From the NCBI GenBank assembly GCA_029265815.1, contig JAJUGU010000001.1, forward strand, positions 547,941 through 611,940: DNA of 64,000 nt, given 5' to 3'. The notes below the pieces were generated by a model. It ran no database searches and was not told the DNA's origin. It worked only from the letters and a program-made list of their open reading frames with translations. Numbering within the stretch: position 1 is the first letter of the stretch; each line of letters opens with the position of its first letter. This DNA comes from Anaerolineaceae bacterium. GTDB lineage: Bacteria; Chloroflexota; Anaerolineae; Anaerolineales; Anaerolineaceae. This document shows, piece after piece, positions 1 through 64,000 of the stretch. Made by a program: the position numbers and the translations under genes.

Positions 1-684
1 CTACTGGTTCAAGGACCTGCTCTCCATATACATAATCTTAAAGACAACCCAGATCTGATCTTGCTTCAAGAGGATCCCGATGCGGTTCTTTTGCCGCGTA
101 AGGGGTTTACAGCGATCTTTATTACTGCTATCACACTCACAATTGCCGCTCTTGAGATCCTTCCGATTGCGCTCGTAGTATTATCAGGAGCGGTCCTTCT
201 TGTTCTAACTGGCTGCATGAATCTAAATGATGCTTTTCACGGTATCGAGTGGAAAGCAATTTTTCTAATCGCCGGTCTTTGGCCAATGAGTATCGCTATC
301 CAAGAGACTGGACTGGCCGCTGTTGCAATTAATCAGTTGCTTGAATTAGTTGGTGGTGGTACCCCTCTGCTTATAATCTCGGTATTTTTATTTTTATCCA
401 TGCTGCTTACTTTATTGATCAGCGGACAGGTTTCCGCTATTGTGATGATTCCCCTTGCTCTTACAGCAGCCGGAAGTATGAACATTGATCCACGGCCCTT
501 CGCGCTGGCAGTTGCTATGGGTTGCTCTCTGGCGTTCATCACTCCACTGGGTCACCCGGTGAACATTATGGTCATGAATCCTGGCGGGTACACTTTCAAA
601 GATTTCAAACGTGTAGGGTTCCCTTTAACCATCCTTGTCTTTTTCACAATTCTGATCGCAATTAAAGTCTATTGGGGGCTATAA
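1..684 (+). CDS. SLC13-type anion permease, C-terminal part (5' truncated)
   Basis: The reading frame is open from the first base, so the N-terminal part lies outside the window; the track start at 61 (TTG) is internal. The first residues (LLVQGP...LILLQED) look like the end of a TrkA-C/RCK-C regulatory domain. About six hydrophobic segments follow, with an SGQVSAIVMIPLA and ITPLGHPVN region typical of SLC13/DASS (CitT/ArsB-like) sodium-coupled anion carriers, which often carry RCK-C domains in their central loop. The substrate cannot be told from sequence; sulfate or dicarboxylates are the usual choices. Its stop codon directly abuts the tgt start, suggesting co-transcription. The family is fairly certain and the substrate is not. 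Confidence 0.8.
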   Translation, partial: LLVQGPALHIHNLKDNPDLILLQEDPDAVLLPRKGFTAIFITAITLTIAALEILPIALVVLSGAVLLVLTGCMNLNDAFHGIEWKAIFLIAGLWPMSIAIQETGLAAVAINQLLELVGGGTPLLIISVFLFLSMLLTLLISGQVSAIVMIPLALTAAGSMNIDPRPFALAVAMGCSLAFITPLGHPVNIMVMNPGGYTFKDFKRVGFPLTILVFFTILIAIKVYWGL

Positions 685-1821
<1,137 letters not shown>

Positions 1822-3405
1822 ATGACATTACTTCAATCGATCATTCTCGGTATCATTCAGGGTCTTACTGAGTTTCTACCTATTTCCTCTTCCGCTCACC
1901 TTGTCTTGGTTCCATACATATTCAATTGGAACCTCCCTGAAAGCCAGATTTTTCCGTTTGATGTTTTGGTTCAAATTGGTACTCTCGTGGCTGTGATCAT
2001 TTATTTCTGGAAAGACCTGATCATTATATTAAAAGCATTCTTTCGAGGTCTGGTCGAGCGCAAGCCATTTGACGAGCCAAACGCTCGCCTGGGTTGGTAT
2101 CTCATCCTTGCTACCATTCCAGCTGGTCTTGCTGGTGTATTGCTAAAATCAAAAGTTGAGGCGGCTTTCAACAATCCCCGCCTGACCGCATATTTTCTGA
2201 TTATCACTGCAGTAATGCTGCTTGCCGCAGAATTTTTCAGCCGCCGCAGCCGCTCATTGGTGGATCTCAAATGGTATGATGCTTTATGGATAGGAATTTT
2301 TCAAGCTATATCCATTTTCCCTGGTGTTTCGCGCTCAGGTTCCACAATCACTGGTGGGATGACTCGCCATTTTGACCGGCCTTCCGCAGCCCGTTTTTCT
2401 TTTCTGATGTCCATCCCGGTAATGATCGCAGCAGGAGGAATGAGTCTTTTAGACTTGTTAGAGGTCCCAGATCTGGGTGCATTCCTACCTGTGCTCGCCA
2501 TTGGCTTTATTGCTGCTCTTCTAGTTGGGTATTTATCCATCCACTGGCTGCTCTCGTTTTTGAAAAAAAGGTCACTGGTTTATTTTTCCGCCTACTGTGC
2601 ACTGCTGGCGATTACTGTGATCATCATCGGCAACGTTCGCAGCGAAACAAACCAATCCCCTGCGGTGTTTACTTCAACTCAAACACAATCTCTTGCTGCT
2701 AACATAACTGAACTTCCCCAGGCATCCGTAACTAATATCGAATACACAGCTTCTCTAGACTGGATGCTCCCGGCAATGACATCCTGCGCTAATGCAACAA
2801 AAGATTTCTCAATCGTTACTCATCTCGTTCCAGGCAGCCAGTTCACCCCATCCGAAGGAGCGATCCTCCTTCGATGGGGAGAACCTCCCAACCTGATCGA
2901 ATATTCCACCCAGCTTGGAATCAACCAGCTTAAGGTCGTGGTCAATCCCTCAAACCCAGTGGATTCTCTGTCAAGTGATTTGATTCGTCAGATTTCACAC
3001 AAAGAACTCTCTTCGTGGAGTGAGGTATATCAGAATTGCCCTGATTGTTTTGCATCGAACCTGGGAACGGAGTTGGGCGCAACTTCACCTGGATTTAATT
3101 TTTATCTTGTCGGCGAGGAGATTCAGGACCTTTTCGACAGGGTTTTAATGGCCAATGCTCCGGTTTCACGTGCCTCATCCACACTGATTCCTTCTACATT
3201 GAGCATGCGTGATGCTGTTTCAAATTCCCCATCTCAGATCGGCTTTCTTCCTTCTGGGGCAATCGACACAACTGTGAAACCAGTGACAATAACCGGTATC
3301 GAAGAGGACAGCCTGACACTGCCAATCCTTGCCATTTCGAAGGAGAAGCCACAGGGTTCTACAGCTGAATGGCTTATTTGCTTACAGCAATCCCTAAATC
3401 CATAA
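1822..3405 (+). CDS. uppP: Undecaprenyl-diphosphatase fused to a PstS-like periplasmic domain
   Basis: Residues 1 to about 270 are a complete UppP/BacA, the membrane phosphatase that recycles undecaprenyl diphosphate for cell-wall synthesis. The EFLPISSSAHL (near 18) and PGVSRSGST (near 168) catalytic blocks and multiple membrane spans are present. Normal UppP ends at 265-290 residues; this one continues to 527. After the last span comes a Ser/Thr-rich linker and a domain with features of phosphate-binding PstS-like proteins: KVVVNPSNPVDSLSSD followed by LSSWSEV, and near the end AVSNSPSQIGFLPSGA. These match the usual 'VVNP.NPV..L' and 'V..NPGAIGY' patterns. The extension should lie outside the membrane. 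No frameshift or stop separates the parts. The UppP call is firm; the PstS-like assignment is by motif only. Confidence 0.9.
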   Translation: MTLLQSIILGIIQGLTEFLPISSSAHLVLVPYIFNWNLPESQIFPFDVLVQIGTLVAVIIYFWKDLIIILKAFFRGLVERKPFDEPNARLGWYLILATIPAGLAGVLLKSKVEAAFNNPRLTAYFLIITAVMLLAAEFFSRRSRSLVDLKWYDALWIGIFQAISIFPGVSRSGSTITGGMTRHFDRPSAARFSFLMSIPVMIAAGGMSLLDLLEVPDLGAFLPVLAIGFIAALLVGYLSIHWLLSFLKKRSLVYFSAYCALLAITVIIIGNVRSETNQSPAVFTSTQTQSLAANITELPQASVTNIEYTASLDWMLPAMTSCANATKDFSIVTHLVPGSQFTPSEGAILLRWGEPPNLIEYSTQLGINQLKVVVNPSNPVDSLSSDLIRQISHKELSSWSEVYQNCPDCFASNLGTELGATSPGFNFYLVGEEIQDLFDRVLMANAPVSRASSTLIPSTLSMRDAVSNSPSQIGFLPSGAIDTTVKPVTITGIEEDSLTLPILAISKEKPQGSTAEWLICLQQSLNP

Positions 3406-3535
3406 GTGGTAATTTGTTATAGATCTCACAATTTCCCCATCACTTAAGACTATCAAGTAATTGGCATAAGAAAATCCAAGATCGTTCGCTTCCGAATTCT
3501 CTTTATTGAGGTGCATCGAGGTTCTTAATGATGTA

Positions 3536-3564
3536 AACCCCGGCTATTATTTTTAACCGGGGTT
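3536..3564 (-). terminator. Hairpin between convergent uppP and glnA
   Basis: AACCCCGG pairs perfectly with CCGGGGTT across a 13-base loop, between the 3' ends of uppP and glnA. No clear U-run follows on either strand, so it may be a weak or factor-assisted terminator. Confidence 0.35.
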
Positions 3565-3590
3565 AGGGCACGCTGGTACTTATGAAATGA

Positions 3591-4928
3591 TTAAGCCAGT
3601 TCTAGATATTTTTCCAATTCCCAATCCATTACTTTCAATCGATAATCTTCCCACTCGGCCCATTTAGCCCTTTTAAACGCTTCATACAACGTTTCGCCAA
3701 GAGCATTCTTAATTAGAGGATCGCTATCCATTTCGATCAGAGCTTCTCGTAGTGACCCGGGAAGTTCAACGATGTTTCTCGCCTCTCTTTCTTCACGGGT
3801 CATGTCATAAACATTTATGTTATTTAATGGTGCGGGGGCTCTGAGATTTCTCTCAATGCCATCAATCGCAGCAGTAAGCATGACGGTAAATGCCAGGTAG
3901 GGATTGCATGACGGATCAGGACAGCGCAATTCTGCTCTTACCGCGGTGGTCAATCCATCGTTTGCACGCGGGATGCGGATCAATGCAGACCTGTTGGTTT
4001 GAGCCCAACCCACATAAACAGGAGCTTCATATCCTGATACGAGTCTTTTATAAGAATTAACCGTCGGAGAGGTCACCGCTGAGAATGCTCTTGCATGTGC
4101 CAGCTGGCCGGCGATGAATCCATACGCGATTTTTGATAGATGAAATTCGTCGTCTTTGTCATAAAAAAGATTACTGCCGTTTTTATCAAACAGAGATTGG
4201 TGGCAGTGCATCCCTGAACCAGCGATGCCAAAAATTGGTTTGGGCATGAAGGAAGCCACCAATCCATTCTGAGCGGCAATGGCTTTAACAGTGTATTTCA
4301 TCGTTAAAACATTATCAGCCGAACGCAGGGCGTCACTAAAGTGGAAGTCGATTTCATGCTGAGCCAGAGCACATTCATGGTGCCCCACTTCTACTTCCAA
4401 CCCCATAATGTCAAGCGCATGCATTAATTCCGTTCGAACACGAACAGCTTCATCATTGGGTGAAAAATCAAAATAACCACCGACGTCATGCGGAACAGGG
4501 CGAATTGAGGAATCTCCATTTCGGCGAAAGAGAAAGAATTCCGGTTCTGACCCCACCATGAATTTCCAACCTTTTCGATCAATCTCATCAAGTTTCGATT
4601 TGAGTACTCCCCTCGGATCGCCCTCAAACCGTCGCCCATCAGGGTGGAAAATATCGCAGAAAAGGCGGGCGCGTTTGAATTCCATTGGCGACCACGGGAG
4701 CACAGCATAAGTATCTATATCAGGGCATAACCGCATATCACTCTCCTGGATACGCGCAAAACCTTCCACAGATGAGCCGTCGAACCAGATGCCGTCATCA
4801 AGCGCTTCACCTAAACGCGAAATGGGCATGTCCACGCTTTTCACTGACCCCGTGACATCAGTAAATTGAAGCGAGATAAACCCAACCTCATCAACAGCAA
4901 TTCTTTCCAGCAATTCTTTCTTGTCCAT
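3591..4928 (-). CDS. glnA: Type I glutamine synthetase
   Basis: It makes glutamine from glutamate, ammonia and ATP. Visible family blocks are WFDGSSVEGF (residues 48-57), the metal-binding SEPEFF near 127-132, GSGMHCHQS near 238-245, and NRSALIRIP near 312-320. I chose ATG 4928 because AAGGAG lies seven bases upstream and the protein then begins MDKKELLERI like its family; the longer track ORF to 5042 reads through the leader. At 445 residues, without the 25-residue insertion of the beta type, it resembles GSI-alpha of Bacillus type, which is regulated by feedback and protein partners and not by adenylylation. It is monocistronic, with a strong promoter and an about 350-base structured leader that resembles a glmS ribozyme. 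Confidence 0.95.
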   Translation of the reverse strand: MDKKELLERIAVDEVGFISLQFTDVTGSVKSVDMPISRLGEALDDGIWFDGSSVEGFARIQESDMRLCPDIDTYAVLPWSPMEFKRARLFCDIFHPDGRRFEGDPRGVLKSKLDEIDRKGWKFMVGSEPEFFLFRRNGDSSIRPVPHDVGGYFDFSPNDEAVRVRTELMHALDIMGLEVEVGHHECALAQHEIDFHFSDALRSADNVLTMKYTVKAIAAQNGLVASFMPKPIFGIAGSGMHCHQSLFDKNGSNLFYDKDDEFHLSKIAYGFIAGQLAHARAFSAVTSPTVNSYKRLVSGYEAPVYVGWAQTNRSALIRIPRANDGLTTAVRAELRCPDPSCNPYLAFTVMLTAAIDGIERNLRAPAPLNNINVYDMTREEREARNIVELPGSLREALIEMDSDPLIKNALGETLYEAFKRAKWAEWEDYRLKVMDWELEKYLELA

Positions 4929-4954
4929 GATTATCTCCTTTGAATTAAAAAGAC

Positions 4955-4980
4955 TAAAGGCATACGAAGGTATGCCTTTA
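4955..4980 (-). promoter_or_regulatory. Perfect hairpin with U-run just upstream of the glnA ribosome binding site
   Basis: TAAAGGCATAC and GTATGCCTTTA form a perfect 11-bp stem with a four-base loop. On the glnA strand it is followed by GTCTTTTTAA and then, within 20 bases, by the AAGGAG site. The shape is that of an intrinsic terminator or RNA-stability hairpin inside the leader. Confidence 0.55.
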
Positions 4981-5044
4981 AATAATGAATACATCAATAC
5001 GAGCATCCCTTCCATTTCAACAATACAGGTGTGCCTTACCACCA

Positions 5045-5251
5045 GACCAATATCAGAAACCTGTCCCGAACGTCACCGTGCGGTTTTCATTGCTGATTTG
5101 TATTGGAAGGGAGATTGAAGCCCTTGGTTGGGCTCCGGAGGCATCCGCTGATCATTCGATTTTCCCCTGAATCCATCCCCCCAGGGTTAACATCCTTCTC
5201 GCGAAGGAGAACCTCCACCTCGTCATCTCGACATTCCGAGATGCAGCCGCT
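5045..5251 (-). ncRNA. glmS-ribozyme-like element in the glnA leader
   Basis: Read on the minus strand, the leader has in order: AGCGGC; a P1-like hairpin (AUCUCG/CGAGAU); GACGAGGUGGAGGUU; AUCGAAUGAUC; AGCGGAUGCCUCCGG; a P3-like GGAGCCC/GGGCUUC hairpin; and AAACC...GGUGAC...GACAGG inside an AAUAC.AAUCAG/CUGAUAUU-type closing stem. The Bacillus glmS ribozyme, from memory, has AGCGCC, P1, GACGAGGAUGGAGGUU, AUCGA, CGGCGGAUGCCUCCCGG and AAACC..GGGUGAC in the same order, with GGAGG pairing to CCUCC as here. Differences are C to G in AGCGCC, G to A in CGGCGG, and two extra hairpins (about 45 bases) before AUCGA. The predicted cleavage site lies between 5251 and 5250. The motif match is what I see; ligand and activity are inferred. 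Confidence 0.72.
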
Positions 5252-5287
5252 GTTTCTCTCGTTATTCAGTTGTTAAATATTGAAAGT

Positions 5288-5316
5288 ATCATACAGAGGT
5301 TGAATGAATTTGTCAA
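5288..5316 (-). promoter_or_regulatory. glnA promoter
   Basis: On the minus strand TTGACA, a 17-base spacer and TATGAT form a near-consensus sigma-70 promoter. Transcription would begin near 5281, giving a leader of about 350 bases with the ribozyme-like element starting about 30 bases in. No nitrogen-regulator (sigma-54) signature is visible. Confidence 0.8.
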
Positions 5317-5459
5317 TAGGTATTCTTTACAATAAGGCTTCTGCAATTTTTTACCATATCAGCCAAGGCATATATGAAGTGTAACTGAATCAATTTTTCT
5401 ATTTTCACATACCCGAAAAATACCCTTGACAAAATTTGTATGATTCCATTCTCATTCGC

Positions 5460-5488
5460 TTGTCTAAATTGAACAAATGTACTATAAT
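5460..5488 (+). promoter_or_regulatory. recA promoter with an SOS-like box
   Basis: TTGTCT, a 17-base spacer and TATAAT lie about 70 bases before recA. The spacer end holds GAACAAATGTAC (5471-5482), one base away from the GAAC-N4-GTTC LexA box of Gram-positive bacteria, and directly abutting the -10. A repressor bound there would block polymerase. A related 12-mer precedes uvrA. The remainder of the 627-base glnA-recA gap is the glnA leader plus AT-rich sequence in which I see no gene. Confidence 0.55.
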
Positions 5489-5555
5489 AATTAAAAATAC
5501 AACAAAATTCATACTATAATTATTAAAATACCCTTTTATGAGAGGATTCCCCCCT

Positions 5556-6659
5556 ATGGCAAAGAAATCCCTTACCCAACCGGAGTTAAATCAGTTTGAC
5601 AAGTCAGTGCCCATGAACGAAGCCAAGCGCGCCGTACTTGACAAAGCACTTGGGGATATTGTTAAACGTTATGGAGAGGGATCAATCATGCGTTTAGGCG
5701 AAGCTCATCAGCTGGGAATTGAGGTGATACCCACTGGTTCTCTTTCGCTTGATATCGCGCTTGGTGTGGGTGGAATCCCCCGTGGAAGGATCACGGAGAT
5801 CTTTGGCCCAGAATCTTCAGGTAAAACGACGCTTTGTCTGCACATTGCTGCTGAAGCTCAAAAACTTGGCGGTACAGTAGCATTCATCGACATGGAACAT
5901 GCTCTTGATCCAGCTTATGCTGCAAAACTCGGTGTCGATGTTGAAAGCCTGCTCGTTTCGCAGCCAGATATGGGCGAACAGGCTCTTGAGATCGCTGAAA
6001 CCCTCGTCCGGTCTGGAGCAATCGAATTGGTGATCATCGACTCGGTCGCAGCGCTCGTGCCGCGCGCTGAAATCGAAGGTGATATGGGTGATGCCAGCAT
6101 GGGTATGCAGGCACGCTTGATGTCACAGGCGCTGCGCAAATTATCAGGGGCAATTAATCAAACGAAAACTGCGGTCATCTTTACCAACCAGCTGCGCCAA
6201 AAGATTGGCGTGATGTTCGGTAACCCCGAAACCACCCCGGGTGGTTTAGCATTGAAATTTTATGCTTCCGTCCGCCTGGATACGCGTCGCATTCAATCAA
6301 TTAAAATGGGTTCTGAAATTGTTGGCAATCGCACCCGTGTACGCGTAGTGAAAAATAAAGTTGCGCCGCCTTTCCGCACTGCTGAGTTCGACATCATGTA
6401 TAACGAAGGAATTTCGAAAGAAGGCGATATCATCGACCTGGCTGCTGCCATGGACGTGGTAACCAAGCGCGGAGCTTTCTTCTCTTACGGAGACATACGG
6501 CTTGGTCAAGGCCGAGAGAACGCCAAAGAATTCCTGCGTCAGAACATCGACCTCTGTGATGAGATCGAAAATGTGGTTCGCCAGCGAGCAATGGGCGGAG
6601 AATTTGCCTTCAATCTAGTTGGAAGCGCAGACGACGACACATCTATAGGCGATGAATAA
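5556..6659 (+). CDS. recA: Recombinase RecA
   Basis: RecA is the strand-exchange ATPase and LexA co-protease. The Walker [10 protein letters not shown] (residues 84-92), Walker B LVIIDSV, and the L2-loop region [20 protein letters not shown] are intact, and the length of 367 residues is normal with no intein. ATG 5556 is preferred over the track start 5538 because AGAGGA lies at the right distance before it and the protein then begins MAKKS. The C-terminus ends in the usual acidic tail ([10 protein letters not shown]). It is preceded by an SOS-like promoter and followed after nine bases by a lipoprotein gene. Confidence 0.97.
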
Positions 6660-6668
6660 TTAAAACAA

Positions 6669-7226
6669 ATGTCACGATTTATCACACCAGCGGTCGTTGG
6701 AAAAATCATACTTATCGGAACCTTGCTTGTGTTCATGATAGCAGGATGTCGATCGTTCCCTCCATCACGCGAACTCCCTGCGGATGCCCAATCGGCACCC
6801 TTTAAGGCTCCTCCCATGCTGCCAACGCCAACGGTTCCAGTGCTGGTAGATGAACAAGCAACCCAGCAATCGGCGCAAGCTGCCAATTGCACCAACGATC
6901 TTCTTTTCCTTGAAGATCTAACGATTCCAGATGGAACTCAGGTCAATCCGGGTACAGTCATGAGTAAGGAATGGAAGGTCAAGAATAGTGGTACCTGTAA
7001 CTGGAATGAGACTTACTCCATTCGTCTGGTATCTGGTGAAAGCCTTGGGGCTTCATCACCTCAAACACTCATACCCGCGCGGAATGGAGCTGAAGCTACA
7101 ATCAGCATAACCATTACAGCTCCCTCAGATCCAGGAAAATACTCAAGCACATGGCGCGCTTTTGACTCTAATGATCAACCCTTCGGTGAATGGTTTTCAG
7201 TGGAAATCACCGTAATTAATCCTTGA
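6669..7226 (+). CDS. Lipoprotein with an FW (NBR1 Ig-like) domain
   Basis: The N-terminus has a hydrophobic stretch ending in a lipobox (FMIAGC), then a Pro-rich linker, then an about 100-residue beta-sandwich-like region. Four spaced tryptophans (EWKVKN, CNWNE, STWRAF, GEWFSV) match the 'four-tryptophan' or NBR1 Ig-like domain, known from eukaryotic NBR1 and from bacterial surface proteins, especially in Chloroflexota. The role is probably protein-protein contact outside the membrane; no enzymatic residues are visible. The gene starts nine bases after recA, and its stop overlaps the start of the next gene (TTGA), so the next gene is probably translationally coupled to it. The domain call is by motif spacing. 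Its function is unknown. Confidence 0.75.
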   Translation: MSRFITPAVVGKIILIGTLLVFMIAGCRSFPPSRELPADAQSAPFKAPPMLPTPTVPVLVDEQATQQSAQAANCTNDLLFLEDLTIPDGTQVNPGTVMSKEWKVKNSGTCNWNETYSIRLVSGESLGASSPQTLIPARNGAEATISITITAPSDPGKYSSTWRAFDSNDQPFGEWFSVEITVINP

Positions 7227-8146
7227 TCACACTTGGATTACTCGGAATGAACCGGTTTAATAAAGGTGTGCGCTGGATTTTCTACATTTTACTCGTCTGC
7301 GCAGTTGGAGTATTTGCTTTACTCTTGACGGCCCTTATTCCTGGCAGTTCAATCGGAATCGCCGCACCAATCGATCAAGTTTCACCGACCAGCACCTTTG
7401 CGCTCTATGATCCTTCCGTGTCATCCACTGTTACATTAACACCATTTCAGCCTCTACCCACAGATACCCCTACCCCCACCGCAACGAACACCCCAAAGCC
7501 AACGGCAACATTTACCGCATCACCCTTGCCAACAATCACACTGCAACCAACAAACCCGCCTCAACCCACAATTCCTCCGGTTGACGGGATCCCATCCTCC
7601 GCTGAAATTTCTGGTCTTGCAGGCTATCCACAAAACCATAATCTCTCCTGTGAGGCACGCTCTGCCGTAGATTGGGCAAGGTATTATGGTGTGTCGATAA
7701 GTGAGGCAGATTTTTTGGCTCAACTTCCAATTTCAGATAATCCAGAAACCGGATTTGTAGGTAATGTCGATGATCCTATAGGTCAAATTCCTCCTGATTC
7801 CTACGGTGTCCATGCCTCACCAGTGGCCCGGGTACTGCGTGGTTATGGACTGTCAGCAACCGCTCGAAAAGGATATTCCTTTGAAGAATTAAAGCGCCAG
7901 ATTGCTAGTGGAAACCCGGTAATTGTTTGGGTAATTGGAAACGTTTGGTCTGGATACCCTGTTAGCTATACCACCTCCGAAGGTGAAACAGTAACCGTAG
8001 CCCATAATGAACACACTGCGATTGTGGTTGGATACGATGAATATGGTGTTACGCTGGTTGATAATCATTATGTTTACTGGCGCTCCAATAGCGCATTTCT
8101 TGGATCATGGTCAGTGCTAGGAAACATGGCAATCACCGCTGATTAA
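7223..8146 (+). CDS. Membrane-anchored C39-like peptidase domain protein
   Basis: A single membrane segment near residues 18-45 is followed by a Thr/Pro-rich linker (TPTPTATNTPKPTATF type) and a domain of about 180 residues typical of the C39-like peptidase family 2. The candidate catalytic Cys is C143 (NLSCEARSA); the His is in AHNEHTAIVVGYDE (residues 261 or 264), with an acidic or Asn partner in LVDNHYVYW. The active domain would sit outside the cell. TTG 7223 overlaps the stop of the FW-domain gene; ATG 7247 is the alternative start. The pair may form a surface processing or binding unit, but the substrate is unknown. Stand-alone C39-like domains without an ABC exporter are not bacteriocin exporters. 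Confidence 0.75.
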   Translation: MITLGLLGMNRFNKGVRWIFYILLVCAVGVFALLLTALIPGSSIGIAAPIDQVSPTSTFALYDPSVSSTVTLTPFQPLPTDTPTPTATNTPKPTATFTASPLPTITLQPTNPPQPTIPPVDGIPSSAEISGLAGYPQNHNLSCEARSAVDWARYYGVSISEADFLAQLPISDNPETGFVGNVDDPIGQIPPDSYGVHASPVARVLRGYGLSATARKGYSFEELKRQIASGNPVIVWVIGNVWSGYPVSYTTSEGETVTVAHNEHTAIVVGYDEYGVTLVDNHYVYWRSNSAFLGSWSVLGNMAITAD

Positions 8147-8154
8147 CACCCGGA

Positions 8155-8187
8155 TCAATAAAAAAAACGGAGCCAAAATAGCTCCGT
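8155..8187 (-). terminator. Terminator of the mtnA-ahcY operon
   Basis: ACGGAGC and GCTCCGT form a 7-bp stem with a 7-base loop. On the minus strand it is followed by a run of seven or more T, directly after ahcY. Confidence 0.85.
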
Positions 8188-8212
8188 CCCAATTCTCACC
8201 ACCCCAACCGGT

Positions 8213-10443
<2,231 letters not shown>

Positions 10444-10465
10444 TGATAATCCATCCAATTCGTAA

Positions 10466-11503
10466 TTATAAACGTAAACTCGTCAGATTCTGTGTAAAAG
10501 GAGGACGTATAATTCCGCGTTCGGTTACCCAGGCAGAAATCAATTCGTTCGGAGTAACATCAAATGCCGGATTTATCGCACTTGCATTCTCAGGTGCAAC
10601 AGCCTCACCCTGATATCTTAATCCTAATACTTCCTCTGGATCGCGTTGTTCGATACTGACCTGATGCCCACAGTCTATACTTAAATCCATTGTTGAGATA
10701 GGAAAGACGCATACGACTGGAACCTGGTTGGCATGAGCAGCCAGGCTTAGCATGTATGTACCAATTTTATTGACCACATCTCCGTTGGCTGCAACCCGGT
10801 CTGCACCAAAAAACACCTTTTTAACCTTTCCGCTCTGGAGGAAATAACCAGCAGCATTATCGGTAATGATATCGTACGGAATATGATACTGGTCAAGTTC
10901 CCAGGCGGTCAATCGGGAACCCTGAAGCCGGGGGCGAGTCTCATCCACTAACACATGCACTCTTTTACCATGTTCGTATGCATAACGGATCGCACCAAGT
11001 GCAGTACCCCAATCAACAACAGCTAATGCCCCCGTATTGCAATGATGGATGATCGTATCTCCATCGTCAATCAAACTTGCACCATTCTTTGCAAGGAGAA
11101 AGTTTGTCTGCACATCCTCTTCGGCAATAGCCTTTGCTTCAGATAGAATTTGTTGCTGGGCTTCGCTGATTGAAGTCTGACACTCAAGCACTGACATGAC
11201 CCTACGTACACCCCATGCCAGATTTATTGCAGTCGGCCGCGATTTTTCTAGCAGATCTGCAGATTCCTTCAGCTTTCGCTTCAAATCACTGATTGTGGAA
11301 AATTCATGATTGATCGCGTCTAGTGCAATCCCGAAGGCGCCTGCTACGCCCAACGCAGGTGCACCGCGAATCGCCATCGTTCGTATGGCCTCCGCCATCT
11401 CAGACGCAGAGGAACATGTAATATGGTCCAATCTGGCAGGCAGCCGGCGTTGATCAATCATGCGAACAGTGTTAGATTCAGAGAGCCACTCGATCGTACG
11501 CAT
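10466..11503 (-). CDS. mtnA: S-methyl-5-thioribose-1-phosphate isomerase
   Basis: It converts methylthioribose-1-phosphate to methylthioribulose-1-phosphate in methionine salvage. Visible blocks are TMAIRGAPALGVAGAFG, the catalytic Cys in IIHHCNTGALA (residue 155) and Asp in FFGADRVAANGD (residue 235), counted from ATG 11503 (MRTIEWL). The track ORF extends to a TTG at 11575, but that extra part covers a terminator-like hairpin and looks non-coding. No other methionine-salvage genes (mtnK, mtnB, mtnC) are in the window. It may also act in a MTA-isoprenoid or 5-deoxyribose side pathway, as seen in some anaerobes. Confidence 0.93.
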   Translation of the reverse strand: MRTIEWLSESNTVRMIDQRRLPARLDHITCSSASEMAEAIRTMAIRGAPALGVAGAFGIALDAINHEFSTISDLKRKLKESADLLEKSRPTAINLAWGVRRVMSVLECQTSISEAQQQILSEAKAIAEEDVQTNFLLAKNGASLIDDGDTIIHHCNTGALAVVDWGTALGAIRYAYEHGKRVHVLVDETRPRLQGSRLTAWELDQYHIPYDIITDNAAGYFLQSGKVKKVFFGADRVAANGDVVNKIGTYMLSLAAHANQVPVVCVFPISTMDLSIDCGHQVSIEQRDPEEVLGLRYQGEAVAPENASAINPAFDVTPNELISAWVTERGIIRPPFTQNLTSLRL

Positions 11504-11508
11504 TTCAC

Positions 11509-11535
11509 TAAAAAACGCTCCCTCTGGAGAGCGTT
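11509..11535 (-). promoter_or_regulatory. Terminator-like hairpin immediately upstream of mtnA
   Basis: AACGCTC and GAGCGTT form a 7-bp stem that on the mtnA strand is followed by a T-run (GCGTTTTTTAG) ending only a few bases before ATG 11503. It has the form of an attenuator. I do not see the conserved core of a SAM riboswitch around it. Confidence 0.5.
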
Positions 11536-11734
11536 CCTTCCGATTTAGTTTAACATGGTTTATATAGAATGACAATATAAATCACTCCATACCATGCCAG
11601 TTGCTGCAAGTTTTCTATAATCAACCTTTCATTTTTTTGCGAGACCTTGAAATTGATGCGTTTTTTTACTTAAAAGTCCGGTAGAATTCTAGAAACAATG
11701 ATTTTATAAACCTGGAACGCATGGTAAACAATAA

Positions 11735-14137
11735 ATGAAAAAGCGATTACTTGCAACTTTTTTCCTATTGCTTATAGTTCTCGTTTCATGCAATCTTCCA
11801 TTATCCAACGATGGTGATGGAATCGATCTCAATCCATTTGATGCAAATACTCCAATGCCATCACCAACCCCCACTATCACTCCCACTCCACAGCCTGAAA
11901 CACGCATTTTGCTTGGAGAAAAAGATATTCTGAGTGGTGATTACGATGCTGCTTTGAATGAATTTTGGCTGGCTCGTTCACAATCAACTGATCCAGAGAT
12001 CATTGCTATTGCTCAACTGGGTGTTGGGCGAATCTTGCTGCTGCAAAAAGATTACCGGGGAGCAGTGGATCAACTCACCTGGCTGCTAACCAATTTCGCT
12101 GAAGGTGATACTCGCAATCGGGCTTATTTTTTTATCGCAAAAGCCTATGAAGGTTTGGGTGAATACCGCCTCGCTGCAGATGCGTATCAAAATTATCTGA
12201 ATGCTCTCCCGGGTCCGTTGGATAGTGAGATCCGTGAGATGCAAGGCGACGCGTTAATGCAGGCAGGAGATTATGCGGCAGCAAAAAATATCTATCTCCT
12301 GGCAGTAGAAAAGGCTTTACCTGAAAAAGCTGAAACGATTTCAATCAAAGTAGCGCGGGCAGCATCAGCCGCTGGTGACGATGCGGATGCCATCTCGCGT
12401 TATCTTGCATTGTATGAATCGAGCTCAACCGATTACATTAAAGCTCAGGTGAATCTCTTGCTTGGTCAAATTTACCTTAAACTCAATATGCCTGAACAGG
12501 CTTATGCGCGCTTTCAAGATTCGGTAATCCAATATCCGATCTATTACGATACTTTTTCCGGGCTGGTTGCCCTTGTAGAAGCCAACCAGCCAGTTGATTC
12601 ACTGATGCGAGGTATTGTCGATTATTATGCTGGATCTTACGGTCAGGCGGTATCTGCTTTCGATAATTATATGAATCAATATCCTGATCATGATGGCACA
12701 CCACACTACTATAAAGCTCTCAGCCTTTGGAAAATGGGAGACTATACCGGTGAAATCGCTGAATGGGATCAACTGATCAATGAACACCCAACCGATCAAT
12801 ACCTTGCACAGGCTTACCTTGAAAAATCCAGTTCTCAGTGGCGCTACCTTGAGGATTACGAAGGAGCCAGTAACACACTATTACAGTATGTGGCACGTTA
12901 TCCAGATGCACCTAAATCTGCAAATTATTTGTTTACCGCTGGTAGTATTTACGAAATTGGCGGTTATTTAACAAAAGCTGCTGAAACCTGGCAGAGGGTT
13001 TTTAATGAATACCCTTCTTCTGATGAATCTTATGAAGCAATGTTTAGATCAGGGATTGTCACCTATAGACTGCAGAACTTTCAAGACGCACAGATCATCT
13101 TCCAGCGTTTGCTAGTGCTGGCCAACTCTACCGAAGAACAGGCCGCCACGAATTTTTGGGTTGCCAAATGCCTTGAAAAACAAAATAAAAATAACGAGGC
13201 GATAACATATTTTCAACAGGCAGCCTCTGCAGATCCTACCGGTTATTACAGCATCAGAGCAGAAGAAGTTCTTGCTGGCCAAAATCCCTTTCCTGCATCA
13301 CAGTCCATTGACCTGTCTATTGATCTTGAAGGCACCCGCGAAGACGCTGATGACTGGCTCCGATCAACATTTAACATTGATCCTGCGATTGACTTGAAAA
13401 CAGTTTCCGATCTGGCCAGTAATCCCTTATTTCAGCGTGGTGAACTTTATTGGCAATTAGGCATGCGTGACCAGGCTCGCACAGAATTTGAAAACCTCCG
13501 TAATGAATTAAAAGGAGATGCCCTTAATACTTACCGCCTGATGAATCACATGGTGGATCTAGGTTTTTATCAAACAGCTGCTCTTGCAAGCCGGCAAATT
13601 CTGGACATGGTAGGTTTGTCGCCAGCAACCATGCTCGACTCTGCACCAAAATATCTAAGTTACATTCGATATGGAATTTTCTATCGTGATATCGTGGTAG
13701 CAGCTTCAAATGAACATAATATTGACCCTCTGCTGCTCTTTAGTATCATCCGTCAGGAAAGCCTCTTTGATGCAAGTATTGCATCAACCGCAGGAGCGCG
13801 AGGATTGATGCAGATTACTGACGACACAGGCGAATATATCGCGAGCAACTTCAACTGGCCAGAAAATTTTACTGTGGATGATCTTGACCGTCCTCTCATC
13901 AACATTCGTCTTGGGGCTCATTACCTGAAAATGTGGATCGATAAATACAATGGAAGTATTCCTTCAGCTCTTTCTTCGTATAACGCTGGTGATGGCAACA
14001 ACCTTGTCTGGTGGGAGCTTGCTGGAGGCGATCCAGATTTACTTTTGGAGGTTATCCGGTTTGACGAAACCCGAGATTATATCCGCTATATTGCTGAGAA
14101 CTACGCGGTCTATAAATCCCTTTACACTCACCCATGA
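11735..14137 (+). CDS. TPR-repeat lipoprotein with a lytic transglycosylase (SLT) domain
   Basis: The protein begins with a signal peptide and lipobox (LIVLVSC), a Pro/Thr linker (PMPSPTPTITPTPQP), then about 500 residues of helical TPR-like repeats (repeated A..A...Y...L..YP.. patterns). It ends in an SLT domain with the catalytic Glu in IIRQESLFD (about residue 674), ARGLMQITDDTG and the ALSSYNAGDG block. This architecture is that of Slt70-type murein lytic transglycosylases, which cut peptidoglycan glycans with formation of anhydro-muramic ends. It should be anchored outside the membrane. At 800 residues it is longer than E. coli Slt70 because of the extra repeats. It appears monocistronic with a good terminator. 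Confidence 0.92.
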   Translation: MKKRLLATFFLLLIVLVSCNLPLSNDGDGIDLNPFDANTPMPSPTPTITPTPQPETRILLGEKDILSGDYDAALNEFWLARSQSTDPEIIAIAQLGVGRILLLQKDYRGAVDQLTWLLTNFAEGDTRNRAYFFIAKAYEGLGEYRLAADAYQNYLNALPGPLDSEIREMQGDALMQAGDYAAAKNIYLLAVEKALPEKAETISIKVARAASAAGDDADAISRYLALYESSSTDYIKAQVNLLLGQIYLKLNMPEQAYARFQDSVIQYPIYYDTFSGLVALVEANQPVDSLMRGIVDYYAGSYGQAVSAFDNYMNQYPDHDGTPHYYKALSLWKMGDYTGEIAEWDQLINEHPTDQYLAQAYLEKSSSQWRYLEDYEGASNTLLQYVARYPDAPKSANYLFTAGSIYEIGGYLTKAAETWQRVFNEYPSSDESYEAMFRSGIVTYRLQNFQDAQIIFQRLLVLANSTEEQAATNFWVAKCLEKQNKNNEAITYFQQAASADPTGYYSIRAEEVLAGQNPFPASQSIDLSIDLEGTREDADDWLRSTFNIDPAIDLKTVSDLASNPLFQRGELYWQLGMRDQARTEFENLRNELKGDALNTYRLMNHMVDLGFYQTAALASRQILDMVGLSPATMLDSAPKYLSYIRYGIFYRDIVVAASNEHNIDPLLLFSIIRQESLFDASIASTAGARGLMQITDDTGEYIASNFNWPENFTVDDLDRPLINIRLGAHYLKMWIDKYNGSIPSALSSYNAGDGNNLVWWELAGGDPDLLLEVIRFDETRDYIRYIAENYAVYKSLYTHP

Positions 14138-14151
14138 TACATTAAAAAATC

Positions 14152-14190
14152 AAAAGCACCCCGCTGAGATTCTAACGGGGTGCTTTTTTT
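14152..14190. terminator. Bidirectional terminator between the transglycosylase gene and ppdK
   Basis: AAAAGCACCCCG and CGGGGTGCTTTT form a 12-bp stem, with seven T on the plus side and matching A on the other, so it can serve both convergent genes. Confidence 0.9.
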
Positions 14191-14201
14191 ATTATATTCG
14201 A

Positions 14202-16982
14202 CTACTTCTTGCGGTTTTTCAAGGCAGCCTGTGCAGCAGCAAGCCGTGCAACAGGAACGCGGAACGGTGAACAGGAAACATAATTATTACCAACCCGGTG
14301 GCAGAATTCGATTGATGCCGGATCACCTCCGTGTTCACCACAGATGCCAACTTCAAGATTGACTCGTTGTGACCGGCCTTCTTCGACTGCAATCTTCATT
14401 AACCTACCAACTCCATCCTGATCAAGCGTCTGGAAAGGATTCTTGGGAAGAATGCCTTCTTCAACATATTTGACAAGGAATCCGCGTTCAGCATCATCGC
14501 GGCTGTAACCATAAGTCATCTGTGTCAGGTCATTGGTACCGAAGGAGAAGAACTCAGCAATACTTGCAATCTCAGCGGCAGTAACAGCTGCGCGTGGGAT
14601 TTCAATCATGGTACCGAATTTATAGTTGAATTTAACCTTCTTCTCTTCCATAACCTGTTTGGCGATGCGCTCAAGCCGTGGTTGGATCCACTTGAGCTCG
14701 TTGACATGACCGGTCAGTGGAATCATGACTTCAGGTTTAACATCCATTCCGCGTTGTGCAACATTAGCTGCAGCCTCAAAAATTGCTCTCACCTGCATTT
14801 CGACAATTTCAGGCATAGCAATACTCAGTCTTACGCCGCGCAAACCCATCATCGGGTTACTCTCATGCATGCTATGTACTGCATTCATGATCTGGTTAAG
14901 TTCAGTGATTTCTTTAAGTTCGCTGCGGCCTAAAACATAACTTGAAAGTCCTTCACCGCTCAACCTCAGTGCAATAATCTTTGCCTGCAATTCTTCAGCC
15001 GAAGGCAGAAATTCATGCAGCGGAGGATCGATCAGACGAATGATGACCGGATAACCATTCATCGCTTCAAACAAACCTTCGAAGTCTTTTCGTTGCGTCG
15101 GCAGCAGCTCATTTAATGCAGCGGTTCTTTCCTCGCTGGTTTTCGCCAGGATCATCCTCTGCACAATCGGCAGGCGTTCCAATTCGAAGAACATGTGCTC
15201 GGTACGACATAGACCGATCCCTTTTGCTCCGTAAGAGCGCGCGCGTTGAGCATCCTTTGGATAATCTGCATTTGCCCAGACCTGTAAACCGGTGGTTGGC
15301 CATCCTTCAGGTGATTGGCGGATGCCTTTGGTTTCACAAATTTCATCCGCCCAATCTAACAATTTAAGCAAGTCTTTCTGTTCTTCAAATTTCGGAGTAG
15401 AAAGAGCAAGTTTTCCAATAAATACTTCTCCGGTAGTGCCGTCGATAGAGATCCATTCACCTTCCTTGACGATCTTCCCATCCACACTCATCTCGCGTTT
15501 ATCGAGATCAATGTGAACAGAGGCTGCGCCAACGATACAAGGCACACCAAATTGCCTGGCAACCACAGCTGCATGCGAGGTAGCACCGCCTTCACTGGTC
15601 AGGATTCCCTGAGCAGCAAGCATCCCATGAACATCATCAGGTTTTGTGAAAGGCCGCACCATGATGGTTTGTTGCTTTTCTTCTTTGGATTTCTTTTCGG
15701 TAAGGTCAGCATCAAAATAGATTTGCCCCACTGCAGCTCCTGGAGAAGCATTAACACCACTGGCATAGAATCTTCCCTCTTTACGAGCAAGCCGCTTGGT
15801 TTCTGCAGAGAATTGTGGGTGGAGAAGAGTATCCACATCGTTAGGTGTAATTCTCGAAACAGCTTCTTCTTTGCTGATCAATCCTTCATCGACCATATCC
15901 ACAGCAATTTTCACCGCCGCAAGCGCGGTGCGCTTGCCATTTCGACACTGCAGCATCCATAATCGACCACGCTCAATGGTAAATTCAACGTCCTGCATAT
16001 CGCGATAATGCAGTTCGAGCTTTTTTACAATCTCCAGGAATTGCTTGTTCGCCTCAGGTAGATCACGACCAAGTGTTTCAATTTTTTCAGTGTTTCGAAT
16101 CCCGGCAACAACATCTTCCCCTTGGGCATTGAGCAGATAGTCGCCATATAATACTCGTTCACCAGTCGACGGGTTGCGGGTAAATGCAACACCTGTTCCT
16201 GAATCGTTGCCCATGTTGCCAAACACCATAGTGACAATGTTTACGGCAGTTCCAAGGTCATCAGGAATATTAGTAGCGCGGCGGTAATCCACGGCGCGCT
16301 TCCCATTCCAGGATTTAAATACTGCTTCGGTTGCCAGTTTCAATTGTTCAAATGGATCCTGTGGGAACTCAATTCCTGCACGTTCTTTGGTTACCGATTT
16401 AAAAACTTCGATGAGCTCTTTCAAATCAACCGCGGTTAATTCAGTATCAGCTTGAACTCCCTTGGCTGACTTCGCAGCACTCAAGGGTTCCTCAAAAGCC
16501 TCGTCATCAATTCCCAGCACAACCGAACCAAACATCTGGATCAGGCGGCGGTACGAATCATAAACAAAACGTTCATTTTTAGTCAGGGCTACCATACCCT
16601 TTGCTGTTTCATCGTTGAGACCAATGTTCAATACGGTATCCATCATGCCGGGCATTGAGAACTTTGCCCCAGAGCGGCAGGATACAAGTAAAGGATTCTC
16701 TGCTGATCCAAATTTTTTACCGGTCTCAGCTTCAACCTTTTTCAATGATTCAAGCATCTGATCCCATAAACCGGCGGGAAATACCCTATTTTCCTGGTAG
16801 GCGTTGCAGGCTTCTGTCGTTACTGTAAATCCTGGTGGAACTGGAAGACCAATCCTGACCATTTCGGCAAGATTCGCTCCTTTTCCACCCAAAAGACCAC
16901 GCACGGCTTCCCAATCGCCTCCGACATATTGCTCAGCCTCTTTGATTTCACTGAACAGGTACACCCATTTCTTTTCAACCAT
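14202..16982 (-). CDS. ppdK: Pyruvate, phosphate dikinase
   Basis: It interconverts pyruvate, ATP and Pi with PEP, AMP and PPi; in anaerobes it often runs towards pyruvate to gain ATP from PPi. The N-terminal ATP-grasp-like part shows GGKGANLAEM near residue 32 and CRSGAKFSMPGMMDTVLN near 102. The phosphohistidine is H470 in GGATSHAAVV. The C-terminal PEP/pyruvate barrel has GLCRTEHMFF, ICGEHGGDP and the catalytic Cys in YVSCSPFR. The 926-residue length is slightly above the usual 870-900. GGAGG six bases before ATG 16982 supports the start. No PPDK regulatory protein gene is adjacent. Confidence 0.97.
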   Translation of the reverse strand: MVEKKWVYLFSEIKEAEQYVGGDWEAVRGLLGGKGANLAEMVRIGLPVPPGFTVTTEACNAYQENRVFPAGLWDQMLESLKKVEAETGKKFGSAENPLLVSCRSGAKFSMPGMMDTVLNIGLNDETAKGMVALTKNERFVYDSYRRLIQMFGSVVLGIDDEAFEEPLSAAKSAKGVQADTELTAVDLKELIEVFKSVTKERAGIEFPQDPFEQLKLATEAVFKSWNGKRAVDYRRATNIPDDLGTAVNIVTMVFGNMGNDSGTGVAFTRNPSTGERVLYGDYLLNAQGEDVVAGIRNTEKIETLGRDLPEANKQFLEIVKKLELHYRDMQDVEFTIERGRLWMLQCRNGKRTALAAVKIAVDMVDEGLISKEEAVSRITPNDVDTLLHPQFSAETKRLARKEGRFYASGVNASPGAAVGQIYFDADLTEKKSKEEKQQTIMVRPFTKPDDVHGMLAAQGILTSEGGATSHAAVVARQFGVPCIVGAASVHIDLDKREMSVDGKIVKEGEWISIDGTTGEVFIGKLALSTPKFEEQKDLLKLLDWADEICETKGIRQSPEGWPTTGLQVWANADYPKDAQRARSYGAKGIGLCRTEHMFFELERLPIVQRMILAKTSEERTAALNELLPTQRKDFEGLFEAMNGYPVIIRLIDPPLHEFLPSAEELQAKIIALRLSGEGLSSYVLGRSELKEITELNQIMNAVHSMHESNPMMGLRGVRLSIAMPEIVEMQVRAIFEAAANVAQRGMDVKPEVMIPLTGHVNELKWIQPRLERIAKQVMEEKKVKFNYKFGTMIEIPRAAVTAAEIASIAEFFSFGTNDLTQMTYGYSRDDAERGFLVKYVEEGILPKNPFQTLDQDGVGRLMKIAVEEGRSQRVNLEVGICGEHGGDPASIEFCHRVGNNYVSCSPFRVPVARLAAAQAALKNRKK

Positions 16983-17221
16983 TTTGTCCTCCAGACAAAT
17001 AAATTGCTGTTAACCCGCTTTTGCGGGGAAATTTAAAACCAAATTGATGAATTTTACCACAGAATAAAAAAATGAATGACCTCCCTTCCCGTTCCTTTTA
17101 TCACTCCTTAGTTAATCATTTCAGTATTTATACTCATAACCTTTCTGTAAATCTATTGAAAGGTAAAATTGCGCATTTCTGGTTGATAATATCAGCAAGG
17201 AAAATGCCATCGGAGTCTTGA

Positions 17222-17626
17222 ATGAAGATCCTAATTATTAACGATGATCCAGCCACAACTGACTTGTTACTTTTAATGCTTACCCCAACACAGGCCAGCA
17301 TTCAATGTGTCGATAACAGTTTCGATGGTTTGGTTTTAGTGAAACGAACCAACCCTGATATTGTTTTGATCGATCTGATGACTCTTGACCAAGATGGTTG
17401 GAAGATTACCTCTCAGATTCGTGAGGTCAGCACCGTACCCATCTTGATCTTATCTGTTTTTGATAATCCCAGTATAGTCGCCCAGACGCTTGATATGGGA
17501 GCAGATGATTATTTAATTAAACCTGTTCCAAGAGAAACCTTGATCGCCCATATTAATAATCTAACTCGTCGGAAAAAAAACAAAGATCAGACAACACAGA
17601 AAACAATCACACCACAGATTGCCTAA
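17222..17626 (+). CDS. Stand-alone response regulator receiver domain
   Basis: A single CheY-like domain of about 120 residues with a short basic tail. The acidic pair D8-D9, the phosphoacceptor D51 (IVLIDLM), S78 and K100 (YLIKPV) are all present, so it should be phosphorylated normally. There is no output domain and no histidine kinase within the window, so it must act through protein contact or serve as a phosphorelay or orphan regulator. It is a lone plus-strand gene between two minus-strand genes, with its own terminator. Confidence 0.85.
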   Translation: MKILIINDDPATTDLLLLMLTPTQASIQCVDNSFDGLVLVKRTNPDIVLIDLMTLDQDGWKITSQIREVSTVPILILSVFDNPSIVAQTLDMGADDYLIKPVPRETLIAHINNLTRRKKNKDQTTQKTITPQIA

Positions 17627-17627
17627 C

Positions 17628-17655
17628 ATAAGCCTCCAAAAAGGCTTATATTTTT
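17628..17655 (+). terminator. Terminator of the response regulator gene
   Basis: ATAAGCCT and AGGCTTAT form an 8-bp stem with a 6-base loop followed by ATTTTT. It overlaps the last codons of the convergent nucleotidyltransferase gene. Confidence 0.7.
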
Positions 17656-19025
17656 AATGCGTTTTTTAGCAATCGAAAATCAATCCAATCGATCGCATCT
17701 TCTTTACTCTGGATGTTTCCCGCTGCTTGTTCTTCCTTCATTTCTTCAATTATCTCCCCAAGTAATGGGCCAGGATTAAGGTCAAAATGGAACATGAGAT
17801 CGTTACCATTAAGGAAAGGTTTGGGATTAATGATTTCTGGCTGATAATACCATGCTTGCAGAAGACATTCACAATTCTCTAGCAGTCTTAACCATTCTTG
17901 TTGGATAAATTCGCTACCTATGCGTGAAGCATAATTTGCGAGTGTGATGAATGCAAGATCAACACCTACAGCACCGTAGCAATGAAAAAATCGATAGATA
18001 GACCTTCGATCAAAATTTTGTTTTTCCTGCAAAAACCCCTGCTGATAACTCATATACCCGGCAATTGTGTGAAGGATTGACATCTCATTAGTCGAAAGGG
18101 CTAATTGATTGCTTAATTCATTAACCTGCGCGTCATTATTTAGCTCTAAAACCGTGCCAAGCAGTAACAGACTTTTACGGTTCCTGCCTGTTAATTTATT
18201 TTGGTAGAAGTGTTCCTCGAATTTATCTTTGAATCTTCCCAATCGAAGCAGCAACGACACTTTATAAAATGAAGCATTCTTGTCGGCTGGACTTCTACTA
18301 CAAAGCAACCCAATCATTTCATCAAGAACTTCTGAGCGTCTACATCCTGAATTGAAATCACTTCCAGTCTGAATATTGGAATTTTCGAAAATGGAAAATT
18401 TTTCCATCAATTGCATTGCTGCACCTACGCGATTGCCCTCAAGAATTTTGAATATTTCATCGCGTTTCCGTTCTTTTGAAACCCTGACCAGTCCTTTGCT
18501 CCCAGATCGAATTAATTCCACAGTTTCAGAGTCAATCGACAAACCCAGGTTAACCGCATAACGAATACTGCGGAGGGCTCGTACAGGGTCATCAGTAATT
18601 GCAGAATTTCGTACCAATCTCAAGCGTTTTTGCTGCAGATCTCTTCCCCCTTTGCTAGGATCGATAATTCGTTCTGGTGAATCGATATCAACTGCCATAG
18701 CATTGATCGTAAAATCACGTTCCATGAGATCATCGATGATCGAGTCACCCCTTATCAGCGAAAAATCAAAAATCATCCGTTGAGGAAGTCTGGGGTCGAT
18801 GATTACCCGACAAGTGTTTCGTTCCTCGTCAAGCATGTAGAACGCGCCATGGTAGAAATCAGCGAATTTATGGGCAATCGCACGTGGATTTGAGGAGCAA
18901 ACAAAGTCAAAATCTTTGCTTGGCAAGCCAAGTAGAGCATCACGAATGGCGCCGCCAACCAGGTAGAGATGTTCTCCTTCTGGCACAAACTCTTTGATCT
19001 TAAGCACGATTTCAGGAAATTGCAC
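17646..19025 (-). CDS. Class II CCA-adding / poly(A) polymerase-like tRNA nucleotidyltransferase
   Basis: The head domain has LVGGAIRDALLG (residues 22-33), the metal-binding DFDF (38-41), MERDFTINAMA and DDPVRALRSIRYAV, all hallmarks of class II nucleotidyltransferases that add or repair the tRNA CCA end. The C-terminal half is helical and weakly conserved, as usual, and the total of 459 residues is typical. Class II enzymes split into CCA-, CC- and A-adding types and poly(A) polymerases that cannot be separated by eye. The tRNA-Glu gene in this window does encode CCA. The gene is followed nine bases downstream-to-upstream by hpt in one minus-strand transcript with tdk. Confidence 0.9.
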   Translation of the reverse strand: MQFPEIVLKIKEFVPEGEHLYLVGGAIRDALLGLPSKDFDFVCSSNPRAIAHKFADFYHGAFYMLDEERNTCRVIIDPRLPQRMIFDFSLIRGDSIIDDLMERDFTINAMAVDIDSPERIIDPSKGGRDLQQKRLRLVRNSAITDDPVRALRSIRYAVNLGLSIDSETVELIRSGSKGLVRVSKERKRDEIFKILEGNRVGAAMQLMEKFSIFENSNIQTGSDFNSGCRRSEVLDEMIGLLCSRSPADKNASFYKVSLLLRLGRFKDKFEEHFYQNKLTGRNRKSLLLLGTVLELNNDAQVNELSNQLALSTNEMSILHTIAGYMSYQQGFLQEKQNFDRRSIYRFFHCYGAVGVDLAFITLANYASRIGSEFIQQEWLRLLENCECLLQAWYYQPEIINPKPFLNGNDLMFHFDLNPGPLLGEIIEEMKEEQAAGNIQSKEDAIDWIDFRLLKNALKI

Positions 19026-19033
19026 GTAATAAC

Positions 19034-19594
19034 CTATGAACCAGGGTTGTACTTGTTCAGATCGACGACACCAATAAACGGTAAATTACGATAATAATCA
19101 TCAATATCCAAACCATAGCCAAAAACAAATTTGTTTGGAATCGTAAACCCACAATACTTGATAGGCACTTCCACCTCTCGGCGTTCAACCTTATCCAAAA
19201 GTGTACATACATTCAGGCTTGCGGGTTTTCTCGTAGAAAGGAGTTCAAGAATGGCCGCGAGGGTATGCCCGCTGTCAATAATATCCTCCACGAGCAAAAC
19301 ATGCTTGTTAAAAATATCCACGTTTAGATCAAGAGAAATACGAATCTGGCCAGTGGATTGGCGTCCACCAACCCCATACGAAGACACCGCCATAAATTCA
19401 ATCGCATGTGGAATCGAAATTTGTCGCATTAAATCTGTCAGAAACAGCACTCCACCGCGTAATATGCAAATTAAGAGCAGCTCTCCCTTTCCCGCGTAGT
19501 CTTTACTGATCTGTTCACCTAATTCAGTAATCCTTCGCTGAAGATCTTCCGAGGATATTAATACTTCACCAAGAAAATCATGATAATCTTGCAT
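19034..19594 (-). CDS. hpt: Hypoxanthine phosphoribosyltransferase (copy 1)
   Basis: It salvages hypoxanthine or guanine to the nucleotide with PRPP. The PRPP-binding motif VLLVEDIIDSGHTL has E103 and D104, and the ILRGG and VSSYGVG loops are in place. The 186-residue length is standard. It sits in a tdk-hpt-cca-like run with short gaps. A second, divergent hpt lies at 48.9 kb directly before purA, so the two may differ in base preference or regulation. Confidence 0.94.
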   Translation of the reverse strand: MQDYHDFLGEVLISSEDLQRRITELGEQISKDYAGKGELLLICILRGGVLFLTDLMRQISIPHAIEFMAVSSYGVGGRQSTGQIRISLDLNVDIFNKHVLLVEDIIDSGHTLAAILELLSTRKPASLNVCTLLDKVERREVEVPIKYCGFTIPNKFVFGYGLDIDDYYRNLPFIGVVDLNKYNPGS

Positions 19595-19612
19595 ATTTAC
19601 TCCTCATTTTCA

Positions 19613-20185
19613 TTAATCCCTCGGAACTTCATGATGTAAACGACATCGTGCTTCGTACATCTCAGAAGCACCTACAATAATCACCGGATCATCGAAACGT
19701 GCTGGCTTCCCATTCACCAGCCGTTGCGTCCGACTCGCAGGTTCACCACAGATCATGCAGATGGCCTGTAACTTATCCACTTTTTCTGCACGCGACATGA
19801 TCAAAGGCATACATCCAAAGGGTTCTCCTTTGAAATTCATGTCCAGACCAGCCACAATTACTCGTATACCTCGGTTGGCCAGCGTTTCAACAATATCAAC
19901 AAGCTCTGGATCAAAAAATTGTGCCTCATCAATTCCAACAACAGTGGTTTGAGGATCGAGCCGATTGATGATCTCTTCTGAATCTGAAACGGGAGTCGCA
20001 TCAAAAGCTGAACCTGCATGTGAAGTAACTTTTTCAAGGTTAAAACGATTATCAATTGCTGGTTTAAAAACCTGTACCTTTTGCCTGGCAATAGTAGCCC
20101 TGCGAAGCCGGCGAATTAATTCATCAGTTTTTCCACAAAACATTGAGCCGCAAATTACTTCAATGCTGCCAGTCTTTTCTTTCAT
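19613..20185 (-). CDS. tdk: Thymidine kinase (type II)
   Basis: It phosphorylates thymidine or deoxyuridine for salvage. The P-loop is [14 protein letters not shown] (residues 12-25), with Cys where Ser is usual; [10 protein letters not shown] provides the catalytic Glu. The lasso region has the zinc pair [13 protein letters not shown] and a C-terminal Cys near the end. At 190 residues it is of normal size. AAGGAGG is well placed before ATG 20185. It heads a transcript with hpt and the nucleotidyltransferase. Confidence 0.94.
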
Positions 20186-20254
20186 GCATACTCCTCCTTA
20201 AAAATATTACCCTCATTCTACCTTAAATTAAACTTGAATATCCTTCCTTAACTA

Positions 20255-20291
20255 ACAAAAAGACCTCTGGTCTTTAATAAGGCCAGAGGTC
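20255..20291 (-). terminator. Terminator of the rplU-rpmA-rpmE operon
   Basis: GACCTCTGG and CCAGAGGTC pair over a 12-base loop, followed on the minus strand by CTTTTTG, just after the rpmE-like gene. Confidence 0.8.
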
Positions 20292-20308
20292 AGTCAATCA
20301 TTTTTTAA

Positions 20309-20785
20309 TTAAACCACGATCTCTTCAGCTGCAGATGGAAGAGTGTAGCCCATCTGACGTAGATTTTTCTTCATATCGATCAAAGATTTTCGGCCAAATC
20401 CTTCGATCCCCAATAACGCAGCTTCACCTTCAGCAAGCTTTGCTAAAACCTGACCAACATTCGTGAGACCAGCTTTTTCTAATGCCTCAGTGGCCCGCGC
20501 GGGAAGCCCGATTTCTTTGACTGAGCGTTCAGGTGACACACGGGCTGCTGCCTTGGCTTTTTTCTCTTCAACATAATCCTGGCGAGCCTGCAATTTCTTA
20601 TAGAAGCGGTCAACCTGGCCTTCGATGTCAATAATGCGTTGTTGCTGTCCGGTAAAGAACGGGTGACATTTAGAGCATACTTCTGTATGGATTTCTTTCC
20701 TGGTTGAACCGGTAGTCCAGGTATTGCCGCAGGAGCAAATTACCTTCGCATCCGGATAATATGTGGGGTGAATACCTTTTTTCAT
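20309..20785 (-). CDS. rpmE: Ribosomal protein bL31 with a C-terminal RNA polymerase alpha-CTD-like domain
   Basis: Residues 1-70 are a zinc-binding bL31 ([15 protein letters not shown]; Cys17, Cys19, Cys37, Cys40; HPFFTGQQ). Usual bL31 ends near residue 70, but this protein runs to 158. After a basic helical linker, residues about 88-150 resemble the alpha-CTD of RNA polymerase. [19 protein letters not shown] aligns with the helix holding Arg265 (E. coli numbering; Arg kept, Asn268 replaced by Glu), and [13 protein letters not shown] aligns with the Gly296-Lys298-Ser299 block (all kept). That fold is a helix-hairpin-helix nucleic-acid binder. The gene is the third of the ribosomal operon. 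The bL31 part is certain; the alpha-CTD likeness is by motif. Confidence 0.9.
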
Positions 20786-20851
20786 TCTCGCTGACCTTCC
20801 TGTATGATTTTTACAATTGTCTTAGTAGACGGATTTGTAAAAAATAATTAT

Positions 20852-21115
20852 TTATTCGGAGACAGCGGGTTTTACATTAACCCGTTTCTGCCCGTTTGGC
20901 AGAGTCTCATATTCAACAATACCCTGAGCGACTGCAAATAATGTATCGTCAGTGCCTACTTTGACATTGAGTCCGGGTTTGATTTTCGTTCCGCGCTGGC
21001 GGACGAGAATGTTGCCAGACAGCACTGCCTCACCGGCAAATTTCTTTACACCAAGCCGCTGTGCATTGCTGTCGCGGCCGTTTCGACTTGAGCCACCACC
21101 TTTTTTATGTGCCAT
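20852..21115 (-). CDS. rpmA: Large ribosomal subunit protein bL27
   Basis: The protein starts [26 protein letters not shown], the typical N-terminus that reaches the peptidyl transferase centre, and continues with the [10 protein letters not shown] block. It has no Firmicutes-type N-terminal extension needing cleavage. At 87 residues it has the normal length. It follows rplU by five bases. Confidence 0.97.
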
Positions 21116-21120
21116 TTTTC

Positions 21121-21438
21121 CTACTCCACACGAATTGATTCGATTTTTAAGCGAGTGTATTGCTGGCGGTGTCCGGTTTTTACACGAATTCTCTTTTTGG
21201 GCGAATATTTAAAAGTAAACACTTTCGGACCCTTTATATGGTCGACTACTGAAGTGGATACCATTGCACCCTTGACCGAGGGAGTTCCAACATGGACGTT
21301 CTCGTCTTCAACTACCAGCAGAACATCTTCCAGGTTGACCGGTTGGCCAACTTCTACATCCAGAAGGTCTACATCGATCGTAGCACCTTCGACGGCTTTG
21401 TACTGCTTGCCGCCAGATTCCAGTATTGCATATTTCAT
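21121..21438 (-). CDS. rplU: Large ribosomal subunit protein bL21
   Basis: [15 protein letters not shown] followed by [13 protein letters not shown] and [27 protein letters not shown] are standard bL21. ATG 21438 is chosen because GGAG precedes it; the track start 21453 is a TTG without support. It is the first gene of the rplU-rpmA-rpmE operon behind a consensus promoter and an about 110-base leader that may hold an autoregulatory site, though I cannot define one. Confidence 0.95.
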
Positions 21439-21556
21439 TTTTATATTCTCCAATCTTCACTTCACCGGTTCCTCGCGCATAAATCACGCCAGTATGCGGG
21501 GAAGTTGGAATTTATTCACCCAAGAAGTATTACCTCCCGGATGAAAGGCAGACGCT

Positions 21557-21585
21557 ATTATAAGGTGTACGGATAAACCTGTCAA
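21557..21585 (-). promoter_or_regulatory. rplU operon promoter
   Basis: On the minus strand TTGACA, exactly 17 bases, then TATAAT: a full-consensus sigma-70 promoter, as expected for ribosomal protein genes. Confidence 0.85.
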
Positions 21586-21601
21586 TGGATGTGGAAATTT
21601 T

Positions 21602-23497
21602 TTACAAACCTTGCTTTTTTAATTTGATTCGTCTGACTTCTCCTATTCGTTCTGTGATTCCCTTTTGATCTAGATGCTCCAAAAATGCCAGAGAATACTT
21701 TCTGCTTGATGCAAAATGATCCCTGAAATTTGCAACGGTAAGATTGTTTCCTTCCTTACAGGTCATCTGAACATAATCAATCATCTGACGGTATTCAACA
21801 TCTCGAAACACTATTTCTGCGGTAATTTGCACAAGTTTTTCCTGATCAATTAAGGATTGATAAAGATCAGGCCCAAGCATTTCTCTGATTTCTAAAACGC
21901 TTGGGGGATTGAACGGCTTTGTATTGATCAGTGCCTCAAACGCCTCCAATTTTTTGACCTGAGAAGGTAAATATCTAATAGAAAAATCAGATAATGCAAC
22001 GAATTGCCCATTATGGCGGATCGTTCCATCAGATATCCATCGATTAATACAACTTTGAATGATTTCATCATTTATGCCTATCCTGCGCTTCATTTCATCA
22101 ATTGACATTCCGGGCTTTAGAGGAAACCTGGAATGCCACTCTCGCAGGATATTCATCATTTTTTGGGTCATCTGGTTCCAGTTGCTCGATGTCAGAAACC
22201 ATGTATCTGATTTTTCAGGAAGTGATATGATCCTTTTTCGAGACTCTAAATCAAGCAAATCAGAATCGATGGAATCACCTAACCGCTCTCTCGCGTGGTG
22301 CAATTCGTTCATGCTTACAAATCTGGCATCTTCAATAAAATTAAACAATACTTCATTTCCTGATGGATGCAGTCTCGCCTCCAAATAGGAAATAACCCCT
22401 TGGTCATTAAGTTTATAACGACGTCCGGGATCAGGATTAACAACAATACCGCCCCCAAGCGTTTCAGCTGGAGACATACGCCGGAAAATGAAACGGTCAC
22501 CTTTGTCTGCAACGACTTCATTCTCAAATTCCACCTGCACCCACCCGCTGCAGCCAGTATCGATTCTTTCCTTTCCAAGTAAACGGATCCGCCCAACACT
22601 TTCAGAGGCCGCGAGGAAAATTTTTACAAGATCGTTATGGCGAATGATCGTTGAGGCGTCCGGTAATACCTCAACCCTGGCGTCAATCCGGCGAGTTGGT
22701 TTGAATAACCCCGGAAGCGTGATTACATCTCCTCTTTTAATTTCATTACGGGTCACTCCTGAAAGGTTGATTGCGGTTCGGCTTCCTGGCAATGCGATCG
22801 ATTCCTTTCGGTTATGAGTCTGCAGACCGCGGATTCTCGCTGTCGTCTTTGAGGGGAGTATCTCCACTGAATCTTCCACGCGAAGCGAACCGCCTGATAA
22901 AGTTCCGGTCACCACGGTTCCAAAACCCTGAATGGAGAAAACTCGGTCAACAGGCAGCCGCGGTCGCCCGTAATCTTGTAAGGGTGGAATTTGGGCAAGC
23001 ATTTTTTCAATTTCACTTTTTAAAAGGTCAATTCCTTCTCCATTCAGGGAAGAAACGCGTACGATTGGTTTCTCTTCCAGAACTGTACCTTTCAAGGTTA
23101 TACGGATATCCGTTTCGACCATCCCAAACCAATCCGTATCTTCAACCAGATCGGATTTAGTCAAAACCACAATACCAGTAGAAATTTTTAATAAATCAAT
23201 GATTGCCAGATGCTCTCGGGTTTGAGGCATTACTCCTTCATCAGCTGCGATAACAAGTAATACCGCATCAATTCCACCCACCCCGGCCAGCATGTTTTCA
23301 ATAAAATCCCGATGACCAGGAACATCAATAATCCCAACTTCTTCTCCATTGGTAGTATTAAAAAAGGCAAATCCCAGATCGATGGTCATTTGCCTTTGTT
23401 TTTCCTCACGCAAGCGGTCAGGGTCAGTACCCGTCAACGCCTTCACGAGTGTTGATTTTCCATGATCAACGTGACCGGCAGTGCCAATCACATGCAT
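21602..23497 (-). CDS. selB: Selenocysteine-specific elongation factor SelB
   Basis: SelB delivers selenocysteyl-tRNA to UGA codons marked by a SECIS hairpin. The GTPase motifs are GHVDHGKST (residues 8-16), DVPGH and TKSD. The EF-Tu-like domains are followed by about 300 residues with winged-helix character (LREWHSRFPLKPGMSIDEMKRR and later repeats), the SECIS-binding part. At 631 residues it has the normal size. The N-terminal EKQRQMTIDLGFAFF replaces the usual 'EKKRGMTIDLGFA', a mild change in the switch I region. selA, selD and tRNA-Sec are not in the window. It starts two bases after the coiled-coil gene ends. Confidence 0.95.
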   Translation of the reverse strand: MHVIGTAGHVDHGKSTLVKALTGTDPDRLREEKQRQMTIDLGFAFFNTTNGEEVGIIDVPGHRDFIENMLAGVGGIDAVLLVIAADEGVMPQTREHLAIIDLLKISTGIVVLTKSDLVEDTDWFGMVETDIRITLKGTVLEEKPIVRVSSLNGEGIDLLKSEIEKMLAQIPPLQDYGRPRLPVDRVFSIQGFGTVVTGTLSGGSLRVEDSVEILPSKTTARIRGLQTHNRKESIALPGSRTAINLSGVTRNEIKRGDVITLPGLFKPTRRIDARVEVLPDASTIIRHNDLVKIFLAASESVGRIRLLGKERIDTGCSGWVQVEFENEVVADKGDRFIFRRMSPAETLGGGIVVNPDPGRRYKLNDQGVISYLEARLHPSGNEVLFNFIEDARFVSMNELHHARERLGDSIDSDLLDLESRKRIISLPEKSDTWFLTSSNWNQMTQKMMNILREWHSRFPLKPGMSIDEMKRRIGINDEIIQSCINRWISDGTIRHNGQFVALSDFSIRYLPSQVKKLEAFEALINTKPFNPPSVLEIREMLGPDLYQSLIDQEKLVQITAEIVFRDVEYRQMIDYVQMTCKEGNNLTVANFRDHFASSRKYSLAFLEHLDQKGITERIGEVRRIKLKKQGL

Positions 23498-23499
23498 CG

Positions 23500-24678
23500 T
23501 TATTTCCGTCTCCCAAGAGTCTGTTCGAAAGAATTCATCAATTCGTTACTCAAAGTCAATAAGGCTTTAATTCTTTTTTCGGTTTCTTCGTTAATTGTAT
23601 TTACAGCATCGACAAGGTTTTGTGACAGGTCTTCCAATTTTGCTAATCTCTCAGTAATCCTCGAGATTTCCCTGCTTCCCTCGCGTAGTTCTTCTTCCTG
23701 TGTCAATGAATAATTAGTCCACCGTTTTTGATCATCTGCCTTAAAAGAAATCCACTCCTGTCTGAAACGCTCCTCTGCCAACCGGTTCATTTCTGTGATT
23801 TCGTTGATCCGGCGATCAAGGCGTTGATTGATCTCATCAAAATCAGCCTGAGCCTTCTTCATAGCTCGATGTGTGGTGTCAAGGTCAAATAATTGAGTCT
23901 GGAACCCGGCTCCTAGTTTTTCCAATTGATCAACCTTTGATTGCCACTCCTTCCACATGTTTTCTCGATCAACATGCGACCTGGATTGAGTTTCAATAAA
24001 CGCGATTTGTTCTTGCTTTCTCGATTGCTCCTGGCTTAATAATTCGTTTAGACGATTCTCAAGTTTGCGCACAAATTCTTTTTGCGTTTCATCAGCCACT
24101 CTGCTCTCATCAATTTTCTTCCGAAGAGTAGAAACTTCTATTTGAATATCTGTAAATTTTTTTGAATCCAGTCTGTAATTATCTTCCAGTAATTTCTGGC
24201 TTTTCTCAAACTCAGTGATTATCATCTGAAAATCAGCCAAATTCTTTTGTAAAATATCCAACCGTTGACCGAGTCGATAATCTTCGTCAATTCTTGCCTG
24301 AAACGCTTTCTTGATTTCATTAATAGGCTTGATATCATTTTGGAGTTCAAGTAAGCGTTTGTTTACAGCATCAAGATCATCTTTACGCTGTTTATCATAT
24401 TTTCGTTCACTAGAAGTGACTTTCTTTTCCAGTTCTTGAATTTGATGTAAAATTTCGAGTCTTTGTTTAGAAATAATTTCATCAAATTCATCTTTCCTAA
24501 CAGAATTCTGTGTTGTTTTTTTCTGATCAACTTCAAATGCTTTAATCTTCGATTTTTGCGCACTAATTTCCTCTGTAAGTTCAGAAATCTTCAAAGTAAG
24601 ATCAGAAATCAGTTGTTTGTCTTTTCTTCGTTCAGTCTCCAGCCACTCAAGTCGAGTAATAAATTCTTCGTTTTCCAT
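23500..24678 (-). CDS. Long coiled-coil protein of unknown function
   Basis: Almost the whole 392 residues are charged heptad-like sequence rich in Glu, Lys, Gln and Leu with few Gly or Pro, so a long coiled coil is expected. There is no signal peptide, membrane segment or recognisable enzymatic domain. It lies between selB (two bases) and the antiporter-like subunit (31 bases) on the same strand. It might act as a scaffold or be SMC- or cell-division-like, but this is not supported by any specific motif. Confidence 0.7.
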   Translation of the reverse strand: MENEEFITRLEWLETERRKDKQLISDLTLKISELTEEISAQKSKIKAFEVDQKKTTQNSVRKDEFDEIISKQRLEILHQIQELEKKVTSSERKYDKQRKDDLDAVNKRLLELQNDIKPINEIKKAFQARIDEDYRLGQRLDILQKNLADFQMIITEFEKSQKLLEDNYRLDSKKFTDIQIEVSTLRKKIDESRVADETQKEFVRKLENRLNELLSQEQSRKQEQIAFIETQSRSHVDRENMWKEWQSKVDQLEKLGAGFQTQLFDLDTTHRAMKKAQADFDEINQRLDRRINEITEMNRLAEERFRQEWISFKADDQKRWTNYSLTQEEELREGSREISRITERLAKLEDLSQNLVDAVNTINEETEKRIKALLTLSNELMNSFEQTLGRRK

Positions 24679-24709
24679 TTGATCAACCTTTCCGCTTTGT
24701 AACTGGTTT

Positions 24710-26104
24710 TTATTTTAATACTGGAAGATTGGTAATTAAACCACTAATTAATCCTTGAGTGACCTGCGGGATCCACCCAATTAATACCAAGATTAAGCTT
24801 CCTAAGCATAAAAACACGATTTCAATTATAGACTCATGGATCTCCCATTTTTCGGTTGAAGGTATTGTCGCTTTTGAAAACACACGGATTGCTGAAATCA
24901 AAAATCCGATCATTCCTATCATTATCCAGATAATTGGCGCTGCGCCATCGCCACCGATCATTCTCAAGCTCTCATATTTATAGGAGAAACCTGCGAAAAG
25001 TGGCAATCCAATAATTCCTAAAAGAGATATAAGGATACTAATAGTAATGAAAGGAAAATTTTTTACCTTAGATTTCAGATCATCTACCAACAATGACGAT
25101 CCATGTCCATTTAATATTGAGAGAGACAATCCAAATAATGATAATCCTAGAATCCTCGGAACAAAGGATTGATAAAGCAATGAAATACTGGTATTGGATT
25201 GAATGCTGATCAGTAATAAAGCAAATCCAGTTTCATATAAAACAGTATAAGATACTAACCTTTTTAGATCCTGTTCCACGGCTGCCCATATACCAGAGGT
25301 AACAATCATGATGATACCAACAGTTCGAATAATGGGTGAAAGGTAACCTGCTTCGCGCAGCCATACGAGACTCGAAACATAATCCAGCACGATTAACAAT
25401 GTTACTACTGGTAGGAGACTAAAAATAAAACTGGAAAAATACGGAGATACTGCCTGAGAAAACTGCGACACCCACGAGTGGAAAGGAAATACAGCCAACC
25501 ACTGCGCAAAACCGACACTTAAAAAGAGTGCTGCTAAAGCTCGCCAGGTTTCATCTGAGGGACTGGCTTGAGCACCACTTAAAATCCAGCCAGCAAAGAG
25601 AATGAAAGGCATAGCCATGGATAGGTAGATCAAAAAACGGATCACCCCTTTATCTGGCATAGTACCTCTCACGGTTACCAATGGAATCATCAATAGAACC
25701 GCAAATTCAACGAATACTGCAGAGTATAAAAATGGTTGCACTGAAAGCGCTGCTGTCATTACTGAAGCAATTGCCAGCCCAAGCGGAACAAATTTTGCTG
25801 GTTGATTGGCAACTTTAAGACCACCGATGAACAAAGTCAATGTAAAAAATATCAGGCACAAAGTAAAACGGTCTGAATTTTCCAATAGAAATGCACGACC
25901 TAAAAAAGATAATTCTGGAATAATATCAATCGAGATTGGACCAACTTTTAAGACATGGCCAATCGGTTGAAATAATGCAAAGATTGCCAGTAACGCGCTG
26001 GTGATCAAGCCAATAGTTATCACAATTCTGGATTTTTCGAGAAAGAATAACAAAATTGCAGATACTACCATTGGCAAAATGATCCAGATAATCGGTGCGT
26101 TCAT
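24710..26104 (-). CDS. Complex-I antiporter-like subunit (NuoN/HyfF-like)
   Basis: A membrane protein with about 12-14 hydrophobic segments. The paired motifs FPFHSWVSQF (TM7 region) and VEQDLKRLVSYTVLYETG (TM8 region) are those of the NuoL/M/N-MrpD family of proton-pumping subunits. In family members the first motif is usually preceded by a Lys (about four residues before PFH, G..xK..xxPFH); here the segment reads GFAQWLAVFPFH and that Lys is missing, while the second Lys (DLKRL) is kept. It overlaps the next upstream gene by four bases (ATGA). No catalytic hydrogenase or NADH-dehydrogenase subunits are present in the window. Confidence 0.8.
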   Translation of the reverse strand: MNAPIIWIILPMVVSAILLFFLEKSRIVITIGLITSALLAIFALFQPIGHVLKVGPISIDIIPELSFLGRAFLLENSDRFTLCLIFFTLTLFIGGLKVANQPAKFVPLGLAIASVMTAALSVQPFLYSAVFVEFAVLLMIPLVTVRGTMPDKGVIRFLIYLSMAMPFILFAGWILSGAQASPSDETWRALAALFLSVGFAQWLAVFPFHSWVSQFSQAVSPYFSSFIFSLLPVVTLLIVLDYVSSLVWLREAGYLSPIIRTVGIIMIVTSGIWAAVEQDLKRLVSYTVLYETGFALLLISIQSNTSISLLYQSFVPRILGLSLFGLSLSILNGHGSSLLVDDLKSKVKNFPFITISILISLLGIIGLPLFAGFSYKYESLRMIGGDGAAPIIWIMIGMIGFLISAIRVFSKATIPSTEKWEIHESIIEIVFLCLGSLILVLIGWIPQVTQGLISGLITNLPVLK

Positions 26105-26682
26105 TCTTCTTTATCCTCGAAACTATTGTTAATTAAGTAAGAACCCACCAGTGCAATCAACAGGTCAACAGCGGCGAACATGCCATTAATCAATAATGAT
26201 CTTTCCAAAGACCCATAAATGAATTCAAATCCTAAGAAAACTGTTATTAGACCCAAGAATACCCGATATGGATTTTGTGAGATTCCCAGTTGAATAAAAC
26301 CACATACCATCATGAACAACGAAATCAAGAGCTGTTCTGGATTGACTGATAAGAATGAGCTGACTGTGGGAACCGAAAACACGATTAGAACCAGTCCGAA
26401 TGCAAGAGCAGTGGCTCTAAAAACCTTCCCTGTTCTTCCTGCTCCCAAAACTGACTGAGCTGGCACAGGTGGTGAAGTATGTAAAATAATCGCTGCCATC
26501 ATTCCAGTAATCAGTTTTGAAAGCGCAAAAGTAAACGGCCAGATTTGAACATTGATCACAAATGCCATTAGCAATACACTGCCTAAAGCATAAAGGATCA
26601 TTTTTCGAGAATCTAAAACCAACAAGAGGAATAAGCCTGCGGTAAAGATTAAAATAAAAAGATAATTGAACCAGTGCAACAT
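26101..26682 (-). CDS. NuoK/HyfE-like membrane subunit
   Basis: This 193-residue protein has about five to six hydrophobic segments and no soluble domain. The C-terminal part (LGISQNPYRVFLGLITVFLGFE and NGMFAAVDLLIALVGSYL) resembles the NuoK/MrpC or HyfE subunits that sit between antiporter-like subunits. Gene order and overlaps (one base with the upstream gene, four with the downstream gene) show tight coupling into a three-subunit membrane module. Assignment by context and weak similarity. Confidence 0.55.
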   Translation of the reverse strand: MLHWFNYLFILIFTAGLFLLLVLDSRKMILYALGSVLLMAFVINVQIWPFTFALSKLITGMMAAIILHTSPPVPAQSVLGAGRTGKVFRATALAFGLVLIVFSVPTVSSFLSVNPEQLLISLFMMVCGFIQLGISQNPYRVFLGLITVFLGFEFIYGSLERSLLINGMFAAVDLLIALVGSYLINNSFEDKEE

Positions 26683-28283
26683 CAGCGACCCTGCCCGGTG
26701 ATCAAGAGAGATGCCAGCAACACAAGGAATAAGAATGACCAGAGAATACCACCATCACCCTCAAGAACGCGAACTATCAGGTTCATACTGACTTCGATAA
26801 ACTTGCCTAAACCTTTGATGATTTGAGTGATCCACTCAAAACGGAAAAAACGATCAATAAATAACAGAACTGAATCCATTCCTCTCTTGATCTGCATATA
26901 AATATTCAGATTCCTGTTGTTTTCACGATTGAGATAAAAACGCCCGGCGAATAGTAGCCCTGAGACAACAACCAATACAATCGCGTACCACAAATAATTA
27001 AAACTTGATATGTTTTCCAAGAAAAAGACTTCTGAGATCCATGGTGATACCGCCAGAATGGTTAATCCCAAGACTTGAAACAACCATACCCAGCTTTCTT
27101 GATGATCAAGTTCTTCTTCTTTACGAGTGGCATGAAATATCAAACCAACAATTAATAGTGATAAACAAACGATGATAAAGAGATTGGCAATTGTTAATTG
27201 CCCACTCCAGAAGCCAACAGGCAAAATAGCTGTGGGTGTATAAGGAATGCATAACAAACCGGCTACCAATAAAGGTATGAATAAGTTGATTCCTCTAGTT
27301 CGACTTGCAGGAATGAACAATACAGCAGCACCAGCCATCATTATCGCACTTGTTCCAGAAATTACTTCAACAGAAGAACGCAGGTATCCAATCAGAGCCA
27401 GACACCCTAATGTAAAGATCCAGTATGGTCGTCCGTCCAGTTTATTTTTAGCAAGATACCAAGACACCGCCCCTAGTACCGCACCAATGATGAAAATTGC
27501 TGTAAGCCAATTATTTTGAGATTGTGAAAAATTCTGCGAACCCAAAACCAATAAGAATGAGAACACAGATAAAATCGGGGTAAACCTCAAGATAGAGCCA
27601 ATGCCAATGCGAATCTTTGGGTCTTCAGAATATGGAATATGGCTCGGAATAATTCCCATGCGCAGAATTGCCACAAGAATCATAATGATTCCGATATAGG
27701 ATGGATTTTGATTTTCAAGCGAATATTGGTTGCTCTTGGACTGTAAAACCAATAACAGGATCAATAAAAAAATTCCAAATGTTCGTGCAAAGAGAGAGGT
27801 TATCGCAATTTGATGTTTTGATTCTCCCTTAAGTAATAGTATTAAGGTCGCAAATTCTGCAATATCGATCAGTACCCATGTTAACAAGAAAGTAAATCCG
27901 TTTGCTGATAATATTGACAGCAACCCAAAAGCAGAAATTGTCAACGTCCCTGTGAGAATATTGACATAATTACTTGAGCCAAGAAACCTGGCCTCATAAA
28001 AAATTACAGCCACCAGCAATGAAATCAATAAGAAACCAAACATCCAAGTTTCTTTTGTAAATTGGAATGCAACTGATTCCAATGTTGACATCCCTGGCAG
28101 CCAGCCAGCAACTTGCCAACCCGAAGGTATCACTATTCGGATCAGGATCATTGCTATCCATGAAAACACAGCCACGATACTGGAAAACAACCAGGTTTGG
28201 CCTGGCAAGAATTTGGTTCTTCCCAGTATTTGGAGAAGAATTGATGCCGCGAGCAGTAAGAAAACAGGGATCATCGAAATCAT
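26682..28283 (-). CDS. Complex-I antiporter-like subunit (NuoL/HyfB-like), divergent
   Basis: It has about 15 hydrophobic segments over 533 residues and ends with an extra C-terminal amphipathic/basic stretch and a final span, reminiscent of NuoL or HyfB. The TM7 motif reads AILRMGIIPSHIPYSEDP, where family members have G..xKxxxxPFHxWLPDA; Lys is replaced by Arg and the PFHxW part is eroded. The TM5 Glu and the TM8 'DxKR' block (here AKNKLDGRPYW) are also poorly kept. It starts six bases after the dihydropyrimidinase gene. Together with the next two genes it looks like hyfB-hyfE-hyfF without the catalytic subunits. Confidence 0.65.
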   Translation of the reverse strand: MISMIPVFLLLAASILLQILGRTKFLPGQTWLFSSIVAVFSWIAMILIRIVIPSGWQVAGWLPGMSTLESVAFQFTKETWMFGFLLISLLVAVIFYEARFLGSSNYVNILTGTLTISAFGLLSILSANGFTFLLTWVLIDIAEFATLILLLKGESKHQIAITSLFARTFGIFLLILLLVLQSKSNQYSLENQNPSYIGIIMILVAILRMGIIPSHIPYSEDPKIRIGIGSILRFTPILSVFSFLLVLGSQNFSQSQNNWLTAIFIIGAVLGAVSWYLAKNKLDGRPYWIFTLGCLALIGYLRSSVEVISGTSAIMMAGAAVLFIPASRTRGINLFIPLLVAGLLCIPYTPTAILPVGFWSGQLTIANLFIIVCLSLLIVGLIFHATRKEEELDHQESWVWLFQVLGLTILAVSPWISEVFFLENISSFNYLWYAIVLVVVSGLLFAGRFYLNRENNRNLNIYMQIKRGMDSVLLFIDRFFRFEWITQIIKGLGKFIEVSMNLIVRVLEGDGGILWSFLFLVLLASLLITGQGR

Positions 28284-28289
28284 TTGATT

Positions 28290-29714
28290 TCACTTCAATG
28301 AACGATCAAAGACCTTCCGCTGAATGAATCTCCCCCCACCTGGTCTTCCGTACCATTCTCCGTCTTTTACGATCAATTTGCCGTTTGAGAAAACTTGAAC
28401 TGGATAACCTTTTAAACGCCATCCTTCATAGAGATTGTAGTCAGTCCGGTGTTGAGCATATGCAATCCCATAATAGATTTCTTTACAAGGATCCCATAAA
28501 ACAATGTCTGCATCAGACCCCGGTTTCAAGGTGCCCTTTCGTGGATACAAACCGAATAGTTTTGCGGGATTGGCGCTGGTTAATGCAACAAATTCGTTTT
28601 CTGTAAATCTTTTAGATGTAACCATCTCAGTCCACAATACCGGCAGCCGATCACCTACACCTGGCAAACCATTGGGAATCTTGGTGAAATCATCCTTTCC
28701 TAATTCTTTACCTGCAATGGCAATATCAACACCATCATACTTGATGGGTTGCTTACCGTTATAAAAGAATGGGCAGTGATCGGTGGCGATAGTCTTGATC
28801 AATCCAGTTTTAAGGCCTTCCCAAAGGCGCGTCTGGTCATCCTTCGTACGCAGCGGAGGTGAACAAATCCATTTCGCACCATCAGAACGTTCCAATTCAT
28901 CTTGAGTAAACAACAGGTATTGCGGGCAGGTCTCTCCATATACAGGAAAATGATTCTGAAGTGCATATTGCAATAGATCGACTTCTCCTCTGGTGTTCAT
29001 ATGAACAACATACAAAGGAGCATCTGCTATCACAGCGAGAGCCGCGCCGCGAAGCAAGGCTTCTGCAGCTCCCCAGGCTGGTCTCGTCCTCGCGTGCCAT
29101 ATCGGAGTCGTGTGTCTGGCTGCAAGAGCTTCCTGGATAAGCAGGTCGATCAAATCCCCATTTTCCGCGTGTAGCATCGTAAGCAAACCAGCCTCACGCG
29201 CGATCCGCAGCACCTTGAAAATCTCACCATCCTGCAGCCGCAGCCTGTTGTTATAGGCTGTAAACACTTTTATACTCGTCACACCCATATCTACTAATAA
29301 TGGAATCTGCTTTTCAGTTTCCTGTGTCAGGTGAGTGATATTCATATGCAAGCCATAATCAACTGATACTTTCTTATCTGCTTTTGCTCTTAAGTTTTCC
29401 ACGCATTCCAAAAGATTATCAGAGTCTTGCGACACAAAATCTATAACCGTAGTGGTCCCGCCAAACGCGGCTGCTCTGGTTCCGGTAAAATGATCATCCG
29501 ATGATATAGTCCCTGCCATAGGAAGATCAAGATGTACATGAACATCCACACCGCCGGGGAGTACAAATAACCCCATTGCATCGATTTCTTCAGCCGCTTC
29601 TCGTTCATGAAGATCAGAACCAATCTGCGAGATTTTTCCGTCTTCGATTAGAAGATCCGCCAGAAATGATTTTTCTTCAGTGACGATTTTCCCGTTTTTA
29701 ATTAAAGTCTTCAT
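28290..29714 (-). CDS. hydA: Dihydropyrimidinase / D-hydantoinase
   Basis: A cyclic amidohydrolase that opens dihydrouracil, hydantoin or related rings. Metal ligands are visible: H59 and H61 (VDVHVHLD), the carboxylated Lys K149 (TSIKVFTAYNN), H182 (MLHAENGD), a His in YVVHMNTRGE, and the Asp in IATDHCPFF. The Lys-Tyr loop and 474-residue length fit the family. The homologous HyuA (YgeZ) in E. coli lies in a purine-degradation cluster, and this gene lies at one end of the comparable block here. Substrate is inferred from that context and could also be dihydrouracil in pyrimidine breakdown. Confidence 0.93.
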   Translation of the reverse strand: MKTLIKNGKIVTEEKSFLADLLIEDGKISQIGSDLHEREAAEEIDAMGLFVLPGGVDVHVHLDLPMAGTISSDDHFTGTRAAAFGGTTTVIDFVSQDSDNLLECVENLRAKADKKVSVDYGLHMNITHLTQETEKQIPLLVDMGVTSIKVFTAYNNRLRLQDGEIFKVLRIAREAGLLTMLHAENGDLIDLLIQEALAARHTTPIWHARTRPAWGAAEALLRGAALAVIADAPLYVVHMNTRGEVDLLQYALQNHFPVYGETCPQYLLFTQDELERSDGAKWICSPPLRTKDDQTRLWEGLKTGLIKTIATDHCPFFYNGKQPIKYDGVDIAIAGKELGKDDFTKIPNGLPGVGDRLPVLWTEMVTSKRFTENEFVALTSANPAKLFGLYPRKGTLKPGSDADIVLWDPCKEIYYGIAYAQHRTDYNLYEGWRLKGYPVQVFSNGKLIVKDGEWYGRPGGGRFIQRKVFDRSLK

Positions 29715-29767
29715 AATGGAACCTGTGATCCAGATTACACTGATTGATTAATGTTATTCTACCAGTA

Positions 29768-30355
29768 TTACCACGTCTGAAGGTTATCTGGATCAGGAGA
29801 AGATGTTATCGGATCAAGATTTAAAAATTCATCAAGAACTGATGGATCAATGGTTATATCTGGCTGTGACATGGTATTGTATTGGGATCTCTGTTGTGTA
29901 CGCTCTCGAATTGCTTTCCAAAGCAATACCTTATCATCTGACCGCATCACCAGATCGCTGATGCATCGTGCACGATTAAACAACTCACCAGTCGTGTATA
30001 AAAAAGTAATTCGTTTCCATTTCTCAGCTTTGACCGCCTCAGGAACCTTAATCAAAGGCCCAAGTTGTACTTTGTAATACTCTTCCTTTGCACGCGGATG
30101 GTTCATTTCATTGCGTAGCAATTCACAGCGTGTGGTTAATTCATGCCCGCGACATTCAGCCAGATATTCAATACGCCAGCGGTGCTCCTCCCCAAAATTC
30201 GATCCCTGATAGAAGGCAAGGTAATCGACATCGATAATCTTAGGAGCAAACTTTAACGGGATACGATACCAGCCCAGCATTCGGGCAATTTGTAAATCTT
30301 TGGGAGATGGAATAACCGCAATTAATAACAAAGAATTGTGGGGTACGGTTTCCAT
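29768..30355 (-). CDS. Hypothetical protein, 195 residues
   Basis: I do not recognise this protein. It is soluble, with no signal peptide. The middle is rich in aromatic and charged residues (IDVDYLAFYQGSNFGEEHRWRIEYLAECRGHELTTRCELL), followed by a basic region and an acidic, Asp-rich C-terminal tail (LDEFLNLDPITSSPDPDNLQTW). The start has good context and the composition is protein-like. It lies between hydA and the PLP enzyme on the same strand but is preceded by a strong terminator, so it probably begins its own transcript into hydA. Confidence 0.65.
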   Translation of the reverse strand: METVPHNSLLLIAVIPSPKDLQIARMLGWYRIPLKFAPKIIDVDYLAFYQGSNFGEEHRWRIEYLAECRGHELTTRCELLRNEMNHPRAKEEYYKVQLGPLIKVPEAVKAEKWKRITFLYTTGELFNRARCISDLVMRSDDKVLLWKAIRERTQQRSQYNTMSQPDITIDPSVLDEFLNLDPITSSPDPDNLQTW

Positions 30356-30380
30356 TCCAGATACCTCTCACACATTACAA

Positions 30381-30424
30381 CAAAAAAAATATCACCCTGG
30401 ACAAGTTTTCTGTCCAGGATGATA
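30381..30424 (-). terminator. Terminator of the PLP-enzyme gene
   Basis: TATCA-C-CCTGGACA pairs with TGTCCAGG-A-TGATA (13 pairs, one mismatch) around a 7-base loop. On the minus strand eight T follow. It separates the nucleobase block from the hypothetical-hydA transcript. Confidence 0.88.
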
Positions 30425-30428
30425 CCTG

Positions 30429-31895
30429 TTATAAAAGGCCGACTTTATCGTTGAATTCAGAAATCAAAGCGTCTATTTCACTAACCTGACTCTGAACATC
30501 TGTCCAGTAATCTGGAGCATACCACTGATCTTGAATTTCTTCATACGTACGGCCTTGTTGCTCCACCCATGTATAGTATTTCAAATTGTGAATCCGTTTT
30601 CGCGATTCGTATGTTAATTCCAAAAGATGATCCGTTGATTCACCTTGGAGGTCACGGGCATAGGCTTCTGCAGCATCTATTTCATGAAATTCTCCAAGTT
30701 CATTACGCATTTCTTGAATTCGGCTGCCATAAAGCTGCATGGAATCTGTGAATACCGTAAGAATGATATCATTTTCTGTAAGCTCATAATACTTGGCAAA
30801 CTTGATCGCTGAAAGCATATTGGCAATTCCGGAAAAACCCAGCAAGTCCAGTTTAGAAACAATGCTTTCAGGAACACCTTTCTTCATCAGGTATTTCTGA
30901 CCTTCAGGTTCGTTAAAAAGTCTCATGATATTTACAACAGAATTATCGTCAATGGCAACGACGATATCGGTATTTTTTATATTGTGAATCCATGGAACGT
31001 GCTTGTCACCAATCCCTTCAATACGGTGAGCTCCAAAACCATTCAGCATCAGTGTCGGGCATTGCAAGGCTTCGCTCGCAATGATTTTACTGGATGGGTA
31101 TTGCTGCTTCAGGAAATCACCACAGGCAATAGTTCCTGCAGAGCCAGTGGTGAGGGCAACCCCGCGGTAGTGATCATTCGGTCCCATAACTTTCTGCAGC
31201 ACTTCCTGCATAGCATGACCGGTGATTTCATAATGCCACATATAATTGCCAAATTCCTCAAACTGATTGAAGATCATCAGGTCCTGCCCAGATTTTCTCA
31301 GCTCCCAACACTTGTCGAATATTTCCTTGACATTGGATTCGGTTCCAGGGGTGGCGATCACTTCACCAGCAATATTCTTCAGCCAGTCAAATCGTTCTTT
31401 CGACATTCCCTCAGGCAGAATAGCAATCGAATCACATGCCATTAATGCTGAATCGTAGGCACCACCCCGGCAATAATTTCCGGTTGAAGGCCAGACTGCT
31501 TTCTGTGTTGTTGGATCAAACTGCCCCGTAACCAGACGTGGCACCAGGCACCCATAAGCCGCTCCAACCTTATGAGCCCCTGTTGGAAACCACTTGCCGA
31601 CTAGAGCAATGATTCTTGCCTTCGTGCCGGTCAGGCTGGAAGGCAATTCCAAAAAATTTACATCTCCAAATTGACCGCCTTTTTCGACAGGGTGATTTTT
31701 CCAGGAAATGCGGAAAAGATTTCTTGGATGCACATCCCATAAACCGATCGAGCGCAATTCATCTTTGATCTTTACGGGGATCAAATCTGGATTTTTCATC
31801 TGGGCAAAAGTGGGCAAAATTATATTTTGCTTACGAGATCGTTCAATTGCACGTTCTAACCTATCCTTGTGAATGGTAAGATCGATCTTTGCCAT
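30429..31895 (-). CDS. Fold-type II PLP-dependent enzyme of unknown substrate
   Basis: The PLP Lys is K109 in FPTGAHKVGAAYG, followed by the STGNYCRGGAYDSA substrate/cofactor loop and TTGSAGT as the phosphate-binding loop. This is the tryptophan-synthase-beta/threonine-dehydratase fold, but at 488 residues it is longer than cysteine synthase (about 310) or diaminopropionate ammonia-lyase (about 400). The loop motif NYCRGG differs from the usual SSGNHG or TSGNAG. In the E. coli purine-catabolic cluster a PLP lyase (YgeX) stands beside hydantoinase, YgeW and carbamate kinase, so a lyase for a diamino- or ureido-acid is possible. That is an inference from context only. Confidence 0.85.
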   Translation of the reverse strand: MAKIDLTIHKDRLERAIERSRKQNIILPTFAQMKNPDLIPVKIKDELRSIGLWDVHPRNLFRISWKNHPVEKGGQFGDVNFLELPSSLTGTKARIIALVGKWFPTGAHKVGAAYGCLVPRLVTGQFDPTTQKAVWPSTGNYCRGGAYDSALMACDSIAILPEGMSKERFDWLKNIAGEVIATPGTESNVKEIFDKCWELRKSGQDLMIFNQFEEFGNYMWHYEITGHAMQEVLQKVMGPNDHYRGVALTTGSAGTIACGDFLKQQYPSSKIIASEALQCPTLMLNGFGAHRIEGIGDKHVPWIHNIKNTDIVVAIDDNSVVNIMRLFNEPEGQKYLMKKGVPESIVSKLDLLGFSGIANMLSAIKFAKYYELTENDIILTVFTDSMQLYGSRIQEMRNELGEFHEIDAAEAYARDLQGESTDHLLELTYESRKRIHNLKYYTWVEQQGRTYEEIQDQWYAPDYWTDVQSQVSEIDALISEFNDKVGLL

Positions 31896-31911
31896 ATTGA
31901 TTATCCTCTCT

Positions 31912-32844
31912 TCAATTTTCTTCTGGTACTTCGCTTGTTATATAAAGGGGTCGTCCCTTGGCTTCATCGTAGATTCGTCCAACGTACTCACCCAATATTC
32001 CAAGACTGATTAGCTGAACTCCACCCAAGAATAGGACGGCGATTAATGTAGTTGCCTGTCCATAGAAGAATTGTGAACCAACCAGGCGCAATATTATAAC
32101 AACCGGTATGGCAATAATACTAATGCCTGCAGAGATGAATCCAACCCATGTAGCAAGTTGGAGTGGCATATATGAAAAACTGGTAATAGCATTCAAAGCC
32201 AGCTTCAACATTTTTTTCAGTGGATATTTCGTTTTACCAGCAAAACGAGAGGCTCGTTTGTAAGGCACTCCAATTGATTTAAACCCTACCCAGGCCGACA
32301 TTCCTCTTAAGAAACGATGCCGTTCACGCATCGAGTTCATCACATTCACAACTTTTCGGTCGAGGAGTCTAAAATCACCAGTGTCCAGTGGAATCTTTAC
32401 ATCTGTAATCCGGTAGATCGTGCGGTAAAACAGTGAAGCAGTCGCGAGTTTAAACCAAGATTCTCCTTCTCGTTCAGTACGCTGCGCGTAAACCACCTGG
32501 TATCCTTCGCGCCATTTTGCGATCAAATCAAGAATAACCTCTGGTGGATCCTGCAGGTCAGCATCGATGATCACTACGGCATCTCCTCGTGAATAATCCA
32601 ACCCAGCCGTAACAGCAATCTGATGACCAAAATTCCTGGCAAAGATAACCGGTCGAACTCGTTTATCTTTCTTTGCCAGGTCACGGATCATATCAGTTGA
32701 GCCGTCTGTCGATCCATCGTCAACCAGCACAAGCTCCCAACTTTCATTCGTCGAATCCATTACTTCAGAAACACGTTCATAAAGCGCATCCAGACATCCA
32801 GTTTCGTTGAACACCGGAGCAATGATAGAAAACACAGGTTTCAT
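31912..32844 (-). CDS. Family 2 glycosyltransferase, polyprenyl-phosphate sugar type
   Basis: The GT-A domain begins [17 protein letters not shown] and contains [10 protein letters not shown] and the metal-binding [10 protein letters not shown]. Two C-terminal hydrophobic segments anchor it, as in GtrB, CsbB and dolichyl-phosphate mannose synthase, enzymes that load a sugar on undecaprenyl phosphate at the inner face. ATG 32844 (MKPVFS) is used because it overlaps the TGA of the upstream gene (ATGA) and gives the normal length; the track start 32877 lies inside thrC. Its coupling to a threonine synthase-like gene has no obvious metabolic sense. Confidence 0.92.
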
Positions 32845-34109
32845 CGCATTGAACCTTTCAATTGACTTTGATAACAATCCAATAATGCCTTAATATCAGG
32901 TTCGATTACGGGAGCATTTTTTACTGCCTGCATCGCCGTTTTAATATCCTTTAACCCGTTTCCAGTATTGATGACAAGCACCGGGTCATCTTGTTGGATT
33001 ATCCCTTCGTTTACTGCTTTTTGCAACCCGGCAAAAGCAGTAGATCCGGCAGGCTCTGCAAAGATGCCATATTTTCCTAGGTCAGCAATACCTTCAATGA
33101 TTTCGCTGTCTTTGACCGTGAGATATGCTCCACCGGTTTGAACCGCTGCGCGCACCGCTCTCACACCATCACGCGGTAGATCCACACTGATCGAATCTGC
33201 GATGGTAGTTGAATTCACAGGAATTATTTCTTCACTACCTGAAAAGTATGCGTTGGCCACTGCTGCTGATTTTTCAGATTGCACACCAAACAATCTTGGC
33301 ATCACTTCCATCCATCCCAGTTCGATCAGATCTTTAAACCCCTTATGAAGCCCTGAAATAATATTGCCATCGCCCACAGATACAAAAACACAAAGCGGCC
33401 GGTCTGCAGATTTCTGCTCTCGCATGACTGATTCCCATATCTCAAAGGCGGCAGTTTTTTTCCCTTCAGCAGTAAAGGGATTATAACCTGTGTTTCTACA
33501 GTACCATCCCAGATGCTTTGACGCCTCTATTGATAAATCAAACGCTGAATCATAATTCCCATCAACCAGTATCACTCTGGCACCATATATCAGCATCTGG
33601 GCTATCTTGGCTGGCGGTGCCGTTCGAGGCGCAAGGATCACTGCAGGCTGCCCGATAGCGGCTGCCATTCCGGCCAATGCTGCTCCAGCGTTCCCCGTTG
33701 AAGCAGTAACTACTACCTCAGCTTTGATTTCTCTAGCTCTTGCCACCACCACTGCGCTTGCACGGTCCTTGAATGAAGCCGTAGGATTTCGGCCTTCATC
33801 TTTGATCCATAGTTCATCCAGGTTAAGTATTTCGCGCAGCCCGGGGGGTGTATATAACGGAGTCCATCCTGCATTCTTCAAGGGAGTGCCTTCACCTCCT
33901 GGGTCTGCTACAGGCAAGAGTGGAAGGTACCTCCAAAGAGAAAAATCCGTACGAGAGATGATATCCTCTACCTGGTACTTGGATTTTATCTTTGAATAAT
34001 CAAGGATAACATCTAAGTTTCCATTGCATTTTGGGCAGGAATACAGATGATTAACTGCAGCGTATTCCTTCCCACAAATCGAACACTTGAACCCCAAAAA
34101 GTTCGACAT
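32841..34109 (-). CDS. thrC: Threonine synthase-like PLP enzyme
   Basis: It should convert O-phosphohomoserine to threonine. An N-terminal zinc-ribbon-like part (Cys9, Cys12, Cys25, Cys28) precedes a fold-type II domain with the PLP Lys K114 in [12 protein letters not shown] and the loop [12 protein letters not shown]. The pattern NPT-SFKDR is typical of threonine synthases, and 422 residues is the short-form length. Related enzymes such as cysteate synthase share these motifs, so the substrate is not fully certain. It ends four bases into the glycosyltransferase gene, and starts eight bases after the permease gene ends. Confidence 0.88.
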
Positions 34110-34117
34110 AGTTTATC

Positions 34118-35110
34118 CTATTCTCGTTCGAATGGAATTCCCAGGGATGCCGGAGGTGACGTGCGCAGCATTCTAAGGATTTTTGATACGATCAAACGCG
34201 GTTTTTCTGGCATGGCTGCCAATTCACGCTCGACCCATTCTGCCCTGCCGATGTTGACAAGAAGCAGGGTAAAGATCATTAGTGGAAACGGCGCAGCCTG
34301 CAGGATTTGGATCGGAATATTTGTATTTGATTGAAGTGTGATCCCCAGCTGTTGAAGACCAGCAAAGAAATATGCGCCAAATGCAACCCTCAAAGGATGC
34401 CAGCCGCCAAAAATTGTTATGGCAAGGGCAATCCAACCTACACCATCCAGACCGGAAAGTTGCCCAGACCAGCCGATCTTCACCGCTAAAGAATACATTG
34501 GCCCAGCCAATCCGATGAGTGCCCCTCCAACCAGTGTGTACATGTATCTTTGAAAATTAACATTCACACCCCGGTTGTAAGCTGCGGCAGGACGCTCACC
34601 AATTCCTTGCAATTGAAGTCCAGGGCGAGTTTTATACAGGTAAACATACGCGAGGATGATAAATAGATACGAGGCATATACCAGTACATGATGATTGAAA
34701 AAGATGGGGCCAATCACCGGTATGTCCACTAGAAAATCTATCGGGGTTTTGGTCAGGAAGATACCTGGTTTGTTGTTGTAAGGGGCTCCGAGAAAATATG
34801 CCAGATCTCGGCAGAGCGTAGCTAAAATGAAACCAATGGCTACCTGTGATTGCTTCAACGTGATACTGCTGAAAGCCACCACAGCAGCAACCGCCATCCC
34901 GATCAATGCGCCAATAAGAAAACCAAGCAGAAGACTGCTGGTATTTAACGCAACAACAAAACCAGCCATTGCTGTGAGCAGGATAGTGCCATTCACAGAA
35001 AGGTTGGTAATTCCACTTTTCTCAATGAAATTTTCACCAATTGCTGCAAAAAGGATTGGAACCGCATACTCCATAATGCCGGCAAGGGTTGTTAGAGTCG
35101 TATTATCCAT
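34118..35110 (-). CDS. ABC transporter permease, BMP/nucleoside type (second)
   Basis: A 330-residue membrane protein with eight to nine hydrophobic segments and the start EYAVPILFAAIGENFIEKSGITNLSVNG, typical of the second permease (NupC/YufQ/BmpD class) in BMP-dependent nucleoside importers of the branched-chain-permease superfamily. Later NRGVNV and GLDGVGWIALAITIFGG blocks agree. It is the last of four transporter genes (binding protein, ATPase, two permeases) with tight spacing. Purine nucleosides are the likely cargo given the neighbouring deaminase genes. Confidence 0.9.
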   Translation of the reverse strand: MDNTTLTTLAGIMEYAVPILFAAIGENFIEKSGITNLSVNGTILLTAMAGFVVALNTSSLLLGFLIGALIGMAVAAVVAFSSITLKQSQVAIGFILATLCRDLAYFLGAPYNNKPGIFLTKTPIDFLVDIPVIGPIFFNHHVLVYASYLFIILAYVYLYKTRPGLQLQGIGERPAAAYNRGVNVNFQRYMYTLVGGALIGLAGPMYSLAVKIGWSGQLSGLDGVGWIALAITIFGGWHPLRVAFGAYFFAGLQQLGITLQSNTNIPIQILQAAPFPLMIFTLLLVNIGRAEWVERELAAMPEKPRLIVSKILRMLRTSPPASLGIPFERE

Positions 35111-35116
35111 GAACGT

Positions 35117-36190
35117 CTATCCTTTTTTATACAATCGTTGCCGTACACCGTTCGTCATTACCACAAAGAGCACAAGGAAACCTTGCAGCACACCAGCCAG
35201 GTACGAGTTGAGTCCCATATATTGAAGTTCAACATTTCCCACACTTAATGCTGCAAAGAAGAAAGCCACAATGGATGACAAGATTGGATGATAATTGACC
35301 AGCATAGCAACCAGTAATCCCAAAAATCCATATCCAAAACCAGCATCCGGAATCAAACTAAATTGCTTTGAAGTAACCAAAATTGATCCAGCAACGCCTG
35401 CAAAGATTCCACAAATGCCAAACGCAAGCAGAAAATAACGAGTCGTCGGAATGCCCAGTAAATGAGCAGCCCGGTCATTCTTTCCAATTGCTTTTAATCT
35501 CAATCCAAAGTGTGTACCTTTCAACATCAAGGCCACAAAGATAGCCCCTATCAATGCAATGACCACAATCACAGGGCTGAGACTGGTTCCCGGCAGATAG
35601 GTAAGCCGAAACTGCGGATCGATCCATTCGGTTCCACTCATCGAGGCGACTCCAGGCCGTTTCCAGGGTCCAAAAATCAACCAAATTGCTAAAGCTTTTG
35701 CAACAAAGTTTAGACCTAATCCGCCAAAAATTTCATTCACACCACCATAAATTCGCATCACACCTGGTAATATTGCCCACAAAAAGCCGCCTAGTGCTCC
35801 GGCAAGGAAAGCGATGGTGATCACAATCCAGGGATCCAATCCTGTTTGATCCAGAAAACGGAAAGCTCCCACGCAAAATACTGACCCCACCACAACCTGA
35901 CCTTCCATACCAATATTCCATAAACCCGCAGTGAAGGTGAACAATAAGCCTGATGTAGTTAATACCAGTGGTACCCATGAAGCGATCACTGCTGACACTT
36001 TCTGAGTTGATGAAAAAGCGCCAAGCACAATATTCCAGTATGCTTTTAGTGGTTGAGCATTGGCTACCAGTAAGATCAAAGATGTTATCAACAAAGCCAT
36101 GATTACGGCCCCTACCCGTAATCCCAGGTCAAGCCAGTTAATCCTGGACCGTAGAGAGGTAGTTTGTGGGGATTTTTCTTGCACTGTCAT
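35117..36190 (-). CDS. ABC transporter permease, BMP/nucleoside type (first)
   Basis: A 357-residue membrane protein with an N-terminal extension before the first span, then ASWVPLVLTTSGLLFTFTAGLWNIGMEGQV, VMRIYGGVNEIFGGLGLNFVA and an AIGKNDRAAHLLGIP cytoplasmic coupling loop. This is the first permease (NupB/YufP class) of nucleoside importers. It starts 20 bases after the ATPase gene and ends six bases before its partner permease, with which it should form the transmembrane channel. Confidence 0.9.
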   Translation of the reverse strand: MTVQEKSPQTTSLRSRINWLDLGLRVGAVIMALLITSLILLVANAQPLKAYWNIVLGAFSSTQKVSAVIASWVPLVLTTSGLLFTFTAGLWNIGMEGQVVVGSVFCVGAFRFLDQTGLDPWIVITIAFLAGALGGFLWAILPGVMRIYGGVNEIFGGLGLNFVAKALAIWLIFGPWKRPGVASMSGTEWIDPQFRLTYLPGTSLSPVIVVIALIGAIFVALMLKGTHFGLRLKAIGKNDRAAHLLGIPTTRYFLLAFGICGIFAGVAGSILVTSKQFSLIPDAGFGYGFLGLLVAMLVNYHPILSSIVAFFFAALSVGNVELQYMGLNSYLAGVLQGFLVLFVVMTNGVRQRLYKKG

Positions 36191-36209
36191 ATCGTCACAT
36201 CTCCAAGAT

Positions 36210-37673
36210 TTACCAGCCTATGCCGCCAATTAATTGCCCTAGTTCATCCACACTGGTCGTATTCGCATCGATCGGTTCCGATACCATCCCTCCAAAAAAG
36301 ACGAGGATCCGGTCGCTGTATTGAATAATTTCTTCAAGATCGGCCGAGATAAAAACAATACTTGTACAGTCGGCACATCTTTCTTTCATTTTTTTCCATA
36401 TCCAGATCGAAGATTCAATATCGAGACCGCGTGTAGGATGTTCCATCAAGATAAGATTCAATTTTTCACGCATCAGGGCTAACAACGCGCGTTGTTGGTT
36501 TCCACCAGACAGTTGCTCGACTTTGCTGTATGGAACCCCCTTGATTCGAAAATCATTAATCCTTGATTGGGTTAAGTTCAAGGCTTCTTTTTGCGAGATC
36601 AATAACTCATTATGCTCTTCAGATAAAATAAAATGTTCAGTCAGTGTCAACCCGGGGATTAATCCTTCTTCCATACGTGAAGCAGGTATGTACGAAATGC
36701 CTGCCTTTAAAAAGTTCTCATATCTTTTTCCGGCATAGTTCACATCATTGATCATGATCTTGCCGCAAACAGGTCGTTTGATTCCCGCCAGCATCTGCAG
36801 GAACAACTTTTGACCCGAACCTTCCATTCCAGCCAGCCCGAGAATCTCACCCCGGTAGAGGGTCAGATTAATATTACGCAATCGAAGCCGGTAATCTTCT
36901 ATTCCAATATTTTCAAGTCGCAGCAACGGCTCTGGCCTACAGGCAGTCGTTTTCGCGCCGATCTTTATTTCCTTGTCGAACATTAATTGAATGAACTCGT
37001 CAGTATTATAAGGAGGAGTTAATTCTCCAGCTACCTTTCCCTGACGAAAAACGGCAACTCTATCGCATAAACCTTGAACATCTTCTAATTTATGAGAAAC
37101 AAAAATAACCGTTAGATCCTGTTTTGCCAAAGTTACGAGGGTGGCGAATAGTTTTTCCTTCTGATTGGCTGAGATGCCTGTGGTTGGTTCGTCTAGGATC
37201 AAAATGCGGACGCCCATCCATAACAGACGCAGGATCTCCAATTGCTGCCGTTCGCCTACGGTCAGCGTTTCAACGTATGCATCTGGATTGATCTGGAAAC
37301 CAAATTTTTGAGATAGCTCTTGAATTTGTTTTTCAACTTGGGTCCGATTAAGAAAAAGACCCCCGTGTTGACCAAGCAGAAAATTGTCAATCACACGCAT
37401 GGGTGGAAAGTCCAACGGATCCTGGTGAAGCATTCCAATTCCAAGCCTGATCGCATCATCCGGTGATTTAATCTTAACCAGGTTACCATCCAGCAGAATT
37501 TCACCCGAATCGGCGTGGATAAACCCAGAAAGGATTTTCATCAGGGTGCTTTTACCTGCGCCATTTTCTCCTAATATTCCCTGAATGGTGCCAGATGTAA
37601 TCTTCAGGCTGATGTCATCGTTCGCATGAACTTTACCAAACCACTTGTGAATGTTGCGAAGCTCAATATTCAT
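36210..37673 (-). CDS. ABC transporter ATPase, two nucleotide-binding domains (nucleoside type)
   Basis: The first domain has Walker A GENGAGKST (residues 36-44), signature LTVGERQQLEIL and Walker B ILILDEPTT. The second has a degenerate Walker A (GMEGSGQK), signature LSGGNQQRALLA and LILMEHPTRGLD with His at the catalytic-Glu position after Met. Such one-active, one-degenerate tandem ATPases (487 residues) are normal for RbsA/NupA/YufO type importers. It pairs with the two permeases downstream and the BMP lipoprotein upstream. An intercistronic hairpin lies just before its start. Confidence 0.95.
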   Translation of the reverse strand: MNIELRNIHKWFGKVHANDDISLKITSGTIQGILGENGAGKSTLMKILSGFIHADSGEILLDGNLVKIKSPDDAIRLGIGMLHQDPLDFPPMRVIDNFLLGQHGGLFLNRTQVEKQIQELSQKFGFQINPDAYVETLTVGERQQLEILRLLWMGVRILILDEPTTGISANQKEKLFATLVTLAKQDLTVIFVSHKLEDVQGLCDRVAVFRQGKVAGELTPPYNTDEFIQLMFDKEIKIGAKTTACRPEPLLRLENIGIEDYRLRLRNINLTLYRGEILGLAGMEGSGQKLFLQMLAGIKRPVCGKIMINDVNYAGKRYENFLKAGISYIPASRMEEGLIPGLTLTEHFILSEEHNELLISQKEALNLTQSRINDFRIKGVPYSKVEQLSGGNQQRALLALMREKLNLILMEHPTRGLDIESSIWIWKKMKERCADCTSIVFISADLEEIIQYSDRILVFFGGMVSEPIDANTTSVDELGQLIGGIGW

Positions 37674-37686
37674 GCACTCGTCCTGT

Positions 37687-37730
37687 AAAAAAAATTATAG
37701 GGGAAGGCGTAAAAAATACCTTCCCCTATA
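37687..37730 (-). terminator. Intercistronic hairpin between the BMP gene and its ATPase
   Basis: TATAGGGGAAGG and CCTTCCCCTATA form a perfect 12-bp stem, followed on the minus strand by eight T, then 13 bases to the ATPase start. It is a full intrinsic terminator placed inside an operon. That should make the binding protein more abundant than the membrane parts, either by partial termination or 3'-end protection. Confidence 0.82.
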
Positions 37731-37742
37731 TTATGGATCAAA

Positions 37743-38948
37743 TTACTCGCTCTGACCTTCCATACCTTCAAGAAGTTGCGGCAAATACCAGATTTCCTGT
37801 TTGGTAGCAGCCACACCATCAGCAAGGTACTGCGTTCCATCCTGAAGATTAATCGGGCCAGTCCACAGGTTCAGACCACTGCCCAATTCACCAATGAATT
37901 TATCGATCAAGGCTGAGTTTTCTTCAGATAGTGCGCCACCTTTGTTGAATCCAACAGCTGAAGTATCAGGATTGTTAATGTCAGACCAATCCGGACCGTT
38001 CAGATCGAAGCTGGATTTCCAGGTGCCATCCTGAATGGACTTGATCGCTGCAAGGTAAGCAGGACCCCAGTTGAAATACTCAACACCGAGGCACACATCA
38101 TCTGCCCCTTCACAGGCTTTGGCATAATCATACGGGATTGCCCACACCTGCTTGCCATCAGCAGTAAATTTTTTCGCTTCGGTTAACGCTTCAGTGGTGT
38201 CGATGGAGCTGATGACTACATCATAACCGGTGTTGTAGAAATCATCTGCAACCTGCGTAGGATCAAGAGTGGTGCCGGGGATATTGAACCAGAAACCAAT
38301 CCAGGTCACTTTGAATTCGAGGTCAGCAGGATCTTTCCCAAGGTATTCAGTCCAGCAATATTTGGCGCCAAGATATGCAGAAGCCGCAAAACGTCTGGTT
38401 TCTTCATTGATCAATGGGCCAAGGAAACCAATCTTTCCTGTCTGGGTGGTGAGTGCTGCTGCACAACCGGCGATCATTTTTCCATATTCCATTTCACCCA
38501 TGATGTTTTTCAGGTTAGGAAGATCAATATAATTTTTGCCTTCCTTCCATGCTGTGTCACCAGAAGCATGAATCACATAAATATCAGGGTGTTCCTGGGC
38601 AAATTTAATCGCGTTGTCTTTCATGTCATCGGAATTGAAGATGACCAGTTTGGCACCCTTGTTGGTTGCCATATCAGTGGCCAGCTCAGCGCCTGTTTGA
38701 ACCTGTCCACCAGGTCCCTGGAAAACATTCTCAAGATAGATCATTTCTGTACCAGGGAGTTTTTCCTGTACATAAAGACCACCATCATAATGCGCCTGGC
38801 TCCAGCCCATATCGTTTGCGGGGCCGATCAGCAGCATGCCAAAGGTGAATTTTTCACCAGCAGCCGGGCCGGTTTTGGCGCACGCCGAGAGCAAGAGCGC
38901 CAAAATCAAAAGCATACTCACTACTAACCAAACTCTTTTCGAAAACAT
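37743..38948 (-). CDS. BMP-family nucleoside-binding lipoprotein
   Basis: A signal peptide with lipobox (LLLSAC) is followed by the BMP/Med-type binding fold: FTFGMLLIGPANDMGWSQAHYDGG, IYVIHASGD, and a GFLGP segment, with 401 residues in total. Members bind purine nucleosides (PnrA) or autoinducer-like sugars and feed an ABC importer. ATG 38948 is chosen because GGAGGAG precedes it by five bases and the lipoprotein signal then starts normally; the track ORF continues 54 codons into the regulatory region. A TTGTC/GACGA operator-like palindrome lies upstream. Confidence 0.93.
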   Translation of the reverse strand: MFSKRVWLVVSMLLILALLLSACAKTGPAAGEKFTFGMLLIGPANDMGWSQAHYDGGLYVQEKLPGTEMIYLENVFQGPGGQVQTGAELATDMATNKGAKLVIFNSDDMKDNAIKFAQEHPDIYVIHASGDTAWKEGKNYIDLPNLKNIMGEMEYGKMIAGCAAALTTQTGKIGFLGPLINEETRRFAASAYLGAKYCWTEYLGKDPADLEFKVTWIGFWFNIPGTTLDPTQVADDFYNTGYDVVISSIDTTEALTEAKKFTADGKQVWAIPYDYAKACEGADDVCLGVEYFNWGPAYLAAIKSIQDGTWKSSFDLNGPDWSDINNPDTSAVGFNKGGALSEENSALIDKFIGELGSGLNLWTGPINLQDGTQYLADGVAATKQEIWYLPQLLEGMEGQSE

Positions 38949-39081
38949 AGATTCTCCTCCTGGAATGTATTGCCTGTTATCAAGAAATAGAATAGTACTG
39001 GAAGCAAGAAACCGATTTTGGGGTGCCCCACCTCCTTTCAACTTTAAAATAACCATGTTACGAAAAGGAAGAAAAGTGCAA

Positions 39082-39093
39082 TTGTCTAGACGA
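39082..39093 (-). promoter_or_regulatory. Operator-like palindrome upstream of the nucleoside transporter operon
   Basis: TTGTCTAGACGA is a near-perfect dyad with a GTCTAGAC core, the layout recognised by HutC-type GntR regulators (for example the TGGTCTAGACCA sites of NagR/DasR). On the minus strand it lies just after a TATACA box. The surrounding 276-base gap shows no other feature besides the arcC terminator. The GntR/UTRA gene at 42.3-43.0 kb is the candidate regulator. Confidence 0.5.
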
Positions 39094-39179
39094 CTTGCTG
39101 TATACCCCAATATTGTACATCACAAACAATAAACATACCCTGATAAGAATCTTAAAATATCATACCAAAAATCACATCA

Positions 39180-39217
39180 AAAAGAAAAGGGCTTTACGAG
39201 ATTTCGTAAAGCCCTTT
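39180..39217 (-). terminator. Terminator of the carbamate kinase transcript
   Basis: AAAGGGCTTTACGA and TCGTAAAGCCCTTT form a 14-bp perfect stem with a four-base loop, followed by TCTTTTTG on the minus strand after arcC. Confidence 0.88.
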
Positions 39218-39224
39218 GGGTGAA

Positions 39225-40181
39225 TTATTCTTTTACGATCCAGGTGCCAGTCTCACCTCTGAGCGCCCGCCCGATATTTTCGGGGTTCGTAATCAAGGCC
39301 TGCTTGCCGCCTCTCTCGAGGTAATTGATGATTGCTTGAATCTTGGGAGCCATAGAACCTTTGGCAAAATGAGTTCCCTCAGCCAGGTAAGCTTTGGCTT
39401 CCGCCAGGGTCATCCGGTCCAACCACTTCTGATCTGGTTTTCCAAAGTTGATGGCCACTTTTTCAACCGCAGTGGAAATCACGAAAAGATCCGCGTTAAT
39501 TTCGTTTGCAAGAAGGCTGCTGGCGTAATCTTTGTCGATGACTGCAGCAGTGCCAATGCATCCACCTTGACCATCGTCAATCACAGGGATACCACCGCCA
39601 CCAACGGTCACAACAACGACACCGGCATCGATCAGTTTCTTCACGGCTTCAATTTCAACCACTTCGATGGGAATTGGAGAAGCAACAACGCGTCTCCAAC
39701 CACGTCCGGCATCTTCGACCACGGTCCAGCCCATCTCGTTCGCGCGTTTCTTCGCTTCAGCTTCATCCATAAATCCACCGATCGGTTTGGTGGGGTTCTG
39801 GAATGCTTTATCGTTCTTATCCACTTTCACCTGGGTGATGACAGTGGCTACAGGTTTATTAATTCCACGGCGGGCAAATTCATTCTGCAGATTCTGCTGC
39901 AACATGTAGCCGATTGCTCCCTGGCTGTCTGCACCACAAACATCCATCGGAACTTCATGCATACCTTCGTATTTCGCTGCAATTTCAGACCTGCGAATGA
40001 TAAAACCAACTTGAGGACCATTTCCATGACCGATGGCCACATCCCAGCCAGCTTCGATCATGTCTGCGATATGCTTCGTGGTCTCGGTTGCTGCCCTATA
40101 CTGGTCCTCAACTGTTACCTTTTTCGGGTCAAGGATAAGTGAGTTTCCACCAACTGCTACTACTGCCAATTTCTTCGCCAT
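39225..40181 (-). CDS. arcC: Carbamate kinase
   Basis: It transfers phosphate from carbamoyl phosphate to ADP, giving ATP, CO2 and ammonia. Start MAKKLAVVAVGGNSL, the IGHGNGPQVG loop, TVGGGGIPVIDDG and the VIDKDYASSLLA catalytic segment are standard, and 318 residues is normal. It lies downstream of two carbamoyltransferase paralogues, with gaps of 32 and 48 bases, and no arginine deiminase is present. Catabolic use of carbamoyl groups from ureido compounds is therefore more likely than the arginine deiminase pathway. Confidence 0.95.
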   Translation of the reverse strand: MAKKLAVVAVGGNSLILDPKKVTVEDQYRAATETTKHIADMIEAGWDVAIGHGNGPQVGFIIRRSEIAAKYEGMHEVPMDVCGADSQGAIGYMLQQNLQNEFARRGINKPVATVITQVKVDKNDKAFQNPTKPIGGFMDEAEAKKRANEMGWTVVEDAGRGWRRVVASPIPIEVVEIEAVKKLIDAGVVVVTVGGGGIPVIDDGQGGCIGTAAVIDKDYASSLLANEINADLFVISTAVEKVAINFGKPDQKWLDRMTLAEAKAYLAEGTHFAKGSMAPKIQAIINYLERGGKQALITNPENIGRALRGETGTWIVKE

Positions 40182-40213
40182 CGTAAATCATTTCCTTTTC
40201 TAAATAAAAAATA

Positions 40214-41194
40214 TTAACTCATGGTCAAAGCCATCACCGCTTCTTGAACATGCATGCGATTTTCGGCTTCGTCGTACACCACCGATTGCGGACCATCAAT
40301 GACTTCATCCATCACTTCAATGTTCCGGTCAGCGGGCAACGGATGCATATAAATTGCATCCGGTTTTGCTAATTTCATTCGGCGTTCGTCAGTGAGCCAA
40401 TTCTCATATTTCTTGATAATCTTGGCCCCTTCCTCGGCATCAGGTGTGTGAACCATGGCACCCCATGATTTGGCATAAATAACGTCTGCATCTTTAAATG
40501 CCTCATCCATGTCATCGACCACCTCAAATTTCGTTCCAAACTTACGCGCCTGCTCTTCAGCCATCTGCATGATCTCAGGCATGAGTCGAAATTCAGGGGG
40601 ATGTGCCAGTGTAATATCCATTCCAAAGCGCGGCATTTGCAGAACTAATGATTGTGGAACAGACATTGGTTTCTGGTAAGACGCTGCATACGCCCATGAG
40701 ACAACCATCTTTTTCTTCCGTAAATCTCTGCCTTTTTTCTCAATAATGGTCATTAAATCAGCTAGACACTGGAAAGGATGGTAAACATCACATTGCATAT
40801 TGAGCACGGGAACGCGAGACGCTTTCGCAACCTCGTTCAGATATTTATTACCCAGACCCCAGTCACAATGACGGATGGCAATACCGTCGAAATAGCGGCC
40901 AAAAATCTCTCCGATTTCTTTGGGTGTATCGCCATGTGAGATTTGAGTCGTGCGCGACTCAATAAAAGCGGCGTGCCCTCCCAGATGTGCCATTCCGGCT
41001 TCGAATGAACCGCGTGTTCGCGTACTGCTGAAGAAGAAAAGCATTGCCAAGACTTTGTCGCGCAAGTAAGGGGTGAGTTCATTCAGCGCTCTCTTCCTTT
41101 TCAGGTCAAAAGCAACATCAAGAACGGTTTCAACTTCTTCTTTTGAAAAGTCGAGATCAGATATTAAATCTCGGCCTCGAAGATAAGTTTGCAT
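40214..41194 (-). CDS. Carbamoyltransferase paralogue (YgeW/ornithine-carbamoyltransferase-like)
   Basis: The carbamoyl-phosphate motif SSTRTRGSF (residues 56-64), the HPFQCLADLMT motif near 139, and MHPLPADR near the C-terminus define an aspartate/ornithine carbamoyltransferase family member of 326 residues. The late segment KSWGAMVHTPDAEEG differs from true OTCase (DxWxSMG) and recalls YgeW-type and other non-arginine carbamoyltransferases. It lies between arcC and a second paralogue. In the catabolic direction it would phosphorolyse a ureido acid to carbamoyl phosphate. The exact acceptor is unknown. Confidence 0.88.
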   Translation of the reverse strand: MQTYLRGRDLISDLDFSKEEVETVLDVAFDLKRKRALNELTPYLRDKVLAMLFFFSSTRTRGSFEAGMAHLGGHAAFIESRTTQISHGDTPKEIGEIFGRYFDGIAIRHCDWGLGNKYLNEVAKASRVPVLNMQCDVYHPFQCLADLMTIIEKKGRDLRKKKMVVSWAYAASYQKPMSVPQSLVLQMPRFGMDITLAHPPEFRLMPEIMQMAEEQARKFGTKFEVVDDMDEAFKDADVIYAKSWGAMVHTPDAEEGAKIIKKYENWLTDERRMKLAKPDAIYMHPLPADRNIEVMDEVIDGPQSVVYDEAENRMHVQEAVMALTMS

Positions 41195-41242
41195 TTTTCC
41201 TCCAAAAATTTAATACCAGTTTGATTATACCCGGTACCCGGG

Positions 41243-42193
41243 TCATTCCATCTTACCTAACACAAGTGCAAGCAAAGCCATGCGCAATACTACACCATTA
41301 AACGCCTCTTGCCAGTATCGTGACCAGTGTGTAATGTCCACATCTGTTGGAATTTCGTCCATGCGTGGCAGTGAATGGAGTAGAATAGCATCTGATTTTG
41401 CTTTTGTAAAGAGCAATTCGCGGGTGATTTTGTAATTATCTGGTGTAAGGCCATGTTCCTCAACTTCATGACGAGACCTCGAATAATCGGGTTGAACGAC
41501 CGGTTCTACCAGAATGACATCCGCCTCGGCGATGACCTGCTCTACATGTTCAGCTTCCTTAAAATTGACAGAATACTTCCGTAGATCCTCCTTAAACTCG
41601 TTAGTTAAAGACATATCTGGCGGAGACACAAAAGTGATCGGGCAATCAAATTGCGAAAGCGCGTATCCGAGTGAGTGCATCGTTCGCATGCGCATGTCTC
41701 CAACTGCCAGCCATTTTAATCCATCAATCGTGCCCTTTTCGGTTAAAACCGTGTACAGATCGGTAAGAATTTGAGTGGGATGTTCACCCCATCCATCCCC
41801 GCCATTGATGATGGGAATCGATGCCCATTTAGCAGCCTCGTGTGGAGCACCTTGCTGGAAATGGCGCATGACAATGACATCTCCATAATATTCAAGCATC
41901 TTGACAGTATCTTTGATTGACTCCTGATAAAAATCTCCTGCTCGAGTCATTTTCGCATCCGAGAAGCCCGTCACATGACCTCCCAGTCGATGCATCGCGG
42001 CCTCATGCGCCAAACGGGTTCGGGTACTGGGCTGATAGAAGGCAGTCACCAGTGTTTTCTCAGCCAGAAGGTCCGAATTTCTCCTGCTCTTTGCAATAGG
42101 CGCCATCTCATCCGCCACCTCAAACACATGGAAAAATTCTTCACGCTCAAATTCCTTCAAAGACAAAATATCTCGACCTAAAAAGCTGCGCAT
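41243..42193 (-). CDS. Aspartate carbamoyltransferase-like paralogue
   Basis: The PSTRTRLAHEAAMHRLGG motif (residues 55-72), HPTQILTDLYT near 129 and LLHSLPRMDEIP are aspartate carbamoyltransferase features. ATG 42193 is preferred over the track start because GGAGGGG precedes it and the chain begins MRSFLGRDIL. The 316-residue length is normal. There is no pyrI and no other pyr gene near it. Its neighbours are a second carbamoyltransferase, carbamate kinase and purine deaminases, so it is either the housekeeping PyrB caught in this block or, more interestingly, a catabolic ureido-acid carbamoyltransferase. Confidence 0.9.
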   Translation of the reverse strand: MRSFLGRDILSLKEFEREEFFHVFEVADEMAPIAKSRRNSDLLAEKTLVTAFYQPSTRTRLAHEAAMHRLGGHVTGFSDAKMTRAGDFYQESIKDTVKMLEYYGDVIVMRHFQQGAPHEAAKWASIPIINGGDGWGEHPTQILTDLYTVLTEKGTIDGLKWLAVGDMRMRTMHSLGYALSQFDCPITFVSPPDMSLTNEFKEDLRKYSVNFKEAEHVEQVIAEADVILVEPVVQPDYSRSRHEVEEHGLTPDNYKITRELLFTKAKSDAILLHSLPRMDEIPTDVDITHWSRYWQEAFNGVVLRMALLALVLGKME

Positions 42194-42287
42194 TTTACCC
42201 CTCCATAAATGACTATGATCTGAGAACCTTATGTCTGCAAGAGGCAATTATTCCAGGATTAATCCTCCTTGTTTTCAAACTTAAGAA

Positions 42288-43034
42288 TCATTTCGTGTTA
42301 GAAACCTGCCTGACAACATGCAATCGAAAATAGCCGGGCAGGAAATAACTATATGAAAAATCCACTATTTCTCCCATATTACTGTAAAGCCTGGCAATTA
42401 ACAAAAGTAGAACGTCCCCTCGTTGAATTTCCAGTTTCTTGGCGATATCTGATTGGGCAGCAACAGCATGAATATCGGCAAACGATTTTGAAAGCGTAGG
42501 AGACCCGCGTTCTATCAAAAAATCCAGAACCGACCCTGTAAAACCAGCTTTAAGGTCTTCTTCAGTGAGAATATCAGGCGGGAGAATATCAATCAGATAC
42601 GCAACAGGACGGTTTTCAGCGTGAATCACGCGTGAGATCTGACTCAGCCGTGATCCCTCTTCTACTTGAAGTTTTTCAGCGATTTCTGGTGTTGCAATGA
42701 TTTCTTTGATTTCCAGTTCACCCATGGAAACGCTCAGCCCGATTCGATTTGCCAGACTTTCTATGCTTTCCAATACTTCCAGACCAGTTTCAATCACTTT
42801 TGCCTGTGGCACAACAAAGGTACCGACTCCCTGACGACGACGGATCAGCCCTTTCCCTTCAAAGGATCGCATCCCCTCACGCAATGTCGCGCGAGATACC
42901 CCCATCATTTTGGCGAGCTCAGGTTCTGAAGGCAATCGATCTCCGGCTGGGGTTGAAGCAATCAACCGCGCCAATTCATTCTGCAGCTTCTGAAATGGGT
43001 GCTGCAATTCACTTTCTATCTTGGACTTTCTCAT
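42288..43034 (-). CDS. GntR-family regulator with UTRA domain (HutC type)
   Basis: The N-terminal winged helix (residues 13-75) has LPSEPELAKMMGVSRATLREGMRSFEGKGLIRRRQGVGTFV-type sequence. The C-terminal UTRA ligand domain shows SRLSQISRVIHAENRPVAYLIDILP and the final YFLPGYFRLHVVRQV. HutC-type members sense small metabolites and usually repress. The gene lies inside the nucleobase block between the carbamoyltransferases and adenine deaminase. TTGTC-GACAA sites at 46.3 kb and 39.1 kb are candidate targets. Ligand might be a purine or a ureido intermediate, which is inference. Confidence 0.92.
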   Translation of the reverse strand: MRKSKIESELQHPFQKLQNELARLIASTPAGDRLPSEPELAKMMGVSRATLREGMRSFEGKGLIRRRQGVGTFVVPQAKVIETGLEVLESIESLANRIGLSVSMGELEIKEIIATPEIAEKLQVEEGSRLSQISRVIHAENRPVAYLIDILPPDILTEEDLKAGFTGSVLDFLIERGSPTLSKSFADIHAVAAQSDIAKKLEIQRGDVLLLLIARLYSNMGEIVDFSYSYFLPGYFRLHVVRQVSNTK

Positions 43035-43058
43035 TCCTGTGTTACCTCAATTCTTCGA

Positions 43059-44858
43059 TTATTTGGCAGCCTCGATTACTGGGATGAAATCGAAACGGTT
43101 AACATCGACCAATCCGAGATCTGAAATCCGAAGCTCAGGAATCACAACCAAACCCAGCAGGCTGAGCTGCATATTCGGATTGTTCATCATGCAACCGCAT
43201 TTTTTAAAACCCTCCAAAAGTCCTCTCGCTTGTTGGGCAACCACTTTTGCGCTTTCATTCGACATTAATCCGCCAACTGGCAGGCGTATCTCGCCCAGTA
43301 CTTGTTTTCCACTCACAACAACCTGACCACCGCCCACTTCTGCCAGACGGTTTGCTGCAATCGCCATGTCTTCTTCATCGGTTCCAACCACAATCAACTG
43401 ATGGCTGTCATGAGCAACCGTCGTCGCCACAGCACATTTAACATTGAAACCAAATCCACTTACCAGACCCACCTGCACCTTGCCAGTAGGGTTGTGCCGC
43501 TCGACCAGGGCAACCTTTGCAACATCCATTGAAACATCCGGCTTCACCTCGCCATTTCTAACTGGGAGCTGTAGGATCAAATGCCGGGTTGGAGCCTGAT
43601 TTTCGATCACACCAATTACATGCGCTTTTACAATATCTCCATTTTTGTATTTCAATGAAAAATCTTCAGCGGTCATCGGGTGCTTGAAATGTACAGATTG
43701 CACTGCCCATGAAGGGTACTCACGTTTGGGAAGGTCGACCAGGATCTCACCGTTGCGCACCACTTCCTTGCCTTTAGCCACTACGATATCCACTGTGAAA
43801 TTTTCTAAATCTTTTACTAGAAGCACATCCCCAAATCGCCCTGGAGCTATCAATCCCATTTCTCGAGAGACGCCAAAGTGTTCGGCGGTATTAATCGTAG
43901 CCATTTGAATCGCGGTCATTGGATCAAGCCCTTCTTTGATCGCATGCCTCAACACCCTGTCCATATGACCTTCGGTAATTAAGGTTTCTGACTGAGAATC
44001 ATCAGTGCAAAGCAAAAACCCGCGTGGAGACAATCCATGTTCTGTGATTGCTTTGACCTGCGCAGCAACATCATGCCAGGCTGACCCATAACGCATCATC
44101 ACTTTCATTCCCTGCCGGGCACGTTCAATTGCATCTTCTACCCGTGTTCCTTCATGATCATCCTGAGGACCACCGGCAACATAGGCATGAAAATTCGGTC
44201 CAAGGTCAGGTGATGCGTAATGCCCGCCAATCACCTTTCCAGCACAACGGGTGGCAGCCATCTCGGCATGCACTTTATCATCACCATCACAGACTGCCGG
44301 AAAATTCATCATCTCACCCAGTCCGATGATCCCCGGCCAGGTCATGGCCTCGGTTACATCAATGGGACCAAGAACCGCGCCAGGAGTTTCTAGCCCTGGC
44401 GCTGAAGGGACACAGGAGGGCATCTGCACAAATACATGAATCGGCTGCAGGGCCGCATCATCCACCATCAATCGCACCCCACGCAATCCAAAGACATTGG
44501 CTATTTCGTGTGGATCAATAAACATACCCGTCGTTCCGTGGGGCAGAACCGCACGCACAAATTCGGTTACGGTAACCATCCCCGATTCGACATGCATATG
44601 ACCATCCAGCAAGCCAGGAACCAGAAAACGGCCTTCAGCATCGATGACAATTGTGTTCTTTCCAATCGTGTAATGGGCATCTTTGCCAACGTAAGCAATG
44701 CGTTGTGCTCGTATCGCAATATCAATGTTTGGAATGATCTCGCCTGTTTGAACACACACCCACTGCCCATTTTTAATAACCAGGTGAGCAGGCACACGCC
44801 CCATGGCGCAATCGACAAGTTCACGAGCATTCTGGAGCCAGAACGAATCCATTCCCAT
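43059..44858 (-). CDS. ade: Adenine deaminase
   Basis: It deaminates adenine to hypoxanthine with a binuclear metal centre. The GHMHVESGMVTVTEFVRAVLPHGTTGMFIDPHEIANV block (metal ligands and signature), GGHYASPD region and the C-terminal VATTVAHDSHQLIVVGTDEEDM match the Ade/AdeC family, and 599 residues is normal. ATG 44858 follows the stop of the upstream amidohydrolase by nine bases, with AAGGA inside that gene's end, so the two are probably translationally coupled. The product hypoxanthine can be salvaged by the two hpt enzymes or degraded. Confidence 0.94.
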   Translation of the reverse strand: MGMDSFWLQNARELVDCAMGRVPAHLVIKNGQWVCVQTGEIIPNIDIAIRAQRIAYVGKDAHYTIGKNTIVIDAEGRFLVPGLLDGHMHVESGMVTVTEFVRAVLPHGTTGMFIDPHEIANVFGLRGVRLMVDDAALQPIHVFVQMPSCVPSAPGLETPGAVLGPIDVTEAMTWPGIIGLGEMMNFPAVCDGDDKVHAEMAATRCAGKVIGGHYASPDLGPNFHAYVAGGPQDDHEGTRVEDAIERARQGMKVMMRYGSAWHDVAAQVKAITEHGLSPRGFLLCTDDSQSETLITEGHMDRVLRHAIKEGLDPMTAIQMATINTAEHFGVSREMGLIAPGRFGDVLLVKDLENFTVDIVVAKGKEVVRNGEILVDLPKREYPSWAVQSVHFKHPMTAEDFSLKYKNGDIVKAHVIGVIENQAPTRHLILQLPVRNGEVKPDVSMDVAKVALVERHNPTGKVQVGLVSGFGFNVKCAVATTVAHDSHQLIVVGTDEEDMAIAANRLAEVGGGQVVVSGKQVLGEIRLPVGGLMSNESAKVVAQQARGLLEGFKKCGCMMNNPNMQLSLLGLVVIPELRISDLGLVDVNRFDFIPVIEAAK

Positions 44859-44867
44859 GTGGATACA

Positions 44868-46250
44868 TTATCCTTTCAGCAAACGCAACGATGCTTGGTT
44901 ATGTTTTTGAATGTGTGATTGAATATCCAGAGCAACCAATTCACGATTTTTAACCACAGCCTTACCATGAACATAGTTATGATCGACTTTTAATGGCTGG
45001 CAGAAAATGACGGCTGCAACCGGATCGTGTAACGCGCCAGCGTATTCCAGTTGATTAAGGTCAATGGAAATAAAATCAGCGCATTTTCCGGGTTCCAGCG
45101 ACCCGATATCCGTTCTCCCAAGAACCGCTGCGCCTCCGCGTGTCGCTAACTCAAGCGCCTGTCTGGCAGTGAGGATCTCACTCCCGGTTGATGAAAGAGA
45201 AGCGCCCTTCAAACCTGCTCCTAGTCTGGCCAACAGCATGGCCTGCCGCGCTTCATTCAGTAAATGAGAGCCATCATTACTGGCTGAGCCATCTACACCC
45301 AGACCAACCTTGATCCCGGCCTTGAGATATCCCATGATCGGTGCAATACCTGATGCCAGACGCATGTTTGAAGATGGACAGTGGGCTACACCGCAGCCCT
45401 TTTCTGCCAAAATCGGGATTTCATCTTCCGCCACGTGAACACTGTGCGCAAACCAGACATCGTTTCCAACCCAATCCACCGATTGCATATATGCCACCGG
45501 ACGATGTCCGAATCGCTGCAAACAGAACTCTTCTTCATCCTGGGTTTCGGCCAGGTGAGTATGCAGGTGAACGCCATGTTTCCGGGCCAACACAGCACTT
45601 TCTCTCATCAACTCGGTGGTCACACTAAAAGGCGAACAGGGAGCCAGGACAATTTGCAGCATCGATCCAGGATTAGGATCATGATAACGCTGGATTAGAC
45701 GTTCGCTGTCTAAAAGTATTTGTTCCTCACTGTCAACGACGCTGTCAGGGGGTAACCCTCCCTTACTTTCCCCCAGACTCATTGACCCGCGCGAAGCGTG
45801 CAGCCGCAGTCCGATCTCACGCGCTGCTTCGATTTCGTCATCCAGTTTTGCTCCGTTCGGAAAAAGATACAAATGGTCGGATGCAGTCGTACATCCAGAC
45901 AGGGCGAGTTCGCTAAGCGCGGTCTGTGTGGAAACCCGTATATCTTCTGGTGTCATCCTTGCCCAGATCGGATACAGCGTTTTGAGCCAGTTAAACAGAT
46001 TCGCGTTTTGCGCGGCCGGCACTGCTCTGGTGAGCGTTTGATAAAAATGGTGGTGGGTGTTGATCAACCCCGGCAGTACAATATGCCCCGACAAATCGAC
46101 GATTTCATCGGCTGAATCGGGCAATTGATCGGTTGGCCCAACCTGTTCGATGAACCCGTCTTTAATAAAAAGACCACCATTCGGGATTTCCCGGCGGTGG
46201 TCGTCCATCGTTACCAGTATTTGTGCATTTTTTATGAGAAGAGTTGTCAT
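44868..46250 (-). CDS. 8-oxoguanine deaminase-like amidohydrolase
   Basis: It belongs to the ATZ/TRZ branch of the amidohydrolase superfamily. Metal ligands are in GLINTHHHFYQTLTR, in HTHLAETQDEEEFC, in VWFAHSVHV and in LGVDGSASND. The segment HHHFYQTLTRAVPAAQNANLFNWLKTLYPIW is characteristic of 8-oxoguanine deaminase, which yields urate, and of the AtzB-like group. SsnA of E. coli is a related family member in a purine-catabolic cluster. ATG 46250 (MTTLLIKN) is used, since GGA precedes it; ATG 46268 is the alternative. It is first in the ssnA-like/ade transcript, behind a promoter flanked by two operator-like sites. Confidence 0.88.
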   Translation of the reverse strand: MTTLLIKNAQILVTMDDHRREIPNGGLFIKDGFIEQVGPTDQLPDSADEIVDLSGHIVLPGLINTHHHFYQTLTRAVPAAQNANLFNWLKTLYPIWARMTPEDIRVSTQTALSELALSGCTTASDHLYLFPNGAKLDDEIEAAREIGLRLHASRGSMSLGESKGGLPPDSVVDSEEQILLDSERLIQRYHDPNPGSMLQIVLAPCSPFSVTTELMRESAVLARKHGVHLHTHLAETQDEEEFCLQRFGHRPVAYMQSVDWVGNDVWFAHSVHVAEDEIPILAEKGCGVAHCPSSNMRLASGIAPIMGYLKAGIKVGLGVDGSASNDGSHLLNEARQAMLLARLGAGLKGASLSSTGSEILTARQALELATRGGAAVLGRTDIGSLEPGKCADFISIDLNQLEYAGALHDPVAAVIFCQPLKVDHNYVHGKAVVKNRELVALDIQSHIQKHNQASLRLLKG

Positions 46251-46275
46251 TAAATCGATTCCATTCATGAAAGAT

Positions 46276-46315
46276 TAAAAATCAGGCGTGGAATTTGTCT
46301 GACAATTCACACGCC
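46276..46315 (-). terminator. folD terminator-like hairpin with an operator sequence in its loop
   Basis: GGCGTG-GAATT pairs with AATTC-A-CACGCC (11 pairs, one bulge) and is followed on the minus strand by TGATTTTTAATC. The loop region contains TTGTCTGACAA. It lies between folD and the amidohydrolase gene, and also downstream of the latter's promoter, so it may act in attenuation too. Confidence 0.6.
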
Positions 46316-46358
46316 CTCAGTTTAATAGGATTTTTAAAAAAAGTCAATTGTCTGACAT
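46295..46358 (-). promoter_or_regulatory. Amidohydrolase-ade promoter flanked by two GntR-type operators
   Basis: On the minus strand TTGACT (46342-46347), a 17-base spacer and TAAACT (46319-46324) form the promoter. TTGTCTGACAA, a perfect odd dyad, lies downstream at 46295-46305, and TTGTCTGACAT lies upstream at 46348-46358, abutting the -35. The two copies start 53 bases apart, about five helical turns, on the same face of DNA, which suits looping by a dimeric repressor. Confidence 0.65.
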
Positions 46359-46369
46359 TGCTTCTTGAA

Positions 46370-47245
46370 TTAATCTCTCAAATTCGCTGCATGCAAAGTA
46401 TTCTTTAATAACATGGCGATGGTCAGCGGACCCACTCCACCTGGGACGGGTGTAATTGCCTGGGCAACCTGTGAAACCTCTTCAAAACACACATCACCCA
46501 CCAGGCGGTAACCGCGCGGCTTCGTTGCATCATCAACATGGTTAATACCAACATCAATGACCACCGCACCAGGCTTTACCCAATCCCCTCTTACCATTTC
46601 TGGCTTTCCCACCGCAGCTACCAGTATATCCGCAGTCCTCACAACCGACGCCAGATCTCTGGTTCGCGAGTGACAGATGGTCACTGTTGCATTCGCACGA
46701 ACTAACAACAATGCGACCGGCATCCCAACGATATTGGATCGACCCAAAACCACTGCGTTCATTCCTTCAAGGCTGGGAATTTCTTTTTCAAGCATGTACA
46801 TGACACCCGCCGGTGTGCAGGGAACAAATAGAGGATCTCTTCCCTTTTGTGCCAGTCGCCCGATATTGAGAGGATGGAAACCATCCACGTCTTTTTCAAT
46901 CGAAATTGCGCTTAGCACACGTTCCTCATCAAAGCCCGAAGGTAATGGAAGCTGCACCAGAATGCCGTTGACTTTCGGGTCGGCATTTAATTCACGTACC
47001 AGTTTCTCAACTTCGTTTTGCCTGGCATCTTTAGAGAGCTCAAATCCAAAAGATTCGATCCCCACCTCAGCACACGCTTTCTGCTTTGATTTAACATATA
47101 CCTGTGATGCGGGATTCTCCCCCACGAGGACAGTTGCAAGCCCTGGACGAGTCTTTCCAGCGGCTAGACGCTGCTCAACACCAAGAGCGACTTCCTGGCG
47201 GATTGCTTCACCAATCGCTTTTCCATCAATGATCCTTGCAGTCAT
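46370..47245 (-). CDS. folD: Bifunctional methylenetetrahydrofolate dehydrogenase/cyclohydrolase
   Basis: FolD interconverts methylene-, methenyl- and formyl-tetrahydrofolate. The conserved segments are [16 protein letters not shown] with the catalytic Lys, [35 protein letters not shown] and the terminal [16 protein letters not shown]. At 291 residues from ATG 47245, which has GGAG eight bases upstream, it is normal; the track start is a GTG. It heads the nucleobase block. FolD would supply or use one-carbon units released by purine breakdown, or simply serve housekeeping. Confidence 0.96.
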
Positions 47246-47358
47246 GAGGCACACTCCTTGAACCGATAGTCAATCTTATTATACCTATGCCCTCTGAATA
47301 AGAAAATCGACTGCATGGTAAAATTACGCTATCTTCAAAAATCTATTGGAGTGTTTTT

Positions 47359-48672
47359 ATGAGCAAAATTTGCGTCATTGGTACTGGTTACGTGGGATTG
47401 GTAACAGGTACCTGTTTTGCAGATCTGGGAAACGTAGTTACATGTCTCGATGTTAACCCCGATCGTATCAATAAGCTTAATTCAGGGATCATGCCCATTT
47501 ATGAACCAGGTCTCGAGCAACTGGTAAAACAAAACGTAAGCGCCAACCGATTGAGTTTTACAACTGATTATCCCACTGCCCTCAAGGGAGCAGAATATGC
47601 TTTTATCGCTGTGGGCACACCTTCAGGCAATGATGGTGAAGCTGATCTACGCTTTGTGAAATCTGCTGCAGAAGCGATCGCCGATCTTGCCGAAGAGTCA
47701 ATCCTGGTCATTAACAAATCCACTGTGCCAGTTGGCACCGGTGATTGGGTTGCTGAGGTCATCAAGAACCGGCGGGGAAACAGACCGTTGAATTTTCGCG
47801 TTGTCTCCAACCCAGAATTCCTGCGCGAAGGATCTGCCATCAGTGATTTTATGAATCCAGATCGGGTTGTGCTCGGTTCAGAGGATCGAAAGGCAGCGAA
47901 TCTGGTTGCCCAGCTCTACCAGCCTTTGCGCTGCACCATAATGATCACAGATTTACGTACAGCGGAAATGATCAAATATGCATCCAATGCTTTCCTTGCA
48001 ACAAGAATTTCGTTTATAAATGAAATCGGCAATATTTGTGAAGAAATGGGAGCGGATGTGCGCGAGGTTGCACTGGGGATGGGGTATGACAAACGCATTG
48101 GGCATTCCTTTTTAGATGCAGGGCTGGGATGGGGCGGCTCGTGTTTCCCCAAAGATGTAAAGGCGCTCGAACACATGGCTGTCCTTCATGGAACCCATCC
48201 TCAGTTACTGCAAGCAGTCATGGAAATAAACCGCAATCAACGCCGACGGGCTGTGATGAAACTACGCAAGGCGCTGAAGAACCTCAATGAAAAAACGATC
48301 GGCGTTCTCGGAATTTCTTTCAAGCCCAACACCGACGACATTCGCGACGCCGCTGCGATTGAGATTATCCACTTGCTTGAAAATGAAGGGGCTCATATCC
48401 GCGCTTATGATCCACAGGCGATGGAAAACGCCAGATCGGTCTTGAAAAATGTTGTTCTCTGTGAAAATCCTTACCAGGTCGCTGAAAACGCCGACGCATT
48501 GATTCTGGCAACGGAGTGGAATGAGTTTAAACAGTTAGATTTCAGCCGACTAAAAGTTCTGATGAAACACCCGATCATCCTGGATGGGCGTAACCTTTGG
48601 GATCCCGAAACAGTACGCAGTTATGGATTCACATATATTGGTGTTGGTCGAGGAAACACAACCAAACCCTAA
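47359..48672 (+). CDS. ugd: UDP-glucose 6-dehydrogenase
   Basis: It oxidises UDP-glucose to UDP-glucuronate with two NAD, for surface polysaccharides. The N-terminal [24 protein letters not shown] is the NAD fold, the STVPVGTGD block and the catalytic C262 in [14 protein letters not shown] are present, and [17 protein letters not shown] starts the UDP-binding domain. At 437 residues it is standard. GGAG lies before ATG 47359. It appears monocistronic with a strong terminator. Confidence 0.95.
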
Positions 48673-48689
48673 CAAACCGTGGGATTAAT

Positions 48690-48722
48690 GATGCGGATTT
48701 CTCATCCGCATCTTTTTTTTTA
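48690..48722 (+). terminator. ugd terminator
   Basis: GATGCGGAT and ATCCGCATC form a 9-bp stem with a 5-base loop followed by nine or more T. Confidence 0.92.
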
Positions 48723-48864
48723 ATTGATTTTCGTGATAGTAAAATTCATACTAACCATGCTACGCTTCAAATCCCTACTCCCATATAAAATCACTAATTT
48801 TTACAGTACAATACGATGTGGTAGTATCCAATCCACATATTTAGAAACATATATCGAGAAAAAA

Positions 48865-49425
48865 TTGGAAAATATTAATCCTTTCCCCTATGATTTTATT
48901 GACCGCATTTTAATTACTGAGGATGAAATAAAAGAGCGGGTAAACACCCTTGCCAAACAGATCACCAGTGATTACCAGAATTCGGAACACCTGCTTTTAC
49001 TTGGCCTGCTGCGCGGCAGTGTGGTGTTTATCACGGATTTGATGCGCAAAATTGAACGACCGATCACAATGGATTTCATGTCGGTTTCCTCATACAATAA
49101 AGCGCAATCCAGCGGCTTTGTTCGCATCGACTCGGATCACAAGACCAATATACACGGTTGGGACGTCATCCTTATCGATGATATTGTAGATTCGGGCTAT
49201 ACATTGAGCACAATCAGCAAGTTATTGCTTGACCGCCGACCCCACAGTTTGAAAATTTGTGCTCTGTTAGATAAGCCAGAGCGCCACAAAGTGCATATAA
49301 AAATCGATTATCTTGGGTTCAGCATCCCAGATTATTTTGTAGTCGGGTACGGACTGGATTACGACGAAAAAGGTCGAAACCTGCCCTATATAGCCAGTAT
49401 CAATCTTCATAAACACAAGGATTAG
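48865..49425 (+). CDS. hpt: Hypoxanthine phosphoribosyltransferase (copy 2)
   Basis: The PRPP motif VILIDDIVDSGYTLS and the LLRGSVVF and VSSYNKAQSSG loops identify a second purine phosphoribosyltransferase. The track ORF from 48724 is 233 residues, but its first 47 residues are AT-rich and unlike the family. TTG 48865 gives 186 residues, the same length as copy 1, and a TTTACA-16-TAGTAT promoter-like sequence lies upstream of it. It is separated from purA by two bases, so salvage of hypoxanthine to IMP and conversion of IMP to AMP are in one operon (hpt-purA-purB). The start is uncertain. Confidence 0.85.
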   Translation: MENINPFPYDFIDRILITEDEIKERVNTLAKQITSDYQNSEHLLLLGLLRGSVVFITDLMRKIERPITMDFMSVSSYNKAQSSGFVRIDSDHKTNIHGWDVILIDDIVDSGYTLSTISKLLLDRRPHSLKICALLDKPERHKVHIKIDYLGFSIPDYFVVGYGLDYDEKGRNLPYIASINLHKHKD

Positions 49426-49427
49426 CC

Positions 49428-50726
49428 ATGCCTCTTGATATTGTGATAGGAACACAATGGGGGGATGAAGGTAAAGGCCGCGTAGTAGATCTTTTCGCAG
49501 AAAACTCACATCTCGTCGCACGCTACAACGGCGGTGATAATGCCGGACATACGGTTACTGTTGCAGATAAAATTTACAAATTACACGTCATTCCTACAGG
49601 AGTGATCCATCCGCAAACGTTTTGCGTTTTAGGAAACGGAATGGTCATCAATCCCGGCACCGTGATAGAAGAAATGGATATGCTTCGTTCCACAGGTGTG
49701 GAAATCAATCCGGCGAGATTGATGATTTCTGACGCCGCCCAGTTAATCACGCCTGGCCACCGGTTGCTCGACCGCGCACAGGATGCCGCACTGGGTAAAA
49801 ACCAGATCGGTACAACCGGGCGGGGAATTGGTCCCGCGTATGTAGACAAAGCTGCTCGTTCAGGCTTGCGCGTTGGCGAGATTTTAGATCGTCACTCATT
49901 TCCTGATCGATTGCGTGCTCATTTCACTGATATCAATAAACGCCTCTCCGCATTATATTCGCAGCCAGAGATCGACGTAGAAAAATACACAGCCGAGTAT
50001 CTCGAAAAAGCAGAATCTCTTCGGCCATATATTAAACGCATCGGCCCCGAAATTCAGACCGCCTTGAAGATGGGCAAGACCGTCCTCGCAGAAGGCGCGC
50101 AGGGTTCGCTATTAGATCTTGAACAGGGTACCTATCCCTTCGTCACCAGTTCTTGCACCACAGCAGCCGGTGTTTTTAGCGGGCTGGGGATTGGCATACA
50201 ACCAGTGCGCAAGGTGGTCGGAGTGGCAAAGGCATTTCAGACCCGCGTAGGATCAGGTCCCTTCCCGACCGAGCAAGCCGGAGAAATTGCAAGTTTTCTT
50301 CGTGGCAGCGGCTCCAAGCCCTGGGATGAATTTGGAACAACGACTGGACGCCCTCGCCGGGTGGGGTGGCTGGATCTTGTTCTTTTACGCTATACGCAAG
50401 AAATCAACGGCCTTACTGAATTATTCCTTACCAAGTTGGATATCCTTTCAGGACTAGAACAAATTCAGGTATGCGTAGCCTATGAGAGAGAAGGCCGAAA
50501 GATCGATATGCTTGATTTTTCCTGTGACGCAAAATCCCTGGCACAGTGTGTGCCGGTGTACGAATCTCTGCCAGGGTGGAAAGAAGATCTGAGTCTGTGC
50601 CGTCGCTGGCAAGACCTACCAGTCAACGCACGCGCTTACATTGAAGCGATCGAAGAAAAAACAGGTATTCCCATCACGACCATTTCCGTTGGCTCCGAAC
50701 GTACAGCAACGATCTATAGAGATTAA
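49428..50726 (+). CDS. purA: Adenylosuccinate synthetase
   Basis: It joins IMP and aspartate using GTP on the way to AMP. The GTP-binding GTQWGDEGKGRVVD (residues 8-21), NGGDNAGHTV, TTGRGIGPAYVDKAAR and GSGPFPTEQ are intact, and 432 residues is standard. AAGGAT before ATG 49428 is a good ribosome site. It lies between hpt copy 2 and purB. Confidence 0.97.
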   Translation: MPLDIVIGTQWGDEGKGRVVDLFAENSHLVARYNGGDNAGHTVTVADKIYKLHVIPTGVIHPQTFCVLGNGMVINPGTVIEEMDMLRSTGVEINPARLMISDAAQLITPGHRLLDRAQDAALGKNQIGTTGRGIGPAYVDKAARSGLRVGEILDRHSFPDRLRAHFTDINKRLSALYSQPEIDVEKYTAEYLEKAESLRPYIKRIGPEIQTALKMGKTVLAEGAQGSLLDLEQGTYPFVTSSCTTAAGVFSGLGIGIQPVRKVVGVAKAFQTRVGSGPFPTEQAGEIASFLRGSGSKPWDEFGTTTGRPRRVGWLDLVLLRYTQEINGLTELFLTKLDILSGLEQIQVCVAYEREGRKIDMLDFSCDAKSLAQCVPVYESLPGWKEDLSLCRRWQDLPVNARAYIEAIEEKTGIPITTISVGSERTATIYRD

Positions 50727-50727
50727 C

Positions 50728-52116
50728 ATGTCCTCTTTCGAGAATTATCAGAGTCCATTTTCATGGCGATATGGCTCACCCGAGATGCGCAGAATTTGGG
50801 GGGAGGAAAACAAAAGACGGTTATGGCGCAGGTTATGGGTAGCTATGGCTGAAGCGCAAATCGAATGGAACCTGGTCACTCATGCCCAATTACAGGAATT
50901 AAAAGAAAACGAAGGCAATATTGACATTCAAAAATCGTTAGAAATTGAAAAACACATTCACCATGATTTGATGGCCGAATTGAAGGTCTTTGCAGAGCAA
51001 TGCACAACCGCTGGTGGGATCATTCACCTCGGTGCGACATCCATGGATATCAAAGACAATGCAGAGATTCTACAAATTGCCCAATCACTGGATTTGTTAC
51101 TGAGTCGCCTGCGGGTTTTACTTGGAAACCTGGCTGGCTGCATCGAGCAATATGCCGCAACCCCTGTAATGGCTTTTACTCACCTTCAGCCTGCTGAACC
51201 TACCACCCTTGGTTATCGTCTGGCGAATTTCGGTCAGGACCTGCTGCAAGACTATCATACACTGAACGAGTCTCGAAAAACCTTGAAAGGGAAAGGATTT
51301 AAAGGAGCCGTCGGGAATGCTGCGTCTTATCAAATGCTATATGGCGAAGAAGGAGCCATAAGATTTGAAAAAGCAATCAGCCAGAAATTGGAGTTGCCTT
51401 TCTATCCGATTACCACACAGACCTATACCCGCAAACAGGATTTTTCGATTTTAACAGCCCTCTCCAGCCTGGCAGCAACCGCATATAAATTTGCGTTTGA
51501 TCTGCGTTTTCTACAAAGTGAAACCATCGGAGAACTTGCTGAACCATTCGGGGCTGAACAGGTTGGCTCCTCAGCAATGCCCTTCAAACGCAATCCAATC
51601 CTGTGTGAGAAAATTGATTCTCTCGCCCGCAGCCTTTCAGCAGCCCCACTGGTCGCCTGGAATAACTACGCGCATTCTTTACTTGAGCGTACACTGGACG
51701 ATAGCGCAAATCGCCGTTCCTTACTCCCTGAATCCTTTTTGTCTGTCGATGAAATTTTGCTCACCCTTATTCACATCCTTGAAAATATTCAGGTGAAAAC
51801 GGTCTCGATTCAAAAAACGATTGATCAATTTGGACCATTTTCTGCCATCGAGCGTATCTTGATGGCCGCAGTGCAAAACGGCGCAAACCGGCAAGAAATT
51901 CATGAAATCCTTCGTCAATTAAGTCTGAAGGCGTGGGAGGCAGTACAATCCGGGGCGAACAACCCGCTGGTTGAACTCGTCCGTCACGATCATGAGATCA
52001 TGCAGTGGATTACCCCGGATGCTTTACAAAAGTTGTTTGATGTTAAGGAATACACAGGTAGAGCTGAAAGTTTGGCAAGAGAGATGGCTCAAGTGATCAA
52101 ACAACAAATTGCATAA
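50728..52116 (+). CDS. purB: Adenylosuccinate lyase
   Basis: It splits adenylosuccinate to AMP and fumarate, and SAICAR to AICAR. The signature GSSAMPFKRNP, the THLQPAEPTTLGYR block and the TSMDIKDNAE loop identify it. ATG 50728 (MSSFENYQSPF) is one base after the purA stop; the track start 50641 is inside purA. The length of 462 residues is normal. Together with purA it completes the IMP to AMP step. Confidence 0.96.
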   Translation: MSSFENYQSPFSWRYGSPEMRRIWGEENKRRLWRRLWVAMAEAQIEWNLVTHAQLQELKENEGNIDIQKSLEIEKHIHHDLMAELKVFAEQCTTAGGIIHLGATSMDIKDNAEILQIAQSLDLLLSRLRVLLGNLAGCIEQYAATPVMAFTHLQPAEPTTLGYRLANFGQDLLQDYHTLNESRKTLKGKGFKGAVGNAASYQMLYGEEGAIRFEKAISQKLELPFYPITTQTYTRKQDFSILTALSSLAATAYKFAFDLRFLQSETIGELAEPFGAEQVGSSAMPFKRNPILCEKIDSLARSLSAAPLVAWNNYAHSLLERTLDDSANRRSLLPESFLSVDEILLTLIHILENIQVKTVSIQKTIDQFGPFSAIERILMAAVQNGANRQEIHEILRQLSLKAWEAVQSGANNPLVELVRHDHEIMQWITPDALQKLFDVKEYTGRAESLAREMAQVIKQQIA

Positions 52117-52179
52117 ATCTTTTTTTACCAATTTTCGATCTATCAGCCATAAAACAAATAAATTCATCCACTTTTTGAC

Positions 52180-52210
52180 TTGACATTAATGTTACGTCAT
52201 AGTTTATACT
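52180..52210 (+). promoter_or_regulatory. MerR-type promoter with a 19-base spacer
   Basis: TTGACA, a 19-base spacer and TATACT precede the merR-like gene by six bases. The long spacer with a TGAC-N11-GTCA dyad within it is the classic layout that MerR family activators correct by twisting DNA. The expected start site coincides with the ATG, so the mRNA is probably leaderless. Confidence 0.75.
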
Positions 52211-52216
52211 CTCCTC

Positions 52217-52984
52217 ATGCATAAAACAGAATCTTACACCATCAAGCAGCTGGCTGATCTTGCCGGCATTAGTATTCGCACCCTCCATTATTATGATCAG
52301 ATTGGGCTGATCAAACCGGAGCGTATTGCTGAAAATGGCTACCGACATTATGGAAAGCAACAGCTTCTGCTTCTCCAGCAGGTCCTCTTTTTTCGCGAGT
52401 TGGATTTCAGCCTGAATCAAATTAAAAATATCCTTAATACCCCTGCGCTGGATCTGGTAAAACTTTTACAGACGCACAAGCAATCTTTGAAAGCAAAAAC
52501 TGAACGACTAACGCAATTGATCGACACAATCGATAAGACCATCAAGACACTGGAAGGAGAATTTGAAATGAAAGAAACCGAATTTTTTCAGGGATTTTCT
52601 GAAGAGAAACAGGCTGAATATCAAAAATACGCCGAGGAACACTGGGACCGGAAACTCGTCAATCAATCTTCGCAGCGATGGAACAAGTTGACCAATGATG
52701 AAAAACGCACCCTTTTAGCTGAAGGGGAGCGCATCACAAAGGAGATTGTGAAATCCATTCCATTAGGCCCGTCCGACCCACAGGTCCAATCACTGGTCAC
52801 AGAATGGCATGCATATATTAACCGGTTTTATGACTGCAGTTTCAAAATTTTGTTAGGTTTAGCAAAGGGCTATACCGAACACCCAGACTTTATCACTTTT
52901 TACCGCAAAATTCACCCTGAAATGCCTGAATTTCTATACAATGCAATAAAGATCTACTGCTCCGCTCATGGGGTCAACGAATAA
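52217..52984 (+). CDS. MerR-family regulator with a TipAS-type effector domain
   Basis: The N-terminal MerR domain (residues 8-75) contains IKQLADLAGISIRTLHYYDQIGLIKPERIAENGYRHY-type sequence, followed by a dimerisation helix. From about residue 115, FFQGFSEEKQAEYQKYAEEHWD and the repeated W/H-rich helices resemble TipAS, the multidrug-binding domain of TipAL and of Mta/SkgA relatives. The protein should activate its own promoter, and perhaps transporter genes elsewhere, on binding a hydrophobic or peptide drug. The ATG lies at the predicted transcription start with no ribosome site. Confidence 0.9.
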   Translation: MHKTESYTIKQLADLAGISIRTLHYYDQIGLIKPERIAENGYRHYGKQQLLLLQQVLFFRELDFSLNQIKNILNTPALDLVKLLQTHKQSLKAKTERLTQLIDTIDKTIKTLEGEFEMKETEFFQGFSEEKQAEYQKYAEEHWDRKLVNQSSQRWNKLTNDEKRTLLAEGERITKEIVKSIPLGPSDPQVQSLVTEWHAYINRFYDCSFKILLGLAKGYTEHPDFITFYRKIHPEMPEFLYNAIKIYCSAHGVNE

Positions 52985-52988
52985 CAAA

Positions 52989-53034
52989 CACACTCCTGGT
53001 AGATTCTTCAAACCAGGAGTGTGCTTTTTTTTTA
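52989..53034 (+). terminator. Terminator of the merR-like gene
   Basis: CACACTCCTGGT and ACCAGGAGTGTG pair over an 11-base loop, followed by CTTTTTTTTT. It lies between the convergent merR-like gene and uvrA. Confidence 0.92.
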
Positions 53035-53045
53035 TTAATGATTGA

Positions 53046-55943
53046 CTAATGACAATGCTGGCCGTGCAGGTCAAGATAAGCTTTCAAGAACTGACCGGTA
53101 TAAGAATGGGGATTCTCGCAGATCTCCTTGGGGGTTCCGCAGGCAACCAGTTCACCACCCCGGTCGCCTCCTTCAGGTCCAAGGTCGATAATATAATCCG
53201 CGACTTTGATAATATCCAGGTTGTGCTCAATGATCAAAACGGAATTACCGCTATTCACCAGATCTTGCAGCACATCGATCAACATATGAACATCTGCGGC
53301 ATGCAATCCAACAGAAGGCTCATCCAACACATATAAAGTCCTTCCGGTTGCCCGTCTCGAAAGCTCCCTCGAAAGCTTTACGCGTTGTGCCTCTCCACCA
53401 GAAAGGGTTGTTCCTGGTTGACCTATGCGGATATAGCCCAGACCCACTCTTTCCAGTGTTTTCAGTTTATTATGAATGGCTGGAATGCTGGAGAAAATTT
53501 CCAATCCCTCTTCGACTGTCAGATCCAAGATATCAGCGATCGAGCGTCCTTTGAATTTCACCTGAAGTGTTTCACGGTTGAAACGGCTCCCATGGCACAC
53601 ATCGCAGGGAACATAAATATCGGGCAGGAATTGCATTTCGATGCGCATCTGTCCCTGACCCTGACATGCCTCACAGCGCCCCCCATGAACATTAAAAGAG
53701 AACCGGCCGGCTTTATATCCGCGCATCTTGCTCTCTGGCAACCCGGCGAACAAAGTCCGGATCTCATCGAACATACCCGTATATGTTGCAGGATTCGAAC
53801 GCGGACTGCGGCCGATTGGAGATTGATCGATGTTGATAATCTTATCGAGATACTGCAATCCTTCGATGCGATCATATTCGCCAGGTGTGGTGTGTGCTCG
53901 ATTCAGATCTCGGGCCAGTATGTTGTATAAAAGGTCGACCATTAAGGTTGATTTACCTGATCCCGAGACACCGGTGATACAGACAAATTGACCCAAAGGG
54001 ATCTCAACGTCCAGGTTCTTTAAATTATTCGCTCGCGCTCCGATGATTTTGAGTGCTTTTCCATTGCGCGGATGGAGTTTCGCGGGAATAGGTACTTTCT
54101 TCCTTCCTGATAGGTACGCACCCGTAAGACTCTTTGGGTGTTTGAGGATATCCTCTACTGTACCTTCAGCCACGACTTTCCCACCATGTTCGCCAGCTCC
54201 CGGTCCCAGATCTAAAATCCAGTCCGCGGCTCGGATCGTTTCATCATCATGCTCAACCACCAGCACGGTGTTTCCCTGATCGCGCAGCTGTTTTAAAGTT
54301 TCCAATAATTTTGCATTGTCGCGTGCGTGCAAACCGATCGAGGGTTCATCAAGAACATAAAGCACCCCCATTAACCCTGAGCCGATTTGAGTTGCCAGGC
54401 GGATGCGTTGAGCCTCACCACCTGAAAGAGAAGCTGCTGAACGGCTGAGCGTCAGATAATCCAATCCAACGTTTACCAGAAAGCCCAGGCGTGCTTTGAT
54501 CTCCTTAAGGATGCGTTCAGAAATGACCAATTCACGGGCAGACAATACACCAGAGCTGGATAATTGATTAATAAATTCAAGCGTTCGATTGATCGGCCAT
54601 TTCGTTATTTCGACAATATTTTTATCCAAAACCGTAACAGCCAGCGCTTCAGGCCGTAATCGCTCACCATTACAGGTTGGACACGGCCGGTCGCTCATAA
54701 ATTCGCTGATCTTACCTCGGATATACTCTGAATTCGTCTCACGAAACCGGCGCATGAGATTGGGGATAACACCCTCGAAGTTGATCTGCAGCGAGGTCTT
54801 GCGTTCATTGCGCCCCACCATAGTCATGTTAACTTGCTGGTTTCCCGTTCCATAGAGGATTTTATTTAAATCGTCTTCAGGGATCGTGTTTACAGGCGCG
54901 TTGAGATTAATATGGTAATGCCTGGCAACGGCTTCCACCATCTGCCAATAGTAACCCCCTTGTTCGCGCGGACCATTCCACTCAAGAGCTAGGATGGCTC
55001 CCTCGCTCAACGGTCGTTCGCGATCAGGAATCAATAGATCCGGATCAATTTCAGGTCGGCTGCCCAAACCCTGACAATCAGGGCAGGCACCATGCGGTGT
55101 GTTGAAAGAAAATGTCCGCGGTTCAATCTCTGGAATGCTGATACCGTGTTCGGGGCAGGCAAGATGTTCCGAGAAAAAGAGATCTACGGGAGGATTTAAT
55201 GATAGGTTTTGAACCGTGAGATACCCTTCGCCGACCTTTAATCCCGTTTCGACTGAATCTGTTAATCTTGAGCTGAACGAGCGGGCATCTTCCTCTTCAG
55301 CGGCATGAGTAATCACCACCCGGTCAACCACCGCCTCGATTGTGTGAATTTTATAACGGTCAAGCGTTACTTCATCATCAAGGTTATAAACCTGACCATC
55401 CACACGCACCCTGATAAAACCTGCCTTACGAACCTCATCAAATACCGCCTGATAGGTACCTTTGCGGGCTCTCACCACTGGAGCCAGGATGAGCAGCTTG
55501 GTTCCTTCTGGGAGAGCCTCAATTTGATCCACAATTTCCTGCGCAGACTGTTTTACAACTACCTTTCCACAGACCGGGCAGTGTGGAACGCCGATACGCG
55601 CGAAAAGCAAACGCAGGTAGTCATAGATTTCGGTAACCGTCCCAACCGTAGAACGAGGGTTATGTGAGGTGGCTTTTTGATCAATGGAAACAGCCGGAGA
55701 AAGGCCATCAATATAATCCACATCTGGTTTTTCCATCTGTCCCAGAAATTGTCGGGCATAGGAAGAAAGCGATTCAACATAGCGGCGCTGCCCTTCAGCA
55801 AAAATCGTGTCGAACGCCAGAGAGCTTTTACCAGAACCAGACAACCCCGTGATCACCACCAGTTTATCTCGTGGAATTTCAACGGTAATATTTTTTAGAT
55901 TATGTGCCCGCGCACCCACGACGCGGATAGATTCTTGAGTCAT
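53046..55943 (-). CDS. uvrA: Excinuclease ABC subunit A
   Basis: UvrA is the damage-recognition ATPase of nucleotide excision repair. Two ABC modules are visible: Walker [15 protein letters not shown] near residue 33 and [11 protein letters not shown] near 650, with signatures [14 protein letters not shown] and [16 protein letters not shown]. The zinc fingers CPVCGK and [27 protein letters not shown] are in place, and 965 residues is normal. It stands alone, without uvrB beside it, and has an SOS-like 12-mer in its leader. Confidence 0.97.
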
Positions 55944-55957
55944 AAACCATCCTGGTC

Positions 55958-55969
55958 GAACATTTATTC
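55958..55969 (-). promoter_or_regulatory. SOS-like 12-mer at the uvrA promoter
   Basis: On the minus strand GAATAAATGTTC, one base from GAAC-N4-GTTC, lies 15 bases before uvrA and after a TATAGA -10-like hexamer. It matches the recA site GAACAAATGTAC at 10 of 12 positions. Shared spacing and identity suggest one repressor, LexA or similar. Confidence 0.45.
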
Positions 55970-56086
55970 TATATCAATAATTCTATCACAAAACCAACCA
56001 ATTATTATACCCGTTTCAATAAAACATTCTTCTCTACCTATTAATATTCAGTCGTGGTTTTCTTTTCTTCCGAACCTGGCAGTGTT

Positions 56087-56116
56087 TTGACAAATTGTAG
56101 ACACATTATGTATAAT
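56087..56116 (+). promoter_or_regulatory. ldh promoter
   Basis: TTGACA, an 18-base spacer and TATAAT lie about 60 bases before the ldh start, a strong constitutive sigma-70 promoter. Confidence 0.82.
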
Positions 56117-56173
56117 TATGATAATAATAGTCTTAATTGCAAATCGATTACAGACTGCAGGAAAGGATATTTT

Positions 56174-57133
56174 ATGAGAGAAAGTAAACACAAACCCATC
56201 CGCGTCGCAATCGTCGGTGTTGGAAATGTAGGTGCAACCTTTGCCTATGCTTTATTGCAAAGTGGTCTGGCTGGTGAAATTGTTTTGATCGATCAAAACA
56301 GGGTCAAAGCCGAAGGGGAAGCGATGGATTTAAGTCATGCGGTTCCACTCACTCACCCCACCAAAATCTGGGCCGGAGATTATACCGACTGTAAAGGTGC
56401 TGCGATAACAGTAGTTACTGCCGGCACATCTCAGAAGCCAGGCGAAACCCGGCTCGATCTCGTACACCGCAATTACAGCATTCTTCAAGGTGTGATCCCT
56501 GAGATTGTGAAGCATAATCCCAACGGGATGCTGCTCATTGCCTCGAATCCGGTAGACATCCTGGCCTATGCTGCATGGAAGATTTCCAATTTACCAGCAG
56601 AGCGGGTGATTGGTTCAGGTACGATCCTGGATACCGCGCGTTTCCGATCAGCCCTCAGCCACCACGTTGGAGTTGATTCCCGCAGCGTCCATGCTTATAT
56701 CATTGGCGAACATGGTGACAGCGAAGTGCCGGTCTGGTCGCTGGCGAATGTAGCAGGCATGAACCTTCAGGAATATTGTATGTCGAATTGTAGAGAATAT
56801 GAACCGCAAGTCTATGAAAAGATATTTGAGAAAACCCGCGATGCAGCCTATGAGATCATTCAGAGAAAAGGTGCCACCTATTACGCAATTGCCAGTGGGT
56901 TAGTGCGGATTGTTGAAGCCATTCTCCGTGGTCAGGATACCGTTCTTTGCGTTTCAACCCTCGTTAACGAGTATTATGGGATCAATGATGTTTTCTTCAG
57001 TTTACCCTGCGTGATCGGCCATAATGGGGTTTCAAAAGCCATTCATTTATCGTTGAACGAAAAAGAACAGCAAGGGATTCAAAAATCTGCCGAAGTATTA
57101 CAAGAGATTCTTCATGAAATTGGCCTGCGGTGA
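56174..57133 (+). CDS. ldh: L-lactate dehydrogenase
   Basis: It reduces pyruvate to lactate, regenerating NAD in fermentation. The NAD fold GVGNVGATFAY, TAGTSQKPGETRLDL with Q87 and R93, ASNPVDI and catalytic H180 in GEHGDSE are seen. Gln at position 87, where malate dehydrogenases have Arg, supports lactate specificity. I use ATG 56174 with AGGAAAGGA upstream; the track ORF starts 40 codons earlier inside the promoter. The length of 319 residues is normal. Confidence 0.95.
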   Translation: MRESKHKPIRVAIVGVGNVGATFAYALLQSGLAGEIVLIDQNRVKAEGEAMDLSHAVPLTHPTKIWAGDYTDCKGAAITVVTAGTSQKPGETRLDLVHRNYSILQGVIPEIVKHNPNGMLLIASNPVDILAYAAWKISNLPAERVIGSGTILDTARFRSALSHHVGVDSRSVHAYIIGEHGDSEVPVWSLANVAGMNLQEYCMSNCREYEPQVYEKIFEKTRDAAYEIIQRKGATYYAIASGLVRIVEAILRGQDTVLCVSTLVNEYYGINDVFFSLPCVIGHNGVSKAIHLSLNEKEQQGIQKSAEVLQEILHEIGLR

Positions 57134-57202
57134 AAACCATCTGATTAACAGGACTTATGTATAATTTCCATAAGAATAATCCCTGTAGTGAAAGGAATCA
57201 GT

Positions 57203-58543
57203 ATGGAATCATCGACGGTAATGGATGCGGAATCTGAAAAACAGCATAAGTTAGCCATTAGGGCCTGGACGATGTATGACTGGGCAAATTCATCCTTCGC
57301 CACCACAATCATGGCAGCAGTCTTACCTGTATATTATGCAACCTTGGGAGCAGCAGGCGAATCTTCAGCAATGATGACCTCTCGATGGGGATTCACCACC
57401 GCCTTTGCTGCTCTAGTCGCCGCTGTCATCAGCCCGGTTCTCGGAGCAGTAGCAGATTTTCGCGGTTCGAAGAAAAAGTTCCTCACCATTTTCATGCTCC
57501 TGGGTGTGATCTCGACGGCATTATTGTTCATTCCCAATAAATCAGGTGATTGGCTGATTGCTTCGATCTTTTTCATCTTCGCAAACATCGGTTTTGCCGG
57601 AAGCCTGGTTTATTATGATGCGCTGCTGCCCCATGTAGCCCGGGCAGATGAGATCGACCAGGTATCATCCCGTGGTTATATGATGGGATACATCGGTGGC
57701 GGTATTCTGCTTGCCGTAAACCTGGTAATGATCATGGTCATTCCTTCGATCTTTCCTGCCATTGGTACAGGATTGATGACCCGTCTTTCCTTCGTCACTG
57801 TAGCCATCTGGTGGTTCTGTTTCACCCTGCCCCTTCTTTTCCGGGTAAAGGAACCTGTACGCCGAATCGAAGCTGGTGAGGAAAACCTTCAACCGATCAA
57901 AGCCAGTTTCAACCGCCTCAAGAAAACTTTCGGGGAATTAAAAAAATACCGCGACCTTTCTCTCGGGCTTCTGGCCTTTTGGGTTTATGCCAACGGCATC
58001 GGAACGATCATCACTATGGCCACAATCTACGGTAAAGAGTTGCATTTTAGCGATACCACGCTAATTGGTACCCTGTTGATGGTTCAATTCCTGGCGGCAC
58101 CCTTTGCATATCTTTTTGGATGGCTGGCAAAAAAACTTGGCACAAAAAAATCCATTTATCTTAGTCTTGTGATCTACTCTCTGATAGCCATCGCCGGTTA
58201 TTTCCTCTATAAGGAATGGCAATTCTGGGCATTAGGCGCAGCTGTTGCTACTGTTCAGGGTGGTAGCCAGGCGCTGTCGCGTTCGATGATCGGGAAAATG
58301 ATGCCCAAGAGTAAGTCGGCAGAATTCTACGGTTTCTTTAGCGTATTCGAAAAATTCGCCAGTATTCTGGGTCCTTTCATCTTCGGCGTAGTATCGCGAA
58401 TCATGAATGAGTCCAGATTGAGTATCGCTTCTCTGATCGTGTTCTTCGTTTTAGGTATTTTTATCCTGACCAGGGTCAACATTGAGCGCGGTAACCAGGT
58501 AGCACTGCAGGAAGAAGCATCGATGATTTCAGCAAACAGCTAA
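57203..58543 (+). CDS. MFS transporter, UMF1/Atg22-like family
   Basis: It has twelve predicted spans over 446 residues and the marker WTMYDWANSSFATTI near the N-terminus, which defines the UMF1/Atg22-like branch of the major facilitator superfamily. In yeast Atg22 exports amino acids from vacuoles; in bacteria the substrate is generally unknown. ATG 57203 with AAAGGA six bases upstream is the likely start, not the GTG 57188. It lies downstream of ldh in the same orientation after 69 bases and may have its own promoter (TATAAT near 57160). Confidence 0.9.
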   Translation: MESSTVMDAESEKQHKLAIRAWTMYDWANSSFATTIMAAVLPVYYATLGAAGESSAMMTSRWGFTTAFAALVAAVISPVLGAVADFRGSKKKFLTIFMLLGVISTALLFIPNKSGDWLIASIFFIFANIGFAGSLVYYDALLPHVARADEIDQVSSRGYMMGYIGGGILLAVNLVMIMVIPSIFPAIGTGLMTRLSFVTVAIWWFCFTLPLLFRVKEPVRRIEAGEENLQPIKASFNRLKKTFGELKKYRDLSLGLLAFWVYANGIGTIITMATIYGKELHFSDTTLIGTLLMVQFLAAPFAYLFGWLAKKLGTKKSIYLSLVIYSLIAIAGYFLYKEWQFWALGAAVATVQGGSQALSRSMIGKMMPKSKSAEFYGFFSVFEKFASILGPFIFGVVSRIMNESRLSIASLIVFFVLGIFILTRVNIERGNQVALQEEASMISANS

Positions 58544-58550
58544 AAATTAA

Positions 58551-58578
58551 TCCGGGAAGTTTTCACAAACTTCCCGGA
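58551..58578 (-). terminator. Hairpin between the MFS gene and mce
   Basis: TCCGGGAAGTTT and AAACTTCCCGGA form a 12-bp stem with a four-base loop. The U-run is on the minus side (TTAATTTTTAG), so it best terminates the mcm-mce transcript but may stop both. Confidence 0.8.
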
Positions 58579-58623
58579 AAATTATTTGAACAAAATTAGT
58601 GCAGGCATTTTGTTTGCCTGCTA

Positions 58624-59031
58624 TTATTTTGTTACTTCATACAATTCAACCAGCACGCCACCAGTACTCTTGGGATGAACAAACGCCATCTTTCGTCCGG
58701 GAAGCTCGTTAGGAACTTCATTGATCAACCTTACACCCTTGGCTTTGAGTTCTGCCATCATTTCAACGATGTTATCCACTTCAAAGCATAGATGATGCAT
58801 TCCGCCGCCGCGTTCAGCCAGAAACTTGGCCACTCCTGAATCATCTGAGGTCGGTTTTACCAGTTCAACCTCGCTCTCCCCGATAGGGAGGAACGCCACC
58901 ATAGACTTTTGACTGGGTACATCCTCTACATGATGCAATTCGATTCCCATCGCATCCTGCCAGAATTTCAGAGATTCATCAATATCGCTTACAACAACTG
59001 CAACATGATTGATCTTTTTTATTTTTGCCAT
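58624..59031 (-). CDS. mce: Methylmalonyl-CoA epimerase
   Basis: It interconverts the (S)- and (R)-methylmalonyl-CoA isomers. The VOC-fold metal ligands are the His in INHVAVVV, Glu in SEVELVKP, His in GGMHHLCFEV and the C-terminal Glu in GVLVELYE. ATG 59031 is used because AAGGAG precedes it by six bases; the track start extends into the mutase gene. At 135 residues it is normal. It follows the mutase gene by 19 bases, which fixes its role. Confidence 0.94.
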   Translation of the reverse strand: MAKIKKINHVAVVVSDIDESLKFWQDAMGIELHHVEDVPSQKSMVAFLPIGESEVELVKPTSDDSGVAKFLAERGGGMHHLCFEVDNIVEMMAELKAKGVRLINEVPNELPGRKMAFVHPKSTGGVLVELYEVTK

Positions 59032-59050
59032 CGTTTTCTCCTTTAGCTGA

Positions 59051-60700
59051 TTATCCCCATATGGGAGGCTGGTATTCACCCCAAACCTTGCGCAGAACCC
59101 CACAGACTTCGCCCAGGGTCATGTCATTTTCAACACAGGTCACCAGTAACGGCATTAAGTTTTCACTTCCCCGGGCAGCGTTCTCGAGTGTTGCCAGTAA
59201 TTCGTTCACCTTCTGGTTATCGCGGTTTTGCCGTAAACTGGCAAGCCTGGTGCGCTGCTCCTGTTCAATAGCAGGGTTTACACGCAGGCGCTCAAGTTCC
59301 ATCTTCTCTTCTGCCTGGAATGCGTTAACTCCAACCACCAATTGTGTCTTGTTTTCTACATCCTTCTGGAAGCGATACGCAGAGTCTTGAATCTCGTTCT
59401 GCATGAACCCTTTCTCAATCGCTGCCAGCGCGCCCCCAAGATCATCGATCTTTTTAATATAATCCATGGCACGTTTGCATATCTCATCCGTTAAGTATTC
59501 AATGACATACGAACCACCCATTGGATCGATGGTATCGCCAACGCCTGATTCATAAGCAATGATCTGCTGTGTTCGCAGGGCTGTACGAACCGATTTTTCA
59601 GTTGGCAGCCACAGCGCTTCATCCATCGAGTTCGTGTGCAGTGATTGGGTTCCTCCCAGCACAGCCGCCAGCGCCTGGATGGCAACTCGCACGATGTTAT
59701 TCTCTGGTTGTTGAGCGGTTAGTGTTGATCCACCAGTCTGAGTGTGGAAGCGCAGCATCCAGGATTTTGGGTCTTTGGCTCCAAAGCGCTCGCGCATGAT
59801 CTGCGCCCACAACCTTCTTGCAGCCCTGAATTTTGCTATTTCTTCAAGAAAATCATTGTGAGCAGCGAAGAAGAAGGAAAGCTGTGAGGCAAAATCATCT
59901 ACTTTCAACCCGGCGTCGATGGCAGCCTGAGCATAGGCAATCGCATCCGCTAGCGTGAAAGCCACTTCCTGCACGGCTGTTGATCCAGCTTCGCGGATGT
60001 GATACCCTGAAATACTGATCGTATTCCAGTTCGGCACTTCTTTCTGGCAGAATTTGAAAATATCCGTGATCAGTCGCAGCGACGGCGCAGGAGGAAAGAT
60101 ATAGGTTCCACGCGCGACATACTCCTTAAGAATATCGTTTTGAATCGTCCCGCGTAGGTCTTTGGTTGCTACACCCTGTTTCTTGCCTACGGCAATATAC
60201 ATAGCCAAAAGCACCGCGGCAGGAGCATTAATGGTCATGCTCGTAGAAACCTTTTCCAGGGGAATCTGGTTGAATAGTGTCTCCATATCACGCAATGATG
60301 AAATGGAAACTCCTACTTTGCCAACTTCGCCCATCGACATCGGATCATCTGCGTCGTAACCGATCTGGGTTGGCAGGTCAAAAGCTACTGAAAGTCCTGT
60401 CTGACCCTGGTCGAGAAGGTAGCGATAACGTTTATTAGATTCCTCCGCCGAGGCAAACCCTGCGTACTGGCGCATCGTCCAAAAACGGCTGCGATACATT
60501 GTCGGCTGGACGCCACGCGTAAATGGATATTCGCCGGGGAATCCTAACTGCTCCATGTAATCCATTTCTTGAGGCGTTGCCACGCGCGGCAGAGGAATTC
60601 CAGAAGGACTGGTAAACTCAGCTTTGCGCTCTTTAAACTTATTCAAAACGGGTTGTACAGTTTGCTCTTCCCAATGTTTTTTTGCTTCATCCAGGCTCAT
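59051..60700 (-). CDS. Methylmalonyl-CoA mutase, catalytic (large) subunit
   Basis: The 549-residue protein is the substrate-binding barrel only, with no C-terminal B12-binding domain. Such enzymes use a separate small B12 subunit, which is not in the window. The [24 protein letters not shown] region keeps the Tyr, and [12 protein letters not shown] keeps the Arg, that distinguish methylmalonyl-CoA mutase from isobutyryl-CoA mutase. ATG 60700 has GAGGG upstream; the track start at 60769 is not supported. With the epimerase it would link succinyl-CoA and propionyl-CoA metabolism. The exact acyl substrate is inferred from these two residues and the epimerase neighbour. Confidence 0.92.
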
Positions 60701-60806
60701 TTTGTCCCTCGCTGAAGAATATCTAAACTGCCATTTAGTATACATGATTTCATTAATGTGAGGTATCAATTTATGTTATACTTTACCGAACATTGAGGAA
60801 TCAATC

Positions 60807-62045
60807 ATGACCGATTTTCTTCAACTCATATCCATCCTTACAATAATCCTCGTTGCAGCCAAACTTGCAGGGTATCTCAGCCGAAGATTAAGACAACCAT
60901 CGGTTTTCGGCGAACTGTTAATCGGTGTGCTGCTTGGTCCATCTTTACTCAACATTACACATTTGGGTTTTATCACCAGTGAACACCTTGACGCCACCAT
61001 TCACGAATTGGGCGAAATTGGTGTACTGCTCTTAATGTTTCTTGCAGGTCTTGAATTACATATCAAAGATCTTACCCGCAACAGGCGTGTTGCCATGTTC
61101 GCAGGCATTCTGGGTGTACTGCTGCCGGTTGGGTTAGGCATCGTTTTCGGTGAAATCCTGGATATGCCCTTCGACCATGCCCTTTTCTTGAGTCTGACAC
61201 TGGGGGCCACTTCGGTTTCGATTTCAGCTCAGGTATTGATTGAACTCAAAGTTCTCAGAACAAAAACCGGCCTTGGCCTTCTCGGGGCTGCAGTTTTTGA
61301 TGATATCCTGGTCATTCTTCTACTCTCGACTGCTGTAGCAATTCTTTCCGGTGGCGGAAGTTTTTGGCAGGTGTTATGGGTTTTTGCCAAAATGGTGATC
61401 TTCCTCGTACTTGCAGCGGGGATTGGAATCTGGTTGTTACCGCGGATGGTAAGGTTAACAGGCAAGCTGTCCATCAGCCAAGGCTTAACCACCTTTGCCA
61501 TCGTTATTCTTCTTGGTTACGGCCTCGCAGCAGAACTGATTGGGGGAATGGCTGCCATTACCGGAACCTTCATGGCTGGCTTGATGTTCTCCAGAACTCC
61601 TGAGAAAGCAGTTATTGAGAATAATCTGCGTTCTCTCGCTTATGCTTTCTTCGTGCCAATTTTCTTCGTCAGTATTGGCCTTAACGTGAACCTGAAAGAA
61701 CTGAGCTGGGATTCTGCCTGGGTGTTTGCGATCATATCGATCATCGCTATCCTTGGTAAAATCATTGGAGCTGGAAGCGGTGCTCTGATTTCAAAATTTT
61801 CACCGCGCGAGGCATTACAGTTGGGAATTGGCATGGTCTCACGTGGCGAAGTGGGGTTGATTATCGCGAATATTGGTGTTAGTAGCGGTTACCTTTCAGA
61901 AGAAATGCTGACAATTATTGTGGGAATGATTTTAGTTACTACCCTCGTAACACCACCCATGCTGCGCTGGTCTTTTAAAAAATCTGGGGCTGAAAAAATT
62001 GAAATTGAAACCATGCCTCTCGACTCAAGCAAGGAGATTCTATGA
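60807..62045 (+). CDS. CPA2-type cation:proton antiporter
   Basis: About 12 hydrophobic segments over 412 residues. The AAVFDDILVILLL segment carries the paired Asp residues of electrogenic NapA/KefB-like antiporters, and GELLIGVLLGPSLLN and AITGTFMAGLMFSR are family blocks. The C-terminus has no TrkA-N domain, so regulation may come from the overlapping downstream gene, a PII-like protein. Na+/H+ or K+/H+ exchange cannot be decided. GAGGA precedes ATG 60807. Confidence 0.92.
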   Translation: MTDFLQLISILTIILVAAKLAGYLSRRLRQPSVFGELLIGVLLGPSLLNITHLGFITSEHLDATIHELGEIGVLLLMFLAGLELHIKDLTRNRRVAMFAGILGVLLPVGLGIVFGEILDMPFDHALFLSLTLGATSVSISAQVLIELKVLRTKTGLGLLGAAVFDDILVILLLSTAVAILSGGGSFWQVLWVFAKMVIFLVLAAGIGIWLLPRMVRLTGKLSISQGLTTFAIVILLGYGLAAELIGGMAAITGTFMAGLMFSRTPEKAVIENNLRSLAYAFFVPIFFVSIGLNVNLKELSWDSAWVFAIISIIAILGKIIGAGSGALISKFSPREALQLGIGMVSRGEVGLIIANIGVSSGYLSEEMLTIIVGMILVTTLVTPPMLRWSFKKSGAEKIEIETMPLDSSKEIL

Positions 62046-62416
62046 TTTACATGATCCTGTTCGTATTGCACGATCCTGATAAACTCACAGACTTGCTCGA
62101 CAGCTGGGATCAGGCCGGAGTGAGCGGCATTACCATCCTTCCCAGCACCGGTATGGGTAAACTGAAAGGAGAAGATATCCTGCGCGAGGATATGCCCCTC
62201 ATCCCCAGCCTTGAAGACATCCTTCAAACACCTGAAAAATCGAATCGAACCCTCTTTACCCTCGTCGAGGGAGAAGAAATGATCGATCAGGTTATTCAAG
62301 CCACCGAAGCCGTGATTGGTAACCTCGACGAACCCAACACCGGTATTCTCGCCGTGATTCCAGTGTCTAAAACCTACGGTCTGCGCCCAAAAAATGGCCA
62401 AAATTCTCACGGTTGA
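62042..62416 (+). CDS. Small PII-like protein partner of the antiporter
   Basis: This 124-residue soluble protein starts MIYMILFVLHDPDKLTDLLDSWDQAGVSGITILPSTGMG, which has the beta-alpha-beta layout and first-strand sequence style of PII/GlnB-fold proteins, including a central variable loop and a final strand (TGILAVIPVSKTYGL). The ATG overlaps the antiporter stop (ATGA), with AAGGAG in place, so translation is coupled. PII-like proteins that sit next to transporters often gate them in response to nucleotides. The uridylylation Tyr of GlnB is not evident. The fold is a judgement by eye. Confidence 0.7.
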   Translation: MIYMILFVLHDPDKLTDLLDSWDQAGVSGITILPSTGMGKLKGEDILREDMPLIPSLEDILQTPEKSNRTLFTLVEGEEMIDQVIQATEAVIGNLDEPNTGILAVIPVSKTYGLRPKNGQNSHG

Positions 62417-63542
62417 TATTGGCACCGGAACTCAAGATATCCTACTCTTCGATTCGCGATTAAGTATCGAGAATGGATATAAGCTTATCCTTCCTTCTCC
62501 GACGATGATGATCAGGAGCAGGATTCACCAGGCTCTTAAAGAGCAACGAAGCATCCTGCTTAGCGGCGTGCTGATGGGTGGAGGACCCTGCTCCTGGGCA
62601 GTCACAGACCTTCTGCAAGCCGGTTTAAAAGTGTACGCTACCGCCGAAGCAGCCCAGACAATTGATGATGACCTTGAAAAGGTCAACCGGATGGGAGTGA
62701 ATCTCGTTAGTGCAGATGAAGCCCAGAACCTTCCTTCTGAAATCACACGCATCGAGATGAAAGATTTTGATTTCAACACGATCGCACAGGCTTTTGCGTG
62801 TTTTGGTGTCAGTCTTTCCGACCTCGATGCATTGGCTGTGGCGGTTTTCGATCATGGTGATGCCCCCGCAGATGTCTCAGACCGGCGCTTTAGATTTGAT
62901 TATCTCAAAAGCCGAATCCGTGAGAACAACCGCTTGAGTGCCTTTGCCTACGAACAGAGCCAGGTCCCGCACTTCCTTACCCGCATGAAAGCCGTCGCAC
63001 AGAGTGCGGCATCTATTCAGGTTCCTCTAATCTTGATGGATACCGCTCCTGCAGCGGTACTCGGCGCCTCCTATGATTCGCAAGCAGCGCAGCATCCGCG
63101 CCAGTTGATTGTAAACCTCGGTAACATGCACACCCTCGCATTTAGGCTCACACCGGGTGGGATCGAAGGATTGTTCGAGCATCACACTCCTATGTTGAAC
63201 CAGGCGAAGCTTGAAGATCTGCTGCGCCGTTTTGCTGAAGGTATATTGACCGACCAGCAAGTTTTCGAAGACCAGGGGCATGGTGCACTGTTGCTTTCAA
63301 ATGAACACTTTCCTTTGAGTGATCCGCAATCCGGCATCATTGTCACCGGTCCTCGCCGTGGATTAATGAACGGTTCCCAGTTAAACCCACTCTTCGCAGC
63401 CCCATTTGGAGATATGATGCTCAGCGGCTGTGTCGGTCTGCTGGCAGCGACGGCAGATATCCTGCCTGAATTATCTGAGCCGATCTTCAACGCATTGAAA
63501 AATCATACTTTCACAGGTACCGAACCCTGGAATTTGATCTGA
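62394..63542 (+). CDS. DUF1786-like protein (actin-fold ATPase style)
   Basis: The N-terminus AKILTVDIGTGTQDILLFD resembles the phosphate-1 loop of sugar-kinase/actin-fold proteins, and the later LIVNLGNMHTLAFRL the phosphate-2 loop. The whole 382-residue chain matches my memory of the DUF1786 family, sometimes annotated without evidence as a pyruvate-formate-lyase activating enzyme; no CxxxCxxC radical-SAM motif is present, so that name should not be used. It overlaps the PII-like gene by 23 bases. The biochemical role is unknown. Confidence 0.7.
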   Translation: MAKILTVDIGTGTQDILLFDSRLSIENGYKLILPSPTMMIRSRIHQALKEQRSILLSGVLMGGGPCSWAVTDLLQAGLKVYATAEAAQTIDDDLEKVNRMGVNLVSADEAQNLPSEITRIEMKDFDFNTIAQAFACFGVSLSDLDALAVAVFDHGDAPADVSDRRFRFDYLKSRIRENNRLSAFAYEQSQVPHFLTRMKAVAQSAASIQVPLILMDTAPAAVLGASYDSQAAQHPRQLIVNLGNMHTLAFRLTPGGIEGLFEHHTPMLNQAKLEDLLRRFAEGILTDQQVFEDQGHGALLLSNEHFPLSDPQSGIIVTGPRRGLMNGSQLNPLFAAPFGDMMLSGCVGLLAATADILPELSEPIFNALKNHTFTGTEPWNLI

Positions 63543-63560
63543 CCAATTTCCATAAATTTC

Positions 63561-63589
63561 TTGACCGTTTTCAAATGGTCTGGTAAAAT
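63561..63589 (+). promoter_or_regulatory. tRNA-Glu promoter
   Basis: TTGACC, a 17-base spacer and TAAAAT lie 16 bases before the tRNA. Confidence 0.8.
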
Positions 63590-63605
63590 CTTGCCGTTAA
63601 TTAAT

Positions 63606-63681
63606 GCCTCCATCGTCTAGGGGACCAGGACGCAGCCCTTTCAAGGCTAAAACCGGAGTTCGAATCTCCGTGGAGGCACCA
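63606..63681 (+). tRNA. tRNA-Glu (anticodon TTC)
   Basis: A full cloverleaf can be folded: acceptor GCCTCC/GGAGGC, D-arm with TCTAGGGGACCAGGA, anticodon arm AGCCC-TTTC-AAGGCT (loop CTTTCAA), T-arm CCGGAG-TTCGAAT-CTCCG. The anticodon TTC reads Glu codons GAA and GAG. The 3' CCA is encoded in DNA. It has its own promoter and terminator. Confidence 0.97.
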
Positions 63682-63682
63682 T

Positions 63683-63710
63683 AACCACCCACTATCGGGT
63701 GGTTTTTCTT
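63683..63710 (+). terminator. tRNA-Glu terminator
   Basis: AACCACCC and GGGTGGTT form an 8-bp stem with a 6-base loop, followed by a T-rich run (TTTTTCTTTCT). Confidence 0.9.
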
Positions 63711-63725
63711 TCTAATCTCCAGCCT

Positions 63726-64000
63726 TTATACGGACTGAATACATGCCGGAATATCATTAACCGGGCTATTCACTACAGTAGAAACTACCCGTTTGGTCAT
63801 TTCCCCGGAAGGATACGGCTTGAGCATCGCCTGTAATACAGCTGGTTTCTGATCCTTGCTTAGCCAGTCCCATCGCCTCTCCTTCGGCAGAATCACAGGC
63901 ATCCGCTCATGATGCGCTCCTACCAATTCGTTTGCCGCACAGGTAATGATAGTACAACTATGTACAACATCACCCTCTGGTGGTTTCCATACTTCCCACA
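63726..64000 (-). CDS. SOS response-associated peptidase (SRAP/YedK-HMCES), C-terminal part
   Basis: The frame stays open to the window end, so the N-terminus with the catalytic Cys2 lies outside. The visible 90 residues include LWEVWKPPEG-like sequence, IITCAANELVGAHHERMPVILP and a tail with VNSPVNDIPACIQ. This is the SRAP core block with the conserved Glu and His, which shields abasic sites in single-stranded DNA by a covalent crosslink. The stop at 63726-63728 is near the tRNA terminator. The track start at 63926 is an internal Met. Confidence 0.85.
   Translation of the reverse strand, partial: WEVWKPPEGDVVHSCTIITCAANELVGAHHERMPVILPKERRWDWLSKDQKPAVLQAMLKPYPSGEMTKRVVSTVVNSPVNDIPACIQSV

Follow-up and report, generated by a model that had tools for sequence, protein, structure and literature searches.

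A UppP phosphatase with a tethered PstS-like periplasmic-binding-protein domain in Anaerolineaceae

We found that the window, a stretch of 64,000 nucleotides of an Anaerolineaceae genome, carries a gene that joins the undecaprenyl-diphosphate phosphatase UppP (BacA) to a C-terminal domain with a periplasmic-binding-protein fold. We propose that this domain serves UppP as an accessory subunit outside the cytoplasm, that it was once a lipoprotein and is now tethered, and that it probably acts at the outer face on a target other than free phosphate; the gene product would then unite the cell's only BacA-type phosphatase and this subunit in one covalent chain. Comparisons of sequence and gene order establish the architecture and the origin of the domain from a neighbouring lipoprotein gene; the enzyme and the fold from which its subunit derives are both known, and the novelty lies in the lineage-specific subunit. 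UppP, which recycles the carrier lipid of cell-wall synthesis, is widespread and a drug target, and its regulation, its coupling partners and its possible role in lipid flipping are open questions. That a gene pair found class-wide has turned into one protein argues strongly, at the level of genomes, for an extracytoplasmic partner dedicated to UppP. The first-pass annotation, made from the sequence alone, knew of no UppP of this build, and a literature search for UppP fusions or for a uppP-PstS operon or gene pair, with subscription journals mostly outside its scope, likewise found no description.

The fusion gene and its two halves

The gene is one uninterrupted reading frame of 527 amino acids from ATG to TAA, with the tgt stop codon immediately upstream and glnA as its other neighbour. 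Positions 1-684 of the window encode the C-terminal portion of a protein resembling anion transporters (CitMHS / Na_sulph_symp), whose gene is cut off by the window start. The features are as follows.

685-1821, + strand: tgt, queuine tRNA-ribosyltransferase (Pfam TGT, 1e-157); its stop abuts the uppP start, and relatives have the gene order tgt, uppP, binding-protein gene
1822-3405, + strand: UppP-binding-protein fusion gene, 527 aa, an open reading frame found in 16/16 same-genus genomes and in G030
1822-2625, + strand: UppP/BacA domain, residues 1-268 (Pfam BacA, 2e-84; TIGR00753 above cut-off), sole BacA of the genome
1858-1899, + strand: UppP active-site motif 1, QGLTEFLPISSSAH (Q13, E17, S23, H26), near-invariant in alignment A2
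2320-2340, + strand: UppP active-site motif 2, PGVSRSG (R171), residues 167-173; P167, G168 and S170-G173 invariant in alignment A2
2578-2649, + strand: last UppP helix, residues 253-276 (AlphaFold2 helix), standing where the separate genes have their lipoprotein signal peptide (lipobox)
2644-2721, + strand: predicted flexible linker, residues 275-300 (pLDDT below 50), of variable length among homologues
2722-3402, + strand: domain with predicted periplasmic-binding-protein fold, residues 301-527 (AlphaFold2 pLDDT 92, pTM 0.84; Foldseek matches to PstS)
2785-2787, + strand: Cys322, invariant in the clade, putative disulfide partner of Cys520
2872-2880, + strand: R351-W352-G353 (LRWG motif), at the 'ASR/ASD' phosphate loop of PstS
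3037-3048, + strand: CPDC (CxxC) loop, C406 and C409, conserved in the fused genus
3103-3126, + strand: Y428-LVGEEIQ, at the R..SGT phosphate-signature position of PstS, with Arg changed to Tyr and SGT lost
3379-3381, + strand: Cys520, invariant in the clade

The N-terminal half is a full-length UppP. Residues 7-264 match Pfam BacA (PF02673) at 2e-84 over profile positions 2-256 of 257, and TIGR00753 matches with 242.8 bits against a cut-off of 217.5. Both active-site motifs, (E/Q)xxxE...S..H and PGxSRSG, are present, and Q13, E17, S23 and H26 are spaced as Glu17, Glu21, Ser27 and His30, the active-site residues of E. coli UppP (PMC5861054), the correspondence being mapped by this spacing. The genome encodes no other BacA; two PAP2 proteins of unknown role are also present. 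What sets the protein apart from UppP/BacA is the added C-terminal extracytoplasmic domain of about 250 residues. Because the C-terminus of UppP is periplasmic in crystal structures (PMC5861054, PMC5852022), it follows that the tail lies on the outer face, which agrees with the lipoprotein signal of its separate versions.

A Pfam scan of the single tail sequence gave no match, and family profiles were therefore needed. The NCBIfam PstS family TIGR02136 matched the tail weakly (3e-7), at 27-30 bits against a curated cut-off of 206.6. A profile built from 36 tail homologues matched PstS chains in the PDB with E-values down to 1.6e-19, and 20 of its 36 members matched PBP_like_2 (PF12849). AlphaFold gave residues 301-527 a confident binding-protein fold, the type II fold of PstS, and the best Foldseek matches in the PDB were PstS proteins (4lat: E 1.6e-14, TM 0.66). 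These results bear out the earlier claim of an outward-facing domain of the binding-protein type with PstS as its closest known fold, a claim that would have been lost had structure prediction returned another fold; the PstS-like motifs quoted for it (VVVNPSNPV..L, LSSWSEV and SPSQIGFLPSGA) are all found in the sequence. In a full-length model (pTM 0.57) both halves are confident and the linker is disordered, which leaves the position of one half relative to the other free.

Fused and separate forms

We counted the two forms in 37 genomes of the family, in which the genus is represented by the window's own genome and 15 others. The full-length fusion, in one frame, occurs in all 16 genus genomes and in one genome of a neighbouring genus (G030), 17/37 in total, and a further 15/37, all outside the fused set, have a separate gene for the domain directly after uppP. 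The separate proteins begin with a lipoprotein signal peptide (lipobox), and their genes typically overlap the uppP stop codon by 8-17 nt. The order tgt, uppP, lipoprotein gene recurs across the order and the class. The first-pass annotation thus saw the fusion correctly, and proposed looking for it in relatives, but missed that the domain usually exists as a separate lipoprotein gene beside uppP throughout the class.

Since uppP and the domain are separate genes in relatives, one could ask whether an assembly or annotation artefact has joined two genes here. We rejected this explanation, to which we give next to no chance, because the identical fusion is present without a stop codon in 17 independently assembled genomes; the assembly error raised as a caveat at the outset is thereby excluded. 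The separate lipoprotein gene next door in relatives instead argues that the domain is a real partner of UppP. We infer that, with an overlap of 8-17 nt, a small indel could fuse both genes. Two overlapping genes would so have become one frame in the fused lineage, the last UppP helix taking over from the lipid anchor. In a UppP tree the fused proteins form one clade with modest support (66/94), which is consistent with a single fusion event.

No domain gene lies next to uppP in four family genomes (G022, G027, G029 and G031), which indicates that the domain is not essential everywhere. In G031, a gene for a class A penicillin-binding protein (Transgly and Transpeptidase) directly follows and overlaps uppP (L120:1667-4381). 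G021 has the lipoprotein gene directly after tgt with no uppP between them (L041:832-2699), and the best UppP match in this genome is divergent and lies on a different contig. Among 36 class-level loci, picked from the stronger matches, uppP adjoined or lay near the gene in 31/36 and did not in 4/36, and 1/36 was a true PstS beside pstC. A gene for an M20-family peptidase often stands between uppP and the lipoprotein gene in one family, f12 (L084, L085, L086, L093, L096 and L098). We also searched the phylum with a uppP-linked relative that resembles PstS; among the best 30 loci, the typable ones from outside the class were pstC-linked, and the uppP link was thus not found to extend further.

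Divergence from PstS

A search of the class with the tail profile returned true PstS and uppP-linked proteins mixed below about 1e-27, and these were sorted by their neighbours and by a tree. A tree of 81 domains placed pstC-linked PstS proteins from the whole phylum, including those of the window's own genome and family, in one clade (100/99) with five orphan paralogues; every uppP-linked sequence, the window domain among them, fell outside this clade. True PstS genes are followed by pstC and uppP-linked genes are not. The uppP-linked protein is a paralogue distinct from PstS. Some class paralogues that have no uppP link (in families f18, f34 and f49) also lie outside the PstS clade; beside the f18 clade of PstS-like paralogues (L185, L188, L189, L194, L196, L197 and L198), neither uppP nor pstC was seen in the stretches read or in the wider regions around them.

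With PstS and the PBP_like_2 family (PF12849, TIGR02136) the window domain shares the type II fold, a central stretch that aligns and, in its separate homologues, the lipoprotein form. It differs in its link to uppP instead of pstCAB, in its shorter C-terminus and gained cysteine pair, and above all at the phosphate site, which we take to consist of Arg135, Ser139-Gly140-Thr141, Ser38 and Asp56 in E. coli numbering. All true PstS (18/18) and all distant uppP-linked relatives (16/16) have the Arg, but it is replaced, mostly by Tyr, throughout the Anaerolineales clade that includes the window protein. The SGT motif is complete in PstS, partial (mostly kept) in the distant uppP-linked group and lost in the Anaerolineales clade, in which the Ser38 loop is deleted as well. 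The window domain accordingly has Tyr for Arg and neither SGT nor the Ser38 loop.

These residues weigh on the earlier suggestion that the domain captures the phosphate released by UppP, which could relieve product inhibition or pass phosphate to the Pst system. By fold and by sequence family the domain is indeed closest to PstS, the genome has a normal Pst locus at another site (its PstS adjoins pstC on contig C21), and the Arg and SGT retained by the distant uppP-linked relatives suggest that an oxyanion may have been the ligand of the ancestral partner. However, the anion-site residues of PstS are replaced or deleted in the window protein and in its whole Anaerolineales clade, and the fusion gene has no pst genes nearby. 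Phosphate capture by the window protein is therefore disfavoured on sequence grounds, and we consider it improbable.

Every clade member (56/56) has both Cys322 and Cys520, a combination present in 0/50 other sequences; this pattern points to a disulfide gained in the Anaerolineales clade. The CPDC loop is found in a few separate homologues as well.

Loss of the ancestral site might also mean that the domain is degenerate or purely structural, a one-time binding protein that now serves for stability or folding, with neither a ligand nor a specific partner. Its fast divergence (median identity 34%, against 69% for UppP) and its shortened loops would fit. On the other side, the closest pairs, whose dS is near 1, give dN/dS values of 0.14-0.17 (tail) and 0.03-0.05 (UppP), and from these ratios the tail is under purifying selection, constrained though faster evolving. 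It is retained in every genus genome, the LRWG and Tyr428 positions are conserved and the Cys pair is invariant. We regard a purely structural role as unlikely.

Possible roles at the outer face

As a tethered accessory subunit, the domain would not act by binding free phosphate in the manner of PstS, because the PstS site is gone. The linker of about 25 residues would keep it mobile above the outward-opening pocket of UppP, and tethering would fix the stoichiometry at 1:1. From there it may help UppP to handle its substrate, or may dock UppP to partners such as peptidoglycan synthases. By analogy, a docking role is plausible because C55-PP phosphatases stimulate PBP1B in E. coli, where direct binding of BacA to PBP1B is equivocal (PMC6053597).

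The transporter-like inverted repeat of UppP has prompted the hypothesis that it is a flippase (PMC5861054), and this fold invites comparison with transporters that use substrate-binding domains, an analogy that is attractive but unproven. The domain might on this basis be a receptor that binds the head group of C55-PP or C55-P and either delivers it to UppP or receives it from there. A receptor of this kind would be in keeping with the flippase role proposed for UppP. Coupling to a transporter is typical of substrate-binding domains, and the UppP pocket opens towards the side on which the domain lies. Yet no pocket suited to pyrophosphate is recognisable, and the basic and serine residues of the anion site are lost, so we give this reading little credence. 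We see a similarly slim chance that UppP throughout the class has its own substrate-binding-protein subunit, whether as a lipoprotein or in fused form, which binds the carrier-lipid head group or its product and makes UppP a binding-protein-dependent machine for recycling or flipping; if true, this would be a substrate-binding-protein-dependent phosphatase or flippase, not known before.

GlnPQ-type ABC importers are transporters with fused substrate-binding domains. The fusion is like them in tethering a periplasmic-binding-protein domain to an outward-opening membrane protein and differs in that its membrane partner is a phosphatase, for which any transport activity would be hypothetical. A metagenome-assembled genome assigned to Anaerolinea thermophila (L166) has the separate gene pair, so that the accessory-subunit proposal may be open to direct study in a cultured relative.
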